Source: Alphaproteobacteria bacterium
Lineage (GTDB): Bacteria; Pseudomonadota; Alphaproteobacteria; Micavibrionales; Micavibrionaceae
NCBI GenBank assembly: GCA_013215815.1
Contig: JABSQP010000004.1
Coordinates: 1-64,000, forward strand
Direction: 5' to 3'
DNA: 64,000 bases
Made by a program: the position numbers and the translations under genes. Below the pieces are notes generated by a model, which saw only the letters and a list, made by a program, of their open reading frames with translations, was not told where the DNA came from and made no database searches. Below are positions 1 to 64,000 of the stretch, piece after piece. The number at the start of each line of letters is the position of its first letter. Within the stretch, counting starts at the first letter, position 1.

Positions 1-2
1 GT

Positions 3-1073
3 GCGGGTACTGATGGTGGTCTAACATTGATTACATCGCCAGGTAGTTACAACTTGTCATTTGGTCGCCTAACGTTGAACTCAAATGGTTCATATACATA
101 TGTTCGTTATGGCGATAATGGTGGAACAGATCGTTTCAACTACACAATTCGTGATCGTGATGGTGATACAGATACAGCAACGTTAACGCTGACAACTTCT
201 CGTATTTGGAGTGGTGATGGCGGTGATGGCGGCGATGGCGATGGCGGTGGTGACGGTTTTGGTGACGGTTGTCCGCTTGTTATTGACCTAGATGGCGATG
301 GTATTGAGCTTATCTCTCGTGAAGATGGTGTTCTTTTTGACATCGACGAAGATGGTATTGCTGATCAAACTGCTTGGGTAGGTGCTGATGATGGTATCCT
401 TGTTCTGGATCACAATGATGACGGTGTTATCAATGACCACTCTGAAATGTTTGGTAATGATGAGATCGGTGGATTTGAGATGCTTTCAGATTATGATAGC
501 AACAATGACGGTGTTATTGATGCAAATGATCAAGCATGGTCATTGCTGCAAGTATGGCAAGACGTGAATGGTGATGCTTACTCTCAAGCAGACGAACTAT
601 TTACCCTTGATCAGCTCGGTATTCAGTCAATTTCGCTAGATGTTACGGATGTTGATCTAGAGATTGCTGGTAACGATGTAACAGCTGTGAGTGACGTTAC
701 TCTCGAAGATGGAACGATCCTCAATGCTTATGATGCTTGGTTTAGCTATGAGCGAGGCTCTTACGGAACAGATGGTGAGCAAGATACATTCTTGTTCCAA
801 GCTATTGCAGAAAGTGCCGTTACATTGAATGACTTTAATGCCCAAGAAGGTGATGTAATTGACTTATCACTTCTCATTGAAGGAACTGATGATGTTACTG
901 AGGCCATAAATGATTATGTCCACGCGACAGAGGTTGATGGCGCAACGGTTATATCTGTTGATGTTGACGGGGCTGGAGGACCAGCAGAATCTGTTGAGGT
1001 GGCGCGTTTAGAAGGCGTAACAGGAACCTCTATACAAGAACTAATCGAAAGTGGAAATTTAACCGTCGATTAA
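3..1073 (+). CDS. C-terminal part of a large type I secreted, calcium-binding adhesin (5'-truncated by window edge)
   Basis: Frame is open to the window start (AGTDGGLTLITSPG upstream of the listed TTG). VCBS-like NGSYTYV segment, Gly/Asp-rich linker, several D-x-D-x-D-G loops (DLDGDGIEL, DIDEDGIAD, DHNDDGVIND, DSNNDGVID), and an RTX-type C-terminus (DTFLFQ...LNDFNAQEGDVIDLS). Followed directly by T1SS genes. Confidence 0.85.
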   Translation, partial: AGTDGGLTLITSPGSYNLSFGRLTLNSNGSYTYVRYGDNGGTDRFNYTIRDRDGDTDTATLTLTTSRIWSGDGGDGGDGDGGGDGFGDGCPLVIDLDGDGIELISREDGVLFDIDEDGIADQTAWVGADDGILVLDHNDDGVINDHSEMFGNDEIGGFEMLSDYDSNNDGVIDANDQAWSLLQVWQDVNGDAYSQADELFTLDQLGIQSISLDVTDVDLEIAGNDVTAVSDVTLEDGTILNAYDAWFSYERGSYGTDGEQDTFLFQAIAESAVTLNDFNAQEGDVIDLSLLIEGTDDVTEAINDYVHATEVDGATVISVDVDGAGGPAESVEVARLEGVTGTSIQELIESGNLTVD

Positions 1074-1090
1074 GTGACATAGATTTTGGA

Positions 1091-1120
1091 AAAGGCCTTA
1101 ATTATTTAAGGCCTTTTTTA
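1091..1120 (+). terminator. Rho-independent terminator after the adhesin gene
   Basis: Perfect 11-bp inverted repeat AAAGGCCTTAA-TTAT-TTAAGGCCTTT followed by a T-run. Confidence 0.85.
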
Positions 1121-1243
1121 TTGTCATAATTTAGCCTTTGCGTGTGTGCAAGCCCTTGAAAAAACATAAATTGCTTGCACTGAAGGTTAAAACAAGACAT
1201 AACTATTTCTAGGTTTATATGAGAAAAATGCGAGGATAGCGCA

Positions 1244-2623
1244 ATGATGGGACGTCAGTTCAGAAAAACACTACTTACAGCTTCAATTCTAGCCGTTACG
1301 GCCTTTTCAGGTGATGCTTTGGCGCAGAGTGATGATGGCCAGACAGGGTTGGCTGAGGCAGTATCTATTGGTGTTATGACCAATCCTGAGTATGGCGTTG
1401 TGGCGGCAACACGTCGTGCAACTGATGAAGAATTGAATCAGGCAAAAGCACTTTACTTACCATCAATCGACTTTGCAGCGGATACTGGTTATGAGTATCG
1501 TGAAGATGCTCAAACAAGAAGTCGTACGGACAACGATAATGACGAAACTTTATGGCGTTATGAGTATGGTGTTACTTTAACTCAAATGCTTTTCGATGGT
1601 TTTGAAACAAAGTACGAGAACGTGCGTCAAAAACATCGTGTTCAGTCATCTGCTCATCGTGTTCGTGAGACGGCAGAATTTGTTGGTCTTTCGATTATTG
1701 AGGCGTTTCTTGAAGTTGTACGTCAGCGTGAGCTTTTAGGTATTACGCGAGAGAACGTGGCAGAGCACGTTGCGATTATGGACTTGATCCAAGATGGTGT
1801 TGCGGCTGGTCGCTCAACTCAAGCAGACTTGGAACAAATTAAAGCGCGTTTAGCGTCAGCGCGTGCGCAAGAATCAACAGTACGTCAGCAGCTTCGCGTT
1901 GCTGAATCAAACTACCGCCGTGAGGTTGGTGAAGATCCAAAAGATCTTGTTCTGCCTGCGGTTCCAGTGAATTCTTTGACAGCGAATGTTGAAGAAGAAG
2001 TGAAAACGGCTCTTACGCAAAGCCCAACTCTTGATATTTTCAATTCTGATATTAGCGTTGCATACGCTGAGTATGAAGGTACAGGTTCTACTCTTTATCC
2101 TCAAATCGATTTGCAGTTGAATGCAACACAGGGGAATAATAGAGGTGCTATTGATGGATTTGAACGTGATGGTTCAGCTCTGGTTGTAGCAAACTGGAAT
2201 TTATACCGTGGTGGTGGTGATATGGCACGTATTCGTGAATTCACACATCGTCATCAGGTTGCAAAAGAGCGTCGCAACGACACAGCACGTTCGGTAGAAG
2301 ATCAGGTTCGCCAAACATGGGCACAAATGGTTTCTGCTGGTGAGCAAGCTCGTGAATTTGCAAACCAAGCTGCTGCCAACCAAGAAGTTGTCCGTGCATA
2401 CAAGGATCAGTTCTCGCTAGACAGAAGAACACTATTGGATGTGCTTGATTCACAGAACGAATTGTTTGTATCACGTACAAATGCTATCAATTCTGAATTC
2501 TTAGAAATGTTTGCTGTGTATAGCTTGCTTGCTTTCAAAGGGGAGCTTCTGCCAACTCTGGGTGTTGCTTATCCTCGCGAGAGCGCTGAAATTGACGTTA
2601 AAGAAGAAAAGATTGATCGTTAA
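1244..2623 (+). CDS. TolC-family outer membrane efflux protein of a type I secretion system
   Basis: Signal peptide (MMGRQFRKTLLTASILAVTAFSGDALAQ); TolC-like coiled-coil repeats (GRSTQADLEQIKARLASARAQ; RTLLDVLDSQNELFVSRTN); adjacent to T1SS ABC and HlyD genes. Confidence 0.9.
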   Translation: MMGRQFRKTLLTASILAVTAFSGDALAQSDDGQTGLAEAVSIGVMTNPEYGVVAATRRATDEELNQAKALYLPSIDFAADTGYEYREDAQTRSRTDNDNDETLWRYEYGVTLTQMLFDGFETKYENVRQKHRVQSSAHRVRETAEFVGLSIIEAFLEVVRQRELLGITRENVAEHVAIMDLIQDGVAAGRSTQADLEQIKARLASARAQESTVRQQLRVAESNYRREVGEDPKDLVLPAVPVNSLTANVEEEVKTALTQSPTLDIFNSDISVAYAEYEGTGSTLYPQIDLQLNATQGNNRGAIDGFERDGSALVVANWNLYRGGGDMARIREFTHRHQVAKERRNDTARSVEDQVRQTWAQMVSAGEQAREFANQAAANQEVVRAYKDQFSLDRRTLLDVLDSQNELFVSRTNAINSEFLEMFAVYSLLAFKGELLPTLGVAYPRESAEIDVKEEKIDR

Positions 2624-2661
2624 TCGGTCTTACTTCCTCTCTTAATTTTTAAGGACTTCAT

Positions 2662-5022
2662 GTGACACAGGACGATCTGGCGCCGCAAAACAATAGTGAT
2701 TCTTTCAATGAAAACTCGGCTGATAACGCCGATAAGGAAGCAGTACCTGAATACGGCAAGACAGATTATGCTGAAGGCCTTAAGGAGCATGAAAAGACCC
2801 CTGATGCCTGGCCTTTAGAAGCTGATCGCATTGCTATCCATGACCCACTGGTAAATTGCTTGGCATCACTTGCAGGTCATTATGGACGGCGCACAAGTGT
2901 GACCTCTTTAACTGCAGGCCTACCTATTTCAAATGCAGGGATAACACCTGTTATGTTTGCACGTGCTGCAGAACGTGCAAACATGAGTTCGATAATGGTT
3001 GATCGTACGCTTGATGCACTTGCTATCGCGCCGACATTGCCTTGTATTCTTGTGCTAGAAAATAACCAGGCTTGCATATTATGGGATGTTCGCTCTCCAG
3101 CTCAGGTGAAGCACAAAAAGAAAAAAGGGAAGCAAGTAGAAAGCGTACATCCTGAAACAATTTTCACTGTTCAGTTTCCTGAAACTCCAGACGAACGCAA
3201 AGAGATTGCATTAAAAGATCTCAATAAGATTTATACGAATTATTCTTTTTACGTGCGCCCTATTGCTCGTGTTGATGATCGTGCTGGCCCAGCTCTTATC
3301 GATACGGCGCGTGATTGGTTCTGGTCGGCTCTAAAAGAGAATAAATCCGTTTACGCAGAGGTTGTTGCTGCAGCAATCATGATTAACATGTTTGCGTTAG
3401 CAAGCTCACTGTTTGTGATGAACGTTTATGATCGTGTTGTTCCTAACAACGCTATCCCAACATTATGGGTCCTCGCAATCGGTGTTTTGATTGTGTACGT
3501 TTTTGATTTCATTTTGAAGAACCTGCGATCTCATCTTTTAGATCATGCTGGGCGTAAGGCAGATGTAAAAGTGTCTGCACGTTTGTTTGAACAAATGCTT
3601 GGTATGATGATGACATCCCGTCCTGGCAGTGCAGGTGTTATGGCTTCACATATGCGTGAGTTTGAAGGGCTTCGTGATTTCTTTACATCAGCTACCATGG
3701 CGGCTCTCATTGATTTTCCTTTTATTTTCTTGTTTATCGGAATTATTGCCATCATTGGTGGCCCAATTGCGTTTGTTCCTCTTGCGGCTATCCCGCTTGT
3801 AATCGGTGTTGGTCTTTTCCTGCAAAAACCTCTCCGTAAGGTCATTAAGGAATCAATGATGGAAAGTGCGCTTAAGAATGCGCTTCTTTTTGAGACAATC
3901 AGCGGTCTTGAAACAATTAAAGTGCAAGCGGCTGAAGGCCATACACAACGTAAATGGGAAGAGCTTACAGATCGTGCATCACGTACGGCTGTGAAGACCC
4001 GCCGTCTTAACGCCTTTGCTCTTAACTTTGCCACCTTTATTCAACAACTAGTCAGTGTTGTCGTTGTGATCGTTGGTGTTTTCTTGATTAAAGAGGCGCA
4101 AATTTCCATGGGCGCGTTGATTGCTTGTGTGATTCTAAGTGGACGAGCTATGGGACCATTAGCGCAGATTGCAGGCCTATTAACGCGTATGCATCAATCG
4201 TATGAATCTTTACATCAGCTTGATGAACTCATGAAAAAACCTGTTGAGCGCCCAGTTGATAAGCACTTTATTTCAATGCCGACAATTCGTGGCAATGTTG
4301 AATTCAAGGATGTTGTTTTCCACTATCCGGAGCAGACAACACCTGCAGTAAATCATTTGAACTTCGCTCTCGAGCCAGGCGAGCATGTAGGTATTATCGG
4401 CGCCGTTGGGTCTGGTAAAACGACAATCGAACGTCTTTTGATTAATTTGTATCAGCCTGATAGCGGTAGTGTACAAATTGATGGTACTGACGTACGTCAA
4501 ATTGATCCGGGCGATCTTCGCCGCAATGTTGGCGCCGTTCAACAAAGCCCTCAGCTTTTTTATGGAACTGTACGTGAAAATATCACAATGGGTCATGAAA
4601 TGGCGCCAGACCGTTCTGTACTTCGTGCGGCTGAACTCGCTGGTGTGATGGAATTTTTGAAGGATTCTCAAGCAGGTTTAGATACAAATGTAGGCGAACG
4701 CGGTGAAGCTCTTTCGGGTGGACAGCGTCAAGCTGTGGCGATTGCACGCGCACTGCTTTATGATCCGCCTGTTCTTATTTTGGATGAGCCAACTGCGGCG
4801 ATGGATCCAGCTTCTGAAAATCGTCTGCGCAAGCGTCTTCATACGCTTATTGAGGGGCGTACAACGCTTCTTATTACGCATAAAGGATCTATGCTGACAC
4901 TGGTTGATAAACTGATCTTGCTTGATCGTGGTCGCCTTGTGGCCTTTGGTCCTAAAGATGAAGTTATTAGTAAGCTTCAAGCGCGCCAATATGGCAGCTC
5001 TGCTGAAAATACGGAGGTTTAA
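2662..5022 (+). CDS. Type I secretion ABC transporter/permease, LapB-like, with N-terminal C39-like domain
   Basis: GTG start. Membrane domain plus Walker A GAVGSGKTT, signature LSGGQRQAVAIARAL, Walker B LILDEPTAAMD; N-terminal C39-like region. Confidence 0.92.
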   Translation: MTQDDLAPQNNSDSFNENSADNADKEAVPEYGKTDYAEGLKEHEKTPDAWPLEADRIAIHDPLVNCLASLAGHYGRRTSVTSLTAGLPISNAGITPVMFARAAERANMSSIMVDRTLDALAIAPTLPCILVLENNQACILWDVRSPAQVKHKKKKGKQVESVHPETIFTVQFPETPDERKEIALKDLNKIYTNYSFYVRPIARVDDRAGPALIDTARDWFWSALKENKSVYAEVVAAAIMINMFALASSLFVMNVYDRVVPNNAIPTLWVLAIGVLIVYVFDFILKNLRSHLLDHAGRKADVKVSARLFEQMLGMMMTSRPGSAGVMASHMREFEGLRDFFTSATMAALIDFPFIFLFIGIIAIIGGPIAFVPLAAIPLVIGVGLFLQKPLRKVIKESMMESALKNALLFETISGLETIKVQAAEGHTQRKWEELTDRASRTAVKTRRLNAFALNFATFIQQLVSVVVVIVGVFLIKEAQISMGALIACVILSGRAMGPLAQIAGLLTRMHQSYESLHQLDELMKKPVERPVDKHFISMPTIRGNVEFKDVVFHYPEQTTPAVNHLNFALEPGEHVGIIGAVGSGKTTIERLLINLYQPDSGSVQIDGTDVRQIDPGDLRRNVGAVQQSPQLFYGTVRENITMGHEMAPDRSVLRAAELAGVMEFLKDSQAGLDTNVGERGEALSGGQRQAVAIARALLYDPPVLILDEPTAAMDPASENRLRKRLHTLIEGRTTLLITHKGSMLTLVDKLILLDRGRLVAFGPKDEVISKLQARQYGSSAENTEV

Positions 5023-6480
5023 ATGGGATTTTTTAAGAAGAAGAAAAAACCTATTCAGCAGTTCTCAGGTACGGATCCAAATCTAGCAAAAGCTATGCAG
5101 CAAATGGCCGAAGAGAATATGACGCCTGAAGAGCGCGCTGTTGCAGAGCGTAATAATTGGGTTAAAGAGCATACTGACAGATTACAAGCGCAAGCAGATC
5201 GTTTCTTTACTACAGATGAGGATTTACCGCTTCGTACGCATTTAACCTTAATGTTAATTGGTGCGTTTTTTGTTTGTTTTATTATCTGGGCTAATTTTGC
5301 GCCTCTAGATGAAGTGGTGCGCGGTGATGGTAAGATTATTCCATCAAGTGAAGTCCAGAAAATCTCGACTCTTGAAGGTGGTATTATTGAAGCAATTAAT
5401 ATCACAAAAGGGCAGGAGGTTAATCAGGGAGACATCCTCGTACGTCTAAGTGACGTTGCTGCTGCATCCGATCTTGGATCAAATGAGGCGCGTTATTTGG
5501 GGCTTTTGGCAACAATTACGCGTCTTCAAGCTGAAGTGGAAGGGACTATTCCTAGCTTTCCCGATGAAGTCATGAAAAAAGCGCCGCAAAGTGTGACGGA
5601 AGAGATGAACGCGTTTCGAGCAAATCAGGATAACGTTAACAACCAGATCGTTATTATGGAGCAACAAAAAAGCCAACGTTCACAGGAACTCAACGAGCTT
5701 CAGGTGAGAGCGAGTGATGTACGTGGTCAACTTCGCCTTGTTCAAGAAGAAAAACAAATCGTTGAGCCTCTTGTCGCACGAGGTTCTGCACCTAAAATGG
5801 AGCTGTTACAGCTTGATCGTCAGATTAAAGAAAAGCAGACAGAGTTGAATGGTGTTTTAGCCGCTATTCCACGTGCACGTTCGGCTATCGCAGAAGCAAA
5901 TGGCCGTATTGCCGAGGTTAAGTCAACGGCGCGTGCGCAAGCGCAGACAGAACTTTCCGCTAAGTTAATCGAGATGAATTCAATCAAGGAAGGTTTGGTT
6001 GGATTAAAAGACCGTAAGACACGTACAGAAGTTAAATCTCCTGTAAATGGCTATATCCAAGACATTAAAGTTGTGACTATCGGCGGTGTTATTCAACCAG
6101 GGATGGAATTCATCGAAATCGTACCTAAGGACGACAAACTGCTCGTCGAAGCGCGTGTTAACCCAAAAGACATTGCTTTTATTGCTTCTGGAGATAAGGC
6201 TGTTGTAAAGGTGACAGCGTATGATTTCTCTATTTATGGCGGTTTGAATGGTAAAGTGGTCTATATCTCTGCTGATGCTGTGACGAATGAAGAGGGCGAA
6301 AGCTTCTATATCATTCATGTTGAGACCGATGAAGCCGCTTTGAAGCGTAAAGACGAAGAGCTTCCGATTATTCCGGGTATGGTGACATCTGTTGATATTC
6401 TGACGGGTAAGAAGACTGTTATGGAGTATCTCTTGAAACCATTCATCAAGACTCTTAATGAAGCGATGAACGAGCGTTAA
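5023..6480 (+). CDS. HlyD/LapC-family periplasmic adaptor of type I secretion
   Basis: Single N-terminal TM, long coiled coil, HlyD motif (TEVKSPVNGYIQDIKVVTIGGVIQPGMEFIEIVP); starts immediately after the ABC gene stop. Confidence 0.92.
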   Translation: MGFFKKKKKPIQQFSGTDPNLAKAMQQMAEENMTPEERAVAERNNWVKEHTDRLQAQADRFFTTDEDLPLRTHLTLMLIGAFFVCFIIWANFAPLDEVVRGDGKIIPSSEVQKISTLEGGIIEAINITKGQEVNQGDILVRLSDVAAASDLGSNEARYLGLLATITRLQAEVEGTIPSFPDEVMKKAPQSVTEEMNAFRANQDNVNNQIVIMEQQKSQRSQELNELQVRASDVRGQLRLVQEEKQIVEPLVARGSAPKMELLQLDRQIKEKQTELNGVLAAIPRARSAIAEANGRIAEVKSTARAQAQTELSAKLIEMNSIKEGLVGLKDRKTRTEVKSPVNGYIQDIKVVTIGGVIQPGMEFIEIVPKDDKLLVEARVNPKDIAFIASGDKAVVKVTAYDFSIYGGLNGKVVYISADAVTNEEGESFYIIHVETDEAALKRKDEELPIIPGMVTSVDILTGKKTVMEYLLKPFIKTLNEAMNER

Positions 6481-6547
6481 AAAACGTTGATTTTATGGGG
6501 CTAAAGCATCTAGACAGCCCTGCAAAACAAGGTTAAAACGTTTTGAT

Positions 6548-8506
6548 ATGAAAGCACAAAATATATCAAATTCTAATATCTCTATTACTTTGCCTGATGG
6601 CGCAGTGCGCCAATATGATGCAGGTATAACGGGCGCAGAAATTGCGGCTGATATTTCAAAGTCTCTTGCGAAGACTGTTATTGCTATCAAGATTGATGGT
6701 GAATTATCAGACCTCTCTTTACCGATTGAAGCGGATGCCTCAATTGCTCTGATTAAACGTGATGATGATGAAGCGCTTGAGATGATCCGTCATGATGCAG
6801 CACATGTGATGGCAGAGGCTGTACAGACGTTATTTCCTGGAACTCAAGTGACAATTGGTCCCGCAATTGATAATGGATTTTATTACGACTTCGCGCGTGA
6901 TGAGCCTTTTAGTACAGAAGATTTTGAAAAAATAGAAAAAGAAATGCGTAAAATTGTTGAGCGTAATTCTGCTTTTGTACGCGAGGTCTGGAAGCGTGAT
7001 GATGCTATTGCCTATTTCAAAGGTAAGGGCGAAAATTATAAGGCCGAGCTGATCGAAGATCTTCCTGAAGAGGAAGAAATTAAAATCTATCGCCAGGGTG
7101 AAGGTGATGATGGTTGGTTGGATCTTTGTCGTGGGCCACATATGCCGACAACAAAACATGTTGGAACAGCTTTTAAGCTGATGAAGGTAGCTGGTGCGTA
7201 TTGGCGCGGTGATTCAAATAACGCTATGCTACAACGTATTTACGGTACTGCTTGGCGTAATGATAAAGAACTAAAAGCACACTTAACTATGCTGGAAGAG
7301 GCTGAAGCGCGTGACCACCGTAAGCTTGGAAATGCTATGGATCTGTTTCATTTTCAGGATGAGGCACCGGGGCAAGTTTTCTGGCATCATAATGGATGGG
7401 TAATATATACGGCCCTGATGGATTACATGCGCCGTAAAGTTCGTGCTGCCGGCTATCAAGAAATCAATACGCCGCAATTATTAGATGCACGTTTTTGGAA
7501 GGCTTCTGGTCACTGGGATAAATATCGCGAAAATATGTTTATCTTTGGTGAAGAGGGGGAAGAAAACCCGTCTGCATTAAAACCAATGAGCTGTCCAGGC
7601 GGTGCGCAAGTTTATAAAGCAGGGTTGCGTAGTTATCGTGAACTACCATTACGTTTGGCTGAGTTTGGTCATGTATTTAGGCAGGAACCATCTGGTGCAC
7701 GCCATGGTTTGATGCGTGTACAAGCGTTTACACAGGATGATGCGCATATTTTCTGTACGCATGATCAACTCGAAGATGAAGTTGTAAAAATGTGTGACCT
7801 TATCAAAGAGGTTTATACTGATTTGGGTATCGCTGATGATATCACAATTAATTTTTCAACACGCCCAGAGCAACGTATTGGTAGCGAAGAAGATTGGGAT
7901 CGCGCAGAAGCAGGATTGCGTAAAGTTCTCGATCGTATTGATATGAAATGGGTTCTCAATGAAGGTGATGGAGCGTTTTATGCACCAAAACTAGACTTCA
8001 TTTTGCGTGATGCAATTGGCCGTGAATGGCAATGTGGAACTGTACAAGTAGATATGAATATGCCAACGCGTTTGGACTTGCAGTATGTTGGTGAAGATGG
8101 AGAGCGTCATGCACCGCATATGGTACACCGCGCAATTTTGGGATCGGTTGAGCGTTTCCTTGGTGTTTTGATTGAACACTATGCTGGAAAATTGCCTCTA
8201 TGGTTGGCACCAGTACAATGTGTTGTTACGCCAATCACATCAGATTTTGATGGATATGCGCAAGATGTGCTGGAACAGCTTCAGGCGGCTGGAATCCGAG
8301 CTGAAATTGATCTGCGTAACGAGAAAATTAACTATAAAGTGCGTGAGCACTCCCTTGCAAAAGTCTCGGCTCTCTTTGTTGTTGGAGCTCGTGAGCAGGA
8401 GAATAAGACAGTGGCTATTCGCCGTCTTGGTTCGAAAGACCAGAATGTTGTTGCATTGCATGAAGCAATTAATGCATTGGCTGATGAAGCAAAAGCACCA
8501 TATTAA
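6548..8506 (+). CDS. thrS: Threonyl-tRNA synthetase
   Basis: TGS domain, HxxxH editing motif ([10 protein letters not shown]), class II motifs, KPMSCPGG; followed by infC. Confidence 0.98.
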
Positions 8507-8610
8507 GAGGAAAACCCTTGCAAAGCAGGCTTTTGCGCCGTATTAAGAAGTTATTCACCACTATGAAATATAGTATTTATTGGTTTTAATTATAAAAGGA
8601 GACACAGACC

Positions 8611-9222
8611 ATCGCTAGACCACCATTTCGCCCGCAAAGAAAAGATGACGGGCCTCGCATCAATCAGAATATTATTGCAGATGAAATAAGAGTAGTAGGA
8701 CCCGAAGGGGAAATGCTCGGTGTTATGAGTGTTGGTAGTGGTATCAAAGCCGCCGAAGAAGCCGGCCTTGATCTAGTTGAGGTGTCACCAAACGCAAAAC
8801 CACCTGTTTGTAAAATCCTTGATTTTGGTAAGTACAAATACGAGCAACAGAAGAAAGCTTCTGAAGCACGTAAAAAGCAAAAAACTGTCGACGTTAAAGA
8901 AGTAAAGATGCGTCCGACAATTGAAGAGCATGACTACGGCGTGAAGCTTAGGAATGCGCAGCGTTTTTTAAAAGCCGAAAACAAGGTCAAAGTTACACTT
9001 CGTTTCCGTGGTCGTGAAATGGCTCATAAAGATTTAGCTGCAGAAGTATTACATCGTTTTCGCGATGATCTTTCTGATCTGTCTAAAGTTGAATTCGCAC
9101 CTAAAATGGAAGGTCGTCAGATGATTATGATTTTGGCTCCAGATCCAGAAGCAGCCAAGAAGGCCGCTAAGGAGGCGAAAGAAGCTCCTCAAGAAGAAGT
9201 AAATGAAACTTCAGAAGAATAA
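8611..9222 (+). CDS. infC: Translation initiation factor IF-3, probable ATC start
   Basis: The listed ORF (8713) lacks the conserved IF3 N-terminus. Upstream in frame: ATC GCT AGA CCA CCA TTT CGC...[32 protein letters not shown] lies upstream of ATC at 8611. Confidence 0.9.
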
Positions 9223-9224
9223 AA

Positions 9225-9245
9225 AAGGCCGCATCAAGCGGCCTT
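9225..9245. terminator. Shared terminator between convergent infC and trxA
   Basis: AAGGCCGC-ATCAA-GCGGCCTT stem-loop; A-run on the left gives a U-tract for the minus-strand transcript. Confidence 0.8.
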
Positions 9246-9268
9246 AAATTTAACCTATTTAAACAATC

Positions 9269-9589
9269 TTAAACGACTGAATTTAGCCATTCGCTAAGTT
9301 GTGATTTAGACATTCCACCAACCTTTGTTTCAACAGGTTCGCCATCTTTGAATACGATCAAAGTTGGAATGCCGCGAACGCCATATTTTGTTGGCGCATT
9401 TGGGTTTTCATCAATGTTTACTTTCACAACCTTCATTTTACCTGAAAGCTCTTCAGCGACTTCATCGACGATTGGTGATAGAGCCTTACAAGGACCGCAC
9501 CATTCAGCCCAGAAATCAACCATTACAGGTCCATCTGCACTTAACACTTCATTTTCAAAATCTGAGTCGGAAACTTGTACACTCGTCAT
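9269..9589 (-). CDS. trxA: Thioredoxin
   Basis: WAEWCGPCKALSP active site; 106 aa; adjacent to addA. Confidence 0.98.
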   Translation of the reverse strand: MTSVQVSDSDFENEVLSADGPVMVDFWAEWCGPCKALSPIVDEVAEELSGKMKVVKVNIDENPNAPTKYGVRGIPTLIVFKDGEPVETKVGGMSKSQLSEWLNSVV

Positions 9590-9699
9590 AATTCTATCCT
9601 TTTAAATTACTTACTTTAACTCTAATTCGGTTATTTTCGTTGAACGGTTACATAGGATATAGGATTCGCGGGTATAGGCCAAGAACCAACAAAAGCTCT

Positions 9700-12600
9700 T
9701 TATATTTTTCCTATATGAATAGGCATAAGATGCGGCCCATCCGTCCATAAAAGCGCCGTTTTTATATCTCTATCAGGATATATCTGTACGAGTGCACGAG
9801 CATAAGAACGGAGCTGGTTTCTGTAAATGGAAGGTACGTCTTTTTCCTCTTTAGGAGGCGGCCTGTTAGTTTTGTAGTCAATGATAAGGATTTCTTCGTT
9901 TGTAATTAAAAGACGATCTATTTGACCAGATATGAGCGTTTTGTCATCTAATAGCCCTGTAATTGGAACCTCTGCCATAGAGCCCTCACAGAAAATGGCA
10001 CTAAATTCTGGATCTCTTAAAATTTGTAGTGTTTCTTTTGCAATGTTCTGGCAAAGAGAGTCGCTTAGATCTTGGGCATTTTCATTTAAGTATTTTTGAA
10101 TGCTGTCTTCCCATTGACTGGCAGGTAGGTCTGGAAGCGTTTGCAGTAGTATGTGAGTTAGGTTACCGCGTCTAAAGCGATACTGGTCATCACCTTTTAG
10201 TGGTGATAGGGCGGGAACTTCATCACCTGATGGCCGTGACGGTACTAATGGTTGTGGTGGTGTGGGCTCTTCTGGCATTGCCTTATGAAGCCAAGCTGGT
10301 TTTTCGATGTTAGTATCATTAAGATCACCACGAATCGATGCTTTCTTATCTGGCTCAGCGCTTTGAGTGTTGCTAAAACGAAGAGATCCATCATCTTGCT
10401 CTTCAACGCCTTCCAGTTTCTCAAAGGCGTTCTTGATGTAAAAATACCAGCTTTCATCAGATGGTTTTTTCTTTCCTGTGTACCCACCTACATAGAGCCT
10501 ATTTTCTGCACGTGTCATCGCCACATAAAGGAGCCTTTTATATTCTTGTTCTAAAAGTTCCTGAACGTTGCCTTGTGCTTCTATATACTTTTTTGGGGCG
10601 TCATTTTTTCGCGGTGCAAAAACAGGAACAGCTTCCTTCGATTGCAACGGCCATAATAGTCGATCTGTCTTACTTAACCCCTGACGGATCGTATCTGGTA
10701 AGATAACAATAGGAGCCTGTAGGCCTTTTGATCCGTGTACCGTCATAATACGAATGGCGTTGTTTGATTCCTCCATTTCGCGTTTGATACCGCTACTTAT
10801 TTTTTCATGATGGTGTAGAAAGGATTGTAAGGACGTACCAAACTCTTTCTCGTAGGATAAAGCGCTATCTAAAAATTCATCAAGCGGATCAATGACGTCT
10901 TCCCCTAACCGTTTCTTTAAAGCGCTTAATCCGCTGAACTGGTGGGCAGGACACGATTTTTGAATAAGATGACTGAAAAAGTTAAAAGGAGATTCGTCGT
11001 TTGCTTTTTTGATTAAACCGCTTAACCATAAGATGATTTCACTGTCAGCGTTTTCTTTAATGACCTGCCAGAGTGTAGATTTTCTATCAAATGCGAATTT
11101 TTCTAGTTGTTGATCTGTCCATCCAATGAATGGAGATTTTAAAACACATGCGAGTGTAAGATCGTCATCAGGCAATAGTGCAAAATGTGCGCAAGCGCAT
11201 AAATCTTGAACAACAAGTTGGTCATTTAAAACCATGCGATCTATGCCGTTTACAGGGATATTCCTTGTTTTTAATGCGCGAATAAGCTGATCTATAAACT
11301 TAGTCCGAGTCCGCACAAGAATCATGATGTCGCCTGCTTGAATTGGCCTATCATGTGATTCTAAATATTCTTTATTATCAATCCATTTTTGTACTGTTTT
11401 ACCGATGTGTTCCGCGAGAAGAGACGCTCCAGACTGTGCTTCAATGATATCTACTGGCGGCTTCCAAAAATCAGTATTATCTTGTTTTTCTGCTTCAAAA
11501 ACTGGCCAAAGTTCAACGAATCCTGGCTGTCCACGACGGAAAGCTTTGTGCTCTAAAATAGAATGCATATCATTATGAAGGGGTAAATCATCAAAAACAC
11601 AATCAACGCATTCTAAAATACTGCGAACTGTCCTGAATGAGATGTTTATATCAATAGGATCAAATATTTTATTTGCGTTTTTAATTCTATCTGAAAAATA
11701 GTCTTTTACTTCAGAGAATTTTTCGGGAGACGCACGTTGAAAACTGAAAATGGATTGTTTTTCATCTCCAACTACAAAAATGCTTCTATTTTTTTCTGTT
11801 GCAGTATCACCGGAAAAGAAATCATCACATAAGCATTGAATAATTTTCCACTGTTCAGGGTTTGTGTCTTGCGCTTCGTCAACAAGAATATGATCAATAC
11901 CCTGATCGAGTTTGAACCGTATCCAAGGAGATACGTCTCCTTGTTTCATGTTCATTGATCGACCCTCTAAAAGGTCGAGTGTTTTTAGTATTAAATCATC
12001 AAAATCGAGAGAAGATTCTTGCGATTTCAATTCATCGTAAAATGAAACGATAGATTCGCCTACTGTGAAGATATCTCTGGTCAATGTAGCACATTTTATG
12101 GCTTTTTTATCTTCTTCAAACGCAAGAATGCGGCTAGTTTCCCGCTGTAGTATGTTTTTTACATCATTATTCAAATCAGAGATTTTTTTAGACGCGATAC
12201 TAGAGCGCGGTATTCCTTTATCCGTCAAAAATACTTTTTTATAATCAGTATACGCTGTCTGTTTTTCTTCATCTTCTAAAAATGATTTTATTTGTTCGGC
12301 GCGCGCTTGATCCATTTTTGTTTTTGATTCAGATAGGATTGATACAGTATGGCACAATTCATCTTTATTAAGATCTCTAATAAATTCTAAAAAGGCATCT
12401 TCTTCCGTTTGTCTAGGCGTGATGTTAAGTAGAGCGCAAGTATCTGTATAAATCTGTTCTATGCCATTTTTATTATCTAGTATCTCTCTTAGTTGAGATC
12501 TTTCGGATAATAGTTTTGAAAACAATTCGTCGAATTGTTCTTCATTTAGTTCTTTGGTTAAATTTGATAAGGCTTGCGCAAGAGGTGATGATTTTTCTTC

Positions 12601-13149
12601 ACGTGCCTGATTAATTGCTTTTTGTCGTGCTTTTTTTAGTAATGCAACAGCTTGTGCCTCTTCTAATGGTTTAGTTTGTGGGGAGAGGCTGGATTCTAAG
12701 GGAAAACGGCTTAAAATCGACTGACAAAAAGAATGGATCGTCATTATTGGAATGCCGTTTTGCGTGTCTATTACATTGGCAAATAAACGGCGTGCAGTTT
12801 TGATATCGTGATCTGTTGGTGTTCGTTCTAATAGTGTTTCAAGCTGTTTCTTTAATACACTTTCTTCAATTGTTGCCCATGCACTAAGTTTGTTTTGAAT
12901 GCGTAGCGACATTTCGCTTGCCGCTGCTTTTGTAAAAGTGAGCGCTAAAATTTTCTCTGGGCTAGATCCGTACTCTCCATCTCTTTGCGGCATTAAAAGT
13001 CGCAAGATGCGATCTGTTAAAACTTTTGTCTTGCCTGATCCCGCCGAAGCACTCACCCAAGATGAACTTCGTGGATTAGATGCACGTCCTTGTAATGCAT
13101 TTGGGTTCACATCATTAGGTTTTTCTTTGTAGGCAGGCTGTGTAGACAT
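9700..13149 (-). CDS. addA: Double-strand break repair helicase-nuclease AddA
   Basis: UvrD-type motifs (SASAGSGKT, DEAQDTNPEQW, VAMTRAENRLYVGG) and C-terminal nuclease motif (IIDYKTNR); next to addB. Confidence 0.95.
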   Translation of the reverse strand: MSTQPAYKEKPNDVNPNALQGRASNPRSSSWVSASAGSGKTKVLTDRILRLLMPQRDGEYGSSPEKILALTFTKAAASEMSLRIQNKLSAWATIEESVLKKQLETLLERTPTDHDIKTARRLFANVIDTQNGIPIMTIHSFCQSILSRFPLESSLSPQTKPLEEAQAVALLKKARQKAINQAREEKSSPLAQALSNLTKELNEEQFDELFSKLLSERSQLREILDNKNGIEQIYTDTCALLNITPRQTEEDAFLEFIRDLNKDELCHTVSILSESKTKMDQARAEQIKSFLEDEEKQTAYTDYKKVFLTDKGIPRSSIASKKISDLNNDVKNILQRETSRILAFEEDKKAIKCATLTRDIFTVGESIVSFYDELKSQESSLDFDDLILKTLDLLEGRSMNMKQGDVSPWIRFKLDQGIDHILVDEAQDTNPEQWKIIQCLCDDFFSGDTATEKNRSIFVVGDEKQSIFSFQRASPEKFSEVKDYFSDRIKNANKIFDPIDINISFRTVRSILECVDCVFDDLPLHNDMHSILEHKAFRRGQPGFVELWPVFEAEKQDNTDFWKPPVDIIEAQSGASLLAEHIGKTVQKWIDNKEYLESHDRPIQAGDIMILVRTRTKFIDQLIRALKTRNIPVNGIDRMVLNDQLVVQDLCACAHFALLPDDDLTLACVLKSPFIGWTDQQLEKFAFDRKSTLWQVIKENADSEIILWLSGLIKKANDESPFNFFSHLIQKSCPAHQFSGLSALKKRLGEDVIDPLDEFLDSALSYEKEFGTSLQSFLHHHEKISSGIKREMEESNNAIRIMTVHGSKGLQAPIVILPDTIRQGLSKTDRLLWPLQSKEAVPVFAPRKNDAPKKYIEAQGNVQELLEQEYKRLLYVAMTRAENRLYVGGYTGKKKPSDESWYFYIKNAFEKLEGVEEQDDGSLRFSNTQSAEPDKKASIRGDLNDTNIEKPAWLHKAMPEEPTPPQPLVPSRPSGDEVPALSPLKGDDQYRFRRGNLTHILLQTLPDLPASQWEDSIQKYLNENAQDLSDSLCQNIAKETLQILRDPEFSAIFCEGSMAEVPITGLLDDKTLISGQIDRLLITNEEILIIDYKTNRPPPKEEKDVPSIYRNQLRSYARALVQIYPDRDIKTALLWTDGPHLMPIHIGKI

Positions 13150-16121
13150 TACGCGGCTTCTCCTGCTTCCTGATTATCACCAAGTGCTGCCCATTCCTTT
13201 ACGCGCGCTAGATGTTCATAATCGTTAAAACGCGGTGCGTTATCTAAATTGGGGATACTATAATAAGGCGTTTTTTCATCAAAAAATATTGATACAAGGT
13301 TTGTAATACCTTCTTGCGCGCATGTTAGGGCGTTATCGACATTTTGTTTGTCGTTATTAAGTGTAATAACCTTTCCTGAAGGAGTGGACCCAGTCAGTAT
13401 TAGATATTTTAATCTATCGCAGGCGCTATTAGTAAAATTAGAAAAACCGTTTTTCTCTAAGATATAAGCCTCTAATGGTAGCTGGGGATACTGACCATTC
13501 ATCATGCCTTTGGCAGAAAAACTTCCTCCAGATTTATAATCAATAACTATGTAAGAGCCGTTGTTTGTTCTATCTATTCGATCAACACGCCCTGATAAAA
13601 TGAATGAACCGTTAGGTAATGCAATTTGTATATTACCTTTTTCTTCATGCGCCACGGGCTTGGCGTATGAACGCCAAGAATTCTCATATTCGGTATACCA
13701 AGAGCCGATCTTTTTTATTTTAGGCAGCCAGAACTCTTGTAATGAAATATCTCCATATAACTCGTATTCTTCTTGAGCAATTTCGAGAAAAGTATCATAC
13801 GCGTTGTCAGGAAGCTGGTCAGGGAATTGTTTATTGAAGCGTTCTAAAATAGAATGAAGGATATTTCCTTTTTCTAAGGCACCCCACTCTTTTTCTAATG
13901 GTTCTAATGCCTTTAGTTTTAAAACGTATTTAGCGTAAATAGCATAAGGATCTTTTAACCATGTATCTATTGCTGTTACTGATAAGCGATCTGGTCTTTT
14001 TTCAATAGAAGGTCTTGGTTCTGGTCTTTCAAAAGGTTCGTATACTTCTATTTGGTCTAAATAGTACTTGTATGCAGAAAACTTATTGCTTCTTAAAAGG
14101 GTGTCTGAAAGATCGTTTGCCTGTAAATACGTATCAATTCGTTGTAACCAGCGCGAAGGCACTGTTGGTGAACCATCGACACGTTTTGACCTGGTTAGAA
14201 ACACTTCTTTTTTGCAGAATCCATGCACAAAGTCATGCGCAGATAACCCCATTCCTCTTTCCGATGGCGGAAGGCCAAAGTTTTGTCTCATAGGGCGTGA
14301 CATCCATGGATCATGAGGGTTTTCGGCTGGCCACGTTCCTTCATTTAGACCGGCTAAAATCACGCGATCTGCATGAATAAGTCGGGATTCCAACTGCCCT
14401 AAAATCATAAGGCGTGGGTGTGTTCCGTATTTTGGCCGTACAGATTTTTGATCCATAAGCTGTTTGATGATGGATATATAATCTCCGCCTGTTACATCTG
14501 GAAAGTGATGCCCTTCTTCCAATATTTCGGAGAAAAACTGAGCAGCTGTTTCCCCATTTTCTCCACTCCATAAAATATCATCTGGTGTGAACTCTTCTAA
14601 GGTTTTGATATGTGCCTTTAAAAAGGTTTTAAAGCTATGATATTTTCCATCTTCAAATAAAGACAGTAATTCTGATAGTTTTGTTTCTATATGACTGATG
14701 AGGTTGAGTATTTTGCTATCAAGCGCTTCTGTATACGTATCCTCTTTTACAGCTTCGTACTTCTTTTTTATGCCCTCGGCTCCTGCAGCGGGCTTTATTC
14801 CTCTTAGAACTTGTTTGTCTAGTTTGCGAACTGTGCTTCTGAAATCCTCGAAACCAGCACCGCTGTTGAGTTTATGTTTTAAAAAGCTAAGTAGTGATAC
14901 TGGTGATAAATTCTGCAAACAAGTTTCAACTATTGAGGAAATGTAACTTCCTGCTGTCGTTTGTGATAAACGCGTTCCCGCTGAATCATCGAGCAGAATA
15001 TTCCATCGCTGACATGCTTGAGCGGTACGTCTGGCTAAGTCTCTGTCCGGTGTAACAAGCGCGGTTATTTTTTCTTTATCTTCCAAAGATTCGCGCATGA
15101 TGAGACTAATTAAGGTCGCTTCTTCTTGCGGTGTATTACATTCGTATAAGCTTACGTGAGATAGATTTTCTGCAAGATTAGAGTCACTCTTTGTGTTTTG
15201 CCAGATATCGCTATTTTCTGCAGGCACGAGGGCCGCGTAGATAAATTCTTCAACTGGTGACATTAGGTTATCTGAGTAAATCCATGGTTCTACGTCTTGT
15301 CTATTAATGTTCAGTGCGCCTACTAGATTTTTCAACGTTCCTTGTGGGTGCGCTTCTCCAATATTATCCCATATATCATCAGCTGTATTTTTATCTAGGC
15401 CAGGCAAAACGACACGCCCTTTAGGTGATGATAAAATAGTCTTTAAAAGCTCAGCTGTTGCTGGGATTGATCCAGTTGTACCTGCTGCAATAATGGGGTG
15501 ATCTGGCGGAGTGTTTTGCCAGTGTTGGTTTAACTTTTGAATTAATCGATTTCGGCGATCGGCTGCATCAATGACGCCCTTTTCTTCTAAAATATTAGGC
15601 CAATGCTCACTTATGATGCTCAAAAAATCTAGCGTAACTTGCCAATGTTGAGCAAACTGTTCTCTATCAACCAGATTTGGTAAATCACTAATGTCTAGGT
15701 TTTCAGTATAAATTTGATCAAGAAGTTGCCCTAATGCATTTGCTAATGCCAAATCATGTGCGGGGGACTTCGAGAAGTTTGGTAGTTTAGAAATAATTTG
15801 AGCAAGGTACGCCTGCCTTTGCATCATAGATATTGCAGGGGGAATATTCAAAGAATCGCCCCCTCTATAGTTGATCAGCAATTCTTCTTCATCAATGTCC
15901 CCGATGGGCTGCAGACGCGGCAGTAAGATGGGTTTTCCCTTAGTCTGTCTTAAAAAGGAATCGCGAACAACCCGGCACGCACGGCGTGTAGGCAGAAGAA
16001 TTAGATAATTGGGTAAGGTGGCTTCGTTACCCTTAGTTTCTTCTAATAACCCGCGTGCAAAGCAATCAGAAAACGAGTCGCTTGGCGGAATAGTAAAGAT
16101 TTTACCTTTGATATCTACCAT
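13149..16121 (-). CDS. addB: Double-strand break repair protein AddB
   Basis: About 990 aa helicase-like protein with C-terminal nuclease motif (YIVIDYKSG); stop overlaps addA start. Confidence 0.93.
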   Translation of the reverse strand: MVDIKGKIFTIPPSDSFSDCFARGLLEETKGNEATLPNYLILLPTRRACRVVRDSFLRQTKGKPILLPRLQPIGDIDEEELLINYRGGDSLNIPPAISMMQRQAYLAQIISKLPNFSKSPAHDLALANALGQLLDQIYTENLDISDLPNLVDREQFAQHWQVTLDFLSIISEHWPNILEEKGVIDAADRRNRLIQKLNQHWQNTPPDHPIIAAGTTGSIPATAELLKTILSSPKGRVVLPGLDKNTADDIWDNIGEAHPQGTLKNLVGALNINRQDVEPWIYSDNLMSPVEEFIYAALVPAENSDIWQNTKSDSNLAENLSHVSLYECNTPQEEATLISLIMRESLEDKEKITALVTPDRDLARRTAQACQRWNILLDDSAGTRLSQTTAGSYISSIVETCLQNLSPVSLLSFLKHKLNSGAGFEDFRSTVRKLDKQVLRGIKPAAGAEGIKKKYEAVKEDTYTEALDSKILNLISHIETKLSELLSLFEDGKYHSFKTFLKAHIKTLEEFTPDDILWSGENGETAAQFFSEILEEGHHFPDVTGGDYISIIKQLMDQKSVRPKYGTHPRLMILGQLESRLIHADRVILAGLNEGTWPAENPHDPWMSRPMRQNFGLPPSERGMGLSAHDFVHGFCKKEVFLTRSKRVDGSPTVPSRWLQRIDTYLQANDLSDTLLRSNKFSAYKYYLDQIEVYEPFERPEPRPSIEKRPDRLSVTAIDTWLKDPYAIYAKYVLKLKALEPLEKEWGALEKGNILHSILERFNKQFPDQLPDNAYDTFLEIAQEEYELYGDISLQEFWLPKIKKIGSWYTEYENSWRSYAKPVAHEEKGNIQIALPNGSFILSGRVDRIDRTNNGSYIVIDYKSGGSFSAKGMMNGQYPQLPLEAYILEKNGFSNFTNSACDRLKYLILTGSTPSGKVITLNNDKQNVDNALTCAQEGITNLVSIFFDEKTPYYSIPNLDNAPRFNDYEHLARVKEWAALGDNQEAGEAA

Positions 16122-16127
16122 TTTTGC

Positions 16128-16859
16128 CTATGACACTCTTCTTGCTAGTTGTTGCATTGCTTTGTTTACGTTTTCAAGATCTTCGGGCGTACTGATATGG
16201 TGCCATTGCCCCTTATGAACGAGACCGTAAAGTTTTCCTTCGGTTTCAGCTTTATCCATGAGTTCTAAAAACGAAAATGCAGACAACTCTCGGCCATTAA
16301 ATACGCGCGGATGTGTAATGCGTACGCCTGTAAACATATACTGACCTTGCTTTTCCTTATTTCTTATGGCTTTACCATCAGGAGATATATCGTAGTCGCC
16401 AACACCGCCTGTTAAGTGCATGGAGCTTACTGGTTGCAATAGCAGGAGTATATCCATGTCATCGGAATCCCAGCTCTGCGCAAGGTAGGATAAGCTTGTA
16501 CCTGTAACACTATCATCTTCCCAAAGCGCATCGCCATTTATGAGGTAGAACGGCTTTCCCTGCATCGTACTAAGTGCATTTAAAACTCCGCCGCCTGTAT
16601 CTAAAAGCTCGTTTTCTTCTGAAAAAATAATCTTAGGATCGTTACAATCGCTGAAATACTCTTTAATCCTGTCCCCTAAATAAGAAAGATTGATGGTAAC
16701 GTTTGTAACACCATCTTTTATAAGTTTTTCCAGTGTATAATCGAGAATAGGCCTACTGTTCACAGGAACAAGAGGCTTGGGAACTGAGTCTGTATATGGG
16801 CGGAGCCTTGTTCCTTTGCCAGCGGCAAGAATAAAAGCATGTATCGGTTTATCACTCAT
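16128..16859 (-). CDS. murU: Nucleotidyltransferase, MurU-like (N-acetylmuramate alpha-1-phosphate uridylyltransferase family)
   Basis: AFILAAGKGTRLRPYTDSVPKPLVPV sugar nucleotidyltransferase motif; synteny with tsaE and addB. Confidence 0.75.
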   Translation of the reverse strand: MSDKPIHAFILAAGKGTRLRPYTDSVPKPLVPVNSRPILDYTLEKLIKDGVTNVTINLSYLGDRIKEYFSDCNDPKIIFSEENELLDTGGGVLNALSTMQGKPFYLINGDALWEDDSVTGTSLSYLAQSWDSDDMDILLLLQPVSSMHLTGGVGDYDISPDGKAIRNKEKQGQYMFTGVRITHPRVFNGRELSAFSFLELMDKAETEGKLYGLVHKGQWHHISTPEDLENVNKAMQQLARRVS

Positions 16860-17287
16860 TTACCTGTCCCTTTTATTGTAAACGTACGGCTTTTATCTGG
16901 CTCGATTACTATATTGATTTCTTTTGCTTGTGGTGGGATTAAGTCCCCTGCTTTTTCAGGCCATTCAATGAGTAGAACGCCATCACTGAGCGCGTCTTCC
17001 CATCCTAACTCGTATACCTCTTCAGGATCTTCAAGGCGGTACAGATCAAAGTGCCAAATTGTGAAGTTACTACTGTCGTAAGTCTGTACGAGTGTAAAAG
17101 TAGGGCTAGGGACCTCAGTGCCCCCACCCAGTAAACTCTGCACAAAATAGCGCGAAAAAGCTGTTTTGCCTGCGCCTAATGTACCATTCAGGCAAATAAC
17201 ATCTCCTGCTTTTGTTTCTGAGGCAATTGTGGTGGCCAGAGCTTTCGTCTCTTCTTCACTTTTGACGCTGATTCGCTGTTCTGTCAT
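16856..17287 (-). CDS. tsaE: tRNA threonylcarbamoyladenosine biosynthesis ATPase TsaE
   Basis: Walker A LGAGKTAFSR, SPTFTLVQTYD, HFDLYRLEDPEE. Start placed at the internal ATG (MTEQRISVK). Confidence 0.93.
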   Translation of the reverse strand: MTEQRISVKSEEETKALATTIASETKAGDVICLNGTLGAGKTAFSRYFVQSLLGGGTEVPSPTFTLVQTYDSSNFTIWHFDLYRLEDPEEVYELGWEDALSDGVLLIEWPEKAGDLIPPQAKEINIVIEPDKSRTFTIKGTGK

Positions 17288-17375
17288 CGTTTCGTCTTTA
17301 TATAAACAAATATTTGAGCTATACCTCTCTTTCATAGCATTTATAGACGATAAGCGGTACAGGTGAACGCAGGTT

Positions 17376-18401
17376 ATGAGCGAAAAAATAAATGAAAATC
17401 AGCCCTTTGAGACGGATGTAGCCATTATTGGTGCTGGACCCGTTGGGCTGTTCGCTATATTTGAATGCGGCATGCTTGGACTGAGGTGCCATGTTATCGA
17501 TAGCTTGCCTGCAATTGGTGGCCAATGTAGTGCTCTGTACCCTGAAAAACCAATTTACGATATTCCCGCTCTGCCAGAAGTTCTAGCAGGAGATTTGATT
17601 GAAAACCTTGAAAAACAAGCTGCGCCATTTGACCCTACATATCATCTAGACCAAACGGTTGTATCTATAAGCAAAGAAAGTAGCTATTGGAATTTAAAGA
17701 CATCCAAGGATGAGCTTGTAAAAGCAAAAGCAGTTATTATAGCAGGTGGAGCAGGGGCCTTTGGCCCGAATAAACCACCTCTCGATGATTTGGAAGCATA
17801 CGAAGGAACATCAGTTTTTTATATGGTGCGTAGGAAAGAGGATTTTAGAGATAAAGATGTGGTTATAGCTGGTGGTGGTGATAGTGCCGTTGATTGGGCA
17901 TTATCATTAAGTGAAGTGGCAAAAAGCGTACGTCTTGTTCATCGCCGTGATAAATTTCGCGCAGTACCTGAAACTGTTAAAAAGCTTAAAGATTTAGAAG
18001 GAAAAGGAGTTTTCGAATTTGCTGTGCCTTATCAGTTAAAGGCGTTAAATGGTAAAAATGGTGTACTTGAAAGCGTACGCATAACAGGTAAATCAGATGA
18101 TAAAGACCTCCCAGCCGATGTTTTATTACCTTTTTATGGCCTGGCGATGGAATTGGGACCTATTGCAGAATGGAATTTAGATCTGAACAACAATCACATA
18201 AGTGTAGAACAGAGTACATGTGAAACCAGCACACAGGGAATATATGCTGTTGGCGACATAGTGTCTTATAAAAACAAACTTAAATTGATACTGACGGGAT
18301 TTTCTGAATGTGCGACGGCGGCACATGCTATTCGTAAACAATTATATCCAGATGATGTTTTGCATTTTGAATATTCGACAACTAAAGGCCTACCAAATTA
18401 A
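17376..18401 (+). CDS. NAD(P)/FAD-dependent oxidoreductase, TrxB-like ferredoxin/flavodoxin-NADP+ reductase type
   Basis: IIGAGPVGLFAIFECGM FAD motif, VVIAGGGDSAVDWALSL NAD(P) motif; no CxxC redox pair in the NADPH domain. Confidence 0.85.
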   Translation: MSEKINENQPFETDVAIIGAGPVGLFAIFECGMLGLRCHVIDSLPAIGGQCSALYPEKPIYDIPALPEVLAGDLIENLEKQAAPFDPTYHLDQTVVSISKESSYWNLKTSKDELVKAKAVIIAGGAGAFGPNKPPLDDLEAYEGTSVFYMVRRKEDFRDKDVVIAGGGDSAVDWALSLSEVAKSVRLVHRRDKFRAVPETVKKLKDLEGKGVFEFAVPYQLKALNGKNGVLESVRITGKSDDKDLPADVLLPFYGLAMELGPIAEWNLDLNNNHISVEQSTCETSTQGIYAVGDIVSYKNKLKLILTGFSECATAAHAIRKQLYPDDVLHFEYSTTKGLPN

Positions 18402-20701
18402 AATACAGGCTCTAATTCGCTTTCTAGAGGAAGGAAGATATTAAAAGTTGTACCTTTTCCTTCCTCACTGGCAATTTCAACATAACCATTGTGCAGCTCG
18501 GTAATATTTTTCACGATCGATAGCCCTAGCCCTGCGCCTTTTTCTAAAGCAGTCGGGGACATATCGATACGCTCTTTATGCGTGCGCTCGAAAGGATCAA
18601 AGATGCGTTTTTGATCAGCTTCAGAAATACCTATACCAGTATCTGAGACATACAGTTTTATATATTCATCTTGCTTCTCTGCCCCAATTGTTATGACGCC
18701 ACCTTCTGGGGTAAAACTAATAGCATTCCTTATCAGGTTCAGCATAACTTGCTTTATACGACTTTCATCGGCTGTGATGCTTTTGACCTTAGTGCAACAA
18801 GCTAATTTTATCTCTAGATTTTGTTTACGCGCCCAATCTGTCGTTAGTTCCTGTAAGTTTGACAGCATATCATGTACGTCTACATTATTGCCAACCAAGT
18901 CCAGATACCCTGCTTCAATGGTTGATAAATCAAGAATATCATCAATCAATCGAACGAGCTTGTTCCCTGCACTTAAAATATCACCGGTATATTCTTTTTG
19001 TTTATCATTTAAATCACCAAAATATTGGTTATCGAGTATTTCTGCAAAACCGATGATGGCATTAAGAGGTGTACGTAATTGGTAAGACACATTAGCCAAA
19101 AAGTCTGTTTTTAGCTCTTCTGCTGCTTCTAGGGCGGCGTTCCGATCTCGTAAAGCTTTTTCTACTTTTACTGTATCAGTCACATCAAAATAAGAGATGA
19201 GTACACCACCATCTGGTAGCGGAACAGTTGTATAATCTAATAAAATATCGTCTGTTCGTTCTAACCGTCCTTCACGTATTGATCGATCAATTGCTTGTGT
19301 GATTAATTCATTTTTTTGATCTTCCCAATTATCTTTGGGGAAGTAGGGTTTCATGCGATCAACAATCTTTGTGATGTGTGGCTCGTTTTCCAAATCTTCA
19401 GGATTAAGTCCCCATAAATCAGCATAAGATGGATTATGAAGTTTTAAGCGTCCATCACCGCCAAACACAGCGACACCTTCAGCTAAATTATCAAGTGTTT
19501 CTTTTTGCACTGCGACTAAGGTGTTGTAGGAAGACTCAAGTTCTAGACGGCTTGTCACATCCTCGAAAATCATCATAAGACCACCCATAGGGTGCGGTAT
19601 CACCATAAAGCGTACGGCTGTATTATTTGGTAAGTACATCATGTCTTCATGAGGATCGATAAGGTTGGTAAACATATCAATCCAACCTTGTTTGTAGCTT
19701 TTAAAATCAGCTTGTTCAGGAAGATGCCTGGTTTCACGCAACTTTTCCAGAATATCTCCTAATAATGGTTTTGCGTTAAGCCACTGGCCATCCAGATCCC
19801 ATAAAGAAGAGAAAGAGGTATTATAAAACTCTAAACGCCTATCGGAACCGTAAATAGCAACGGCACTTCTCAGCTGCTCTAAAAGTGTATGGTTTGCCGA
19901 TAAATACCGTTTTAATTCAGTCTCTTGTTGTTCGGATTGTGTTAGATCTTGTGCCATTCCGACAGACCAGCCTGTGCCGGATAATGGAATTTCAAAAAAT
20001 TCCATCAAGTATCTTTTCCCTATAGCGACTATGTGGCTCTTAGTTGACTGAGCAGATCCTTCTTCAAGTGCCTTGTACGCTATATCTTTCAAACTTTGTG
20101 GAGATGTTTTCGATGATAAGGATAACTCCGACTGCTTCACTAAAACCGTTGCTGGTGTTTCATCAACCAAATCAGCGTACGCTTGATTACACCAAATCAA
20201 CTTGGTTGTTTCATCACGCATCCATAATGGTACGGGTGTAGTATCTAGGATTTTTTGAAGCCGCATACTTTCCGATTCTGCGGTATCTCTTCTGTTTTCT
20301 AGGGACTTAAGTTGGCCAGCCTGCTCCGTTATATTTTCTGCCCAAATAATATGAAATTTATCGCCACCTTCCATAGCACTCCCAATTGTCCCTGATAGAC
20401 GCAAAGTTGTTTTTTCATCTATCGTGAGAAAATTTTCGGAGAAGCTTTTATTGTTCTCTTTCAAATCAATGAATAAGCCTTCCAGTACTGCGGCCTCACT
20501 TGCTCCTAGTGCATTTTGAATGTCATGAATGGTTTTGATTGATGATAATCCCAGTAAATCACAAAAGTTTTTGCTATAAGCAACGGCGTTATCTTCTGAA
20601 AAACCACAATACTCACCAGGAAAGGCAGCAAGAAAGGCTTCGAGTCGGTTTTTCTCCTCTTGAAGTTGATCTGCCCCTGTAAGTGTCTTTAGAAAATTCA
20701 T
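18398..20701 (-). CDS. divL: DivL-like PAS-domain kinase with Tyr at the phospho-acceptor position
   Basis: 767 aa with several PAS-like segments, H-box reads FLANVSYQLRTPLNAIIGF (TAC Tyr in place of His), intact ATPase domain (NLIRNAISFTPEGG, DTGIGI, GAGLGLSI); located next to tsaE. Confidence 0.85.
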   Translation of the reverse strand: MNFLKTLTGADQLQEEKNRLEAFLAAFPGEYCGFSEDNAVAYSKNFCDLLGLSSIKTIHDIQNALGASEAAVLEGLFIDLKENNKSFSENFLTIDEKTTLRLSGTIGSAMEGGDKFHIIWAENITEQAGQLKSLENRRDTAESESMRLQKILDTTPVPLWMRDETTKLIWCNQAYADLVDETPATVLVKQSELSLSSKTSPQSLKDIAYKALEEGSAQSTKSHIVAIGKRYLMEFFEIPLSGTGWSVGMAQDLTQSEQQETELKRYLSANHTLLEQLRSAVAIYGSDRRLEFYNTSFSSLWDLDGQWLNAKPLLGDILEKLRETRHLPEQADFKSYKQGWIDMFTNLIDPHEDMMYLPNNTAVRFMVIPHPMGGLMMIFEDVTSRLELESSYNTLVAVQKETLDNLAEGVAVFGGDGRLKLHNPSYADLWGLNPEDLENEPHITKIVDRMKPYFPKDNWEDQKNELITQAIDRSIREGRLERTDDILLDYTTVPLPDGGVLISYFDVTDTVKVEKALRDRNAALEAAEELKTDFLANVSYQLRTPLNAIIGFAEILDNQYFGDLNDKQKEYTGDILSAGNKLVRLIDDILDLSTIEAGYLDLVGNNVDVHDMLSNLQELTTDWARKQNLEIKLACCTKVKSITADESRIKQVMLNLIRNAISFTPEGGVITIGAEKQDEYIKLYVSDTGIGISEADQKRIFDPFERTHKERIDMSPTALEKGAGLGLSIVKNITELHNGYVEIASEEGKGTTFNIFLPLESELEPVF

Positions 20702-20767
20702 CTTAGCCAGAGTTTAAGCGTGCTTGCTCTAAAGAACAAGACATAGAACCGCAGTCTAACAATCTAT

Positions 20768-21607
20768 TTACAAGATGATTGTACGGCGATCATGCATAAA
20801 AATACGACGTTCTGCGTAGAGTTTCACAGCACGCGCCAGTACACGGCTTTCTGTGTCTTGTCCTAAGCGCTGCATTGTGTCTGGAGTATCACGATGATCA
20901 ACAGGAACGACGTCTTGAGTAATGATAGGACCTTCGTCTAGATCGGCTGTTGCAAAGTGCGCTGTAGCGCCAATTATTTTTACGCCTCGCTCGTAGGCCT
21001 GATGATAGGGACGCGCTCCTTTAAAGCCGGGTAAAAAAGAATGGTGAATATTGATAACTTTACCTGTATTTTCCTTACAAAAATTATCAGTAAGGATCTG
21101 CATATATCGAGCCATGATAACAAGCTCGATATCATTTTCATCAATGATAGTTTGTACTTTTTCTTCCTGCTCTATTTTATTCTCTTTTGTGACTGGGAAG
21201 TGCTGAAACGGAATTGAATAATTTTCAACGAAACCTTTTGTCACGTTATGGTTAGAGACAACAGCCTGTATATCGATAGGCAAATTTCCTTTATTCCAAC
21301 GATAAAATAAATCATGCAAGCAGTGGTCATGTTGTGAAACCATAATAAGGGTTTTAACTGGGCATGATAGATCACATACTTGGTAATCCATTTTAAATTC
21401 ATCTGCTATTTCTGCGAAGCGAGCTTTGAACGCGCTTAAACAGCCGTCCTGTAACGGTGTAAAAACGACACGCATAAAGAATTGGTTTGAAAAATCATCA
21501 TGAAATTGCGCAGATTCTTCAATGTTACACTGGTTGTTGCTTAATGTTGTTGCAACAGCAGCAACAATACCTGGCTTATCATCACAAGAGAGTCTTAAAA
21601 CATGCAT
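20768..21607 (-). CDS. purU: Formyltetrahydrofolate deformylase
   Basis: N-terminal ACT domain plus formyltransferase motifs (VINIHHSFLPGFKGARPYHQAYERGVKIIGATAHFAT). Confidence 0.95.
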   Translation of the reverse strand: MHVLRLSCDDKPGIVAAVATTLSNNQCNIEESAQFHDDFSNQFFMRVVFTPLQDGCLSAFKARFAEIADEFKMDYQVCDLSCPVKTLIMVSQHDHCLHDLFYRWNKGNLPIDIQAVVSNHNVTKGFVENYSIPFQHFPVTKENKIEQEEKVQTIIDENDIELVIMARYMQILTDNFCKENTGKVINIHHSFLPGFKGARPYHQAYERGVKIIGATAHFATADLDEGPIITQDVVPVDHRDTPDTMQRLGQDTESRVLARAVKLYAERRIFMHDRRTIIL

Positions 21608-21608
21608 G

Positions 21609-22190
21609 CTATTTCAACGCCTGTGTTGTTTTTACAAGCTGATTAACGACGCCTTCTAACATTTTCTTCTGACTTTCATCAGCCAATGATCCATCTTCGT
21701 TAAAGGCTTTGAAACCATTTCCTATAGCGGCTTGTGATGGAACGACATGCATTCCAATGTTGCCGAGAAGCATGCGAAGTGGTACGAGGCCGCGTATTCC
21801 GCCTAAACCGCCAGGTGAAGTAGCCGCTAATCCTGCTGTTTTTCCTTTGAATGCGATGAGGGGTGCCTCATTTTCTTCATGAGGGCGGGATAGCCAATCT
21901 ATAGTGTTTTTTAAGAGTGCAGAGTATCCACTATTATATTCAGGAGATGCGATAAAGATGCCATCACTCTCGATAAATAGTTTTTTTAAACTTATTGCTT
22001 GTTCTGGAAGACCGGCTTTATTTTCCAAATCACCATCATAAATTGGCATTGGATAATCTTTTAAATCGATGAATGTTGCTTCCACATTTTGGTGCTCTAT
22101 TGCGATATTGCATGCAGCGCGTGCAAGCTTCTTATTAATAGAATCTTCTCTCGCGCTACCTGCTAAAAATAGGAGTTTAATTGTCATCAT
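21609..22190 (-). CDS. NADPH-dependent FMN reductase family protein
   Basis: GSAREDSINKKLAR and SPEYNSGYSALLKNTIDWLSR motifs. Confidence 0.88.
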   Translation of the reverse strand: MMTIKLLFLAGSAREDSINKKLARAACNIAIEHQNVEATFIDLKDYPMPIYDGDLENKAGLPEQAISLKKLFIESDGIFIASPEYNSGYSALLKNTIDWLSRPHEENEAPLIAFKGKTAGLAATSPGGLGGIRGLVPLRMLLGNIGMHVVPSQAAIGNGFKAFNEDGSLADESQKKMLEGVVNQLVKTTQALK

Positions 22191-22195
22191 TCACC

Positions 22196-23518
<1,323 letters not shown>

Positions 23519-23561
23519 TCAACTTTTTTATGTTAAATTTCGTTATATTCAGAAAATATTA

Positions 23562-23596
23562 ATAATTCTGCGTTAAGAATTATAGGCAATGGCCTA
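23562..23596 (-). promoter_or_regulatory. Tandem hairpins in the ahcY 5' leader (candidate structured UTR)
   Basis: ATAATTCT-N6-AGAATTAT (8 bp) directly adjoining TAGGC-N4-GCCTA, about 45-80 nt upstream of the ahcY start. Confidence 0.35.
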
Positions 23597-23694
23597 ATAA
23601 AGCAAGCTTTTAGGGCTTCATAATAAAGAAATACTAGGGTTAGCCAGAAGAAGTTAAAAGGAGTGAAATAAAGAGTGGTATGGGGAGTTTAACC

Positions 23695-24072
23695 ATGAAG
23701 AAAAACGATTTTAACGCAGAAAGTAAGGCGCCTGTTTATGGTTACGAGCGCAGTCCGGTCAATGAGCGTAGTTTCATGATTGTGCGTTCGGATGAAGGTG
23801 GCCCAGTTGGTGACTATACAGTACTAGACCCGAATGAAGATATTAAGCTTTCCGAAAAAAAGGTGATGAATTTAATCGCGCTTTTGAATGGTCGTAAACG
23901 TTTAATGGATTTAGGACATGAAACAAAGACACGTATTTTGTATCGCATTGTGAGCGAGCGTGATGAAGAGAATAAATCAAAAGTTCTATTTTATAATTTA
24001 GGGGAACAAGGTGTTTCTATTGAAAACGCATTGTTTCGATTAGAAGCAGATGAGGAGGTTTTAAATGGCTAA
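23695..24072 (+). CDS. Small hypothetical protein (125-130 aa)
   Basis: Two possible ATGs (23680 or 23695); the second has a GGGGAG SD-like sequence. Soluble, charged; no family recognised. Confidence 0.65.
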   Translation: MKKNDFNAESKAPVYGYERSPVNERSFMIVRSDEGGPVGDYTVLDPNEDIKLSEKKVMNLIALLNGRKRLMDLGHETKTRILYRIVSERDEENKSKVLFYNLGEQGVSIENALFRLEADEEVLNG

Positions 24073-24199
24073 TCTAGCAGTACTAAAAGGTATTTTAGAA
24101 GATTTTGCAGAAGCTGGTAGTGATTCAGCGTTTGTAGGTCAGTCAGCAGAAGTGACATCTACAATCACATCAACACCAGGTGCTATACCTAAACCTTAA
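24065..24199 (+). CDS. Small hypothetical protein (44 aa), translationally overlapping the upstream ORF
   Basis: ATG at 24065 overlaps the upstream stop; MANLAVLKGILEDFAEAGSDSAFVGQSAEVTSTITSTPGAIPKP*. Not in the supplied ORF track. Confidence 0.5.
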   Translation: MANLAVLKGILEDFAEAGSDSAFVGQSAEVTSTITSTPGAIPKP

Positions 24200-25022
24200 G
24201 ATCACGGTGTTTTTTAAAGGTTGTTATACTTATAGAGGATAGCCATTCTTCGAGTGTCTCGACGCAGAACACGGAGCGGTGTTTGCCGCCCGTACACCCA
24301 ATAGCAATCGTTAAATAGCTTTTACCTTCGTGATTATAACGCGGTAAAAGCGGTTCAATTAAATTTTTAAAGTTCGTGATAAACCCTTCAAAATTTTCAT
24401 CTTCCTTTATGTAATTTCCAATTTTAGGGTTTAACCCAGTAAGTGGTTTTAAATCTTTATCCCAGTGCGGATTTCTTAAAAAGCGAACATCCATGACGAT
24501 GTCTGCTTCTCTAGGCACACCATTTTTAAAACCAAATGAGACGAGAGAGACTGTTAAACGGGTTGTTGATTCTAAAGCGTAATGACCTTCAATAAATCTT
24601 CTGAGATCGTGAATAGATAAATCACTCGTATCAATTAGAAGATCAGATTGCTTTTTTAATTCTTGAAGAAGCTTTTTTTCTTTTTTTATTCCATCTTCAA
24701 CAGGCCGATCTTTTGCTAGTGGATGCTTACGTCTTGTTTCAGTAAAGCGTTTGAGAAGCGTTGTGTCGTCGCACGTAATGTAGGCTAAGTTTGCTCCAAT
24801 TTTGTTCTTTTTCTCTACAATGTCCGCTGGAGAAAAACTGCGAACACGGCTATCTATACCAATTGCAATGGGTTTATCTGGATCTTGATCAATTAATCCA
24901 TCAATAAATTCCAAAGGGAAATTGTCAAAGACTTCATAACCGAGATCTTCTAGTGATTTAAGAGCGGAAGATATTCCTGCACCTGAGAGACCTGTAACAA
25001 TGATGATATTTTTATCTGGCAT
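24189..25022 (-). CDS. rapZ: RNase adapter RapZ
   Basis: VTGLSGAGISSALKSLEDLGYEVFDNFP; SFGFKNGVPREADIVMDVRFLRNPH; IAIGCTGGKHRSVF. Confidence 0.96.
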   Translation of the reverse strand: MPDKNIIIVTGLSGAGISSALKSLEDLGYEVFDNFPLEFIDGLIDQDPDKPIAIGIDSRVRSFSPADIVEKKNKIGANLAYITCDDTTLLKRFTETRRKHPLAKDRPVEDGIKKEKKLLQELKKQSDLLIDTSDLSIHDLRRFIEGHYALESTTRLTVSLVSFGFKNGVPREADIVMDVRFLRNPHWDKDLKPLTGLNPKIGNYIKEDENFEGFITNFKNLIEPLLPRYNHEGKSYLTIAIGCTGGKHRSVFCVETLEEWLSSISITTFKKHRDLKV

Positions 25023-25596
25023 TTTTTAGAGCCCATCTACGGCCATAAAGCACAATTAGAAATGCAGTATTCATGATAACTAAAGATAATGGATAAAGAA
25101 CAGTGATAATCGTGTAATTGTTCAACGCAAATAAAGATAAAATAAATTTGAGGGCAGCCATTATAGTTTGAAATGGTAATTCTTGATCTGGTCTATGCCA
25201 TGTTTTTGCAAAAGTAGGGTAGAATGCTATTGCGTCAATGATTGTAATTAAAATTACAGAATAAAGAGGCGTGTCAGTTACTAACCATAATGGTATAGAG
25301 GTTAGCGCCGCAACGAAAGTTATGGTGTCAGTGCGCGTTATCGTAATTTCTGAACGTTTTATGTAACCAATGATCGCAATAAAGAATGTAAATGCTGCTG
25401 AAATACCTGTTATCCAAGCGCCTGGCCCTGCGTTATCTGATAGCTGGGCAAAAAAACCAATTGCAGTTAGCAAACCCCATATAAACCAAGAAAAAGGATG
25501 AGGGCGTGTGTTTCCTCTAAATATTGAATAGATATAAGCAAGATATCCAATGAAAGTAAAAACAAGCCCTATAGCGGTAAAAATTTCTTTTTCCAT
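25012..25596 (-). CDS. Multi-pass membrane protein, possible PQ-loop/SWEET-like
   Basis: 194 aa, about 6-7 TM segments in an apparent two-fold arrangement (GYLAYIYSIFRGNTRPHPFSWFIW / AIAFYPTFAKTWHRPDQELPF). Confidence 0.55.
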   Translation of the reverse strand: MEKEIFTAIGLVFTFIGYLAYIYSIFRGNTRPHPFSWFIWGLLTAIGFFAQLSDNAGPGAWITGISAAFTFFIAIIGYIKRSEITITRTDTITFVAALTSIPLWLVTDTPLYSVILITIIDAIAFYPTFAKTWHRPDQELPFQTIMAALKFILSLFALNNYTIITVLYPLSLVIMNTAFLIVLYGRRWALKNAR

Positions 25597-27443
25597 TAGG
25601 TCACGGCCTTTAATTCCACATTAAATCTTGCGCCAATTACTTGATCGTTTTCATCTGTAATGTTTTCTGCCCAAATATGCCCGCCATGTGCATCAATAAT
25701 TTGTTTTGAAATGGATAATCCTAAACCAGAATGAGATCCATATTGTTCGTGTTGGGGGCGCTCTGTGTAAAAACGATCAAAAACAGTTTCTATTTTGTTT
25801 TCTGGTATACCCGGTCCTTTGTCTTCAACCGATACAACGATAAATGGGCCAATATGTTTTGCACCAATGGTTATATATCCATCTTTCGGAGAGAAGGAGA
25901 TCGCATTACTTATCAAATTACCGAAGACCTGTGATAGACGTTCTTCATTGCCGGAAATAATGAAGTTTTGCTCTTCTGGCACATCAAGTTTGATTGAGGT
26001 GTCTTCATATTTATCACCCGTTTCATCTATTCGGCTCATAGGTGTTTTATAAGCATCTTGAAGATGTTTCAGTAACACAACTAAATCAACATCACTCATT
26101 TCATCGCGAGACAACTCTGCATCAAGACGCGAGGCACTAGAAATGTCACTGATGAGTCGATCTAGGCGTTGTACGTCATGGTGAATAACTTCCATGAGCT
26201 TGTTTCTTTTTTCTTCATCTTTAATGCGTGTGGCGGTTTCAACGGCACTTCGTAATGATGTGAGAGGATTTTTAATTTCGTGGGACACATCTGCTGCAAA
26301 GCGTTCAATGGTGTCCATGCGATCATGAAGCGCCTTTGTCATGTCACGTAAGACAAGAGAAAGCTCACCAATCTCATCACCACGCCTACTCATATCGGGA
26401 ATTTCTGCATGCTTTGCTTTTCCTAGGCGCACAGCTTCAGCTGCAAGAGCGAGGCGTTGCAGCGGTTTTCCGATGATTCCTGAAAGATAGATGGAAAGCA
26501 TAACAGTAATACCGAGTGCGCCCAGAAATACTCTGAATACATCAACACGCACTTCGGCTATTTTATTTTCTAATGCTTTACCGTCTCTGATTAAGAGAAC
26601 AACACCGAGAACTTGTTTGATTTTTTGAATAGGGGCTGACGCCGTTAAAACAATATTACCATTATTATCCCAGGCATGTGTGCTGATATTTCCAAGAAGG
26701 GCTTCTTGGGTATCCGGAAAGGTAAAGATGTCTCTAATTTGATCATGCGGCACGCTCTGTAGTTTCGTTTGCATAGGGATTAGGTTTAGAAACCTTGTTG
26801 CTGACTGAGAGAACAAAGCGTCAATGCTCATCGCTGTTTCAGGTTGATCAAGTTCTTCGACTTGCACAACGCTTCCTGTGCCGCCGGCACCAGCAAGAAT
26901 ATTGGAGTCGGCCAATATTTCACCATCAACGCCGAAGAGCTGAATACGGCTATCACCGAGTGAGCCTAAGCGACGGATCATTTTTCTGGCAAGTTCTGGC
27001 TTAATAGCTTCTATTTCAAGAGGATCTTCAAAAGGAATAGGAGAAATTTGGAAGACTGGTCGAACTGAGCCTTCTGAAAGGGCGCCAGAGAATAATTTTG
27101 CTTCTGCGCGCATCGATTCAAGCTCAGCTTCTATGAGGCTATCAGTGTATTGTCCCATGTATAAGATACCAACACCCAAAATCATGATCGCGATAATATT
27201 TACGGCCATGATTCGAACTGTCAGAGAGCTTATTTTTTCAGATGAGGCACTCCACCGCTCTTCAATGTTTTTTTGCGGCGTATCTTGATCTGCTTTTTGA
27301 GATCGTCTGAATAGAGGAAAAAGCTTACTACTCTTTGTAGCGATATCCGATACCGTAAAGTGTTTCGATTTGGTCGAAGTCTTGGTCAATTTTTTTGAAC
27401 TTTTTTCTGATTCGCTTGATATGGGAGTCGATTGTTCTGTCAT
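25596..27443 (-). CDS. chvG: Sensor histidine kinase, ChvG/ExoS-like
   Basis: Periplasmic sensor, HAMP, H-box [20 protein letters not shown], ATPase motifs; next to chvI. N-terminal boundary uncertain. Confidence 0.88.
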
Positions 27444-28026
27444 CTACATAGATATTCTCACCATATGCCAAATCAATCAACTGATCTCTGTTTTTTACGT
27501 GTCCTGGACGCTGTGCCAGGGCTTTTACAAGCAGATACTCGGTAACTGTTAGGTTAATGGGCTGTTTTTTCCAACTGCATAGATGGCGAGAATCATCGAG
27601 CGTTAAATCACCGCGCTCAACTATTTCTTCACTCTTTTTCGCTGTTGCTGATGTTTTCTGTAATTCTTGGCGGCGCAGGAGAGCTCTAATTCGTTCTATA
27701 AGAAGGCGCTGCGAGAATGGTTTAGTGATGTAGTCGTCTGCACCCATACGCAGACCAATCACTTCATCAACCTCATCATCTTTAGATGTCAAAAAGATAA
27801 CAGGAATAGCCGATTCTTCACGTAATTTTGTCAGAACTTCCATTCCGTCCATACGCGGCATTTTAATATCCAGAACAACAAGGTCTGGTGTGCTTGTTTT
27901 AATTCCGCTTAAGCCTTCTTCTCCATCATTATACGTTTTGACGTTATATCCTTCGGCTTCTAACGACATCGATACTGATGTTAGAATGTTACGATCATCA
28001 TCTACGAGAGCAATGTTTTGAGACAT
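27328..28026 (-). CDS. chvI: Response regulator, ChvI-like (OmpR family)
   Basis: [30 protein letters not shown], winged-helix C-terminus [15 protein letters not shown]. Confidence 0.92.
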
Positions 28027-28112
28027 CTAATAATTCCTTTATTTAACTTACCTAGCATTAAAAAGCGGAAAAAGTACGCTTTCAAGGCGTAATTTGGGCA
28101 GAGTTGTGGTTT

Positions 28113-29453
28113 TTAAGGCTGTTTTGTCAAAATATTACCCAAAAAATACAAAGAACCTGTAATGAGAATACGTACATTTCCTGATTCACAGATTTGGCTT
28201 ACAGCGTTTTGTATATCCGTCGCTGTTTGAACGCATGGAAAACCTAACTCTTTAATTTGTTGAGCGAGTGTTTCCTTATCGAAGCTGGCTGCTTCATTTT
28301 CAATTTCCATGAGTGTGATGCTATGAGCGTAGGGAGCAAGAGGTTCTAGGAAAGCTCTAGGATCTTTACGATTAACCATGGCTACGATGAGATGAAGAGG
28401 TTTGCTATCTTGTTGCTTCCATAGCTCAGCTTGCTTCGCGAGAAACGCGCCGGCGCTATCATTATGTCCACCATCTATCCAAGTTTCTGGAAAGCCATCA
28501 TATATCTTTTCAAGTCGTCCGGGCCAGTGAATTGCCCCCAACGCTTTATTCACTGTTTCAGGGGATAACTTATCTGACAGGCCCAGCTGAGCTCGTATGA
28601 TCTCAAAGGTGCGCAGCGCTGCACCGGCATTATAAATTTGATGAAGCCCTTTTAAATTCGGTGTTTTTAGCAGGAGATCATTTGTTTTTGATACGTAATG
28701 CATCTGTTTGTTTTGCGGTTCAATGCGCCAATCTTGTTCAAAAATGTGAAGAGGTGCTTTTGGGGATAGACCGGAGGATACATCGTGGAAAACACTAAAG
28801 ACACCTGCTTCATTTGATGCATCTGTTTGATATCCAATGACGCAAGGTACGCCTGCTTTCATAATGCCCGCTTTTTCAAAGGCGATTTTATCGAGGCTAT
28901 TACCTAAAAACTCTTCATGATCTTTGGAGATGGTTGTGATTATTGTGCAAATTGGGTTTGGTACAACATTCGTAGCATCTAAGCGGCCGCCCATGCCTGT
29001 TTCTAATAGACATATATCTGCAGCCTTGCGCGAGAAAGCTAAATAGGTTGCAGCCGTAAATATTTCAAAGAAAGTTATAGGCTCTTCACGATTAACGCCC
29101 AGACACTCTTCGAGGAGTTCGATTAGATATTCTGATGTAATCAGTTCACCAGCAAGCCTTATCCGCTCTGTCGGATGGACAAGGTGCGGTGATGTCATCA
29201 CATGAACACGCAAACCTTCTTCTTCCAAAAGCGACCTTAGAGCCGCAATCGTCGATCCCTTACCATTTGTACCGGCAACGTGAATAACAGGTGGAAGATT
29301 AAGGTGCGGATTGCCGAGTTTATCTAAAAAGCGCAGTACGCGATCTAAGGAGAGATCGATCTCTTCGCTATAGAAACCATAAAGTTCTTGAAGGATATTA
29401 TCCAGCCGTTCTTCTACGGCTGGATCAGCGCTTTTATTGTGCAGCTTTTGCAC
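28113..29453 (-). CDS. folC: Bifunctional folylpolyglutamate/dihydrofolate synthase
   Basis: VIHVAGTNGKGSTIAALRS, FEIFTAATYLAFS, LLETGMGGRLDATNV. GTG at 29453 (VQKLHNKSADPAVEERLDN) is a better start than the listed 29612, which is out-of-frame overprint of accD. Confidence 0.9.
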   Translation of the reverse strand: MQKLHNKSADPAVEERLDNILQELYGFYSEEIDLSLDRVLRFLDKLGNPHLNLPPVIHVAGTNGKGSTIAALRSLLEEEGLRVHVMTSPHLVHPTERIRLAGELITSEYLIELLEECLGVNREEPITFFEIFTAATYLAFSRKAADICLLETGMGGRLDATNVVPNPICTIITTISKDHEEFLGNSLDKIAFEKAGIMKAGVPCVIGYQTDASNEAGVFSVFHDVSSGLSPKAPLHIFEQDWRIEPQNKQMHYVSKTNDLLLKTPNLKGLHQIYNAGAALRTFEIIRAQLGLSDKLSPETVNKALGAIHWPGRLEKIYDGFPETWIDGGHNDSAGAFLAKQAELWKQQDSKPLHLIVAMVNRKDPRAFLEPLAPYAHSITLMEIENEAASFDKETLAQQIKELGFPCVQTATDIQNAVSQICESGNVRILITGSLYFLGNILTKQP

Positions 29454-30477
29454 TTTTAGGCTGTTCTTTAGCTTTGCCTTCGTTAGCAGGTTTTTTTGAA
29501 ACATCTTTTGCTGTCTTGATTTTGGCTTTTGTCCCAGATGTTTTGGCGCCGCCAGCTTTGTTACCTTTTGCATTGGCATTTTTACTGCTTTTGCTGTTCT
29601 TGCCTTTACCATTATCGCCTTTGGCGCTTGTATTCATAAGCAAGTTCAAAACAGTTCCGATTTTTTCGTGTAACTCATCGCGCGGTACAACCATATCCAC
29701 CATGCCGTGCTCAAGCAGGTATTCAGCAGTTTGGAAATCTTCAGGGAGTGTTTCACGAACAGTTTCCTCAATTACGCGGCGGCCCGCAAAACCAATTGTC
29801 GCACCTGGCTCAGCGATATGAATATCACCAACCATAGCGAAAGACGCACTCACGCCACCTGTAGTTGGGTTTGTAAGCAGAACAATGTATGGAAGGCCTT
29901 GTTCTTTCACCATATCCACAGCGATGATTGTACGTGGCATCTGCATCAGTGAAAGCATACCTTCCTGCATACGTGCGCCGCCTGATGACGGAATAACAAT
30001 AAGAGCAGAATTTGCATCAACAGCTTCTTGTGCGGCACGTACAATACCTTCACCTACGGCTGTTCCCATAGAACCGCCCATGAATGCAAAGTTGAATGCT
30101 GCTATTACGGTATTTTGGCCACCAATTGTGCCTTTACCAATAACAAGTGCATCCTTTTCATTTGTCTTTGTTTGAGATGCTTTCAAACGATCAACGTACT
30201 TTTTTTGATCCTTAAATTTTAGAGGATCGTGAGGTACCTTTGGAAGATCAATTTTTGTGTACGCGCCTTCATCAAAAAGAAGGTGCAAACGATCTTTTAC
30301 GCTGAGCGCCATGTGATAGTTACAGTGGTAACAAACGTTGCGGCTGGCTTTGAGTTCTTTATGGAAGAGCATGCCATCACATTTTGGGCATTTTGACCAA
30401 AGATTGTCCGGCACATCTTTTTGTTCACCAACAATGGAGCGAATGCGTGGACGAATAACGTTGTTAAGCCAGTTCAT
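29434..30477 (-). CDS. accD: Acetyl-CoA carboxylase carboxyltransferase subunit beta with long Lys/Ala-rich C-terminal tail
   Basis: Zn finger CPKCDGMLFHKEL...CYHC, SSGGARMQEGMLSLMQM, TTGGVSASFAMVGDI; about 60-residue low-complexity tail. Confidence 0.95.
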   Translation of the reverse strand: MNWLNNVIRPRIRSIVGEQKDVPDNLWSKCPKCDGMLFHKELKASRNVCYHCNYHMALSVKDRLHLLFDEGAYTKIDLPKVPHDPLKFKDQKKYVDRLKASQTKTNEKDALVIGKGTIGGQNTVIAAFNFAFMGGSMGTAVGEGIVRAAQEAVDANSALIVIPSSGGARMQEGMLSLMQMPRTIIAVDMVKEQGLPYIVLLTNPTTGGVSASFAMVGDIHIAEPGATIGFAGRRVIEETVRETLPEDFQTAEYLLEHGMVDMVVPRDELHEKIGTVLNLLMNTSAKGDNGKGKNSKSSKNANAKGNKAGGAKTSGTKAKIKTAKDVSKKPANEGKAKEQPKSAKAAQ

Positions 30478-30550
30478 TTAAATAACCTCACTATTAATAA
30501 CTTTGCGCCTTTTTGCCCGAAAAGGGCTGAAAAAGCAAAGATTTTCGTAA

Positions 30551-31345
30551 TTATATCGCTGTTTTTAGAGCATTTATTTGTTCTGAGATACGATCGTTTA
30601 AATTGCTATCATCTTGATTTTGTTCAATATTTTGAACAATTGATGATCCAACAACAACCGCGTCTGCTATTTTTGACATATTAGCTGCATCTTCTGGGGT
30701 TTTAATACCAAAACCAACAGCAACAGGCAGGTCTGTCTGTGTTTTAATTTTCGCAATATGCTGGCCCACAGCGTCTATATCTGCTGATTTAGTCCCTGTT
30801 ACGCCTGTAATGGAGACATAGTATAGGAAGCCACTTGCATGTTCTATAACGCGTTTTAAACGTTCATCATGCGTTGTTGGTGTGACAAGTTTAATAAGAT
30901 CAAGGCCAGCTTTTTCCGCTGGAACGCGTAATTCTTCATCTTCTTCAGGTGGCAGATCGACGATGATCAAACCATCTGCGCCAGCTTCTTTTGCATCGTT
31001 CATGAAGTCTTCTGTGCCGTAGCAGTAAATTGGGTTGAAGTAACCCATCAAGATGATTGGTGTTTCTGCATTACTCTCACGGAAATCGCGTACCATAGAC
31101 AGAACGCCTTTGAGGCTCATACCTTTTTCAAGGGCACGTAGTGAGCTTGCTTGAATGGCAGGGCCATCCGCCATTGGATCAGTGAAAGGCATGCCAATCT
31201 CGATGAAGTCAGCGCCCGATTCAGGCAGGCTTTTTAAAACAGAAAGGCTCTTTTCTGCATCTGGATCACCTGCTGTAATGAATGTGACGAGACCTTTTTT
31301 GTTCTCGGCTTTTAGCTGAGAGAATTTTTTTTCTATACGGTTCAT
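30551..31345 (-). CDS. trpA: Tryptophan synthase alpha chain
   Basis: LVTFITAGDPD, DFIEIGMPFTDPMADGPAIQ, VGFGIKTPE. Confidence 0.97.
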   Translation of the reverse strand: MNRIEKKFSQLKAENKKGLVTFITAGDPDAEKSLSVLKSLPESGADFIEIGMPFTDPMADGPAIQASSLRALEKGMSLKGVLSMVRDFRESNAETPIILMGYFNPIYCYGTEDFMNDAKEAGADGLIIVDLPPEEDEELRVPAEKAGLDLIKLVTPTTHDERLKRVIEHASGFLYYVSITGVTGTKSADIDAVGQHIAKIKTQTDLPVAVGFGIKTPEDAANMSKIADAVVVGSSIVQNIEQNQDDSNLNDRISEQINALKTAI

Positions 31346-32574
31346 TAGATTTCAATTCCTAATTTTTCTGCAACAGTGAAGATGTCTTTATCACCGCGGC
31401 CACATAGGTTCATGACAATGATGTGATCCTTCGGCAGCTCTGGCGCCATTTTCATGACATGCGCAAAAGCGTGCGATGGTTCAAGTGCAGGAATAATGCC
31501 CTCTAATTTTGATAGAAGTTTGAAAGCATCGAGTGCCTCTGTATCTGTCACAGACACATAATTGACGCGGTCAATGTCATGCAAGTATGCGTGCTCTGGT
31601 CCAATGCCAGGATAATCTAAACCGGCTGAAATAGAATGTGCCTCTGTGATCTGTCCATCGTCATTTTGTAAGAAGTAAGAACGCATACCGTGCAAGATGC
31701 CTGGTGCGCCACCCGTAAGGCTGGCTGCGTGCTTATCTGTATCTACCCCGTGACCGCCAGCTTCAACGCCAAACATCTGTACGTCCGTATCATTTAAGAA
31801 CGGATGGAAAAGCCCCATAGCGTTCGAACCACCGCCGATACAAGCTACTAGATTATCTGGTAAGCGACCTTCTTTCTCTAACATCTGCTCTTTTGTTTCC
31901 TGGCCAATCACTGATTGGAAATCACGTACCATTTCTGGATATGGGTGAGGACCCGCGACTGTTCCGATGAGGTAGTAAGTATCATCAACGTGCGCAACCC
32001 AATGACGTAGCGCTTCGTTCATCGCATCTTTCAGTGTGCCTGAACCCGATGTGACAGGAATAACTTCCGCGCCGAGAAGCTTCATACGGAAGACGTTCGG
32101 ACTTTGACGTTCGACATCTTCTGCGCCCATGAAAACCGTGCATGGCATATCAAAAAGTGCGCAAACAGTAGCCGTTGCAACGCCGTGCTGACCGGCGCCT
32201 GTTTCGGCAATGATACGTGTTTTACCCATACGCTTAGCAACAAGGATTTGTCCAAGGCAGTGGTTAATCTTGTGCGCGCCAGTGTGGTTTAGCTCATCAC
32301 GCTTAAAGTAAACTTTTGCGCCGCCAAAGTGTTTCGTGGTTGCATCTGCAAAATAAAGCGGAGAAGGGCGACCAACATAATCTTTAGCAAGCTGGTTAAA
32401 CTCATCCCAGAATGCCTGATCGTCGCGTGCTTCGTGCCATGCTTTCTCGACCTCAAGGATAAGCGGCATGAGTGTTTCGGCAACGTAGCGTCCGCCGTAA
32501 ATACCAAAATGACCGTTTTCATCCGGGCCAAGGTTGAAACTATTGGGTTTTTCTATTTTTTGCGCATTTGTCAT
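31345..32574 (-). CDS. trpB: Tryptophan synthase beta chain
   Basis: [25 protein letters not shown] Lys, [24 protein letters not shown]. Start placed at MTNAQK. Confidence 0.97.
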
Positions 32575-32582
32575 GCGCACAG

Positions 32583-33224
32583 TTATGCACTTTTTGTGCA
32601 CCTAAGAAAAGAGGCAATTTTCGCTGTATCTTTAACGCCTGGAGTGCTTTCAACACCGCTGGAGACGTCCACTCCATAAGGTTTTATCTTTGTGATCGCT
32701 GTTTCGACGTTTTCAGGCGTTAGGCCGCCTGCAAGGAAATATGGCTTAGGGGCGTTAAATCCCTCTAATATCATCCAATCAAAGCTCAGGCCATTGCCAC
32801 CAGGTAGATCAGTTAAAGTTGGATCAGGTTTGGCGTCAAAGAGGAAGTAGTCGATGTGGTCAGTGTACGTATCGACAATTTCCAAATCTGCTGGTGAGTC
32901 AACAGGCAAAGCCTTCATAATGGCTTTGCCGTATGTTTCTTTAATTTCTTGAACGCGCTCAGATGATTCATCACCATGTAATTGAATAAGATCAATTCGA
33001 ACATTATCTATGACTTGTTTTAAAAGATCGTCATCGGGGTTAACGAATAATCCAACGGTTTGAACATAGTCTGGAACATATGAGGCTAGGTAGCTAGCCG
33101 TTTCAATATCTATATGTCTTGGTGATTTTTCGAAAAAAACAAAACCGACATGTGTTGCGCCATTTTCAATGGCGGCGGTTACACTCTCTGGAGTGGAGAG
33201 GCCACATATTTTAATCTGCGTCAT
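32583..33224 (-). CDS. trpF: Phosphoribosylanthranilate isomerase
   Basis: [45 protein letters not shown]. Confidence 0.96.
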
Positions 33225-33711
33225 GGCCCAAGATCTTTTCTATGATAGTTGTTGCATCACCAATGGAGTTCGCTATTGCGACTTGCCTCGGTGCCAGATT
33301 TTTAAGAAAAGATTTTGCATCTTCTTTTTGTGTCATCAGTATTACGATCTTGCCGCCTTTAATCGCAAGAGCTACTTCTGACAATGTTCCGGCCTCCAAG
33401 CCACAGGCAACGACGATGTCACTCGATAAAACATTAATGTTGTTACGGCCGCTCCCCATTGATGTCACGATAACGTGGTCTGCGTATTCCGATGCGTGCG
33501 TTTTATCTGAAAAGGGGAGGACACCTATCGTGTCTCCATCGGCTTCTTTAGCGCCTTTTAAGGCCGCTTCCATCACACCGGCGTTACTACCACCAGTTAA
33601 GATTGTGATGTTGTTTTTTGCGCAATACTGCCCAATAGTATAAGCGTTTTCTAAATCTTGGGAGGTTGGTTTGCTGCCTGGCCCCATAACACCAACGATT
33701 TTTTTCGGCAC
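33211..33711 (-). CDS. TIGR00725/LOG-like Rossmann nucleotide-binding protein
   Basis: VGVMGPGS..., ILTGGSNAGVMEAALKGA, GLEAGTLSEVALAIKGGK. Confidence 0.85.
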   Translation of the reverse strand: MPKKIVGVMGPGSKPTSQDLENAYTIGQYCAKNNITILTGGSNAGVMEAALKGAKEADGDTIGVLPFSDKTHASEYADHVIVTSMGSGRNNINVLSSDIVVACGLEAGTLSEVALAIKGGKIVILMTQKEDAKSFLKNLAPRQVAIANSIGDATTIIEKILGHDAD

Positions 33712-33728
33712 GAGAACCTCCCCATCAA

Positions 33729-34421
33729 TTAAATTGAGTTCATTATATCTGTTGCGGCGTTGGCTGGATTATCTGAGCCTGTAATTGGTCGGCCAATGAC
33801 GAGGTGCGTTGCACCTTTTTCCATGGCGTTTTGCGGTGTCATAATACGTTTTTGATCATTTGCATCAGATCCTGCTGGACGGATACCTGGAACCATGAGC
33901 GCAAAATCAGAACCGCATGCGGAGCGAAGAGCTTCAATTTCATGAGAAGAGCACACAACGCCATCAAGGCCAGCGTCTTGTGTTAGTTTTGCCATTTGAA
34001 GTACACGATCTTGAATACCTGATTGATAACCAGCTGCTTCAATAGACGGTTCATCAAAACTTGTTAGGATAGTAACCGCAATTAGCTTTGTTTCTGGGGC
34101 ACAGGCATCTTTAGCAGCTTTCATCATGTCTAAGCCACCTGATGCATGAACATTAAGATAAGCAACACCGAGTTTTGATGCCGCGCGTACAGCGCCAGCA
34201 ACTGTATTTGGAATATCGTAGTATTTAAGATCAAGGAAGATAGGCGGGTTATCGCACTTATCCATAATACGCTTTACGCCATCTGGGCCAAAACTATTAA
34301 AGAACTCGAGACCGAGTTTTACACCACAGCCTGATGGTGCAATTTGGACAATAAGATTTTTAGCGCGATCAAAATCAGGTGTATCGATAGCGCAAAAGAC
34401 GGATGGTAAGTTCTGTGTCAT
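33729..34421 (-). CDS. pyrF: Orotidine 5'-phosphate decarboxylase
   Basis: FLDLKYYDIPNTVAGAVRA, VNVHASGG, VPGIRP, HLVIGRPIT. Confidence 0.96.
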   Translation of the reverse strand: MTQNLPSVFCAIDTPDFDRAKNLIVQIAPSGCGVKLGLEFFNSFGPDGVKRIMDKCDNPPIFLDLKYYDIPNTVAGAVRAASKLGVAYLNVHASGGLDMMKAAKDACAPETKLIAVTILTSFDEPSIEAAGYQSGIQDRVLQMAKLTQDAGLDGVVCSSHEIEALRSACGSDFALMVPGIRPAGSDANDQKRIMTPQNAMEKGATHLVIGRPITGSDNPANAATDIMNSI

Positions 34422-34756
34422 GTCAGTGTTTTTGTTTCTGGTGTTTCGGTCGCTTTCAGCGCGTCAATTTGTTCCTGCGCTTCTTTTTCCCTCTTATTGA
34501 TCTCTTTTTCCAGCTTTTTATTCTCTTTTTTATAATGGCGGCGTTCTTTACGAACATTTGCAGTGCTGAGCCAAGTCACAAGCGTGCCTAAAAGAAAGCC
34601 CGCCCCCATAAATACAAGCGTAATAGCATAAAGTGGTAAATTCAGAGATTCGTGGAGCGGAGACCACGTTAGGGATATGTCTTGAGGGTTAGCAACAGCA
34701 AAGGCAACGGCGGCGGCAATAAAGGGTAGTACGAAGATCCATTTAAGGAGAGCCAT
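34418..34756 (-). CDS. lapA: LapA-family (DUF1049) inner-membrane protein
   Basis: Two TM segments (VFAVANPQDISLTWSP; MGAGFLLGTLVTWL) then coiled coil; between ihfB and pyrF. Confidence 0.8.
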   Translation of the reverse strand: MALLKWIFVLPFIAAAVAFAVANPQDISLTWSPLHESLNLPLYAITLVFMGAGFLLGTLVTWLSTANVRKERRHYKKENKKLEKEINKREKEAQEQIDALKATETPETKTLT

Positions 34757-34788
34757 GCTCTAAGAGGCCTTTGATTGAGTGTTGTTTG

Positions 34789-35124
34789 TTATTCAGAAAA
34801 AGGGCTGTAAAAGCTATCTTCAGGTGATTGAAGGTCATCCTTCTTCGGCTCATTCAGCTTTTCATGGAGTGCTTTACCTGTTTTGAAGAAGGGAAGGCGC
34901 TTCGCTTCTACCTGAACTGTTTCGCCTGTGCGTGGGTTACGTCCAGTGCGTGCATCGCGATGTTTAACCGAGAAGGCACCGAATCCACGCAGTTCAACAC
35001 GATCGCCACTAGCCATTGCATCTGAAATTTCGTCAAACACAGTATCAACGATCTTCTCTACGTCTCTAAGAAAGAGATGTGGGTTACGCTCTGCTAAGCG
35101 TTGAATAAGCTCTGATTTTGTCAT
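34789..35124 (-). CDS. ihfB: Integration host factor subunit beta
   Basis: [43 protein letters not shown]. Confidence 0.95.
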
Positions 35125-35320
35125 CGTTTCGCTCCTACCCTGTTTTCTTATTTGATCGCTATCGATACTTAATAAGACAACACAAAAACTTTAATGAACC
35201 AATATGTTAATCATGACTCTCTTTAGGGGTGTTCGTCAAGAAAAACGTGAAAAAAATCCTTTTTTATCAAGGTTTTGCCCGAATCGGGGGTGTGGATTCC
35301 TGTTTTTTCATTTTGACAAG

Positions 35321-35347
35321 AAAAAAGCCGGGAAATTATCCCGGCTT
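35321..35347 (-). terminator. Terminator downstream of rpsA
   Basis: AAGCCGGGA-AATTA-TCCCGGCTT with a T-run on the minus strand (AAAAAA at 35321-35326). Confidence 0.88.
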
Positions 35348-35377
35348 AAATTCTTTATTTTTTATAGTGAATAAAGA

Positions 35378-37087
35378 CTATTCTTTGTCAGCTTTATTAA
35401 GGGCTGCGCCCAAAATATCACCCAAAGAAGCACCGCTCTCTGTTGAGCCGAAGGCTTCCAGAGCAGCTTTGTTTTCTTCGATTTCGTGCGCTTTGATAGA
35501 AAGTGTTAGCTTGCGGTTCTTACGATCCACAGTCATGATTTTTGCATCAACTTTCTCACCAACAGCAAAACGATCAGTACGTTGTTCTGAACGCTCAGAA
35601 GAAAGGTCGTTCTTCTTGATTGTTCCTGTAACACCTTCGTTCACTGTTACTTCAACAGTGTTTGGTGTCACTTCAGAAACAGTACAAGTCACAACAGCAC
35701 CTTTTGCCATACCTTTCATTGCACCTTCGAATGGATCGTCAGTTAGCTGCTTGATACCAAGCGCAACACGTTCCTTCTCTGGATCAATATCAAGGATCTT
35801 AGCTTTAACGCTTTCACCTTTCTTGAATGGCTTAAGAGCATCTTCTGTTTGATCTTCCCAAGATAGGTCAGATAGGTGAACCATACCGTCAATCTCATCG
35901 TCAACACCGACAAATAGACCGAATTCAGTGATGTTTTTGATTTCACCTTCGATTTCTTGATCAACCTTGAACTTATTCGCGAAGTCTTCCCATGGGTTTT
36001 CCTGACATTGTTTCAGGCCAAGGGAGATACGACGCTTTTCCATGTCCACTTCAAGAACCATAACTTCAACTTCTTCAGAAGTAGAAACGATCTTACCTGG
36101 GTGAACATTTTTCTTTGTCCAAGAAAGTTCAGAAACGTGAACAAGACCTTCGATACCGTCTTCAAGCTCAACGAAAGCACCATAGTCCGTAATGTTTGTA
36201 ATACGACCTTTGTACTTCGCACCGATTGGGTATTTAAGATCAATGCCTTCCCATGGATCAGATTCTAGTTGCTTCATACCAAGAGAAATACGTTGATTTT
36301 CTTCGTTGTAGCGAATGATCTGAACTTCAATGTTCTGGCCAACAGAAAGCATCTCTGATGGGTGGTTAACACGCTTCCAAGAGATGTCAGTAACGTGCAA
36401 TAGACCATCAAGACCGCCAAGATCGATAAACGCACCGTAATCAGTGATGTTTTTAACGATACCTTGAACAACAGCGCCCTCTTGGATGTTACCAAGCAGA
36501 TCGCTCTTAGCTTCTTCGCGGCTTTCCTCAAGAACTGCGCGACGTGAAACAACGATGTTACCACGTTGGCGGTCCATTTTAAGGATGTGGAAGGGTTGTG
36601 GTGTACCCATAAGTGGAGAAACATCACGAACAGGACGGATATCAACTTGTGAACCAGGTAGGAATGCAATTGCACCACCTAGATCTACTGTGAAACCACC
36701 TTTAACACGGTTAAAGATAATACCTGTAACGCGCTCGTTCTTCTCGTGAGATTTTTCAAGCTCAACCCATGCTTCTTCACGGCGTGCTTTTTCGCGAGAA
36801 AGAACTGTTTCACCATCACGGTTTTCCATACGTTCAACGAAAACTTCAACTTCGTCGCCTTTACGGAGTTCAGGATCCTGACCAGGAACGCTGAATTCGC
36901 GAAGTGGGATACGTCCTTCAGATTTCAAACCGACGTCAACAATAACGGCGTCGCTTTGTACTTCGATAATTGTGCCCTTAACAACACTCCCAGTAAAAGA
37001 GTCTTGTGATTTCATTGAATCCTCGAGAAGAGCAGCGAACTCGGCGGATTCTGTTTTGTCTTTCAAATGTGCAGCTGTATGTGCCAT
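35378..37087 (-). CDS. rpsA: 30S ribosomal protein S1
   Basis: Repeated S1 domains (GLLHVTDISWKRVNHPSEM; GLVHVSELSWTKKNVHP; GMVHLSDLSWED). Confidence 0.98.
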   Translation of the reverse strand: MAHTAAHLKDKTESAEFAALLEDSMKSQDSFTGSVVKGTIIEVQSDAVIVDVGLKSEGRIPLREFSVPGQDPELRKGDEVEVFVERMENRDGETVLSREKARREEAWVELEKSHEKNERVTGIIFNRVKGGFTVDLGGAIAFLPGSQVDIRPVRDVSPLMGTPQPFHILKMDRQRGNIVVSRRAVLEESREEAKSDLLGNIQEGAVVQGIVKNITDYGAFIDLGGLDGLLHVTDISWKRVNHPSEMLSVGQNIEVQIIRYNEENQRISLGMKQLESDPWEGIDLKYPIGAKYKGRITNITDYGAFVELEDGIEGLVHVSELSWTKKNVHPGKIVSTSEEVEVMVLEVDMEKRRISLGLKQCQENPWEDFANKFKVDQEIEGEIKNITEFGLFVGVDDEIDGMVHLSDLSWEDQTEDALKPFKKGESVKAKILDIDPEKERVALGIKQLTDDPFEGAMKGMAKGAVVTCTVSEVTPNTVEVTVNEGVTGTIKKNDLSSERSEQRTDRFAVGEKVDAKIMTVDRKNRKLTLSIKAHEIEENKAALEAFGSTESGASLGDILGAALNKADKE

Positions 37088-37183
37088 TAGAAATTCCTTT
37101 CAAAAGTAATATAGAATTGAAGTCTCCTTTTTTCCGGGGATTACCCAAGGAAAGAACAATTCTTTTTGTTTTGAAGAAACACG

Positions 37184-37831
37184 TTATCTGGAAGAGGATT
37201 TATAGAAATCGAGAGCCCTTTGAAAAACGTCATCGGGGTTCATCTCTGATGTATCAATCGTGTGATTATCTACATTGGGATCCATATGATCTTTAAGACG
37301 CACATTATCCCGTTCATCCCGTTCCTGCATCTCTGCCAAAACGGCCTCATATGTAGCGTCTAAACCGCGGGATTGCAACTCTTTATGGCGTCTTTCGGCT
37401 CTTTTTTCGGTCGATGCCGTAATGAACAGCTTCAGATCCGCATCTGGACATATAACCGTCGCGATATCACGCCCGTCTAAAACCGCGCCTTTTTCCGAAT
37501 TTTTGGCAAAATTCTGCTGAAAATTAAAGAGAATCTGTCGTATTTCAGGGATTTGTGCAACGATGGAGGCTGCATTTCCAACGCCATCATTCCTTAAAGC
37601 GCTGTCATCATAGTCTTTAGCGAGTTCATCGCCGAAATTCTGAGCTGCTTCGATAACAGCTTCTGTGTTGCTCGGATCAATGCCGCTTTCCAGGGTATGT
37701 AAGGCTATTCGGCGGTATAGGGCACCTGTATCCAGAAAATCGAATTCCAGCTCTTTGGCGAGGCGTTTTGCTAAAGATCCTTTACCGCTTGCAGCGGGAC
37801 CATCAATTGCAATGACAAAAGGTTTATTCAT
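37184..37831 (-). CDS. cmk: Cytidylate kinase
   Basis: IAIDGPAASGKGSLAKRLA, FLDTGALYRRIAL, DGRDIATVICPDADLK. Confidence 0.97.
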   Translation of the reverse strand: MNKPFVIAIDGPAASGKGSLAKRLAKELEFDFLDTGALYRRIALHTLESGIDPSNTEAVIEAAQNFGDELAKDYDDSALRNDGVGNAASIVAQIPEIRQILFNFQQNFAKNSEKGAVLDGRDIATVICPDADLKLFITASTEKRAERRHKELQSRGLDATYEAVLAEMQERDERDNVRLKDHMDPNVDNHTIDTSEMNPDDVFQRALDFYKSSSR

Positions 37832-37883
37832 TGGTACAAGTATTTCTTTTTAAAATCCGCTGTAGACACTGGCGGATATTTTT

Positions 37884-38495
37884 ATGAATTGCAAAATAAA
37901 GATGAAAAATATTTGGCTCTTTCTATTTGTTCTTGTTGTAGCGGCTTGCGGTAGTACGACAGGTATCAATCTTGGCCCTTATTATACCTATGGACCAACA
38001 AAGAATGATTTTCGCGTTTGCCACGGTTATAGCTGCCAGTTTCAAACGCCTGTACATGTATCCGATAAAGAATGGAATCGTTTGTTAGCCCCATTAAAAA
38101 GAAGTTTTAAAACCGCAGAAGCAGAACGTACGGCTCTGGTAAAAGTATTAGCTAATATTGAAAAGCTTGCTGGCAAGAAGTCAGGCACAGATGTAGATTT
38201 GGCAGAAGCGCGCGGTAAGCGTGAGGATGATTTCCAAATGGATTGTATTGATGAGACAGCCAATATGTCTCTTTACTTTCGTTTTATTGAAGAAGCGGGG
38301 CTTCTTAAGCTTAATAAATTTGAGCGCCCAGTCCATCGTGGTTATCTTGTTGACGGCCGCTGGCCGCACAATGCTGTGACTGTACGTGATTTAAAATCAA
38401 ATGAATTGTACGTTATTGATGCTTTCTATAAAGATAACGGTAAAGCGCCATATATAATTCCATTTGACGAATGGGTTGATGGTTGGCGCCCTTAG
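37884..38495 (+). CDS. Putative lipoprotein with transglutaminase-like cysteine peptidase features
   Basis: Lipobox VVAAC; possible Cys-His-Asp triad MDCIDETAN...RWPHNAVTV...LYVIDAFY; C-terminus overlaps aroA by 4 bp. Confidence 0.65.
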   Translation: MNCKIKMKNIWLFLFVLVVAACGSTTGINLGPYYTYGPTKNDFRVCHGYSCQFQTPVHVSDKEWNRLLAPLKRSFKTAEAERTALVKVLANIEKLAGKKSGTDVDLAEARGKREDDFQMDCIDETANMSLYFRFIEEAGLLKLNKFERPVHRGYLVDGRWPHNAVTVRDLKSNELYVIDAFYKDNGKAPYIIPFDEWVDGWRP

Positions 38496-39838
38496 GCAGC
38501 TTTTAAATCAGCGCCCAGTCCGTTCAATAAATCAACAAAGTTTGGAAAGCTTGTTTGAATTGGCGCCACATCATCAATCGTAATGGGCTCTTCCGATACT
38601 GTGCCAAGGATAAGAAAGCTCATGGCAATACGATGATCCAGTGCGGTCTCAACTTTTGTACCACCTTTTGGCGGCGTTCCATTTCCATGAATAGTCAGTG
38701 TGTCTTCTCCCATTTCAAGGTCTACACCACAAGCTTTCAAACCTTGATACATCATCAAAAGGCGATCGCTTTCTTTAACACGGAGTTCTTCAAGGCCACT
38801 CATATATGTTGTGCCTTCTGCTAGACTAGCTGCAACTGCGAGAATAGGAAACTCGTCAATCATGCTTGGAACACGATCTTCAGGAACGGTAATGCCTTTT
38901 AGCTTGTTCTTGCCTGTAACAACCATGTCACAAACAGGCTCACCTCCTTCGGTGCGTTCATTTGTGACTGTAATATCGGCGCCCATTTCGATGAGAGTCG
39001 TGTAAAGACCATTGCGACGATCATTCATCAAAATATTATTAAGTGTAATTTCTGAGTTCTCATTAATAAGAGCAGCTACAGTAGGAAACGCAGCAGAGCT
39101 TGGGTCACTTGGTACGTTTATATTAGCTGCTTTCAAATCTTGTTGTCCGTACACAGAAATTGCATCCGATCCATCATCCAGTTTTTCACTTTCAACACGT
39201 ACGCCAAAATGACGCAGCATGTTTTCTGTATGATCGCGTGTTGGCTTTTCTTCAATAACTGTCGTCTTTCCTGGAGCACTCAGGCCCGAAAGCATGACTG
39301 CCGATTTTACCTGCGCTGAAGCGACAGGTAGTCGGTATTCAATGGGTTGAACAGTTTGTGGTCCTTTTGTTGTTAGCGGTAGTTTACCGCCTTCACGTGA
39401 TGAAACTTCGATCCCCATTTGTGATAGTGGTTTAATCACACGGTTCATAGGGCGTTTCGTTAAAGAGGCATCACCTGTAAATGTCGCTGTAATAGGGTGG
39501 CCACCAATAAGTCCCATTAATAAGCGTGTTGATGTGCCGCTATTGCCCATATCTAAAACGTTTTCTGGCTCTCTGAGGCCGCCGATACCGACGCCATTGC
39601 AAGTCCATGATCCGTCATCATGCTTTTTAATAATGGCACCCATAGAGCGCATCGCATCGGCTGTGCGGATAACATCCTCACCTTCAAGCAGTCCTTCGAT
39701 TTTTGTTTCTCCAATGGCTAACCCGCCAAACATAAGGGCGCGATGAGATATAGACTTATCGCCTGGAATAGGGGTCGGTCCGTTTATTCCGCTGGCTTTG
39801 CTTGATACAAAAGGTGTTTTTATTTCGTTGTTGCTCAT
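38492..39838 (-). CDS. aroA: 3-phosphoshikimate 1-carboxyvinyltransferase
   Basis: GDKSISHRALMFGGLA, LDMGNSGTSTRLLMGL, DEFPILAVAA, LRVKESDRL. Confidence 0.97.
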   Translation of the reverse strand: MSNNEIKTPFVSSKASGINGPTPIPGDKSISHRALMFGGLAIGETKIEGLLEGEDVIRTADAMRSMGAIIKKHDDGSWTCNGVGIGGLREPENVLDMGNSGTSTRLLMGLIGGHPITATFTGDASLTKRPMNRVIKPLSQMGIEVSSREGGKLPLTTKGPQTVQPIEYRLPVASAQVKSAVMLSGLSAPGKTTVIEEKPTRDHTENMLRHFGVRVESEKLDDGSDAISVYGQQDLKAANINVPSDPSSAAFPTVAALINENSEITLNNILMNDRRNGLYTTLIEMGADITVTNERTEGGEPVCDMVVTGKNKLKGITVPEDRVPSMIDEFPILAVAASLAEGTTYMSGLEELRVKESDRLLMMYQGLKACGVDLEMGEDTLTIHGNGTPPKGGTKVETALDHRIAMSFLILGTVSEEPITIDDVAPIQTSFPNFVDLLNGLGADLKAA

Positions 39839-39883
39839 AAGCTCGTTATAAGCGGGCTTTTACACTATCGCAAGAGATTATGA

Positions 39884-42064
39884 TTAGGCACCGAAAGAAG
39901 ATAAATCGCCATTATAGCTTTGGAGGAATTCCCAGAATTCATCTTGAGGAATAGGCTTTGAATATCTGAAACCTTGCACTTCATCACAATCCTCATCAAT
40001 GAGGAATTTCTCGTGCTCTTTTGTCTCCACACCTTCCGCGATAACTTTGAGGTTTAGAGAGTGACCGAGTTTAACGATAGTACGCGCAATTGCTGCATCA
40101 TCATCATTCGTCAGTGCATTGCGGATAAATGATTGGTCAATTTTGAGGCGGTCGATGCTGAACTGTCTCAGATAAGACAGGGAAGAGTATCCTGTACCAA
40201 AGTCATCAATCGCAAGTTCAACGCCGAGCTCATGAAGCTCGTTAAGCGTATTAATAGCAATCGTAATATCATCCATGAAGACACTCTCTGTGACTTCTAA
40301 TTCAACGTTATGAGGGGTCACACCTGTCTCTTTAAGAACAGATTTGGTATGGCCAACTAGATCACTTTGGAAGAACTGAGCGCCCGATACGTTAACAGCA
40401 ATACGGATTTCATGACCAGATTCTTGCCATTTTTTTGCTGTGCGGCAGGCTTCTAGTAAAACCCACTCGCCAATCGGAACAATAAGGCCTGATTGTTCTG
40501 CAATAGGAATGAATTCAGCTGGCGAGATGTATTTTCCGCCTTCTTTACTATCATCTTTCTTGAACCAGCGAAGAAGTGCTTCGGCGCCAATGATTTTCCC
40601 ATTTCTAAGATCAAACTGAGGTTGGTAGAAAATTGTCAGATCTTCATTTTCAAGAGCGTCTCTTAGGTCACGTAAAAGCTGGAATCTTGCCTGAACAGCT
40701 TTATCGAAGTCTTCAGTATACTCTTTAAAGCGATCACGTCCTTCTTCTTTTGCCCGGTTCAACGCAATGTCAGCATGCTTCAGTACATCATTTGGATCTT
40801 TACCATCATCAGGGAATGTGGATACACCGATGGATGTACGTACTTGGAAGTTTTCATTATAAACTTTGAACGGTTCTTCTTTGACGATAGCAGAAACTTT
40901 TTCTGCCAAATCACGACCGTTATTTAAGTCCGTGCTTAAGGGCATACATACGGCAAACTCATCCTCACCTGATCTGGCTACAATCGCGCTATCAGGAAGA
41001 GACGTTCTAAGGCGCTTACCGACGCCGCGCAAAATTGCGTCACCCACGTTATGTCCCATTGAATCGTTGATGTCCTTAAAGTGATCAAGGTCCATTGTGA
41101 TTACAGCTATACGCGGTGATTTATCATCAGTTACATTGAAAGCCATCTCCGTAAACTTTTGAATGAATAACGTACGGTTTGGTAATCCGGTTAGGGTGTC
41201 AAAGTAAGCCAGCTTGTGGATTTTATCTTCGGCAGCGCTTCGTACCTGCATCATGTTTTCGGCATTTTGATGGATAAGTTTTTGCGCCAAAATAATTGTA
41301 CCGCCTATTTCATCTGTTGGACTAAAAGGTGATTCTGGTATTTTTGGATTTTCTGGGCTTCTTGATGCAGTGATCAAATTGTCGCGCATGAAAAGAATTG
41401 GTTCTAGTAGCCAATACCCTAATGCAATCATGAGAACTGTTGTCACAAATGCGGACATTAGAAGCATGATTAGAATTGTTTGTTGTACGTATTGGAATAA
41501 TTGCTTGCTAACACCATCTGAATTCAATCTTGCGACAATGATGTATGGACGTGCCAAATCGTTTGGTCGATAAACAACTTCGTATGAACTGCCGTCTGTT
41601 GAACGATAAGTTTTGGATAAGCTGTCTTGATCCAGCATTACCATCGCGGCAGGTTCACCATAATTTCCTAGCGGCAAGAGATCTGTCGTATAAATAACTA
41701 AACCGTTTACAATCGTCGAAGAAATAAGCCGATTTGCTTTCTCTTGAGTTAAAGGAGAGTCTAGGAATTTTGTTGTTTGATCCAGAGTAGGTGCAATAGA
41801 CGAACGCCCAACCTCTTGAATTTCATTTAGGATTTGTTGTTCTTTTTGTTCAAGCGTCAGTGTGAGAATAGCTGCTTGAACAGTCATGATTGTCAAGAAG
41901 ACTGCAGACGTAATACGCCAACTGATGCGGCTTCGCCATATTTTTGCTGCAGATTTTGAAGACTTGGATTGGGATGCGGCTAAAGCTTTGGTTTTTCTTT
42001 CCAAGCTTCCTGCATTTTTCGTAGCCGTGTTACCGATGCCAAATGCCATTATATTTTCCCACAC
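39884..42064 (-). CDS. Membrane-anchored HAMP-GGDEF-EAL protein
   Basis: Two TMs flanking a periplasmic segment; degenerate GGDEF (ARSGEDEFAV); EAL domain with EALLRW, EVTES, DDFGTGYSSLSYL. Confidence 0.92.
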   Translation of the reverse strand: MWENIMAFGIGNTATKNAGSLERKTKALAASQSKSSKSAAKIWRSRISWRITSAVFLTIMTVQAAILTLTLEQKEQQILNEIQEVGRSSIAPTLDQTTKFLDSPLTQEKANRLISSTIVNGLVIYTTDLLPLGNYGEPAAMVMLDQDSLSKTYRSTDGSSYEVVYRPNDLARPYIIVARLNSDGVSKQLFQYVQQTILIMLLMSAFVTTVLMIALGYWLLEPILFMRDNLITASRSPENPKIPESPFSPTDEIGGTIILAQKLIHQNAENMMQVRSAAEDKIHKLAYFDTLTGLPNRTLFIQKFTEMAFNVTDDKSPRIAVITMDLDHFKDINDSMGHNVGDAILRGVGKRLRTSLPDSAIVARSGEDEFAVCMPLSTDLNNGRDLAEKVSAIVKEEPFKVYNENFQVRTSIGVSTFPDDGKDPNDVLKHADIALNRAKEEGRDRFKEYTEDFDKAVQARFQLLRDLRDALENEDLTIFYQPQFDLRNGKIIGAEALLRWFKKDDSKEGGKYISPAEFIPIAEQSGLIVPIGEWVLLEACRTAKKWQESGHEIRIAVNVSGAQFFQSDLVGHTKSVLKETGVTPHNVELEVTESVFMDDITIAINTLNELHELGVELAIDDFGTGYSSLSYLRQFSIDRLKIDQSFIRNALTNDDDAAIARTIVKLGHSLNLKVIAEGVETKEHEKFLIDEDCDEVQGFRYSKPIPQDEFWEFLQSYNGDLSSFGA

Positions 42065-42207
42065 CCCGAATTTTTTTGAGCAAATAATTGCTACATTTTT
42101 ATGACTCTATAATAGTAGAAAACTCTTAAGAAGCCGTTACTTTTTCGTTGAATCAGGTTGAACACCTAAAATCATGATAGTATGAAGCTATTGAAAAATA
42201 TAGCATT

Positions 42208-42258
42208 TTTTCAGATATCTAAAAATTTATTAAAAATAATAAAAAATTTATCTGAAAA
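42208..42258. repeat. 10-bp inverted repeat with AT-rich spacer
   Basis: TTTTCAGATA (42208-42217) ... TATCTGAAAA (42249-42258) between hisI and the GGDEF-EAL gene. Confidence 0.6.
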
Positions 42259-42285
42259 TCTGTCTAATAGAATAATTATGAAATA

Positions 42286-42654
42286 TTACTCGTTGTCTAT
42301 GAACACGAGTTCGTTGTTTTTGATCTGTCTATAAAAGCACGATGGTCTGCCAGTATGACATGCTCCTGTAGATTTTTGTTCGACAAAAAGAATAACAGCG
42401 TCTTGATCGCAGTCTATGATTACTTTTTTGACGATTTGAATTGCACCGCTTGTTGCACCTTTATGCCATAGCTCTTGACGTGAGCGGCTCCAATAATAAG
42501 CTTCACCAGTTTCCATGGTTTCATTAAGAGCATCTTCATTCATCCAGGCAAGCATAAGGACTTCTTTGCTTTCATGGTCTTGAGCAATGGCTGCTATCAG
42601 ACCATTTTTATCGAATTTTGGTAAAAACTCTGTTGTTTCATCGGCTTTAGTCAT
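42286..42654 (-). CDS. hisI: Phosphoribosyl-AMP cyclohydrolase
   Basis: [57 protein letters not shown]. Confidence 0.96.
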
Positions 42655-43732
42655 TTTGTGACAAGCTCCATGATAGTGCCGGGCGGTTCAAACCGTTTGT
42701 TAGTAACGTGACTTCTTGCCCACCAATTTTTAAATTTTCGAACTCTTGCGATTTTTTCTCTAGTGTAAATGTTTCATCTGAAATTGGCAGGTCATAGAAT
42801 TTCGGTCCGTTTAAACAGAGGAAGTTTTTAAACGCATCAAAATTCTGCTCACTTAAATTAAAAGCCTCTGCATACAATTGTGGGGCAATAAGTCCAGTAA
42901 AGCATCCGGCGGCGCAACCGCATGCCGTGGCTTTATGTGTATGCGGCGCGCTGTCTGTTCCAGCAAAAAACTTTGTGTTCCCGGTATCTGTCGCTGCGCC
43001 CAATAAAGCTTGCCTATCTTCGTCAAATTTAACTAAAGGTAAACAATAGAGGTGATATTTGAGCCCCTGTAATAGATCAGCAACAGTATAAAGCAGATGC
43101 TGTGGCGTGATTGTTGCGACCACATTATCACTTGCTTGTGAAACGAAATCAGCGGCTGTTTTTGTTGTGATGTGTTCACAAGCAATTTTTAGATTAGGAA
43201 ATTTTTCTGCGATTTGCGGCACACGTTCGCGATAGAAAAAATCTTCAGCATTCGAATTTTTACCGAAGTAATCTTCGCCGTGCAGAGCGTGCTCTTCGCC
43301 GTGAATATTTAATATAATGCCAGCTTCTTCCATGGCCGCGAGAACACCATTCTCCATGTATGTTTTAATAGGAGCGCCAAATTCGGAATTCGTTGTGCCA
43401 TGCGGCGGATAGTACTTACAAGATTTTAAAAGACCTGACTTGGCACCTTCGAAAATCATGTCCGCTGTCGTTTCTTTCGTTAAGTATAGCGGAACGATAA
43501 TTTCGGATAGCTTACTATTTCCTGCTGCTTCTAGCTCAGCGCGATAACTTTCAATTGTCCAATAGCTTTCGGTATTTTTACCGCTCACACGTGTTACAGG
43601 CGGTTTTGTATTCGGCATTGCAAGGATGCCAGCGCATCCCATGGCTAAATGGGATTGGATAGTTGCAGGAAGAAGTTCATCCTGTCTAAAATGTGCGTGA
43701 AGATCATACCATTTAGGAAGTGTGAATTTCAT
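42647..43732 (-). CDS. pyrC: Dihydroorotase, class II (PyrC type)
   Basis: [21 protein letters not shown], metal-binding His, [26 protein letters not shown]. Confidence 0.92.
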
Positions 43733-43734
43733 TC

Positions 43735-44334
43735 TTACTTAATCATCTCCATAAAGCGACGTTTTATATTTTCATCATCTTTAAAGCACCCTGTGAAGGA
43801 TGTTGTCACTGTCATAGCGTTACGTTTTCCGACGCCGCGTGTGCTCATGCATTCATGTCCAGCTTCGATGAATACAGCAGCACCTTTGGGTTGTAATGTT
43901 TGAACAATAGTGTCCGTGATCTGATGAGACATATTTTCCTGAGATGTCAGGCGTTTTGCATAGATATCAACGATGCGGGCAAGCTTACTAATGCCGACTA
44001 CTTTTTTATCAGGCCAGTAAGCGACATGGGCGACGCCGTTAATCGGTACGATATGGTGCTCACAATGAGAGGCAAAATCAATGTTTTTGACGAGGACGAT
44101 ATCGTCATAGTTCTCGATATCTTCGAATGTCTTTGTCAGTTCTTCTGCGGCATTTTGGTTGTAGCCCTGAAAAAATTCTTCAAAAGCACGCACATAACGC
44201 GCTGGCGTTTCTACTAAACCTTCGCGCGTTGGATCATCACCGGCCCAACGAAGGAGAACTTCAACAGCAGCCTCAGCCTCTTTGCGAGATGGGCGCTCTA
44301 CATTTTTTTTCGGTTCGAATTTTTCAATGCTCAT
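43735..44334 (-). CDS. folE: GTP cyclohydrolase I
   Basis: REGLVETPARYVRAFEEFFQGY, SHCEHHIVPI, SKLARIVDIYAKRLTSQENM, ECMSTRGV. Start placed at MSIEKF. Confidence 0.95.
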   Translation of the reverse strand: MSIEKFEPKKNVERPSRKEAEAAVEVLLRWAGDDPTREGLVETPARYVRAFEEFFQGYNQNAAEELTKTFEDIENYDDIVLVKNIDFASHCEHHIVPINGVAHVAYWPDKKVVGISKLARIVDIYAKRLTSQENMSHQITDTIVQTLQPKGAAVFIEAGHECMSTRGVGKRNAMTVTTSFTGCFKDDENIKRRFMEMIK

Positions 44335-44388
44335 AATATGTGCTACCATATAATTATATTTAACGCTTTATATGACGGAAAAACTCTT

Positions 44389-44514
44389 ATGGCACAAGAC
44401 ATAAAACACAATAAATCCTGCGGATGTGGTAGCTCTTGCGGTTGCTGCGGATGTTCCTCGTGTTGCTGCTGCGATGGTTGCGGCAAACTGTGTGCTTGCG
44501 ATTGCTGCGCATAA
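44389..44514 (+). CDS. 41-aa ultra-cysteine-rich small protein/uORF (15 Cys)
   Basis: MAQDIKHNKSCGCGSSCGCCGCSSCCCCDGCGKLCACDCCA*; in divergent folE-cysS intergenic region, 56 nt upstream of cysS; absent from ORF track. Confidence 0.75.
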   Translation: MAQDIKHNKSCGCGSSCGCCGCSSCCCCDGCGKLCACDCCA

Positions 44515-44570
44515 ATCTATAATCCTCCCGAAATTACAGTAAAAAGGGCGCGTTTTGGCGCGTAAAACAC

Positions 44571-45944
44571 ATGTCTTTAAAGCTTTATAACTCTTTGACT
44601 CGTCAAAAAGAGGCGTTTGAACCAATAGATCCAAATCATGTTCGTATGTACGCGTGTGGTCCAACGGTCTACAATTATGCGCACATTGGGAACGCGCGTA
44701 TGGCTGTGGTCTTTGATTTGTGGGCGCGCGTACTCAAACATCTATACCCAAAAGTAACGTACGCCTCAAACATCACAGATGTAGAAGATAAGATTATGAT
44801 CGCAGCCCAGGAAGCTGGCGTGCCGATTAAAGAGATTACAGAGAAGTACACGAAGATCTATAACGATGATATGGCGACGCTTGGTGTGAATTTACCAGAC
44901 GTACAACCAAAAGCGACCGAGCACATTCAGGAGATGATTGATCAAATTAGTAGTTTGATTGAACGCGGTCATGCCTATGAAGCTGAAGGGCATGTGCTTT
45001 TCCATGTGCCATCTGATCCATCGTATGGCGCTTTATCTGGTCGTAGCCGTGATGAACAAGTCGCAGGTGCGCGTGTAGAGATTGCTCCTTACAAAAAGGA
45101 TGCAGCTGATTTCGTCTTGTGGAAACCAAGCACAGAAGATCAGCCTGGTTGGGACAGCCCGTGGGGTTTTGGTCGTCCAGGTTGGCATATTGAATGTTCA
45201 GCGATGGCCGAGAAACATTTAGGCCTTCCATTTGATATTCATGGCGGCGGCGCGGATTTGAAATTCCCGCATCATGAAAATGAAATTGCACAGAGCTGCT
45301 GTGCGCATGGATGTTCGGATAAGCCGCAAGACTATGTGAAGTATTGGGCGCATAACGGGTTTGTGACGGTTGAAGGAGAGAAGATGTCAAAATCACTTGG
45401 CAATTTCCTTCTTGTTCATGACCTCATTGAACAATATCCCGGTGAAGTACTCCGTTTGACATTGCTAAGCGCTCATTATCGTCAACCTCTTGATTGGAGT
45501 GAACAGGTTCTTCATCAAAGCCAAAAGCTTCTTGATCGTTTGTATCGTAAGCTTGAAGAACTCAAAGATATTGAAGCAGTCGCGCAAGAAATTCCGGAAG
45601 GTGTCTTAAAAGCACTGTGTGATGATTTGAATACGCCGCAAGTTTTGGCGGAGCTGAATAAGCTTATCAAAGAAAAAGAAGGTGGCGAACTTAAAGGAGC
45701 ACTTTTAGCGATTGGTGACATCCTAGGAATCTTGGGGCAAGATCCAGAGGAGTGGTTTACTGCTGACACAGAAGGTGTATCAGACGAAGATGTTCAAAAA
45801 ATTGAAGCCTTGATTGTAGCGCGTATGGAAGCCAAAGACGCCAAAGATTATGCACGCGCGGACAGTATTCGTGATGAGCTTTTACAAATGGGTATTGAAA
45901 TTAAAGATACGCGTGAAGGCGTGACCTGGGAGAAGGTTGCTTAG
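44571..45944 (+). CDS. cysS: Cysteinyl-tRNA synthetase
   Basis: YACGPTVYNYAHIGNARMAVVFD, GWHIECSAM, GEKMSKSLGNF. Confidence 0.98.
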   Translation: MSLKLYNSLTRQKEAFEPIDPNHVRMYACGPTVYNYAHIGNARMAVVFDLWARVLKHLYPKVTYASNITDVEDKIMIAAQEAGVPIKEITEKYTKIYNDDMATLGVNLPDVQPKATEHIQEMIDQISSLIERGHAYEAEGHVLFHVPSDPSYGALSGRSRDEQVAGARVEIAPYKKDAADFVLWKPSTEDQPGWDSPWGFGRPGWHIECSAMAEKHLGLPFDIHGGGADLKFPHHENEIAQSCCAHGCSDKPQDYVKYWAHNGFVTVEGEKMSKSLGNFLLVHDLIEQYPGEVLRLTLLSAHYRQPLDWSEQVLHQSQKLLDRLYRKLEELKDIEAVAQEIPEGVLKALCDDLNTPQVLAELNKLIKEKEGGELKGALLAIGDILGILGQDPEEWFTADTEGVSDEDVQKIEALIVARMEAKDAKDYARADSIRDELLQMGIEIKDTREGVTWEKVA

Positions 45945-46594
45945 CGCGTAATCAAGACTTTGTAATAAACATAAATATTATCGTCAGAATCCTTGTAACA
46001 GGCTTCAGGTTTTGCTTGTAGTTGGGAAGCCTCATTAGATAGAGGTGTACTATTTGCATAGGCCCCTACAAATTTATTTGCAGGTATACCAGTGTCTTCT
46101 GGGGCATCATCTCCTACATTATTTACGCTTACCCGTTGATTTAACTCTAGACAAATGTTCTTGCTTATATCCGATAAAATAACGATTAAATCAGCGTCAA
46201 ATGAATTAACAAAATTGACAGGATGTCTGCCAGTAAAACGCCACTCACTTGCATTCCCCCAGTTTGAAGATGGTACGGTGTAATTTATGTTTCCGCCGTC
46301 TATATGAAAGACTTGGCATGTTGTATTTGTGCCGTTCGTGTATCCCGTTTCAATATTATTCTCAAAACTAATTTCTGTGTCACTACACCCACGTAATTTT
46401 AATTTTTGCACGGCGGTGGCAAAGGTGTTGCCATACTCAATAATTTCGTTTGTTGCTATGCGGGCTTGTTCCCCCGTCAGCATTGAGGTGCTGGGCCGAT
46501 TATTTTGTGCAACAACATAGCTTAATGCTGCAATCAAACCGATTGCTAATAAGATATAGAAAAAAACACTACCGTTTTGGGTATTCTTGTTCAT
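45941..46594 (-). CDS. Hypothetical protein with pilin-like N-terminal hydrophobic helix
   Basis: MNKNTQNGSVFFYILLAIGLIAALSYVVAQ followed by an extracytoplasmic domain with few Cys. Confidence 0.6.
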   Translation of the reverse strand: MNKNTQNGSVFFYILLAIGLIAALSYVVAQNNRPSTSMLTGEQARIATNEIIEYGNTFATAVQKLKLRGCSDTEISFENNIETGYTNGTNTTCQVFHIDGGNINYTVPSSNWGNASEWRFTGRHPVNFVNSFDADLIVILSDISKNICLELNQRVSVNNVGDDAPEDTGIPANKFVGAYANSTPLSNEASQLQAKPEACYKDSDDNIYVYYKVLITR

Positions 46595-46616
46595 ATAGCC
46601 ATTATAACTCAAAAAG

Positions 46617-47000
46617 TTAAAGATACGGCGTAAATTCTTTCAGCAGGCTTACAGGAACATGAACAGGAATTTTATTATACCCTTGCTTTGCAAGGGTTAA
46701 AAAGACATCGCGGCGTGACCCAATCTCTATGTTATCCATCATTCCTATCCCCAAAACAGGGCGTTCCAAAGGGGCCTGCCGTGAGAGTTTGAGCATAATA
46801 TTCTGATATTTTTCCTGTTCTAATTCAGGTAAAGAGTCGACATCACGGATTTCTCCATCAGGCGTGAGCCATTCAAAGCTAAACAGAGAGAATTTCCAGC
46901 TTTCGAGAACTTTCCCAACCTGTACCTCTTCTATACGGTATGCGCCGTCCTTCTTAGCTGCGAGGTTATTATCAATAAATTCTATAACGGGTCTGGACAT
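46617..47000 (-). CDS. Hypothetical protein (127 aa)
   Basis: Intact ORF immediately upstream of the pilin-like ORF on the same strand; no family recognised. Confidence 0.6.
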   Translation of the reverse strand: MSRPVIEFIDNNLAAKKDGAYRIEEVQVGKVLESWKFSLFSFEWLTPDGEIRDVDSLPELEQEKYQNIMLKLSRQAPLERPVLGIGMMDNIEIGSRRDVFLTLAKQGYNKIPVHVPVSLLKEFTPYL

Positions 47001-47124
47001 ATCCTTTGATCCATTGGTTATGTTTTCGATATAAGCATTATGACCTCTTGAATGTGGGCCGCTTTCATGCCAATTTATGTGTGATTAAAACGCAAGAAAC
47101 TTAAAAAACTGTAAAGAAAACAAG

Positions 47125-47301
47125 ATGGTGAGCCAAGCAATGAAAGAGCCTGAAGTAATCAAAGTTGATTCTGATGCGGATCAGGTCATGTGTGATGGCG
47201 GCGGCGGCCCCTTAGGACATCCCCAGGTTTGGTATAGCTTTGACGGAAAATGTGAGGTTTCCTGCCATTATTGCGGCCGTAAGTTCATCAAATCAGCGTA
47301 A
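47125..47301 (+). CDS. Small zinc-finger CHCC-type protein (58 aa)
   Basis: MVSQAMKEPEVIKVDSDADQVMCDGGGGPLGHPQVWYSFDGKCEVSCHYCGRKFIKSA*; C...GHPxVWYSF...CHYCGRKF pattern of zf-CHCC (NDUFS6-like). Absent from ORF track. Confidence 0.85.
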   Translation: MVSQAMKEPEVIKVDSDADQVMCDGGGGPLGHPQVWYSFDGKCEVSCHYCGRKFIKSA

Positions 47302-47304
47302 TCA

Positions 47305-47332
47305 AAGGCGCGTTAAACGCGTTTTTCTTGAA
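47305..47332 (+). terminator. Likely terminator after the zf-CHCC gene
   Basis: GGCGCGTTAAACGCG followed by TTTTTCTT. Confidence 0.5.
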
Positions 47333-47360
47333 AAAAAGCCTCTAAATTAGTACTATTAAA

Positions 47361-47425
47361 GAGTAGGTGCTGCCTGAGCGGGCCTGCTTAACATTAACCA
47401 TTAACTTGCTCAATAGGAGGAGATA
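47361..47425 (+). promoter_or_regulatory. Candidate ROSE-like RNA thermometer upstream of hsp20
   Basis: UUGCU (47406-47410)-CAAU-AGGAGG (47415-47420) directly before the ATG of an sHSP gene, preceded by a GC-rich potential stem (GCCTGAGCGGGC). Confidence 0.45.
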
Positions 47426-47905
47426 ATGACGACAAGACTGTCACTTTTTGACAGCCCACTTTTTCTGGGCTTTGATCACTTCGAAGACACATTCAATCGC
47501 TTGCGTAAAAACGCAGGAGAAGGGTATCCCCCATATAACATCGAGCAGATAAGCGAGAACGGCCTTCGTATTACTTTGGCTGTCGCTGGATTTTCGATGA
47601 ATGATTTGGATGTTGAGCTCGATAAAAACCAACTTACCATTCGTGGACGCCAGCAAGATGATGAAGAACGCATGTATATTCATCGTGGTATTGCTGCGCG
47701 GCAATTCCAACGCAGCTTTGTTCTTGCCGATGGCATGGAGATTTTAGGCGCTTCCTTGGATAATGGGCTACTCCACATTGACATGCAGCGTGAAATTCCT
47801 GAATCAAAAGCACAAAAAATCCAAATTATGGATCGTGCGACAGACGGAAAAGTTCAAGCGATTGATGTTGATAAATCCGAAGGTACTGAAGATGGTGATG
47901 CATAA
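47426..47905 (+). CDS. Small heat shock protein, Hsp20 family (IbpA-like)
   Basis: YPPYNIEQISENGLRITLAVAGFSMNDLDVELDKNQLTIRGRQ; YIHRGIAARQFQRSFVLADGMEI. Confidence 0.95.
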   Translation: MTTRLSLFDSPLFLGFDHFEDTFNRLRKNAGEGYPPYNIEQISENGLRITLAVAGFSMNDLDVELDKNQLTIRGRQQDDEERMYIHRGIAARQFQRSFVLADGMEILGASLDNGLLHIDMQREIPESKAQKIQIMDRATDGKVQAIDVDKSEGTEDGDA

Positions 47906-48141
47906 TGCATGACCAGTCTTCTGATTTAGAAAATAAGAAAAACCTTTTACTGTCTTCTGATGATTTTAAACATATGGGTCTTAATCAAATTGCTTATGTG
48001 AAATCATTTATTGATGAGAATGATGAAATGGTATTTTCTGTTCATGCCGCGGATGGAACACAGATATCTTTAGCTGATAGTTATGCTATGGCCGTCGCTG
48101 CTGTGCGTTATCACGACATGCATCCAGTTACTGTTCAGTAA
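47905..48141 (+). CDS. DUF1150-family protein
   Basis: Small protein directly after hsp20 (overlapping stop/start); LNQIAYVKSFIDENDEMVFSVHAADGTQI. Confidence 0.8.
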   Translation: MHDQSSDLENKKNLLLSSDDFKHMGLNQIAYVKSFIDENDEMVFSVHAADGTQISLADSYAMAVAAVRYHDMHPVTVQ

Positions 48142-48155
48142 TTTTAAGATAAATA

Positions 48156-48180
48156 AAAAGCCGACTTTCGATCGGCTTTT
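48156..48180. terminator. Bidirectional terminator between DUF1150 gene and ptsN
   Basis: AAAAGCCGA-CTTTCGA-TCGGCTTTT with A/T runs on both sides. Confidence 0.88.
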
Positions 48181-48183
48181 TTA

Positions 48184-48645
48184 TTATGCGGCTCTTCTGA
48201 TGATTTGTCTTTCGTTCATCATACTGTGTATCTCTTCGATAGATCGGAGGCACTTAAGCTGATCGCAAAGAAATGGATCTGATAAAATACGTGAAAGAGA
48301 TGAAACCAATTGTAATCCTTCTCCCGTATTTTTACGTGATGATAAAACAATGCAGAAGATATCAACTGGAAGATTATCCGGTGTTTCTGCTTCTATGCTA
48401 TTTTTTAGACGAACAAAGACCATCTGTGGTTCTTTAATTTCTGAAAACTGTAAGTGTGATAAAGCAACCCCATTTCCAATCGCAGAAGGCGTATTCTTTT
48501 CTTGGCTCACAAGTTTGAGTAAAAGTGAATTTTCTCCCAAACCTGTTTTACGAGCAAGCGTGCTTGCAACGTTTTTAAAGAACTGTTTTTGGTTGGGCGC
48601 GCCCATATCCAAAAGCATATGATCAAAATTTATTTGCTTTGTCAT
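48184..48645 (-). CDS. ptsN: PTS IIA-like nitrogen regulatory protein PtsN
   Basis: EIIA-fold sequence with IGNGVALSHLQ active-site region; between hpf and hsp20, near rpoN. Start at internal MTKQINFDHM. Confidence 0.88.
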   Translation of the reverse strand: MTKQINFDHMLLDMGAPNQKQFFKNVASTLARKTGLGENSLLLKLVSQEKNTPSAIGNGVALSHLQFSEIKEPQMVFVRLKNSIEAETPDNLPVDIFCIVLSSRKNTGEGLQLVSSLSRILSDPFLCDQLKCLRSIEEIHSMMNERQIIRRAA

Positions 48646-48769
48646 CATTGTATGTTTCCCCAAACGCACAGATGTTTCCTTAATTTCCACTTGTTCGCAT
48701 AAGAGGTATACTAATTTTTTATGGCAGAGCAAGGCAAAAATTTGCCTTTTTAATGAAAAAGAGAAAATA

Positions 48770-48801
48770 AAAAAACTCCCACAGAAAAGAGGGAGTTTTT
48801 T
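48770..48801 (-). terminator. Terminator downstream of hpf
   Basis: AAAAAACTCCC-N10-GGGAGTTTTTT. Confidence 0.88.
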
Positions 48802-48842
48802 GTTCTTCAGAGGTTAAAAATGTCCCAAAAGGGATTAAAAAA

Positions 48843-49466
48843 TTAACCGCTGACTACTTTTAATGGCTCAGAAGATTGATTGCCTTCTGGATCGATCCAG
48901 CCAATATTTCCATCTGGACGCCTATGCACCATATTGAGGCCGTTATGCTGTGCGTTACGGAAGAGAAGAGCATTCTCGCCAGATAAATCTAAACGCATAA
49001 CAGCTTCGGATACGCTCATTGTTTGGATGTTTGTTGTCATTTCAGCGACAACGAGTGGTTCTGAGTGATCTTGCTTTTCTTGTTCTTCTATTGATTTATC
49101 TTCATCAGAAGAGATGACAATATCACGCGCTGGAATGAAGTGCTCCTCAGGAGAATTTTCGAGACGCTCATGGTGATCACGTAAACGCTTTTTGTAGCGG
49201 CGCAATTGCTTTGCTACTTTTTCGCATGCGGCGTCAAAAGATCCATAATGATCGTGCGCAATAGCATCTGACATCACCATGATGTCTTTTCCGACTCGGA
49301 TAGAGATGTGTGTTTTAATTTGTGAATGTCCTTCTGGAGACAGAGTGACGTTCGCTTCGATCGCTCGATTAAAGTATTTTTCGTTTGTGTCCTCCAATTT
49401 ATCGATGATGTGTCCGCGAAGTGAATCGCCGATATCAGTTTGTTTTCCATGTATATTTACGTTCAT
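48843..49466 (-). CDS. hpf: Ribosome hibernation-promoting factor, long form
   Basis: MNVNIHGKQTDIGDSLRGHIIDKLEDTNEKYFNRAI; C-terminal LSGENALLFRNAQHNGLNMVHRRPDGNIGWI. Confidence 0.95.
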   Translation of the reverse strand: MNVNIHGKQTDIGDSLRGHIIDKLEDTNEKYFNRAIEANVTLSPEGHSQIKTHISIRVGKDIMVMSDAIAHDHYGSFDAACEKVAKQLRRYKKRLRDHHERLENSPEEHFIPARDIVISSDEDKSIEEQEKQDHSEPLVVAEMTTNIQTMSVSEAVMRLDLSGENALLFRNAQHNGLNMVHRRPDGNIGWIDPEGNQSSEPLKVVSG

Positions 49467-49605
49467 GGTTATATCACCTTTATAGTTTGATTTTTGTAAA
49501 AGAAAGGTAAGCTTGACTGTGACGTCAAGCGACCTAGGAGAGAAACAACTTTCTTTGAAAGCATGACTCTATTATAACCTTTTTGAACGAATTGTGGAAG
49601 GATTG

Positions 49606-50430
49606 ATGGCAAAAAACGGTAAAAAAATAGGTGTGTTCGACTCAGGTCTTGGCGGTTTGTATATTGCTAGAGCTGTCCGTAATGCTTTACCACAGTATGA
49701 TTACGTCTATTTAGGAGATACTTTGAATGTTCCCTATGGTGGACGTTCAATGGAGGCGATCTACAACCTCTCTAGAGCGGCAATCCAGTATCTATTTGAA
49801 GAGCATGAGTGCGATCTTGTTATTATCGGCTGTAATACAGCGAGTGTAACGGCGCTGCGCAAGCTTCAGCAGGAATTTTTACCGGAAAACTATCCTGATC
49901 GCCGCATTTTGGGTGTTATTGTTCCTACACTCGAGTCGGCAACAGAGCTCGGTGCAACGCAAATCGGCTTGATTGCGACAGAATATACTGTGCGATCAAA
50001 GATTTATGATGAAGAGATTGTCAAAATCACGCCACGTGCGCAGATTTACGGCCAACCAACACCGCTTCTTGTGCCGCTGATCGAAAATAATGGTGAGAAG
50101 TATATGGATGAGGTTCTAGGTGATTATTTAGAGCCCCTTATCGAGCAAGGGCTTGATAGCCTTATTCTTGGATGTACGCATTATATCTCCATTAAAGATA
50201 AAGTGCGTGAATTAACAAAGCATAGAGTTCGTGTTTTATCTCAAGATGAAATTATCCCACCTAAGTTAAAAGATTATCTTATGCGCCACCCTGAAATTGA
50301 AACCCGTCTTACAAAAGATGGAACATTTCAATGTTACGCAACGGATGTAAATCCAAGTTATATTCGTAATGTTGAAAAACTTATGGGGCCGGATATGCCG
50401 ATTTCACAGGCAACTTATGACTTTAGCTGA
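49606..50430 (+). CDS. murI: Glutamate racemase
   Basis: IGVFDSGLGGLYIARA, YLGDTLNVPYGGRS, GCNTASVTAL, LILGCTHY. ATG at 49606 with GGAAGGA SD preferred over GTG 49594. Confidence 0.93.
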   Translation: MAKNGKKIGVFDSGLGGLYIARAVRNALPQYDYVYLGDTLNVPYGGRSMEAIYNLSRAAIQYLFEEHECDLVIIGCNTASVTALRKLQQEFLPENYPDRRILGVIVPTLESATELGATQIGLIATEYTVRSKIYDEEIVKITPRAQIYGQPTPLLVPLIENNGEKYMDEVLGDYLEPLIEQGLDSLILGCTHYISIKDKVRELTKHRVRVLSQDEIIPPKLKDYLMRHPEIETRLTKDGTFQCYATDVNPSYIRNVEKLMGPDMPISQATYDFS

Positions 50431-51848
50431 TTTTTCTTTTGCTTTCGGCGTTGTACGGAAGAGGGGATGTGCAGTGCATCTCTGTATTTAGCTACAGTAC
50501 GGCGCGCTATATCGATACCTTCACTTTTTAGTATCTCTACAATTTTATCATCAGATAAAACTTTCTTTGGATCTTCTTCATCAATAAGAGTTTGAACACG
50601 GGCTTTAATGCTTTCGGACGAGTGAGATGTTCCATCTTCACTCACGAGCGCCGTTGAAAAGAAATATTTCAACTCAAATATTCCGCGCGGCGTACCAATG
50701 AACTTATTATTCGTGACTCGACTGACAGTGCTTTCATGCATATCGATTTCTTCAGCAATATCCTTGAGCGTTAGCGGCTTTAAAAATTCAATGCCGTAGT
50801 TAAAGAATCCATCTTGTTGTTCAATAATTTCAGCGGCGACTTTTAAAATTGTCTGCGCGCGTTGGTCGAGGGCTTTAACCAGCCAGCTTGCTGAGTTTAA
50901 TTGTTCAGATAGATATTCTTTGTCTTTTTTCTGCGTCGCCGTGCTAAGCACCTCTGTGTAGTACTCGTTATTCACAAGCACTTTCGGCAACGTGTCATTG
51001 TTAAGTTCAACGCGCCAGCCACCACCTAAATTCTTTGGCTGTTTTTTCATCAAAACATCAGGCACAGCTGTTTGAACAACGATATGATCAAAGTCTCCAG
51101 CAGGTTTTGGATTTAGTGCTTTAATATCTGCGATTATATCGGCGAGGTATGTTTCATTGACGCCGCATTTATCGGCTAGACCTTTTAAATCGTGATCAGC
51201 CAGCATGTTCAAATTTTCTAGAAGAACTCTCGACGGATCATCGAGTTGTCCTTTCTCTTCCAGTTGGAGGGCCAGACAGTCTTGTAAGTCCTTTGCAAAA
51301 ATTCCTGTCGGATCAAAGCCACGCATTTTTTCCAATATGCGTGTGAGACGCTCTTCAGAGCATCCGAGTTTTTCAATGAGCTCTTCAGGTGTATCGCGCA
51401 AGTATCCTGCCTCATCGAGACGATCAATGAGGAGCGCCCCAATCATTTCATCACGCGGATCATCAAAAGCAACATGGAGTTGCTCGATTAAATGCTCTCG
51501 CAATGTTTCAGGGCGGCTCATTGAATTCTCAAAAGCATTATCTAATTTATCAAAACTGGTGTTACCGCCAGATCCGATATTCGCCATAGCAGAGCCTGCA
51601 TCAAAGTCATCTGCCGAAGCTTCGTTCTTTGTTTGCGTGTCGATAATCTCGTCAGATGAACTTTCTGATGGATCACGTTCTTCTTTTTCTAATAATGGAT
51701 TTTGCGCAAGTTCTTCTTCCACGAACTCGGCTATTTCCTGATTATTGAGCTGCAACAGCTTAATTGCTTGTTGCAATTGCGGGGTCATCACAAGGTTTTG
51801 TGATTGGCGTAAATCTAGCTTTTGAGAAATATTACTCATGATTTTCAT
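50415..51848 (-). CDS. rpoN: RNA polymerase sigma-54 factor
   Basis: LRQSQNLVMTPQLQQAIKLLQLNNQEI, HESTVSRVTNNKFIGTPRGIFELKYFFS, ARRTVAKYRDALHIPSSVQRRK. Confidence 0.97.
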   Translation of the reverse strand: MKIMSNISQKLDLRQSQNLVMTPQLQQAIKLLQLNNQEIAEFVEEELAQNPLLEKEERDPSESSSDEIIDTQTKNEASADDFDAGSAMANIGSGGNTSFDKLDNAFENSMSRPETLREHLIEQLHVAFDDPRDEMIGALLIDRLDEAGYLRDTPEELIEKLGCSEERLTRILEKMRGFDPTGIFAKDLQDCLALQLEEKGQLDDPSRVLLENLNMLADHDLKGLADKCGVNETYLADIIADIKALNPKPAGDFDHIVVQTAVPDVLMKKQPKNLGGGWRVELNNDTLPKVLVNNEYYTEVLSTATQKKDKEYLSEQLNSASWLVKALDQRAQTILKVAAEIIEQQDGFFNYGIEFLKPLTLKDIAEEIDMHESTVSRVTNNKFIGTPRGIFELKYFFSTALVSEDGTSHSSESIKARVQTLIDEEDPKKVLSDDKIVEILKSEGIDIARRTVAKYRDALHIPSSVQRRKQKKNQLKS

Positions 51849-51881
51849 TTTACCATGAGCCGGGTAAAAACGACTAGTGAC

Positions 51882-52628
51882 TTATCGTAAAAAACTATCG
51901 CCTAAGTACACTTTTTTTACTTCTTCGTGAGAAACAATCTCATCTGGCGTTCCTTCCATCAGAACGTGCCCTTCATGAAGGATGTAAGCGCGGTCTACAA
52001 TATCGAGACAATCACGTACATTATGGTCTGTAATCAGAACGCCAAGACCTTTTGTCTTCAGGTATGAAATTAGATTACGGATATCACCAACGGCAATTGG
52101 GTCGATCCCTGCCAGTGGTTCATCAAGAAGCATGAACTGTGGTCGCGATGCAAGTGCGCGGGCAATTTCAACGCGTCGTCGTTCACCACCCGATAAAGCG
52201 AGCGCTGGTGCGCGGCGTAAGTGCGATATTGAGAACTCAACAAGAAGCTCTTCTAATAAGCGTTGTTGTTTTGTTGGCGATAAGTCTTGTGCCTCGATCA
52301 CAGCCTTTAGATTATCTTCGACATTGAGGCCGCGAAAAATAGATGCCTCTTGAGGCAAATAACCAACCCCTAAACGCGCGCGGCGATACATCGGCAGGTC
52401 AGTGACATCTTGACCATCGAGTTTGATAGAGCCGCTATCTGGCGCGATTAAGCCCGTCATCATATAAAAGGATGTTGTTTTACCTGCGCCGTTTGGTCCA
52501 AGAAGAGCAACAGCTTCACCGCGTTTAACGGATAAGCTTACATCATGCAAAACAGGGCGCTTTTTATAGCTCTTTGATAAATGATGAGCAGTAAGGCCTT
52601 CTTCAACAGCGTGTAAGTGGTTTTGCAT
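51882..52628 (-). CDS. lptB: LPS export ABC transporter ATP-binding protein
   Basis: LLGPNGAGKTTSFYMMTGL, LSGGERRRVEIARALA, LLDEPLAGIDPIAV. Start placed at MQNHLHA. Confidence 0.97.
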   Translation of the reverse strand: MQNHLHAVEEGLTAHHLSKSYKKRPVLHDVSLSVKRGEAVALLGPNGAGKTTSFYMMTGLIAPDSGSIKLDGQDVTDLPMYRRARLGVGYLPQEASIFRGLNVEDNLKAVIEAQDLSPTKQQRLLEELLVEFSISHLRRAPALALSGGERRRVEIARALASRPQFMLLDEPLAGIDPIAVGDIRNLISYLKTKGLGVLITDHNVRDCLDIVDRAYILHEGHVLMEGTPDEIVSHEEVKKVYLGDSFLR

Positions 52629-52638
52629 GATTAAACTC

Positions 52639-53274
52639 CTATGCCTTTGATAACGCGAGTTTGAGGCTGAGCGCAATCAAAAAACCACCGCAGAGACGAT
52701 CAATGACTTGTGAGAAGCTCAGGAATTTATTTTTAATGCGACGATCAGTCAGAACAACTGCAACGATAGAAAACCAGAGTCCAGTCATGACAACGCATGT
52801 TGATGCGTAGAAGAACTGTACGCTAAAGGCTGTGTCGGCTGTAATGAATTGTGAAAATACGGCCAAAAAGAAGAGCGTTGCCTTTGGGTTTAAGATATTT
52901 GTGACGAAGCCTGAAAGGAATGCTCTCTTATTGCTTATTTCTTTTTTCAGTCCTCTTAGACCAGTGACTTCACTGTCATCAAAACCTTTTGAGCGTAAAG
53001 ATTTGTATCCCATATAAAAGAGATAAGCGGCGCCGACATATTTTAGAATACTATATAAGACAACAGAGTTGGCGATGATTGCTGCTAATCCTACAAGTGT
53101 ATAGGCCATATGAATAACAACACCTGTTGCGAAACCTAGTGCCGTCAGGAGGCCCGCTTTACATGATCCTAAAACTGAATTACGTACAGCAATGACAAAG
53201 TCAGGGCCTGGAGATGCAACGGCTAAACCAAAAACGCCGATTAGGAGAAACCAATTAAGCCAAATACTTTCCAT
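52639..53274 (-). CDS. LysE/RhtB-family translocator
   Basis: GLAVASPGPDFVIAVRNSVLGSCKAGLLTALGFATGVVIH, LNPKATLFFLAVFSQF; 6 TM. Confidence 0.93.
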   Translation of the reverse strand: MESIWLNWFLLIGVFGLAVASPGPDFVIAVRNSVLGSCKAGLLTALGFATGVVIHMAYTLVGLAAIIANSVVLYSILKYVGAAYLFYMGYKSLRSKGFDDSEVTGLRGLKKEISNKRAFLSGFVTNILNPKATLFFLAVFSQFITADTAFSVQFFYASTCVVMTGLWFSIVAVVLTDRRIKNKFLSFSQVIDRLCGGFLIALSLKLALSKA

Positions 53275-54089
53275 TATTCTGTGCTCTCTTTACTATTTGA
53301 TGGCGCAGAGCCAGGAAAGAAGACCCCTTTAACACGCCCGCCTGTTTTCTCGTTACCAAAGATCTTACTGATCTTTGTTGTCAGATCGACCTCAGCGCGT
53401 GTGCCTTCCAATGTATTTGGGCCGCGTACAATTTTGACATTGCCATTTACATGCGCGGTATTTTTCTTTGCGTTATAAGTGCCTTTATCGCCAGTCAGCG
53501 TTTCCATTGGTGTTTTTAATTTAACGCCGCCAATTGCATCGATTTTATTCAGAACATTTTTGCCGTTTTCATCTTTTTCAAAATAAACGTTTAGGCGTGA
53601 AGATTGCAGAGTATCTTTACCTTGCACAACTTTAGCATTACCAATAGCTGCCGCTGTACCTTTGATAGCATCATATTCCATTTTTTCTGTGGCTGTTATC
53701 ACTTGGTTAGGAGATATTAGTTTAAGATCATCGCCTGTCACTGTAGCTTTTTGCTCTTCGACCAGATAAAAGCCTTCATCGCCTATAATTGTGTTTTCCG
53801 CATCAGAAATTGTGACATTGTCTGTGGCAGTTAACTTCCAGATCTCGTTACTGGATGTTTTTCCTTCGTGGTAGTCTGCAACAACAGTATCAGCTTTTAC
53901 TGTGAGGTCACCTTGTGTGATAATAACATCACCGCGGGCAACATATTGCTGATCTTTCTGGCGCCATTCAAGTGCTTGCCCAGCTGAAATTTCAATAGGA
54001 TCTTTGTTGTCTTCAACATCAAGCTGTGCGTGAGCAGGCGTTGCTGTGATCAATAAAGCGCATAGAAGCGTTGCCGAAAATTTACTCAT
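53274..54089 (-). CDS. lptA: LPS transport periplasmic protein LptA
   Basis: Signal peptide; OstA-like repeats (KVVQGKDTLQSSRLNVYFEKDE; VKIVRGPNTLEGTRAEVDLTT); between lptC and lptB. Confidence 0.93.
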   Translation of the reverse strand: MSKFSATLLCALLITATPAHAQLDVEDNKDPIEISAGQALEWRQKDQQYVARGDVIITQGDLTVKADTVVADYHEGKTSSNEIWKLTATDNVTISDAENTIIGDEGFYLVEEQKATVTGDDLKLISPNQVITATEKMEYDAIKGTAAAIGNAKVVQGKDTLQSSRLNVYFEKDENGKNVLNKIDAIGGVKLKTPMETLTGDKGTYNAKKNTAHVNGNVKIVRGPNTLEGTRAEVDLTTKISKIFGNEKTGGRVKGVFFPGSAPSNSKESTE

Positions 54090-54762
54090 TATCCTGTTCC
54101 TCGGGTGTTTTTTCTTCTGCTGTTTTTTGTGGCGTATTGTTTAATTTCATTTTGGCAGGCCCTTTAAAAATTAGAATTTCTGTTTCTAAGTTTCCATCTA
54201 ACCCTGTTGCTTCAATATTGCCTTCCGATGCGGTGATTTGCACATCTTTATCGGAAAAAGCTTGTCCGTTTTTTAAATCAACGCGCAGTTCGTCTGTTGT
54301 AAGAACGTAACCTGATTGATGTGTGAGTTCGACATCACTTTCTAGGAAAAGCTTCTCTTCTTTTTGTTCGTAACTGCCCGCATTGGCTTTCACATCTAAA
54401 AGCGCGCCATCTTTTAATGTCATGTTTCCGGTAGGGCTATCGAGTTTAATAAGATCTGGCTCCTGCTGGTTTTGGATCGCGCGTGTCGCCGTTACAGTAT
54501 AGGGGTTTAGGTCACGATCTCGGCTATTAAAGCGCGGGTTGATCAGTTCATTTTCTGCTAAATTGGTGTTGGGTAGGAGATCTTCTTTTTTGACCGTAAC
54601 GATTTTATCGTCCATTTCTGGCCACGCCATGACAACAACAGTAAGGACAAGAGCGAGTAGGGGAAGAGCGAGTCGCATCGATTTGATAAAGCGCGAGTAA
54701 CTCTTGTTAACACTGGCTTTATTGGCTGTAAAATTGAGTTCGGTGAGCCGCTCTTCACTCAT
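54082..54762 (-). CDS. lptC: LPS export protein LptC
   Basis: N-terminal TM; NPRFNSRDRDLNPYTVTATRAIQ; overlaps lptA. Confidence 0.9.
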   Translation of the reverse strand: MSEERLTELNFTANKASVNKSYSRFIKSMRLALPLLALVLTVVVMAWPEMDDKIVTVKKEDLLPNTNLAENELINPRFNSRDRDLNPYTVTATRAIQNQQEPDLIKLDSPTGNMTLKDGALLDVKANAGSYEQKEEKLFLESDVELTHQSGYVLTTDELRVDLKNGQAFSDKDVQITASEGNIEATGLDGNLETEILIFKGPAKMKLNNTPQKTAEEKTPEEQDNE

Positions 54763-54774
54763 GCTTTATTTTGT

Positions 54775-55749
54775 TTAAGCGATACCAAGCTGCAAACAAT
54801 CTTGCAGGCGAATGAGGCCGCTTAATGCTCCTTTTTCGTCAACAGCGATTAGGCTTGTGATGTATTGATTTGGGGTTTTTGTCATGACGTTTAATGCTTC
54901 AACGGCGAGGGCTTCTTCCGAAATTGTTTTCGGGTTTTTGCTCATAACGTCAAGAACAGGTTTTTGTAAAAGATCGTTATCCATGTGACGTTTTAAGTCA
55001 CCATCTGTCACAATACCGCTTACAGTTTGACCATCATCAGAAATCAAAACACAGCCAAGATTATGTTCAGTCAAAAGAACAATAACTTGATCCATTGTCG
55101 CCTGTGTATTTACAAGAGGTAAATCTTCTTTTTGATGCATGACTTCATTAACAGGGATAAGGCGTTTGCCGAGTTTGCCGCCTGGGTGAAACACACCAAA
55201 TTGCTCTGGTGTTAAATTCATTTTTTCTAACAGAGCAACGGCCAAAGCATCACCAATAGCAAGAGTCATTGTTGTTGATGTAGTTGGTGCCAAACCGTTC
55301 GGGCAAGCTTCAGGCATTTGCGGCATCAAAAGAAGCGCATCTGAATGACGCGCCAATGTACTGTTGCTGTTACTTGTGATAGCAATCAATGGAATTTTAA
55401 AACGGCGTGTGTACGTCATCAGATCAGATAACTCAGGGTTTTCACCAGAGTTAGAGATCATCAAAACAATGTCATCTTTTGTAATCATGCCCATGTCGCC
55501 GTGCGATGCTTCGCCAGGATGAACAAAGAACGATGGCGTTCCTGTTGATGCTAATGTGGCAACAATTTTGTTTCCGATGTGTCCGCTTTTACCGATACCC
55601 GCTATGATAAGACGGCCGCGGCTGTCTTGCTTCATCGCATGGATCATATCAACCGATTGCGTGAAATTGTCATCTAATGTTTTGGACAGCTCTTGCAAGC
55701 CATCTACTTCAGTTTGAATTGTTCTTTTTGCAGACTCTAAAGCGTTCAT
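54775..55749 (-). CDS. kdsD: Arabinose-5-phosphate isomerase (KdsD/KpsF family)
   Basis: SIS domain GIGKSGHIGNKIVATLASTGTPSFFVHPGEASHGDMG plus tandem CBS domains. Confidence 0.95.
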   Translation of the reverse strand: MNALESAKRTIQTEVDGLQELSKTLDDNFTQSVDMIHAMKQDSRGRLIIAGIGKSGHIGNKIVATLASTGTPSFFVHPGEASHGDMGMITKDDIVLMISNSGENPELSDLMTYTRRFKIPLIAITSNSNSTLARHSDALLLMPQMPEACPNGLAPTTSTTMTLAIGDALAVALLEKMNLTPEQFGVFHPGGKLGKRLIPVNEVMHQKEDLPLVNTQATMDQVIVLLTEHNLGCVLISDDGQTVSGIVTDGDLKRHMDNDLLQKPVLDVMSKNPKTISEEALAVEALNVMTKTPNQYITSLIAVDEKGALSGLIRLQDCLQLGIA

Positions 55750-55763
55750 TATTTTTCTTTTTA

Positions 55764-56375
55764 TTAATGTTGGAAGATATCGAATTCATCCCAACCCTGT
55801 AGGTCGAGAGCAGCGCGTGTGCTTAAGAAGTTGAAACATTCTTGTGCAAGGACTGTGCGTCCTTCGCGTTCAAGCATGGTATCGAGCTTCTCTTTAACAG
55901 TATGCAAGTAAAGCACATCACTTGCTGCATAGTTTAGCTGATCTTGCGATAGCTCATTTAAACCCCAGTCAGAGCTTTGCTGTTGTTTATCTAACGTTAC
56001 GCCAGCTAATTCACGACATACGTCTTTAAGGCCGTGACGGTCTGTATATGTACGTGCTAGGCGCGAGGCTATTTTTGTGCAGTAAACAGGGGTACAGTCA
56101 ACTCCAAGGTATGCTTTTGTGATGGCAACATCGAAGCGTGCATAATGAAAAATCTTTGTAATATTTTTGTCTTCCATCAATGCTTTCAGATTAGGCGCAT
56201 CATATGTGTTGCGGTCAAGTTGAACGATATGGGCATCGCCATTGCCGTCAGAAAGCTGAACAAGACATAATTTGTCACGAACAGGGTTTAGTCCAAGTGT
56301 TTCTGTGTCGACTGCCACTGAGCCTTCAAATTTTACATCACTGGGTAAATCACCTTTGTGTAAGTGGATAGCCAT
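55764..56375 (-). CDS. Ribonuclease D-like 3'-5' exonuclease
   Basis: AVDTETLGLNPVRDKLCLVQLSDG, KIFHYARFDVAI, YAASDVLYLHTV (DEDDy). Confidence 0.93.
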   Translation of the reverse strand: MAIHLHKGDLPSDVKFEGSVAVDTETLGLNPVRDKLCLVQLSDGNGDAHIVQLDRNTYDAPNLKALMEDKNITKIFHYARFDVAITKAYLGVDCTPVYCTKIASRLARTYTDRHGLKDVCRELAGVTLDKQQQSSDWGLNELSQDQLNYAASDVLYLHTVKEKLDTMLEREGRTVLAQECFNFLSTRAALDLQGWDEFDIFQH

Positions 56376-56604
56376 CGAATTTCCTTTTGTCTTAGAAAAT
56401 GTAAAAAAACCTTTATATTCTGAGGCTTATGTAGCCTACAGACCCGTTTAAGTCAAAGGAATTATGAGAAAATGAAAGTGTCTATAGTGCGGCAAATTCG
56501 AGATTATTTTGAATAAGTTGTTTATTTTTTAACCAGTTAGGGTCACAATGTTATGAGGTGCAAAGGTTGTTTCTTTCCCTAGTGAACCTTAAGAAGGGCT
56601 GTTC

Positions 56605-57453
56605 ATGAAAATTCTTATTGTTGATCGTGATCCGGATGCGTCTGGGATCCTCTCTACAAAGTTAAGAGCCGAAGGCCATGATGTGGTCGAAGAGCGTGTA
56701 AAAAGTGAGGCTATCGATAAAATAGCGTCTGATGGCCCATTTGACGTTATTTTTGTCGACCCATCACCGATGAAAGATGCAAGCGCAATTATTCTGAATA
56801 TTCGCCGTGCAATATCCTCATATCCTTACGTCATACTTATGACTGGTGATGAAGAGCTCGATATCGAAAGCTCACTCGCAATGGGGTGTAATAATTTCAT
56901 TCGCAAGCCGTTAGATAATAAAGATATCGAAGAGCGTATGAGTGACGCAGCCCATTTGAACGAGATGATTAAGTTTATTGGCGATGAATCGGAGGACTTC
57001 CCAAGCGCAGGGGGTGTTATTGCCAAATCGGCCTTTAATCAATTATTCTTATCAGCGATTGATCGTGGTAGCCGTTATAGCGAATTAGCGCATGTTCTCA
57101 GTATTGGTATCAAGAATTATAAAGAAATTGAGAGTGCTGATGGCCCCTATGGCGCAGAATTCGCCATTTCTAAGCTAGCGCACCATTTGGTTCGTCTGCG
57201 TCGTCAAAGTGATATTATCGGTCAAACGGCAAAACATGAATATTCTCTTTTGCTTCAGCGTATTCAGCACAAGAATGAACCGCGTGAAGCGGCAGCACGT
57301 TTTGCTAGAGCTTTGGAAGAGCTGGATGATATTGCATCGGCAACAAATACGCCGATTGAGATATATGTGCATCTGACAAGCTTGCCTTTAGGTAGTAATG
57401 AACCTGAATATCTTCTTGTTAAAAAGGGACAAGCATCTGCTGCAGCTGGCTAA
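56605..57453 (+). CDS. Response-regulator receiver protein with degenerate GGDEF-like C-terminus
   Basis: ILIVDRDPDASG, FVDPSPM, LMTGDEE, RKPLDN receiver residues; C-terminal DIIGQTAKHEYSLLLQRI aligns to the GGDEF core with AKHEY. Confidence 0.82.
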   Translation: MKILIVDRDPDASGILSTKLRAEGHDVVEERVKSEAIDKIASDGPFDVIFVDPSPMKDASAIILNIRRAISSYPYVILMTGDEELDIESSLAMGCNNFIRKPLDNKDIEERMSDAAHLNEMIKFIGDESEDFPSAGGVIAKSAFNQLFLSAIDRGSRYSELAHVLSIGIKNYKEIESADGPYGAEFAISKLAHHLVRLRRQSDIIGQTAKHEYSLLLQRIQHKNEPREAAARFARALEELDDIASATNTPIEIYVHLTSLPLGSNEPEYLLVKKGQASAAAG

Positions 57454-57475
57454 TTTATCCACATATGTGGATAAA
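57454..57475. promoter_or_regulatory. Perfect palindrome of two inverted consensus DnaA boxes
   Basis: TTTATCCACATATGTGGATAAA; each half contains TTATCCACA. Confidence 0.6.
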
Positions 57476-57573
57476 GTCTGGCGTCTTTTTTCGAATTACC
57501 CTATATTTATAAAGTGATTCTCTTTTCTGGCATTCGTTTCCAGAAAAATTCATAAATATTAGGTTCGATTTTG

Positions 57574-58920
57574 ATGCGCTTTCCGTATGTCATAATATCG
57601 TGGATTGTTTATGTATTACTTACTTTTGCAGGTAGTGCTATCGCAACGCATCATGCTCAAGCACAGGCGCTTGACCCAGTATTATTTGAAGCGCCGAAGC
57701 CATTGGGTGATGTGCGCCAAAATTTGCGAGAGCCGGACCCTATTTCTCTAAAAATTGTAAGTGGACGCCTTGAGCCTGGCTTAAGACCAGTACCTATAAC
57801 TTGGAAAGGTTTTCAGATCTATCCATTGTTGAGGGTGACGGAAAGATACGACAGCAATATTTTTGCTACTGAAAATAATGAAGAAAGTGATTTCGTTACA
57901 ATTATTAATCCGTCGGTTCTTGTTCGTAAAAATGTTGGGCGTCATCACTTTGGTTTTGTGCTTGATGCGGATGCGAAAAAATTTGCTAAAAACTCAGACG
58001 AAGACAACATCAATTTTAAAACACGCTTGAATGGTGTTTTAGAGGCGCGGCACGATATTACGTTTCCTTTTGAAGTTTCATATACTGTAGGACATGAGAA
58101 AAGAGGACAAAACTTATCGGCGAACTTTACAACTGAACCAATCGAATTCAGAACGTTCGGATCGGCGTTTGGTATTACCTATAACCCAAATCGTTTAGCC
58201 TTATCTCTTGTTGGCCGTTACAACCATGTTGAATTTGATGATGGTAAAAATAGTGCTGGTCAGACAGTTATCCGTAGTGATGCTGACCGCTCTCTGATGG
58301 AAGTCGAGGCTAGAGCGGCTTATGATATATTGCCAAACTATAAGCCTTTCGTTTCAGTAAGCTATACCAATACTGATTATGAGAATGGGGATTTTCAAAA
58401 TGGATCATTTTCTGGCCCCGAACGTGATAGCCAAAGTGTAAGCTTATTAGCAGGATGGGATTTTGCTTATAAGGGACTCGTTGAGGGCTATCTTGGTGCT
58501 GGTTATGGTCGCCGTAATTACGATAGCAACGCGATTGAAGATGTTAATAGCGCACGTGTTGCCGGTAACATCAGCTGGAATATGACGAAGAAGGCAACGC
58601 TTAACTTAGCGTTACGCCGTGAGATTGCAGAAGATAATCAAATCTTAAATGCGGCTGTGTTGACTCAGGGGCGCTTAAAGTTAGATTACGAATTTTTACA
58701 TAACTTATTCTTGGATGCTTTCGTTGATAAAGCTCTCGCTGATTTCCAAGAAAGCTCACGTGAAGATGAAGTGTTTTCTCTTGGTACCGGTTTACGTTAT
58801 GTCATAAATCCGCGCTATTCTGTGTCTGGTCATTATGATTTCAAAGCGAGAGAGAGTAATGTGCCAGGTCTTGATTTTGATCGCCATCAATTGATGCTGC
58901 GCTTTAATGCAAGGCTTTAA
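57574..58920 (+). CDS. Outer-membrane beta-barrel protein (BBP2-like) of a polysaccharide locus
   Basis: Signal peptide; PLLRVTERYDSNIFATENNEESDFVTIINPSVLVRKNVGRHHFGF; alternating beta-strand pattern ending in LMLRFNARL. Confidence 0.82.
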   Translation: MRFPYVIISWIVYVLLTFAGSAIATHHAQAQALDPVLFEAPKPLGDVRQNLREPDPISLKIVSGRLEPGLRPVPITWKGFQIYPLLRVTERYDSNIFATENNEESDFVTIINPSVLVRKNVGRHHFGFVLDADAKKFAKNSDEDNINFKTRLNGVLEARHDITFPFEVSYTVGHEKRGQNLSANFTTEPIEFRTFGSAFGITYNPNRLALSLVGRYNHVEFDDGKNSAGQTVIRSDADRSLMEVEARAAYDILPNYKPFVSVSYTNTDYENGDFQNGSFSGPERDSQSVSLLAGWDFAYKGLVEGYLGAGYGRRNYDSNAIEDVNSARVAGNISWNMTKKATLNLALRREIAEDNQILNAAVLTQGRLKLDYEFLHNLFLDAFVDKALADFQESSREDEVFSLGTGLRYVINPRYSVSGHYDFKARESNVPGLDFDRHQLMLRFNARL

Positions 58921-59096
58921 GGCAGATATTTACCCTAATTACTTGGCGTATGCTTAGGATAAATCCTTAAATCATTGCTTTTAAAATAAAAAATTCATTT
59001 TTTGTTTGTGCATAACATGCAAATCACCTTATTATTAAAAAAAGCTCGTAGTGATTCGCGGGTGTAAATCTTATTCTTTGATCAGTTCAGATCGTG

Positions 59097-59882
59097 ATGA
59101 CTAAAAGAAAAATAAAATGGCGTGTTATTGTTGTGTCAGTCTTGTTGGGGCTGGCTCTTGCTTGTGCGCCTTTAGTCGATACTTCTAATGCAAGCGATTC
59201 AGTTTATAGCCATAATGATCAAGCAGCATCTAAAACAGTTGCTGATGTAGAGCCTGAAGCGGGCACTGCAACAACTGAAGAATTGAAGGCTGGATTACAG
59301 CGTATGGATGAAGGTGATTTATCTCATGCGAAAGAAAAGCCTATGGACGGTCAGTCAGCATCCTTGGAAAAAAGTGATGGAGCAATGGCGGCTATCGTTG
59401 AACAAGGTAAGGTTGAGACGTTTGATGAATATGTCCTGGGTCCAGAAGATCGTTTAAAAATTACAGTTTTTGGTGAAGGTGAACTTTCAGGTGATTATCG
59501 TGTAGGCAGTGATGGTACAATCGCGTTCCCGTTAGTTGGTGATGTAATCGTAGAAGGTTTAACGCTTCGTCAAGCCGAAGAGGTTATTAAAGAGAAATTG
59601 CGTCAAGGTTATTTGAAAAAACCGAGTGTTTCGATTGAGGTTTCTGAAAGCCGACCATTCTATATTCTAGGGGAAGTGCGTCGCCCAGGTAGTTATAATT
59701 ATATTGCGGGGATGAGTGTGCTACAGGCTGTTGCTATTAGTGGTGGTTTTACGTACCGTGCTAACCGTAAGAACGTAGAGATTTTACGTGGAAATAATGC
59801 GCCGGCAGAGCCGATGAATGCGACAACGCATGCGAAAGTAAAGCCTGGTGACATTATATTTATTCAAGAAAGATTCTTTTAG
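59097..59882 (+). CDS. Polysaccharide biosynthesis/export lipoprotein (Wza-like)
   Basis: Lipobox LALAC; Poly_export motif YVLGPEDRLKITVFGEGELSGDYRVGSDGTIAFPLVGDV; SLBB domain. Confidence 0.92.
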   Translation: MTKRKIKWRVIVVSVLLGLALACAPLVDTSNASDSVYSHNDQAASKTVADVEPEAGTATTEELKAGLQRMDEGDLSHAKEKPMDGQSASLEKSDGAMAAIVEQGKVETFDEYVLGPEDRLKITVFGEGELSGDYRVGSDGTIAFPLVGDVIVEGLTLRQAEEVIKEKLRQGYLKKPSVSIEVSESRPFYILGEVRRPGSYNYIAGMSVLQAVAISGGFTYRANRKNVEILRGNNAPAEPMNATTHAKVKPGDIIFIQERFF

Positions 59883-59891
59883 TAGCGGTCT

Positions 59892-62174
59892 ATGAGCGAT
59901 ATTGCAAATAACGAAAAAGCGGTGAATGCAGGCAATGATCTTTACAGAGATCCTTCGGCTCTATTTGGTAACCGTATGCAAGATTTGGAAATTGATTTAA
60001 GAAATTTCCTTCTGATGTTGTGGCGTCGTAAACTACTGATTTTGGCAGTGATGGTTGTGTCATTAGCTCTGGTTTTCGTCTTTGTAAATATGGTGCAACC
60101 ACGCTATTCAGCTAAGGCGCTGATCATGATCGAGAACCGCTTTGATCCAGGCCCTGAATTACGTGCTTTGATATCAAGCATGCGTGTAGATACTACTCTG
60201 ATTTTAAGTGAGGCTGAGGTTCTTAAGTCTAGAACATTAGCTGCCAAGGTAGTTGATCGTTTGGATTTGATGAATGATCCTGAATTCAACCCAAGACTGC
60301 GTCCTGAAAAGGGCGGCTCTATTGATGCGTTGTTGTCAGGCAGTGACGTTGACAATAGCGGTCAGTTTAAAGCGCTTTCAGTGTTTGACCAAGAAGCTGA
60401 AGTTTCACAAAATCTTATGACAGGTGAAAAGGGGGCGGTGATTGATCGCTTTTTGCGCAATGTTTATGCAAGACCAATTCCTGGATCATTTGTTCTGCAG
60501 ATTGAATTTAAATCTGAGGATCCTAAAAAAGCAGCTCTAATCGCAAACACGATTGTTGATACTTATATTGATCAACGTTTAGAAGCGAAGTTTAAAGCAA
60601 CGCAAAAACTTACAGAGTGGCTCGATAAGCGCCTTGAAGGTCTTCGTACTCAAGTACGTGAATCTGAAGCTGCTGTGGAGGAATATCGTTCAAGTAATAA
60701 TCTAGTTGTTGGCGCACGCGTTGAAGTGACAGCTCAACAATTATCAGAGCTTAACTCTCAATTGGTGATGGCAAAAGCACAAGAGGCTGAAGCGAGCGCT
60801 AAGCTTGATCAAATTAAAGGCTGGATCAACAACCCTGGGAGCGTTGAAACAACTTTTGAAGCATTAAATTCCCGCATTGTTCAGAATTTGAAATTAGAAG
60901 AATCAGATATTCGCCGTAAAATTTCTGAGCTGTCTTCTATATATGGTGACCAACACCCTAAGATGATTAATGCACGATCGGAGCTTTCTGATCTTCGTAA
61001 TAAGATGCGCTCTGAGTTACGTGTTGTTGCTGAAGGTCTTAAAGCAGAATTGCAAGTCTCTCAGGCGCGTGTTGTTGCTTTAGAAGATAGCCTGCGCGAG
61101 ATTGAAAAAATAAAACAAACTGAAAACCAGGCAAGTATCAAGCTTCGTGAATTGGCACGTGAATCAGATTCTAGTCAGATGATTTTTGATACATTCCTTG
61201 AAACATACAAAAAGTCTGATGATCAGGAATCATTGCAAGAAGCAGAAGCGCGTGTCATTTCTTATGCGACGGTACCGCGCAATGCATCATATCCGAATAA
61301 GCCTCTCTTCTTAAGTTTGACTGCTGCAGCGTCATTCTTCCTTGGTATTGCAATATCATTGCTTTTAGAAAAACTTGATAATGCGTATAGAACGTCATCA
61401 CAACTGGAAACACAGAATGGCTACCCGTGTTTTGGTGTTATTCCATCAGTTGAAAAGCCTGGTAACGGCCCTATCGGTGATTACATCATGAGTAAGCCTG
61501 CTTCAAACATAGCAGAGTCAGTGCGTACATTACGTATGGTGTTAAATTTACGTTCTACAGACCCTGCGCTGCGTCCTAAAGTTGTGACAATTACTTCATC
61601 ACTTCCTAGTGAAGGTAAGACAACTCTTTCTTCATGGATGGCACGTGTGTCAGCGAAGTCAGGTGAAAAGGTGATTGTTGTTGATTGTGACTTACGTCGC
61701 CCTAATCTTCATAATGCTTTCGGTGTCCGTCCAGATAAAACAATCATTGAGTTCTTAACTGATAAAGCAGATTTGGATGAGGTCATTAAGCGTGATGACG
61801 CTTCTGGAGCACATGTAATCTACGCCCGCTCTGTTCCAAACAATGCACTAGACCTTATCAGTAAGGATCGCATGCGCAAATTGATTGCATCTTTAAGAAA
61901 AGCCTACGATTTAGTTATTCTTGATAGCCCGGCTTGTTTGGCTGTGTCTGATGCACGTGTGTTAGCAACTCATTCTGATCAAACTTTGTACGCTGTTTCT
62001 TGGGATGATACACCGAGAGAAGTTGTGGGTGCAGGCGTAAAACAGTTTGGCGATTTCGGTTACCGTGCGTTAGCATTCGTATTAACGAATGTAGATATTA
62101 AGCGCCACTCTAAATACGGTTATGGCGACGCTGTATATTACTACAGTCGTTACAAACAGTATTATAGTAACTAA
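59892..62174 (+). CDS. Wzc/GumC-like polysaccharide co-polymerase with C-terminal BY-kinase domain
   Basis: N-terminal Wzz domain, GNVR-type region, Walker A SSLPSEGKTTLSSWMA, Walker A' VIVVDCDLRRPNLH, C-terminal Tyr cluster KYGYGDAVYYYSRYKQYYSN. Confidence 0.95.
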   Translation: MSDIANNEKAVNAGNDLYRDPSALFGNRMQDLEIDLRNFLLMLWRRKLLILAVMVVSLALVFVFVNMVQPRYSAKALIMIENRFDPGPELRALISSMRVDTTLILSEAEVLKSRTLAAKVVDRLDLMNDPEFNPRLRPEKGGSIDALLSGSDVDNSGQFKALSVFDQEAEVSQNLMTGEKGAVIDRFLRNVYARPIPGSFVLQIEFKSEDPKKAALIANTIVDTYIDQRLEAKFKATQKLTEWLDKRLEGLRTQVRESEAAVEEYRSSNNLVVGARVEVTAQQLSELNSQLVMAKAQEAEASAKLDQIKGWINNPGSVETTFEALNSRIVQNLKLEESDIRRKISELSSIYGDQHPKMINARSELSDLRNKMRSELRVVAEGLKAELQVSQARVVALEDSLREIEKIKQTENQASIKLRELARESDSSQMIFDTFLETYKKSDDQESLQEAEARVISYATVPRNASYPNKPLFLSLTAAASFFLGIAISLLLEKLDNAYRTSSQLETQNGYPCFGVIPSVEKPGNGPIGDYIMSKPASNIAESVRTLRMVLNLRSTDPALRPKVVTITSSLPSEGKTTLSSWMARVSAKSGEKVIVVDCDLRRPNLHNAFGVRPDKTIIEFLTDKADLDEVIKRDDASGAHVIYARSVPNNALDLISKDRMRKLIASLRKAYDLVILDSPACLAVSDARVLATHSDQTLYAVSWDDTPREVVGAGVKQFGDFGYRALAFVLTNVDIKRHSKYGYGDAVYYYSRYKQYYSN

Positions 62175-62201
62175 TTTTACACAGTTTTAGAGATATACAC
62201 G

Positions 62202-62609
62202 ATGCGCTTAAGAGATGAGCGTCAGAGCACATTGTTGCTCTGTACTACGGTTTTATTCATGTTAACGATGTTTGTTGGTGTTTTATGTGTTTTCACACAA
62301 TCACCGCAGCAGGGGGCGTCTTACCACTCTGATCAGGCACGTTTTTATCAAAAACATTATAACCAGCTCTCTGCTATAGAGTATGAGCCTATAAAGATCC
62401 TGAAGTTAGCAGAAGCCTCTATCATTCAAGCGCTCGCTTATTACCCTTATGAAGCAAAAAACTGGGAGTTTCTGGCTTTAATTGCGCAGCGTAATCGACA
62501 TTACGATATTGCTCATAAGGCGCGCAGATTTTCACATTTTTTGTCTACTGAACCTCGTACAGAGAGTGTGATAACTGTTGCCTCATATACTGAGCGTATA
62601 AAGCATTAA
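62202..62609 (+). CDS. Hypothetical protein (135 aa), one TM plus short TPR-like helical domain
   Basis: N-terminal TM (LLLCTTVLFMLTMFVGVLCVF) and helical C-terminus; within the polysaccharide gene string. Confidence 0.65.
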   Translation: MRLRDERQSTLLLCTTVLFMLTMFVGVLCVFTQSPQQGASYHSDQARFYQKHYNQLSAIEYEPIKILKLAEASIIQALAYYPYEAKNWEFLALIAQRNRHYDIAHKARRFSHFLSTEPRTESVITVASYTERIKH

Positions 62610-62610
62610 G

Positions 62611-63597
62611 ATGTCTTTCTTTACCGTTGAAAAGATATTCTCGTTTTTTGGATATACATTATCTCTATCATTTTTGTTATTAATCGTAAGTGATCTGAAT
62701 TCACTCTCGCTTTGGGGCGTGTTTTTAATAGTACTTAGTTTTATAGGATTTTCTCGCTTTCTTTGGCTTATTACAGCGAAGTCTAGAGCATCAAAGACGC
62801 GTTTACCTGATCAAATTCTTTCCTCATTAGATACCGAAGCCGACAAGAACAAGACGAATATTTTCAAAAGAAGTATGTCCTTAGATTATGGGCTGTTTGC
62901 CCTACTAATAATTGTTGGTGCTTTGTGGGGAGTCTATTGTAGTTTTTACCCTAATGAGATTGCTTCTGTAAAAACCGTGCATGTTGAGTTCAGTGAATTC
63001 TTTAATAATATTTACAATGATCATAACTTTAATATAGCTATCAGGAATAATAATTTACTGAGTTATTTTGCCGTGTTGTTTAGTGTTCTCATTCTTTCAT
63101 GGCTTCAGTTTTCTCTATCAGTGAGCAAAAAATTTATTCGCAACAATCTGGTTATTTTTCTCCCAGCATTTTTAGTTGGTGTTGTTATTCTGAACTTTGT
63201 ATTTGGGCGTGTTTTGTTGTTTCAGTGGCCTGACACACTATTTCTTTCTGGTGCTGGCTTAGGTATAGCAAAACCAATCATGCTGCTGCATCCTGATTTG
63301 GCACAAGACTCGATTTCATTTTTTATGGTCCGTTTTTTTGAGCTCGGTTTTTTAGGGGCTTATGGTGCGTACGTATTTCTGCTCATTCCATTATCGGTTT
63401 TCTTTCATATCATCACAATCAGACAGCGTCGCAAAACGCTTGCTTATATTGGCATGATAACCGTATCCATAATCATTATGGTGGATATGTTTTGGTTATA
63501 TCATCCGCATGGACTAGGGGTCATAGCCATGGGTTGGTTTGTGACGGTTGTTTGTTGGGGGCAATCCGGTTTTAAAACACCATATATTCTGCGTTAG
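62611..63597 (+). CDS. Multi-pass membrane protein of unknown family, possibly Wzy/ligase-like
   Basis: 328 aa with roughly 7-8 TM; starts right after the 135-aa ORF; motif GAGLGIAKPIMLLHPDLAQDSISFFMVRFFELGFLGAYGAY. Confidence 0.65.
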   Translation: MSFFTVEKIFSFFGYTLSLSFLLLIVSDLNSLSLWGVFLIVLSFIGFSRFLWLITAKSRASKTRLPDQILSSLDTEADKNKTNIFKRSMSLDYGLFALLIIVGALWGVYCSFYPNEIASVKTVHVEFSEFFNNIYNDHNFNIAIRNNNLLSYFAVLFSVLILSWLQFSLSVSKKFIRNNLVIFLPAFLVGVVILNFVFGRVLLFQWPDTLFLSGAGLGIAKPIMLLHPDLAQDSISFFMVRFFELGFLGAYGAYVFLLIPLSVFFHIITIRQRRKTLAYIGMITVSIIIMVDMFWLYHPHGLGVIAMGWFVTVVCWGQSGFKTPYILR

Positions 63598-63606
63598 AAT
63601 TCAAAC

Positions 63607-63635
63607 TTGACATTATAAAAAATATAGGATATTTT
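63607..63635 (+). promoter_or_regulatory. Candidate sigma-70 promoter
   Basis: TTGACA-N17-TATTTT. Confidence 0.4.
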
Positions 63636-63667
63636 TCCTATAAATGCGCAACAAATGCGCCCAAATG

Positions 63668-63697
63668 ACCCGTCTTTTTTATGAAGGCGGGTTTTTT
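63668..63697 (+). terminator. Rho-independent terminator
   Basis: ACCCGTCTT-N7-AAGGCGGGT (one T-G wobble) followed by TTTTT. Confidence 0.82.
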
Positions 63698-63715
63698 ATT
63701 TTGAAAGGAACAACA

Positions 63716-64000
63716 ATGACAACACTTCTTCCTAAAGATGCGGATAATAATATTATTCCAGCTTTACGTTTTCGTAATGGTGGAGCGCATACAATTGCGA
63801 CATCAGCAGTTTCATCAACACAAAATGCGATTGCTTTCAATTCTGAAACAAAGGTCGTTAGCGTGTATGCAACGGAGCCTGTTTTTATTGCTTTTGGTGA
63901 CAATACAGTTTCAGCAACGTCTTCAGACCATTATTTTCCAGCAGGTGTTTATTACGATGTGGCCATTAGTGGCGGATCTGGTAAATCATCACAGGATTTG
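63716..64000 (+). CDS. Hypothetical beta-rich protein, truncated by window edge
   Basis: SD GAAAGGA then ATG; open frame of 95 codons to the end: MTTLLPKDADNNIIPALRFRNGGAHTIATSAVSSTQNAIAFNSETKVVSVYATEPVFIAFGDNTVSATSSDHYFPAGVYYDVAISGGSGKSSQDL... Confidence 0.6.
   Translation, partial: MTTLLPKDADNNIIPALRFRNGGAHTIATSAVSSTQNAIAFNSETKVVSVYATEPVFIAFGDNTVSATSSDHYFPAGVYYDVAISGGSGKSSQDL

Follow-up and report, generated by a model that had tools for sequence, protein, structure and literature searches.

A conserved Cys-rich small ORF tied to cysS in one alphaproteobacterial family may encode a metallothionein-like peptide

The stretch of 64,000 nucleotides analysed here, called the window, contains a 41-codon Cys-rich ORF directly upstream of cysS, the gene for cysteinyl-tRNA synthetase. 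This ORF is almost certainly a genuine gene with a conserved translation product. On present evidence, all of it drawn from sequence, we think it probable, with ample room for doubt, that the ORF opens the cysS unit as its first cistron and encodes a new metallothionein-like peptide, whose main role would be to bind metal or thiols. The locus is laid out as follows.

44389 to 44514, plus strand: the Cys-rich ORF, 41 codons with 15 Cys, identified by translation and by its relatives in 10 further genomes.
44571 to 45944, plus strand: cysS, cysteinyl-tRNA synthetase, 457 amino acid residues (Pfam PF01406, E = 6.8e-120).
43735 to 44349, minus strand: folE, GTP cyclohydrolase I, the divergent neighbour (Pfam PF01227, E = 5.2e-69); its true start is probably at 44334.

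The predicted product, MAQDIKHNKSCGCGSSCGCCGCSSCCCCDGCGKLCACDCCA followed by a stop codon, has 41 residues. The first-pass annotation described an unlisted ORF of 41 residues and 15 Cys between folE and cysS, lying 56 nt before cysS and co-oriented with it, with a run of four Cys. Translation and the Pfam matches agree with this description in every respect: the stop codon ends at 44514, cysS starts at 44571, both reading frames are on the plus strand, and CCCC is present in the peptide. The 15 Cys fall within one stretch of 31 residues. The runner-up ORF in the 64 kb window has 8, and in 30 shuffled copies of the window (first-order Markov) the densest stretch has 5 to 7.

We inspected the sequence before cysS in 93 family genomes: 10 from the window's genus, groups of 9 and 73, and G076. 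The first-pass annotation had proposed looking for Cys-rich small ORFs before cysS in related genomes, and named the lack of either the ORF or its position in relatives as a result that would tell against it; relatives were found in 10 further genomes, and both the ORF and its position are conserved. In all, 11 of the 93 genomes, from five genera, have the ORF, each directly upstream of cysS. Five of the 10 genomes of the genus are carriers (G000, which is the window's, G009, G002, G001 and G006); their ORFs occupy the same position, have 37 to 49 codons and 12 to 15 Cys, begin with M(A/T)QDI and end in C-G/D-C-C-A/G. The six carriers outside the genus are G058 (MTSKCECGCANCNCEGTCGPDCNCGCDCCK), G059 (MTSKSKCECPNCTCDGPCGPSCACGCACTK), G124 (MTSRSKCTCKDCKCGGQCGDKCSCSCCR), G107 (MNCNCTQCECKNKCGKSCDCSCCK), G036 (MDCLCTQCDCKKPCDKTCDCSCCK) and G076 (MTHQSCSCKKCDCHGNCGKNCACGCCK); the cysS-upstream sequence of the last is identical to that of the public MAG contig JAIXWE010000117.1. 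Across all members, aligned as A2, the length is 24 to 49 residues with 9 to 15 Cys.

The ORF is absent from the other five genomes of the genus, an absence that counts against a metallothionein. Two of these, G004 and G005, retain an apparent decayed start, ATGCTTATAACTCAAGATATAAAAGCA, in which ATG has become ATA and QDIK is still legible, so that loss is the simpler reading for those two. On the CysS tree, the carriers are spread in such a way that eight events of gain or loss are needed; well-supported branches force five or more of these. The shared Cys pattern and the decayed copies argue for repeated loss, and independent gains would be the less favoured alternative.

The position of the ORF is strict. 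When 142 genomes of the order were searched with a profile, nine matches reached E ≤ 0.01, each of them immediately before cysS; with the two genus members that fell short of this cut-off counted in, the position holds in 11 of 11, and no copy away from cysS was found in these genomes. The divergent gene on the other side varies. In the genus, in g43 and in G124 it is folE; G107 has another gene there, G036 a dihydroorotase-like one, and G076 a dihydroorotase that differs from it. The first-pass annotation gave weight to the folE neighbour; since these last three genomes exchange the neighbour and keep the ORF with cysS, a dependence of the ORF on folE is rejected.

The ORF product has two parts.

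44389 to 44445, plus strand: N-terminal extension, MAQDIK and variable extra Cys, present only in the window's genus (alignments A1 and A2).
44446 to 44508, plus strand: nine-Cys core, residues 20 to 40, CGCSSCCCCDGCGKLCACDCC (alignment A2 and exact DNA pattern match).

The core, which the first-pass annotation had missed, is common to the 11 sequences and reads C-x-C-x2-C-x-C-x3-C-x3-C-x-C-x-C-C, that is, nine Cys in 21 residues. Eight of these Cys are invariant in 11 of 11 sequences and the ninth is present in 10 of 11 (alignment A2). The surplus Cys of the window sit in the extension, which is limited to its genus. Both TGC and TGT are used in eight of the nine core Cys columns, which argues that the residue is kept and not the DNA. 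The pN/pS ratios of eight pairs, 0.28 to 0.62, rough as they are with synonymous sites near saturation, indicate purifying selection on the ORF. The spacers are small and polar. Only 5 of the 129 non-Cys core residues are FILMVWY, against a fraction of 0.33 in neighbouring proteins (binomial P ~4e-16, with related sequences pooled and not independent), and none of the 129 is aromatic. In contrast, FILMVWY make up 21 of the 41 non-Cys residues in the Rhodobacterales leader peptides that were met before cysS in this comparison.

The fixed Cys spacing and the polar spacers are the strongest argument for a metallothionein. The predicted ORF product shares sequence traits with that class: it is short and very Cys-rich, with a CxC/CC/CxxC arrangement, few large hydrophobic residues and no aromatic ones in the core. 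The first-pass annotation had offered a metallothionein-like metal buffer beside FolE and CysS as its second hypothesis; the metallothionein-like part gains from the Cys spacing, the scarcity of hydrophobic residues, the purifying selection and a promoter-like site described below, and the part concerning folE falls away. No known family was matched, which counts against a metallothionein. Searched up to E = 10, Pfam and NCBIfam matched none of the five genus members, known metallothionein families and Rfam gave none for the ORF, and the best PDB match, the wheat Ec metallothionein, is not significant (E = 2.9). Profiles A1 and A2 found no new genome beyond the order among 385 genomes of the class, a weak negative, because the A2 profile at E ≤ 0.001 misses even the window's own copy. 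Across the phylum, in a set of 399 genomes, the exact core DNA pattern matched just TGY repeats apart from the window.

By composition, the predicted peptide resembles metallothioneins, and no curated family model places it among those of the SmtA/PmtA type. SmtA, PmtA and BmtA are also small Cys-rich bacterial peptides; the known bacterial metallothioneins are described as having a GATA-type zinc-finger fold, commonly with His ligands (PMC10612145), whereas the window peptide has no Pfam or NCBIfam match. The short fungal Cu-metallothioneins of the Neurospora/Agaricus type, with 26 residues and 7 Cys, are likewise very short and CxC-rich with small polar spacers, and follow the pattern [CXC]-X5-[CXC]-X3-[CXC]-X2-C (PMC4755600). 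The core differs in having nine Cys arranged CXC-X2-CXC-X3-C-X3-CXC-X-CC and in being bacterial and tied to cysS; the likeness is one of length and CxC style rather than a demonstrated homology.

We propose that transcription of the cysS unit starts from a promoter, P1, that belongs to the ORF, and that the ORF, as first cistron, has a ribosome-binding site of its own. With its nine conserved thiolates, in CxC and CC clusters, the peptide would hold Zn(II) or Cu(I) in a small cluster and would act as a metal or thiol buffer. Two reasons for co-expression with cysS may be proposed: synthesis of the peptide would draw heavily on Cys-tRNA, and the synthetase, too, is a zinc enzyme. A second promoter, P2, across the end of the ORF may serve cysS as well in the window's genus. 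The elements concerned are these.

44341 to 44354, plus strand: putative promoter P1, with an extended -10 TGCTACCAT or an overlapping TATAAT at 44349 to 44354, about 35 to 40 nt before the ORF.
44369 to 44384, plus strand: 5′ element TATATGACGGAAAAA, conserved in the DNA alignment and including a weak SD (GGA).
44496 to 44523, plus strand: putative cysS promoter P2, TTGCGA-16-TATAAT, overlapping the end of the ORF; TATAAT starts 3 nt past the stop codon.

Ten of the 11 members have a site of the extended -10 type 29 to 39 nt ahead of the ATG, a consensus match and not proof of a promoter. The similar TGTGCTATACT of G006 lies farther upstream because of an insertion. The 5′ element, between the divergent folE and cysS, is found at this place in every one of the ten genus genomes; the five that lack the ORF all retain TATATGRCGGAAAA or a near variant, and the element may be a regulatory site of folE or cysS. 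The ORFs of G036, G107 and G076 have a good SD. The putative P2 scores 10 of 12 consensus matches, with 0.9 such sites expected in shuffles, and TATAATC is the best conserved block between the ORF and cysS within the genus. A P2-like TTGCG(A/G/C)-16-TATA(A/G)T at a fixed position is present in four of the five genus carriers and in both g43 members (6 of 11). Through such a site, cysS could bypass the ORF, which we count in favour of a metallothionein. Coding for Cys may be the sole reason why the -35 half is retained, and the block holds a CCUCC-like sequence that could pair with the downstream SD in G058 and G059. For both reasons, P2 is a promoter that we infer.

The strict linkage to cysS is the strongest argument against a metallothionein, since a free-standing one need not adjoin cysS. 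It leads to the explanation that we consider next, possible and on the whole unlikely, in which the ORF acts in cis and the peptide has no function: scarcity of Cys-tRNA would stall ribosomes in the ORF, and the stall would raise cysS expression, either because a hairpin that covers the start region of cysS is opened or because Rho is blocked. A Cys-codon leader of this kind was the first hypothesis of the first-pass annotation. It predicts the position that is found, upstream of cysS alone in 11 of 11 genomes, with several different upstream neighbours, and it is weakened by the fixed spacing and the polar spacers. With 9 to 15 Cys codons, any single one would be dispensable to a leader, yet eight positions are invariant; nor would a leader need to avoid hydrophobic residues, the Rhodobacterales leaders being rich in Ile.

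Cys-codon leaders have precedents. In the same class, uORFC-8-2 is a Cys leader upstream of cysS with 145 examples in Rhodobacterales (PMC8632094). It resembles the present ORF as a Cys-codon uORF before cysS in Alphaproteobacteria, and differs in having two tandem Cys, usually at codons 14–15, two stems and an intrinsic terminator, whereas the window-type ORF has 9 to 15 Cys in fixed spacing, is polar and has no terminator. In mycobacteria, uORFs with runs of Cys codons near the stop precede cys operons (PMC1262725), and poly-Cys leaderless uORFs have been described (Canestrari 2020, cited within PMC13236596). These too are reported as Cys-codon-rich small ORFs before a sulfur-related gene, which in their case is not cysS.

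Other Cys-rich uORFs were met before cysS in the course of the comparison. Five Rhodobacterales loci (L089, L090, L095, L110 and L111) have short Ile/Cys-rich uORFs about 140 nt upstream of cysS, such as MNCICIIICCITC and MTRTTCITCCIIC. These appear, from place and kind, to be the published uORFC-8-2 motif, and Rfam 15 gave no gathering-level match for it at the five loci. Two Hyphomonas loci (L073 and L115) have uORFs of 12 to 33 codons ending CPACCCCR and CTCCC, about 120 to 180 nt upstream of cysS, possibly further Cys leaders of a different type. In a Parvibaculaceae MAG (L042), a 30-codon ORF with 8 Cys, MTMRPTTCCRTSCCLPGGCAATCACCPSTV, lies 180 nt before cysS, and a GC-rich inverted repeat comes after the ORF. 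Separately, in Roseovarius gaetbuli (L087, 1430 to 1528, minus strand), an Rfam PYLIS_3 match (45.4 bits, gathering 38) is perhaps a trimethylamine methyltransferase-like gene and not a pyrrolysine site.

In the interval before cysS, the window has the following hairpin.

44549 to 44562, plus strand: CGCGU-UUUG-GCGCG, a small and weak GC hairpin ahead of the cysS start, with a stem sequence that varies among species.

The first-pass annotation saw no obvious terminator hairpin before cysS, and a terminator scan of the window likewise found none between the ORF and cysS, only this weak 5-bp hairpin without a U run. By inspection, a stem followed by a U run is present in G002 alone among the 11 members, and a classic intrinsic-terminator attenuator is not supported. 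Hairpins do cover the cysS SD or AUG in six members (G124, G076, G107, G036, G058 and G059). The region between the ORF and cysS is also more structured in carriers (median z -1.9, against +0.2 in 81 relatives lacking the ORF; Mann-Whitney P = 0.009), which favours a role in cis and speaks against a metallothionein. The loss of the Cys-rich part together with the downstream region in G004 and G005 points the same way. Against a leader, SD and AUG pairing in carriers is not above that in the relatives lacking the ORF (P = 0.47 and 0.96), the consensus fold of four genus members has 4 pairs at -0.98 kcal/mol, which gives little sign of conserved RNA structure in the genus, and P2 would bypass the leader. 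In G006 (L008), the interval holds a long palindromic insertion, AATCGTCATTGCAGG...CCTGCAAT...ATGACGATT, resembling a small mobile palindrome, and a second insertion lies upstream of the Cys ORF.

A further explanation, which we regard as improbable, would make both the chemistry and the position of the peptide matter. The precedent, again from the class, is CutF of Rhodobacter capsulatus, a Cu-binding leader protein that lets the stem-loop shielding the cutO ribosome-binding site unfold (PMC9973294). Here, the nascent Cys-rich peptide would sense the metal or thiol state on the ribosome, and pausing would open a hairpin over the cysS ribosome-binding site. Such dual control would account at once for the protein-level conservation, the strict cysS linkage and the hairpins, and the CutF/CruR system likewise has a small Cys-containing ORF. 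That ORF is followed by a stem-loop shielding the ribosome-binding site; a candidate for such a stem-loop is present in several relatives and weak in the window. However, CutF is exported and has DUF2946, CxxxC and a Pro-rich stall-like motif, whereas the window peptide has no Pfam match to DUF2946, no visible signal peptide and no Pro-rich end or stall motif. The genus hairpins are weak, P2 may bypass the ORF, and cysS has no known reason to respond to metal. If a sensor of this kind were at work, the nine-Cys cluster would link metal or thiol stress directly to the supply of Cys-tRNA through cysS translation.

That the ORF is non-functional, a chance open frame or a TGY repeat expansion, is hardly credible: the patchy presence in 11 of 93 family genomes would suit it, and it is rejected by a Cys density far above that of the shuffles and refuted by a pattern common to five genera, with synonymous Cys codon changes and a fixed position.

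We return to the metallothionein-like peptide that we prefer. To our knowledge, very short bacterial metallothioneins without a zinc-finger fold have hardly been described, and annotation tends to overlook ORFs of 24 to 49 codons. A peptide locked to cysS is a test case for whether Cys-rich leaders work through their codons, in cis, or through their chemistry, in trans, a question that extends to the Cys leaders of mycobacteria and Rhodobacterales.
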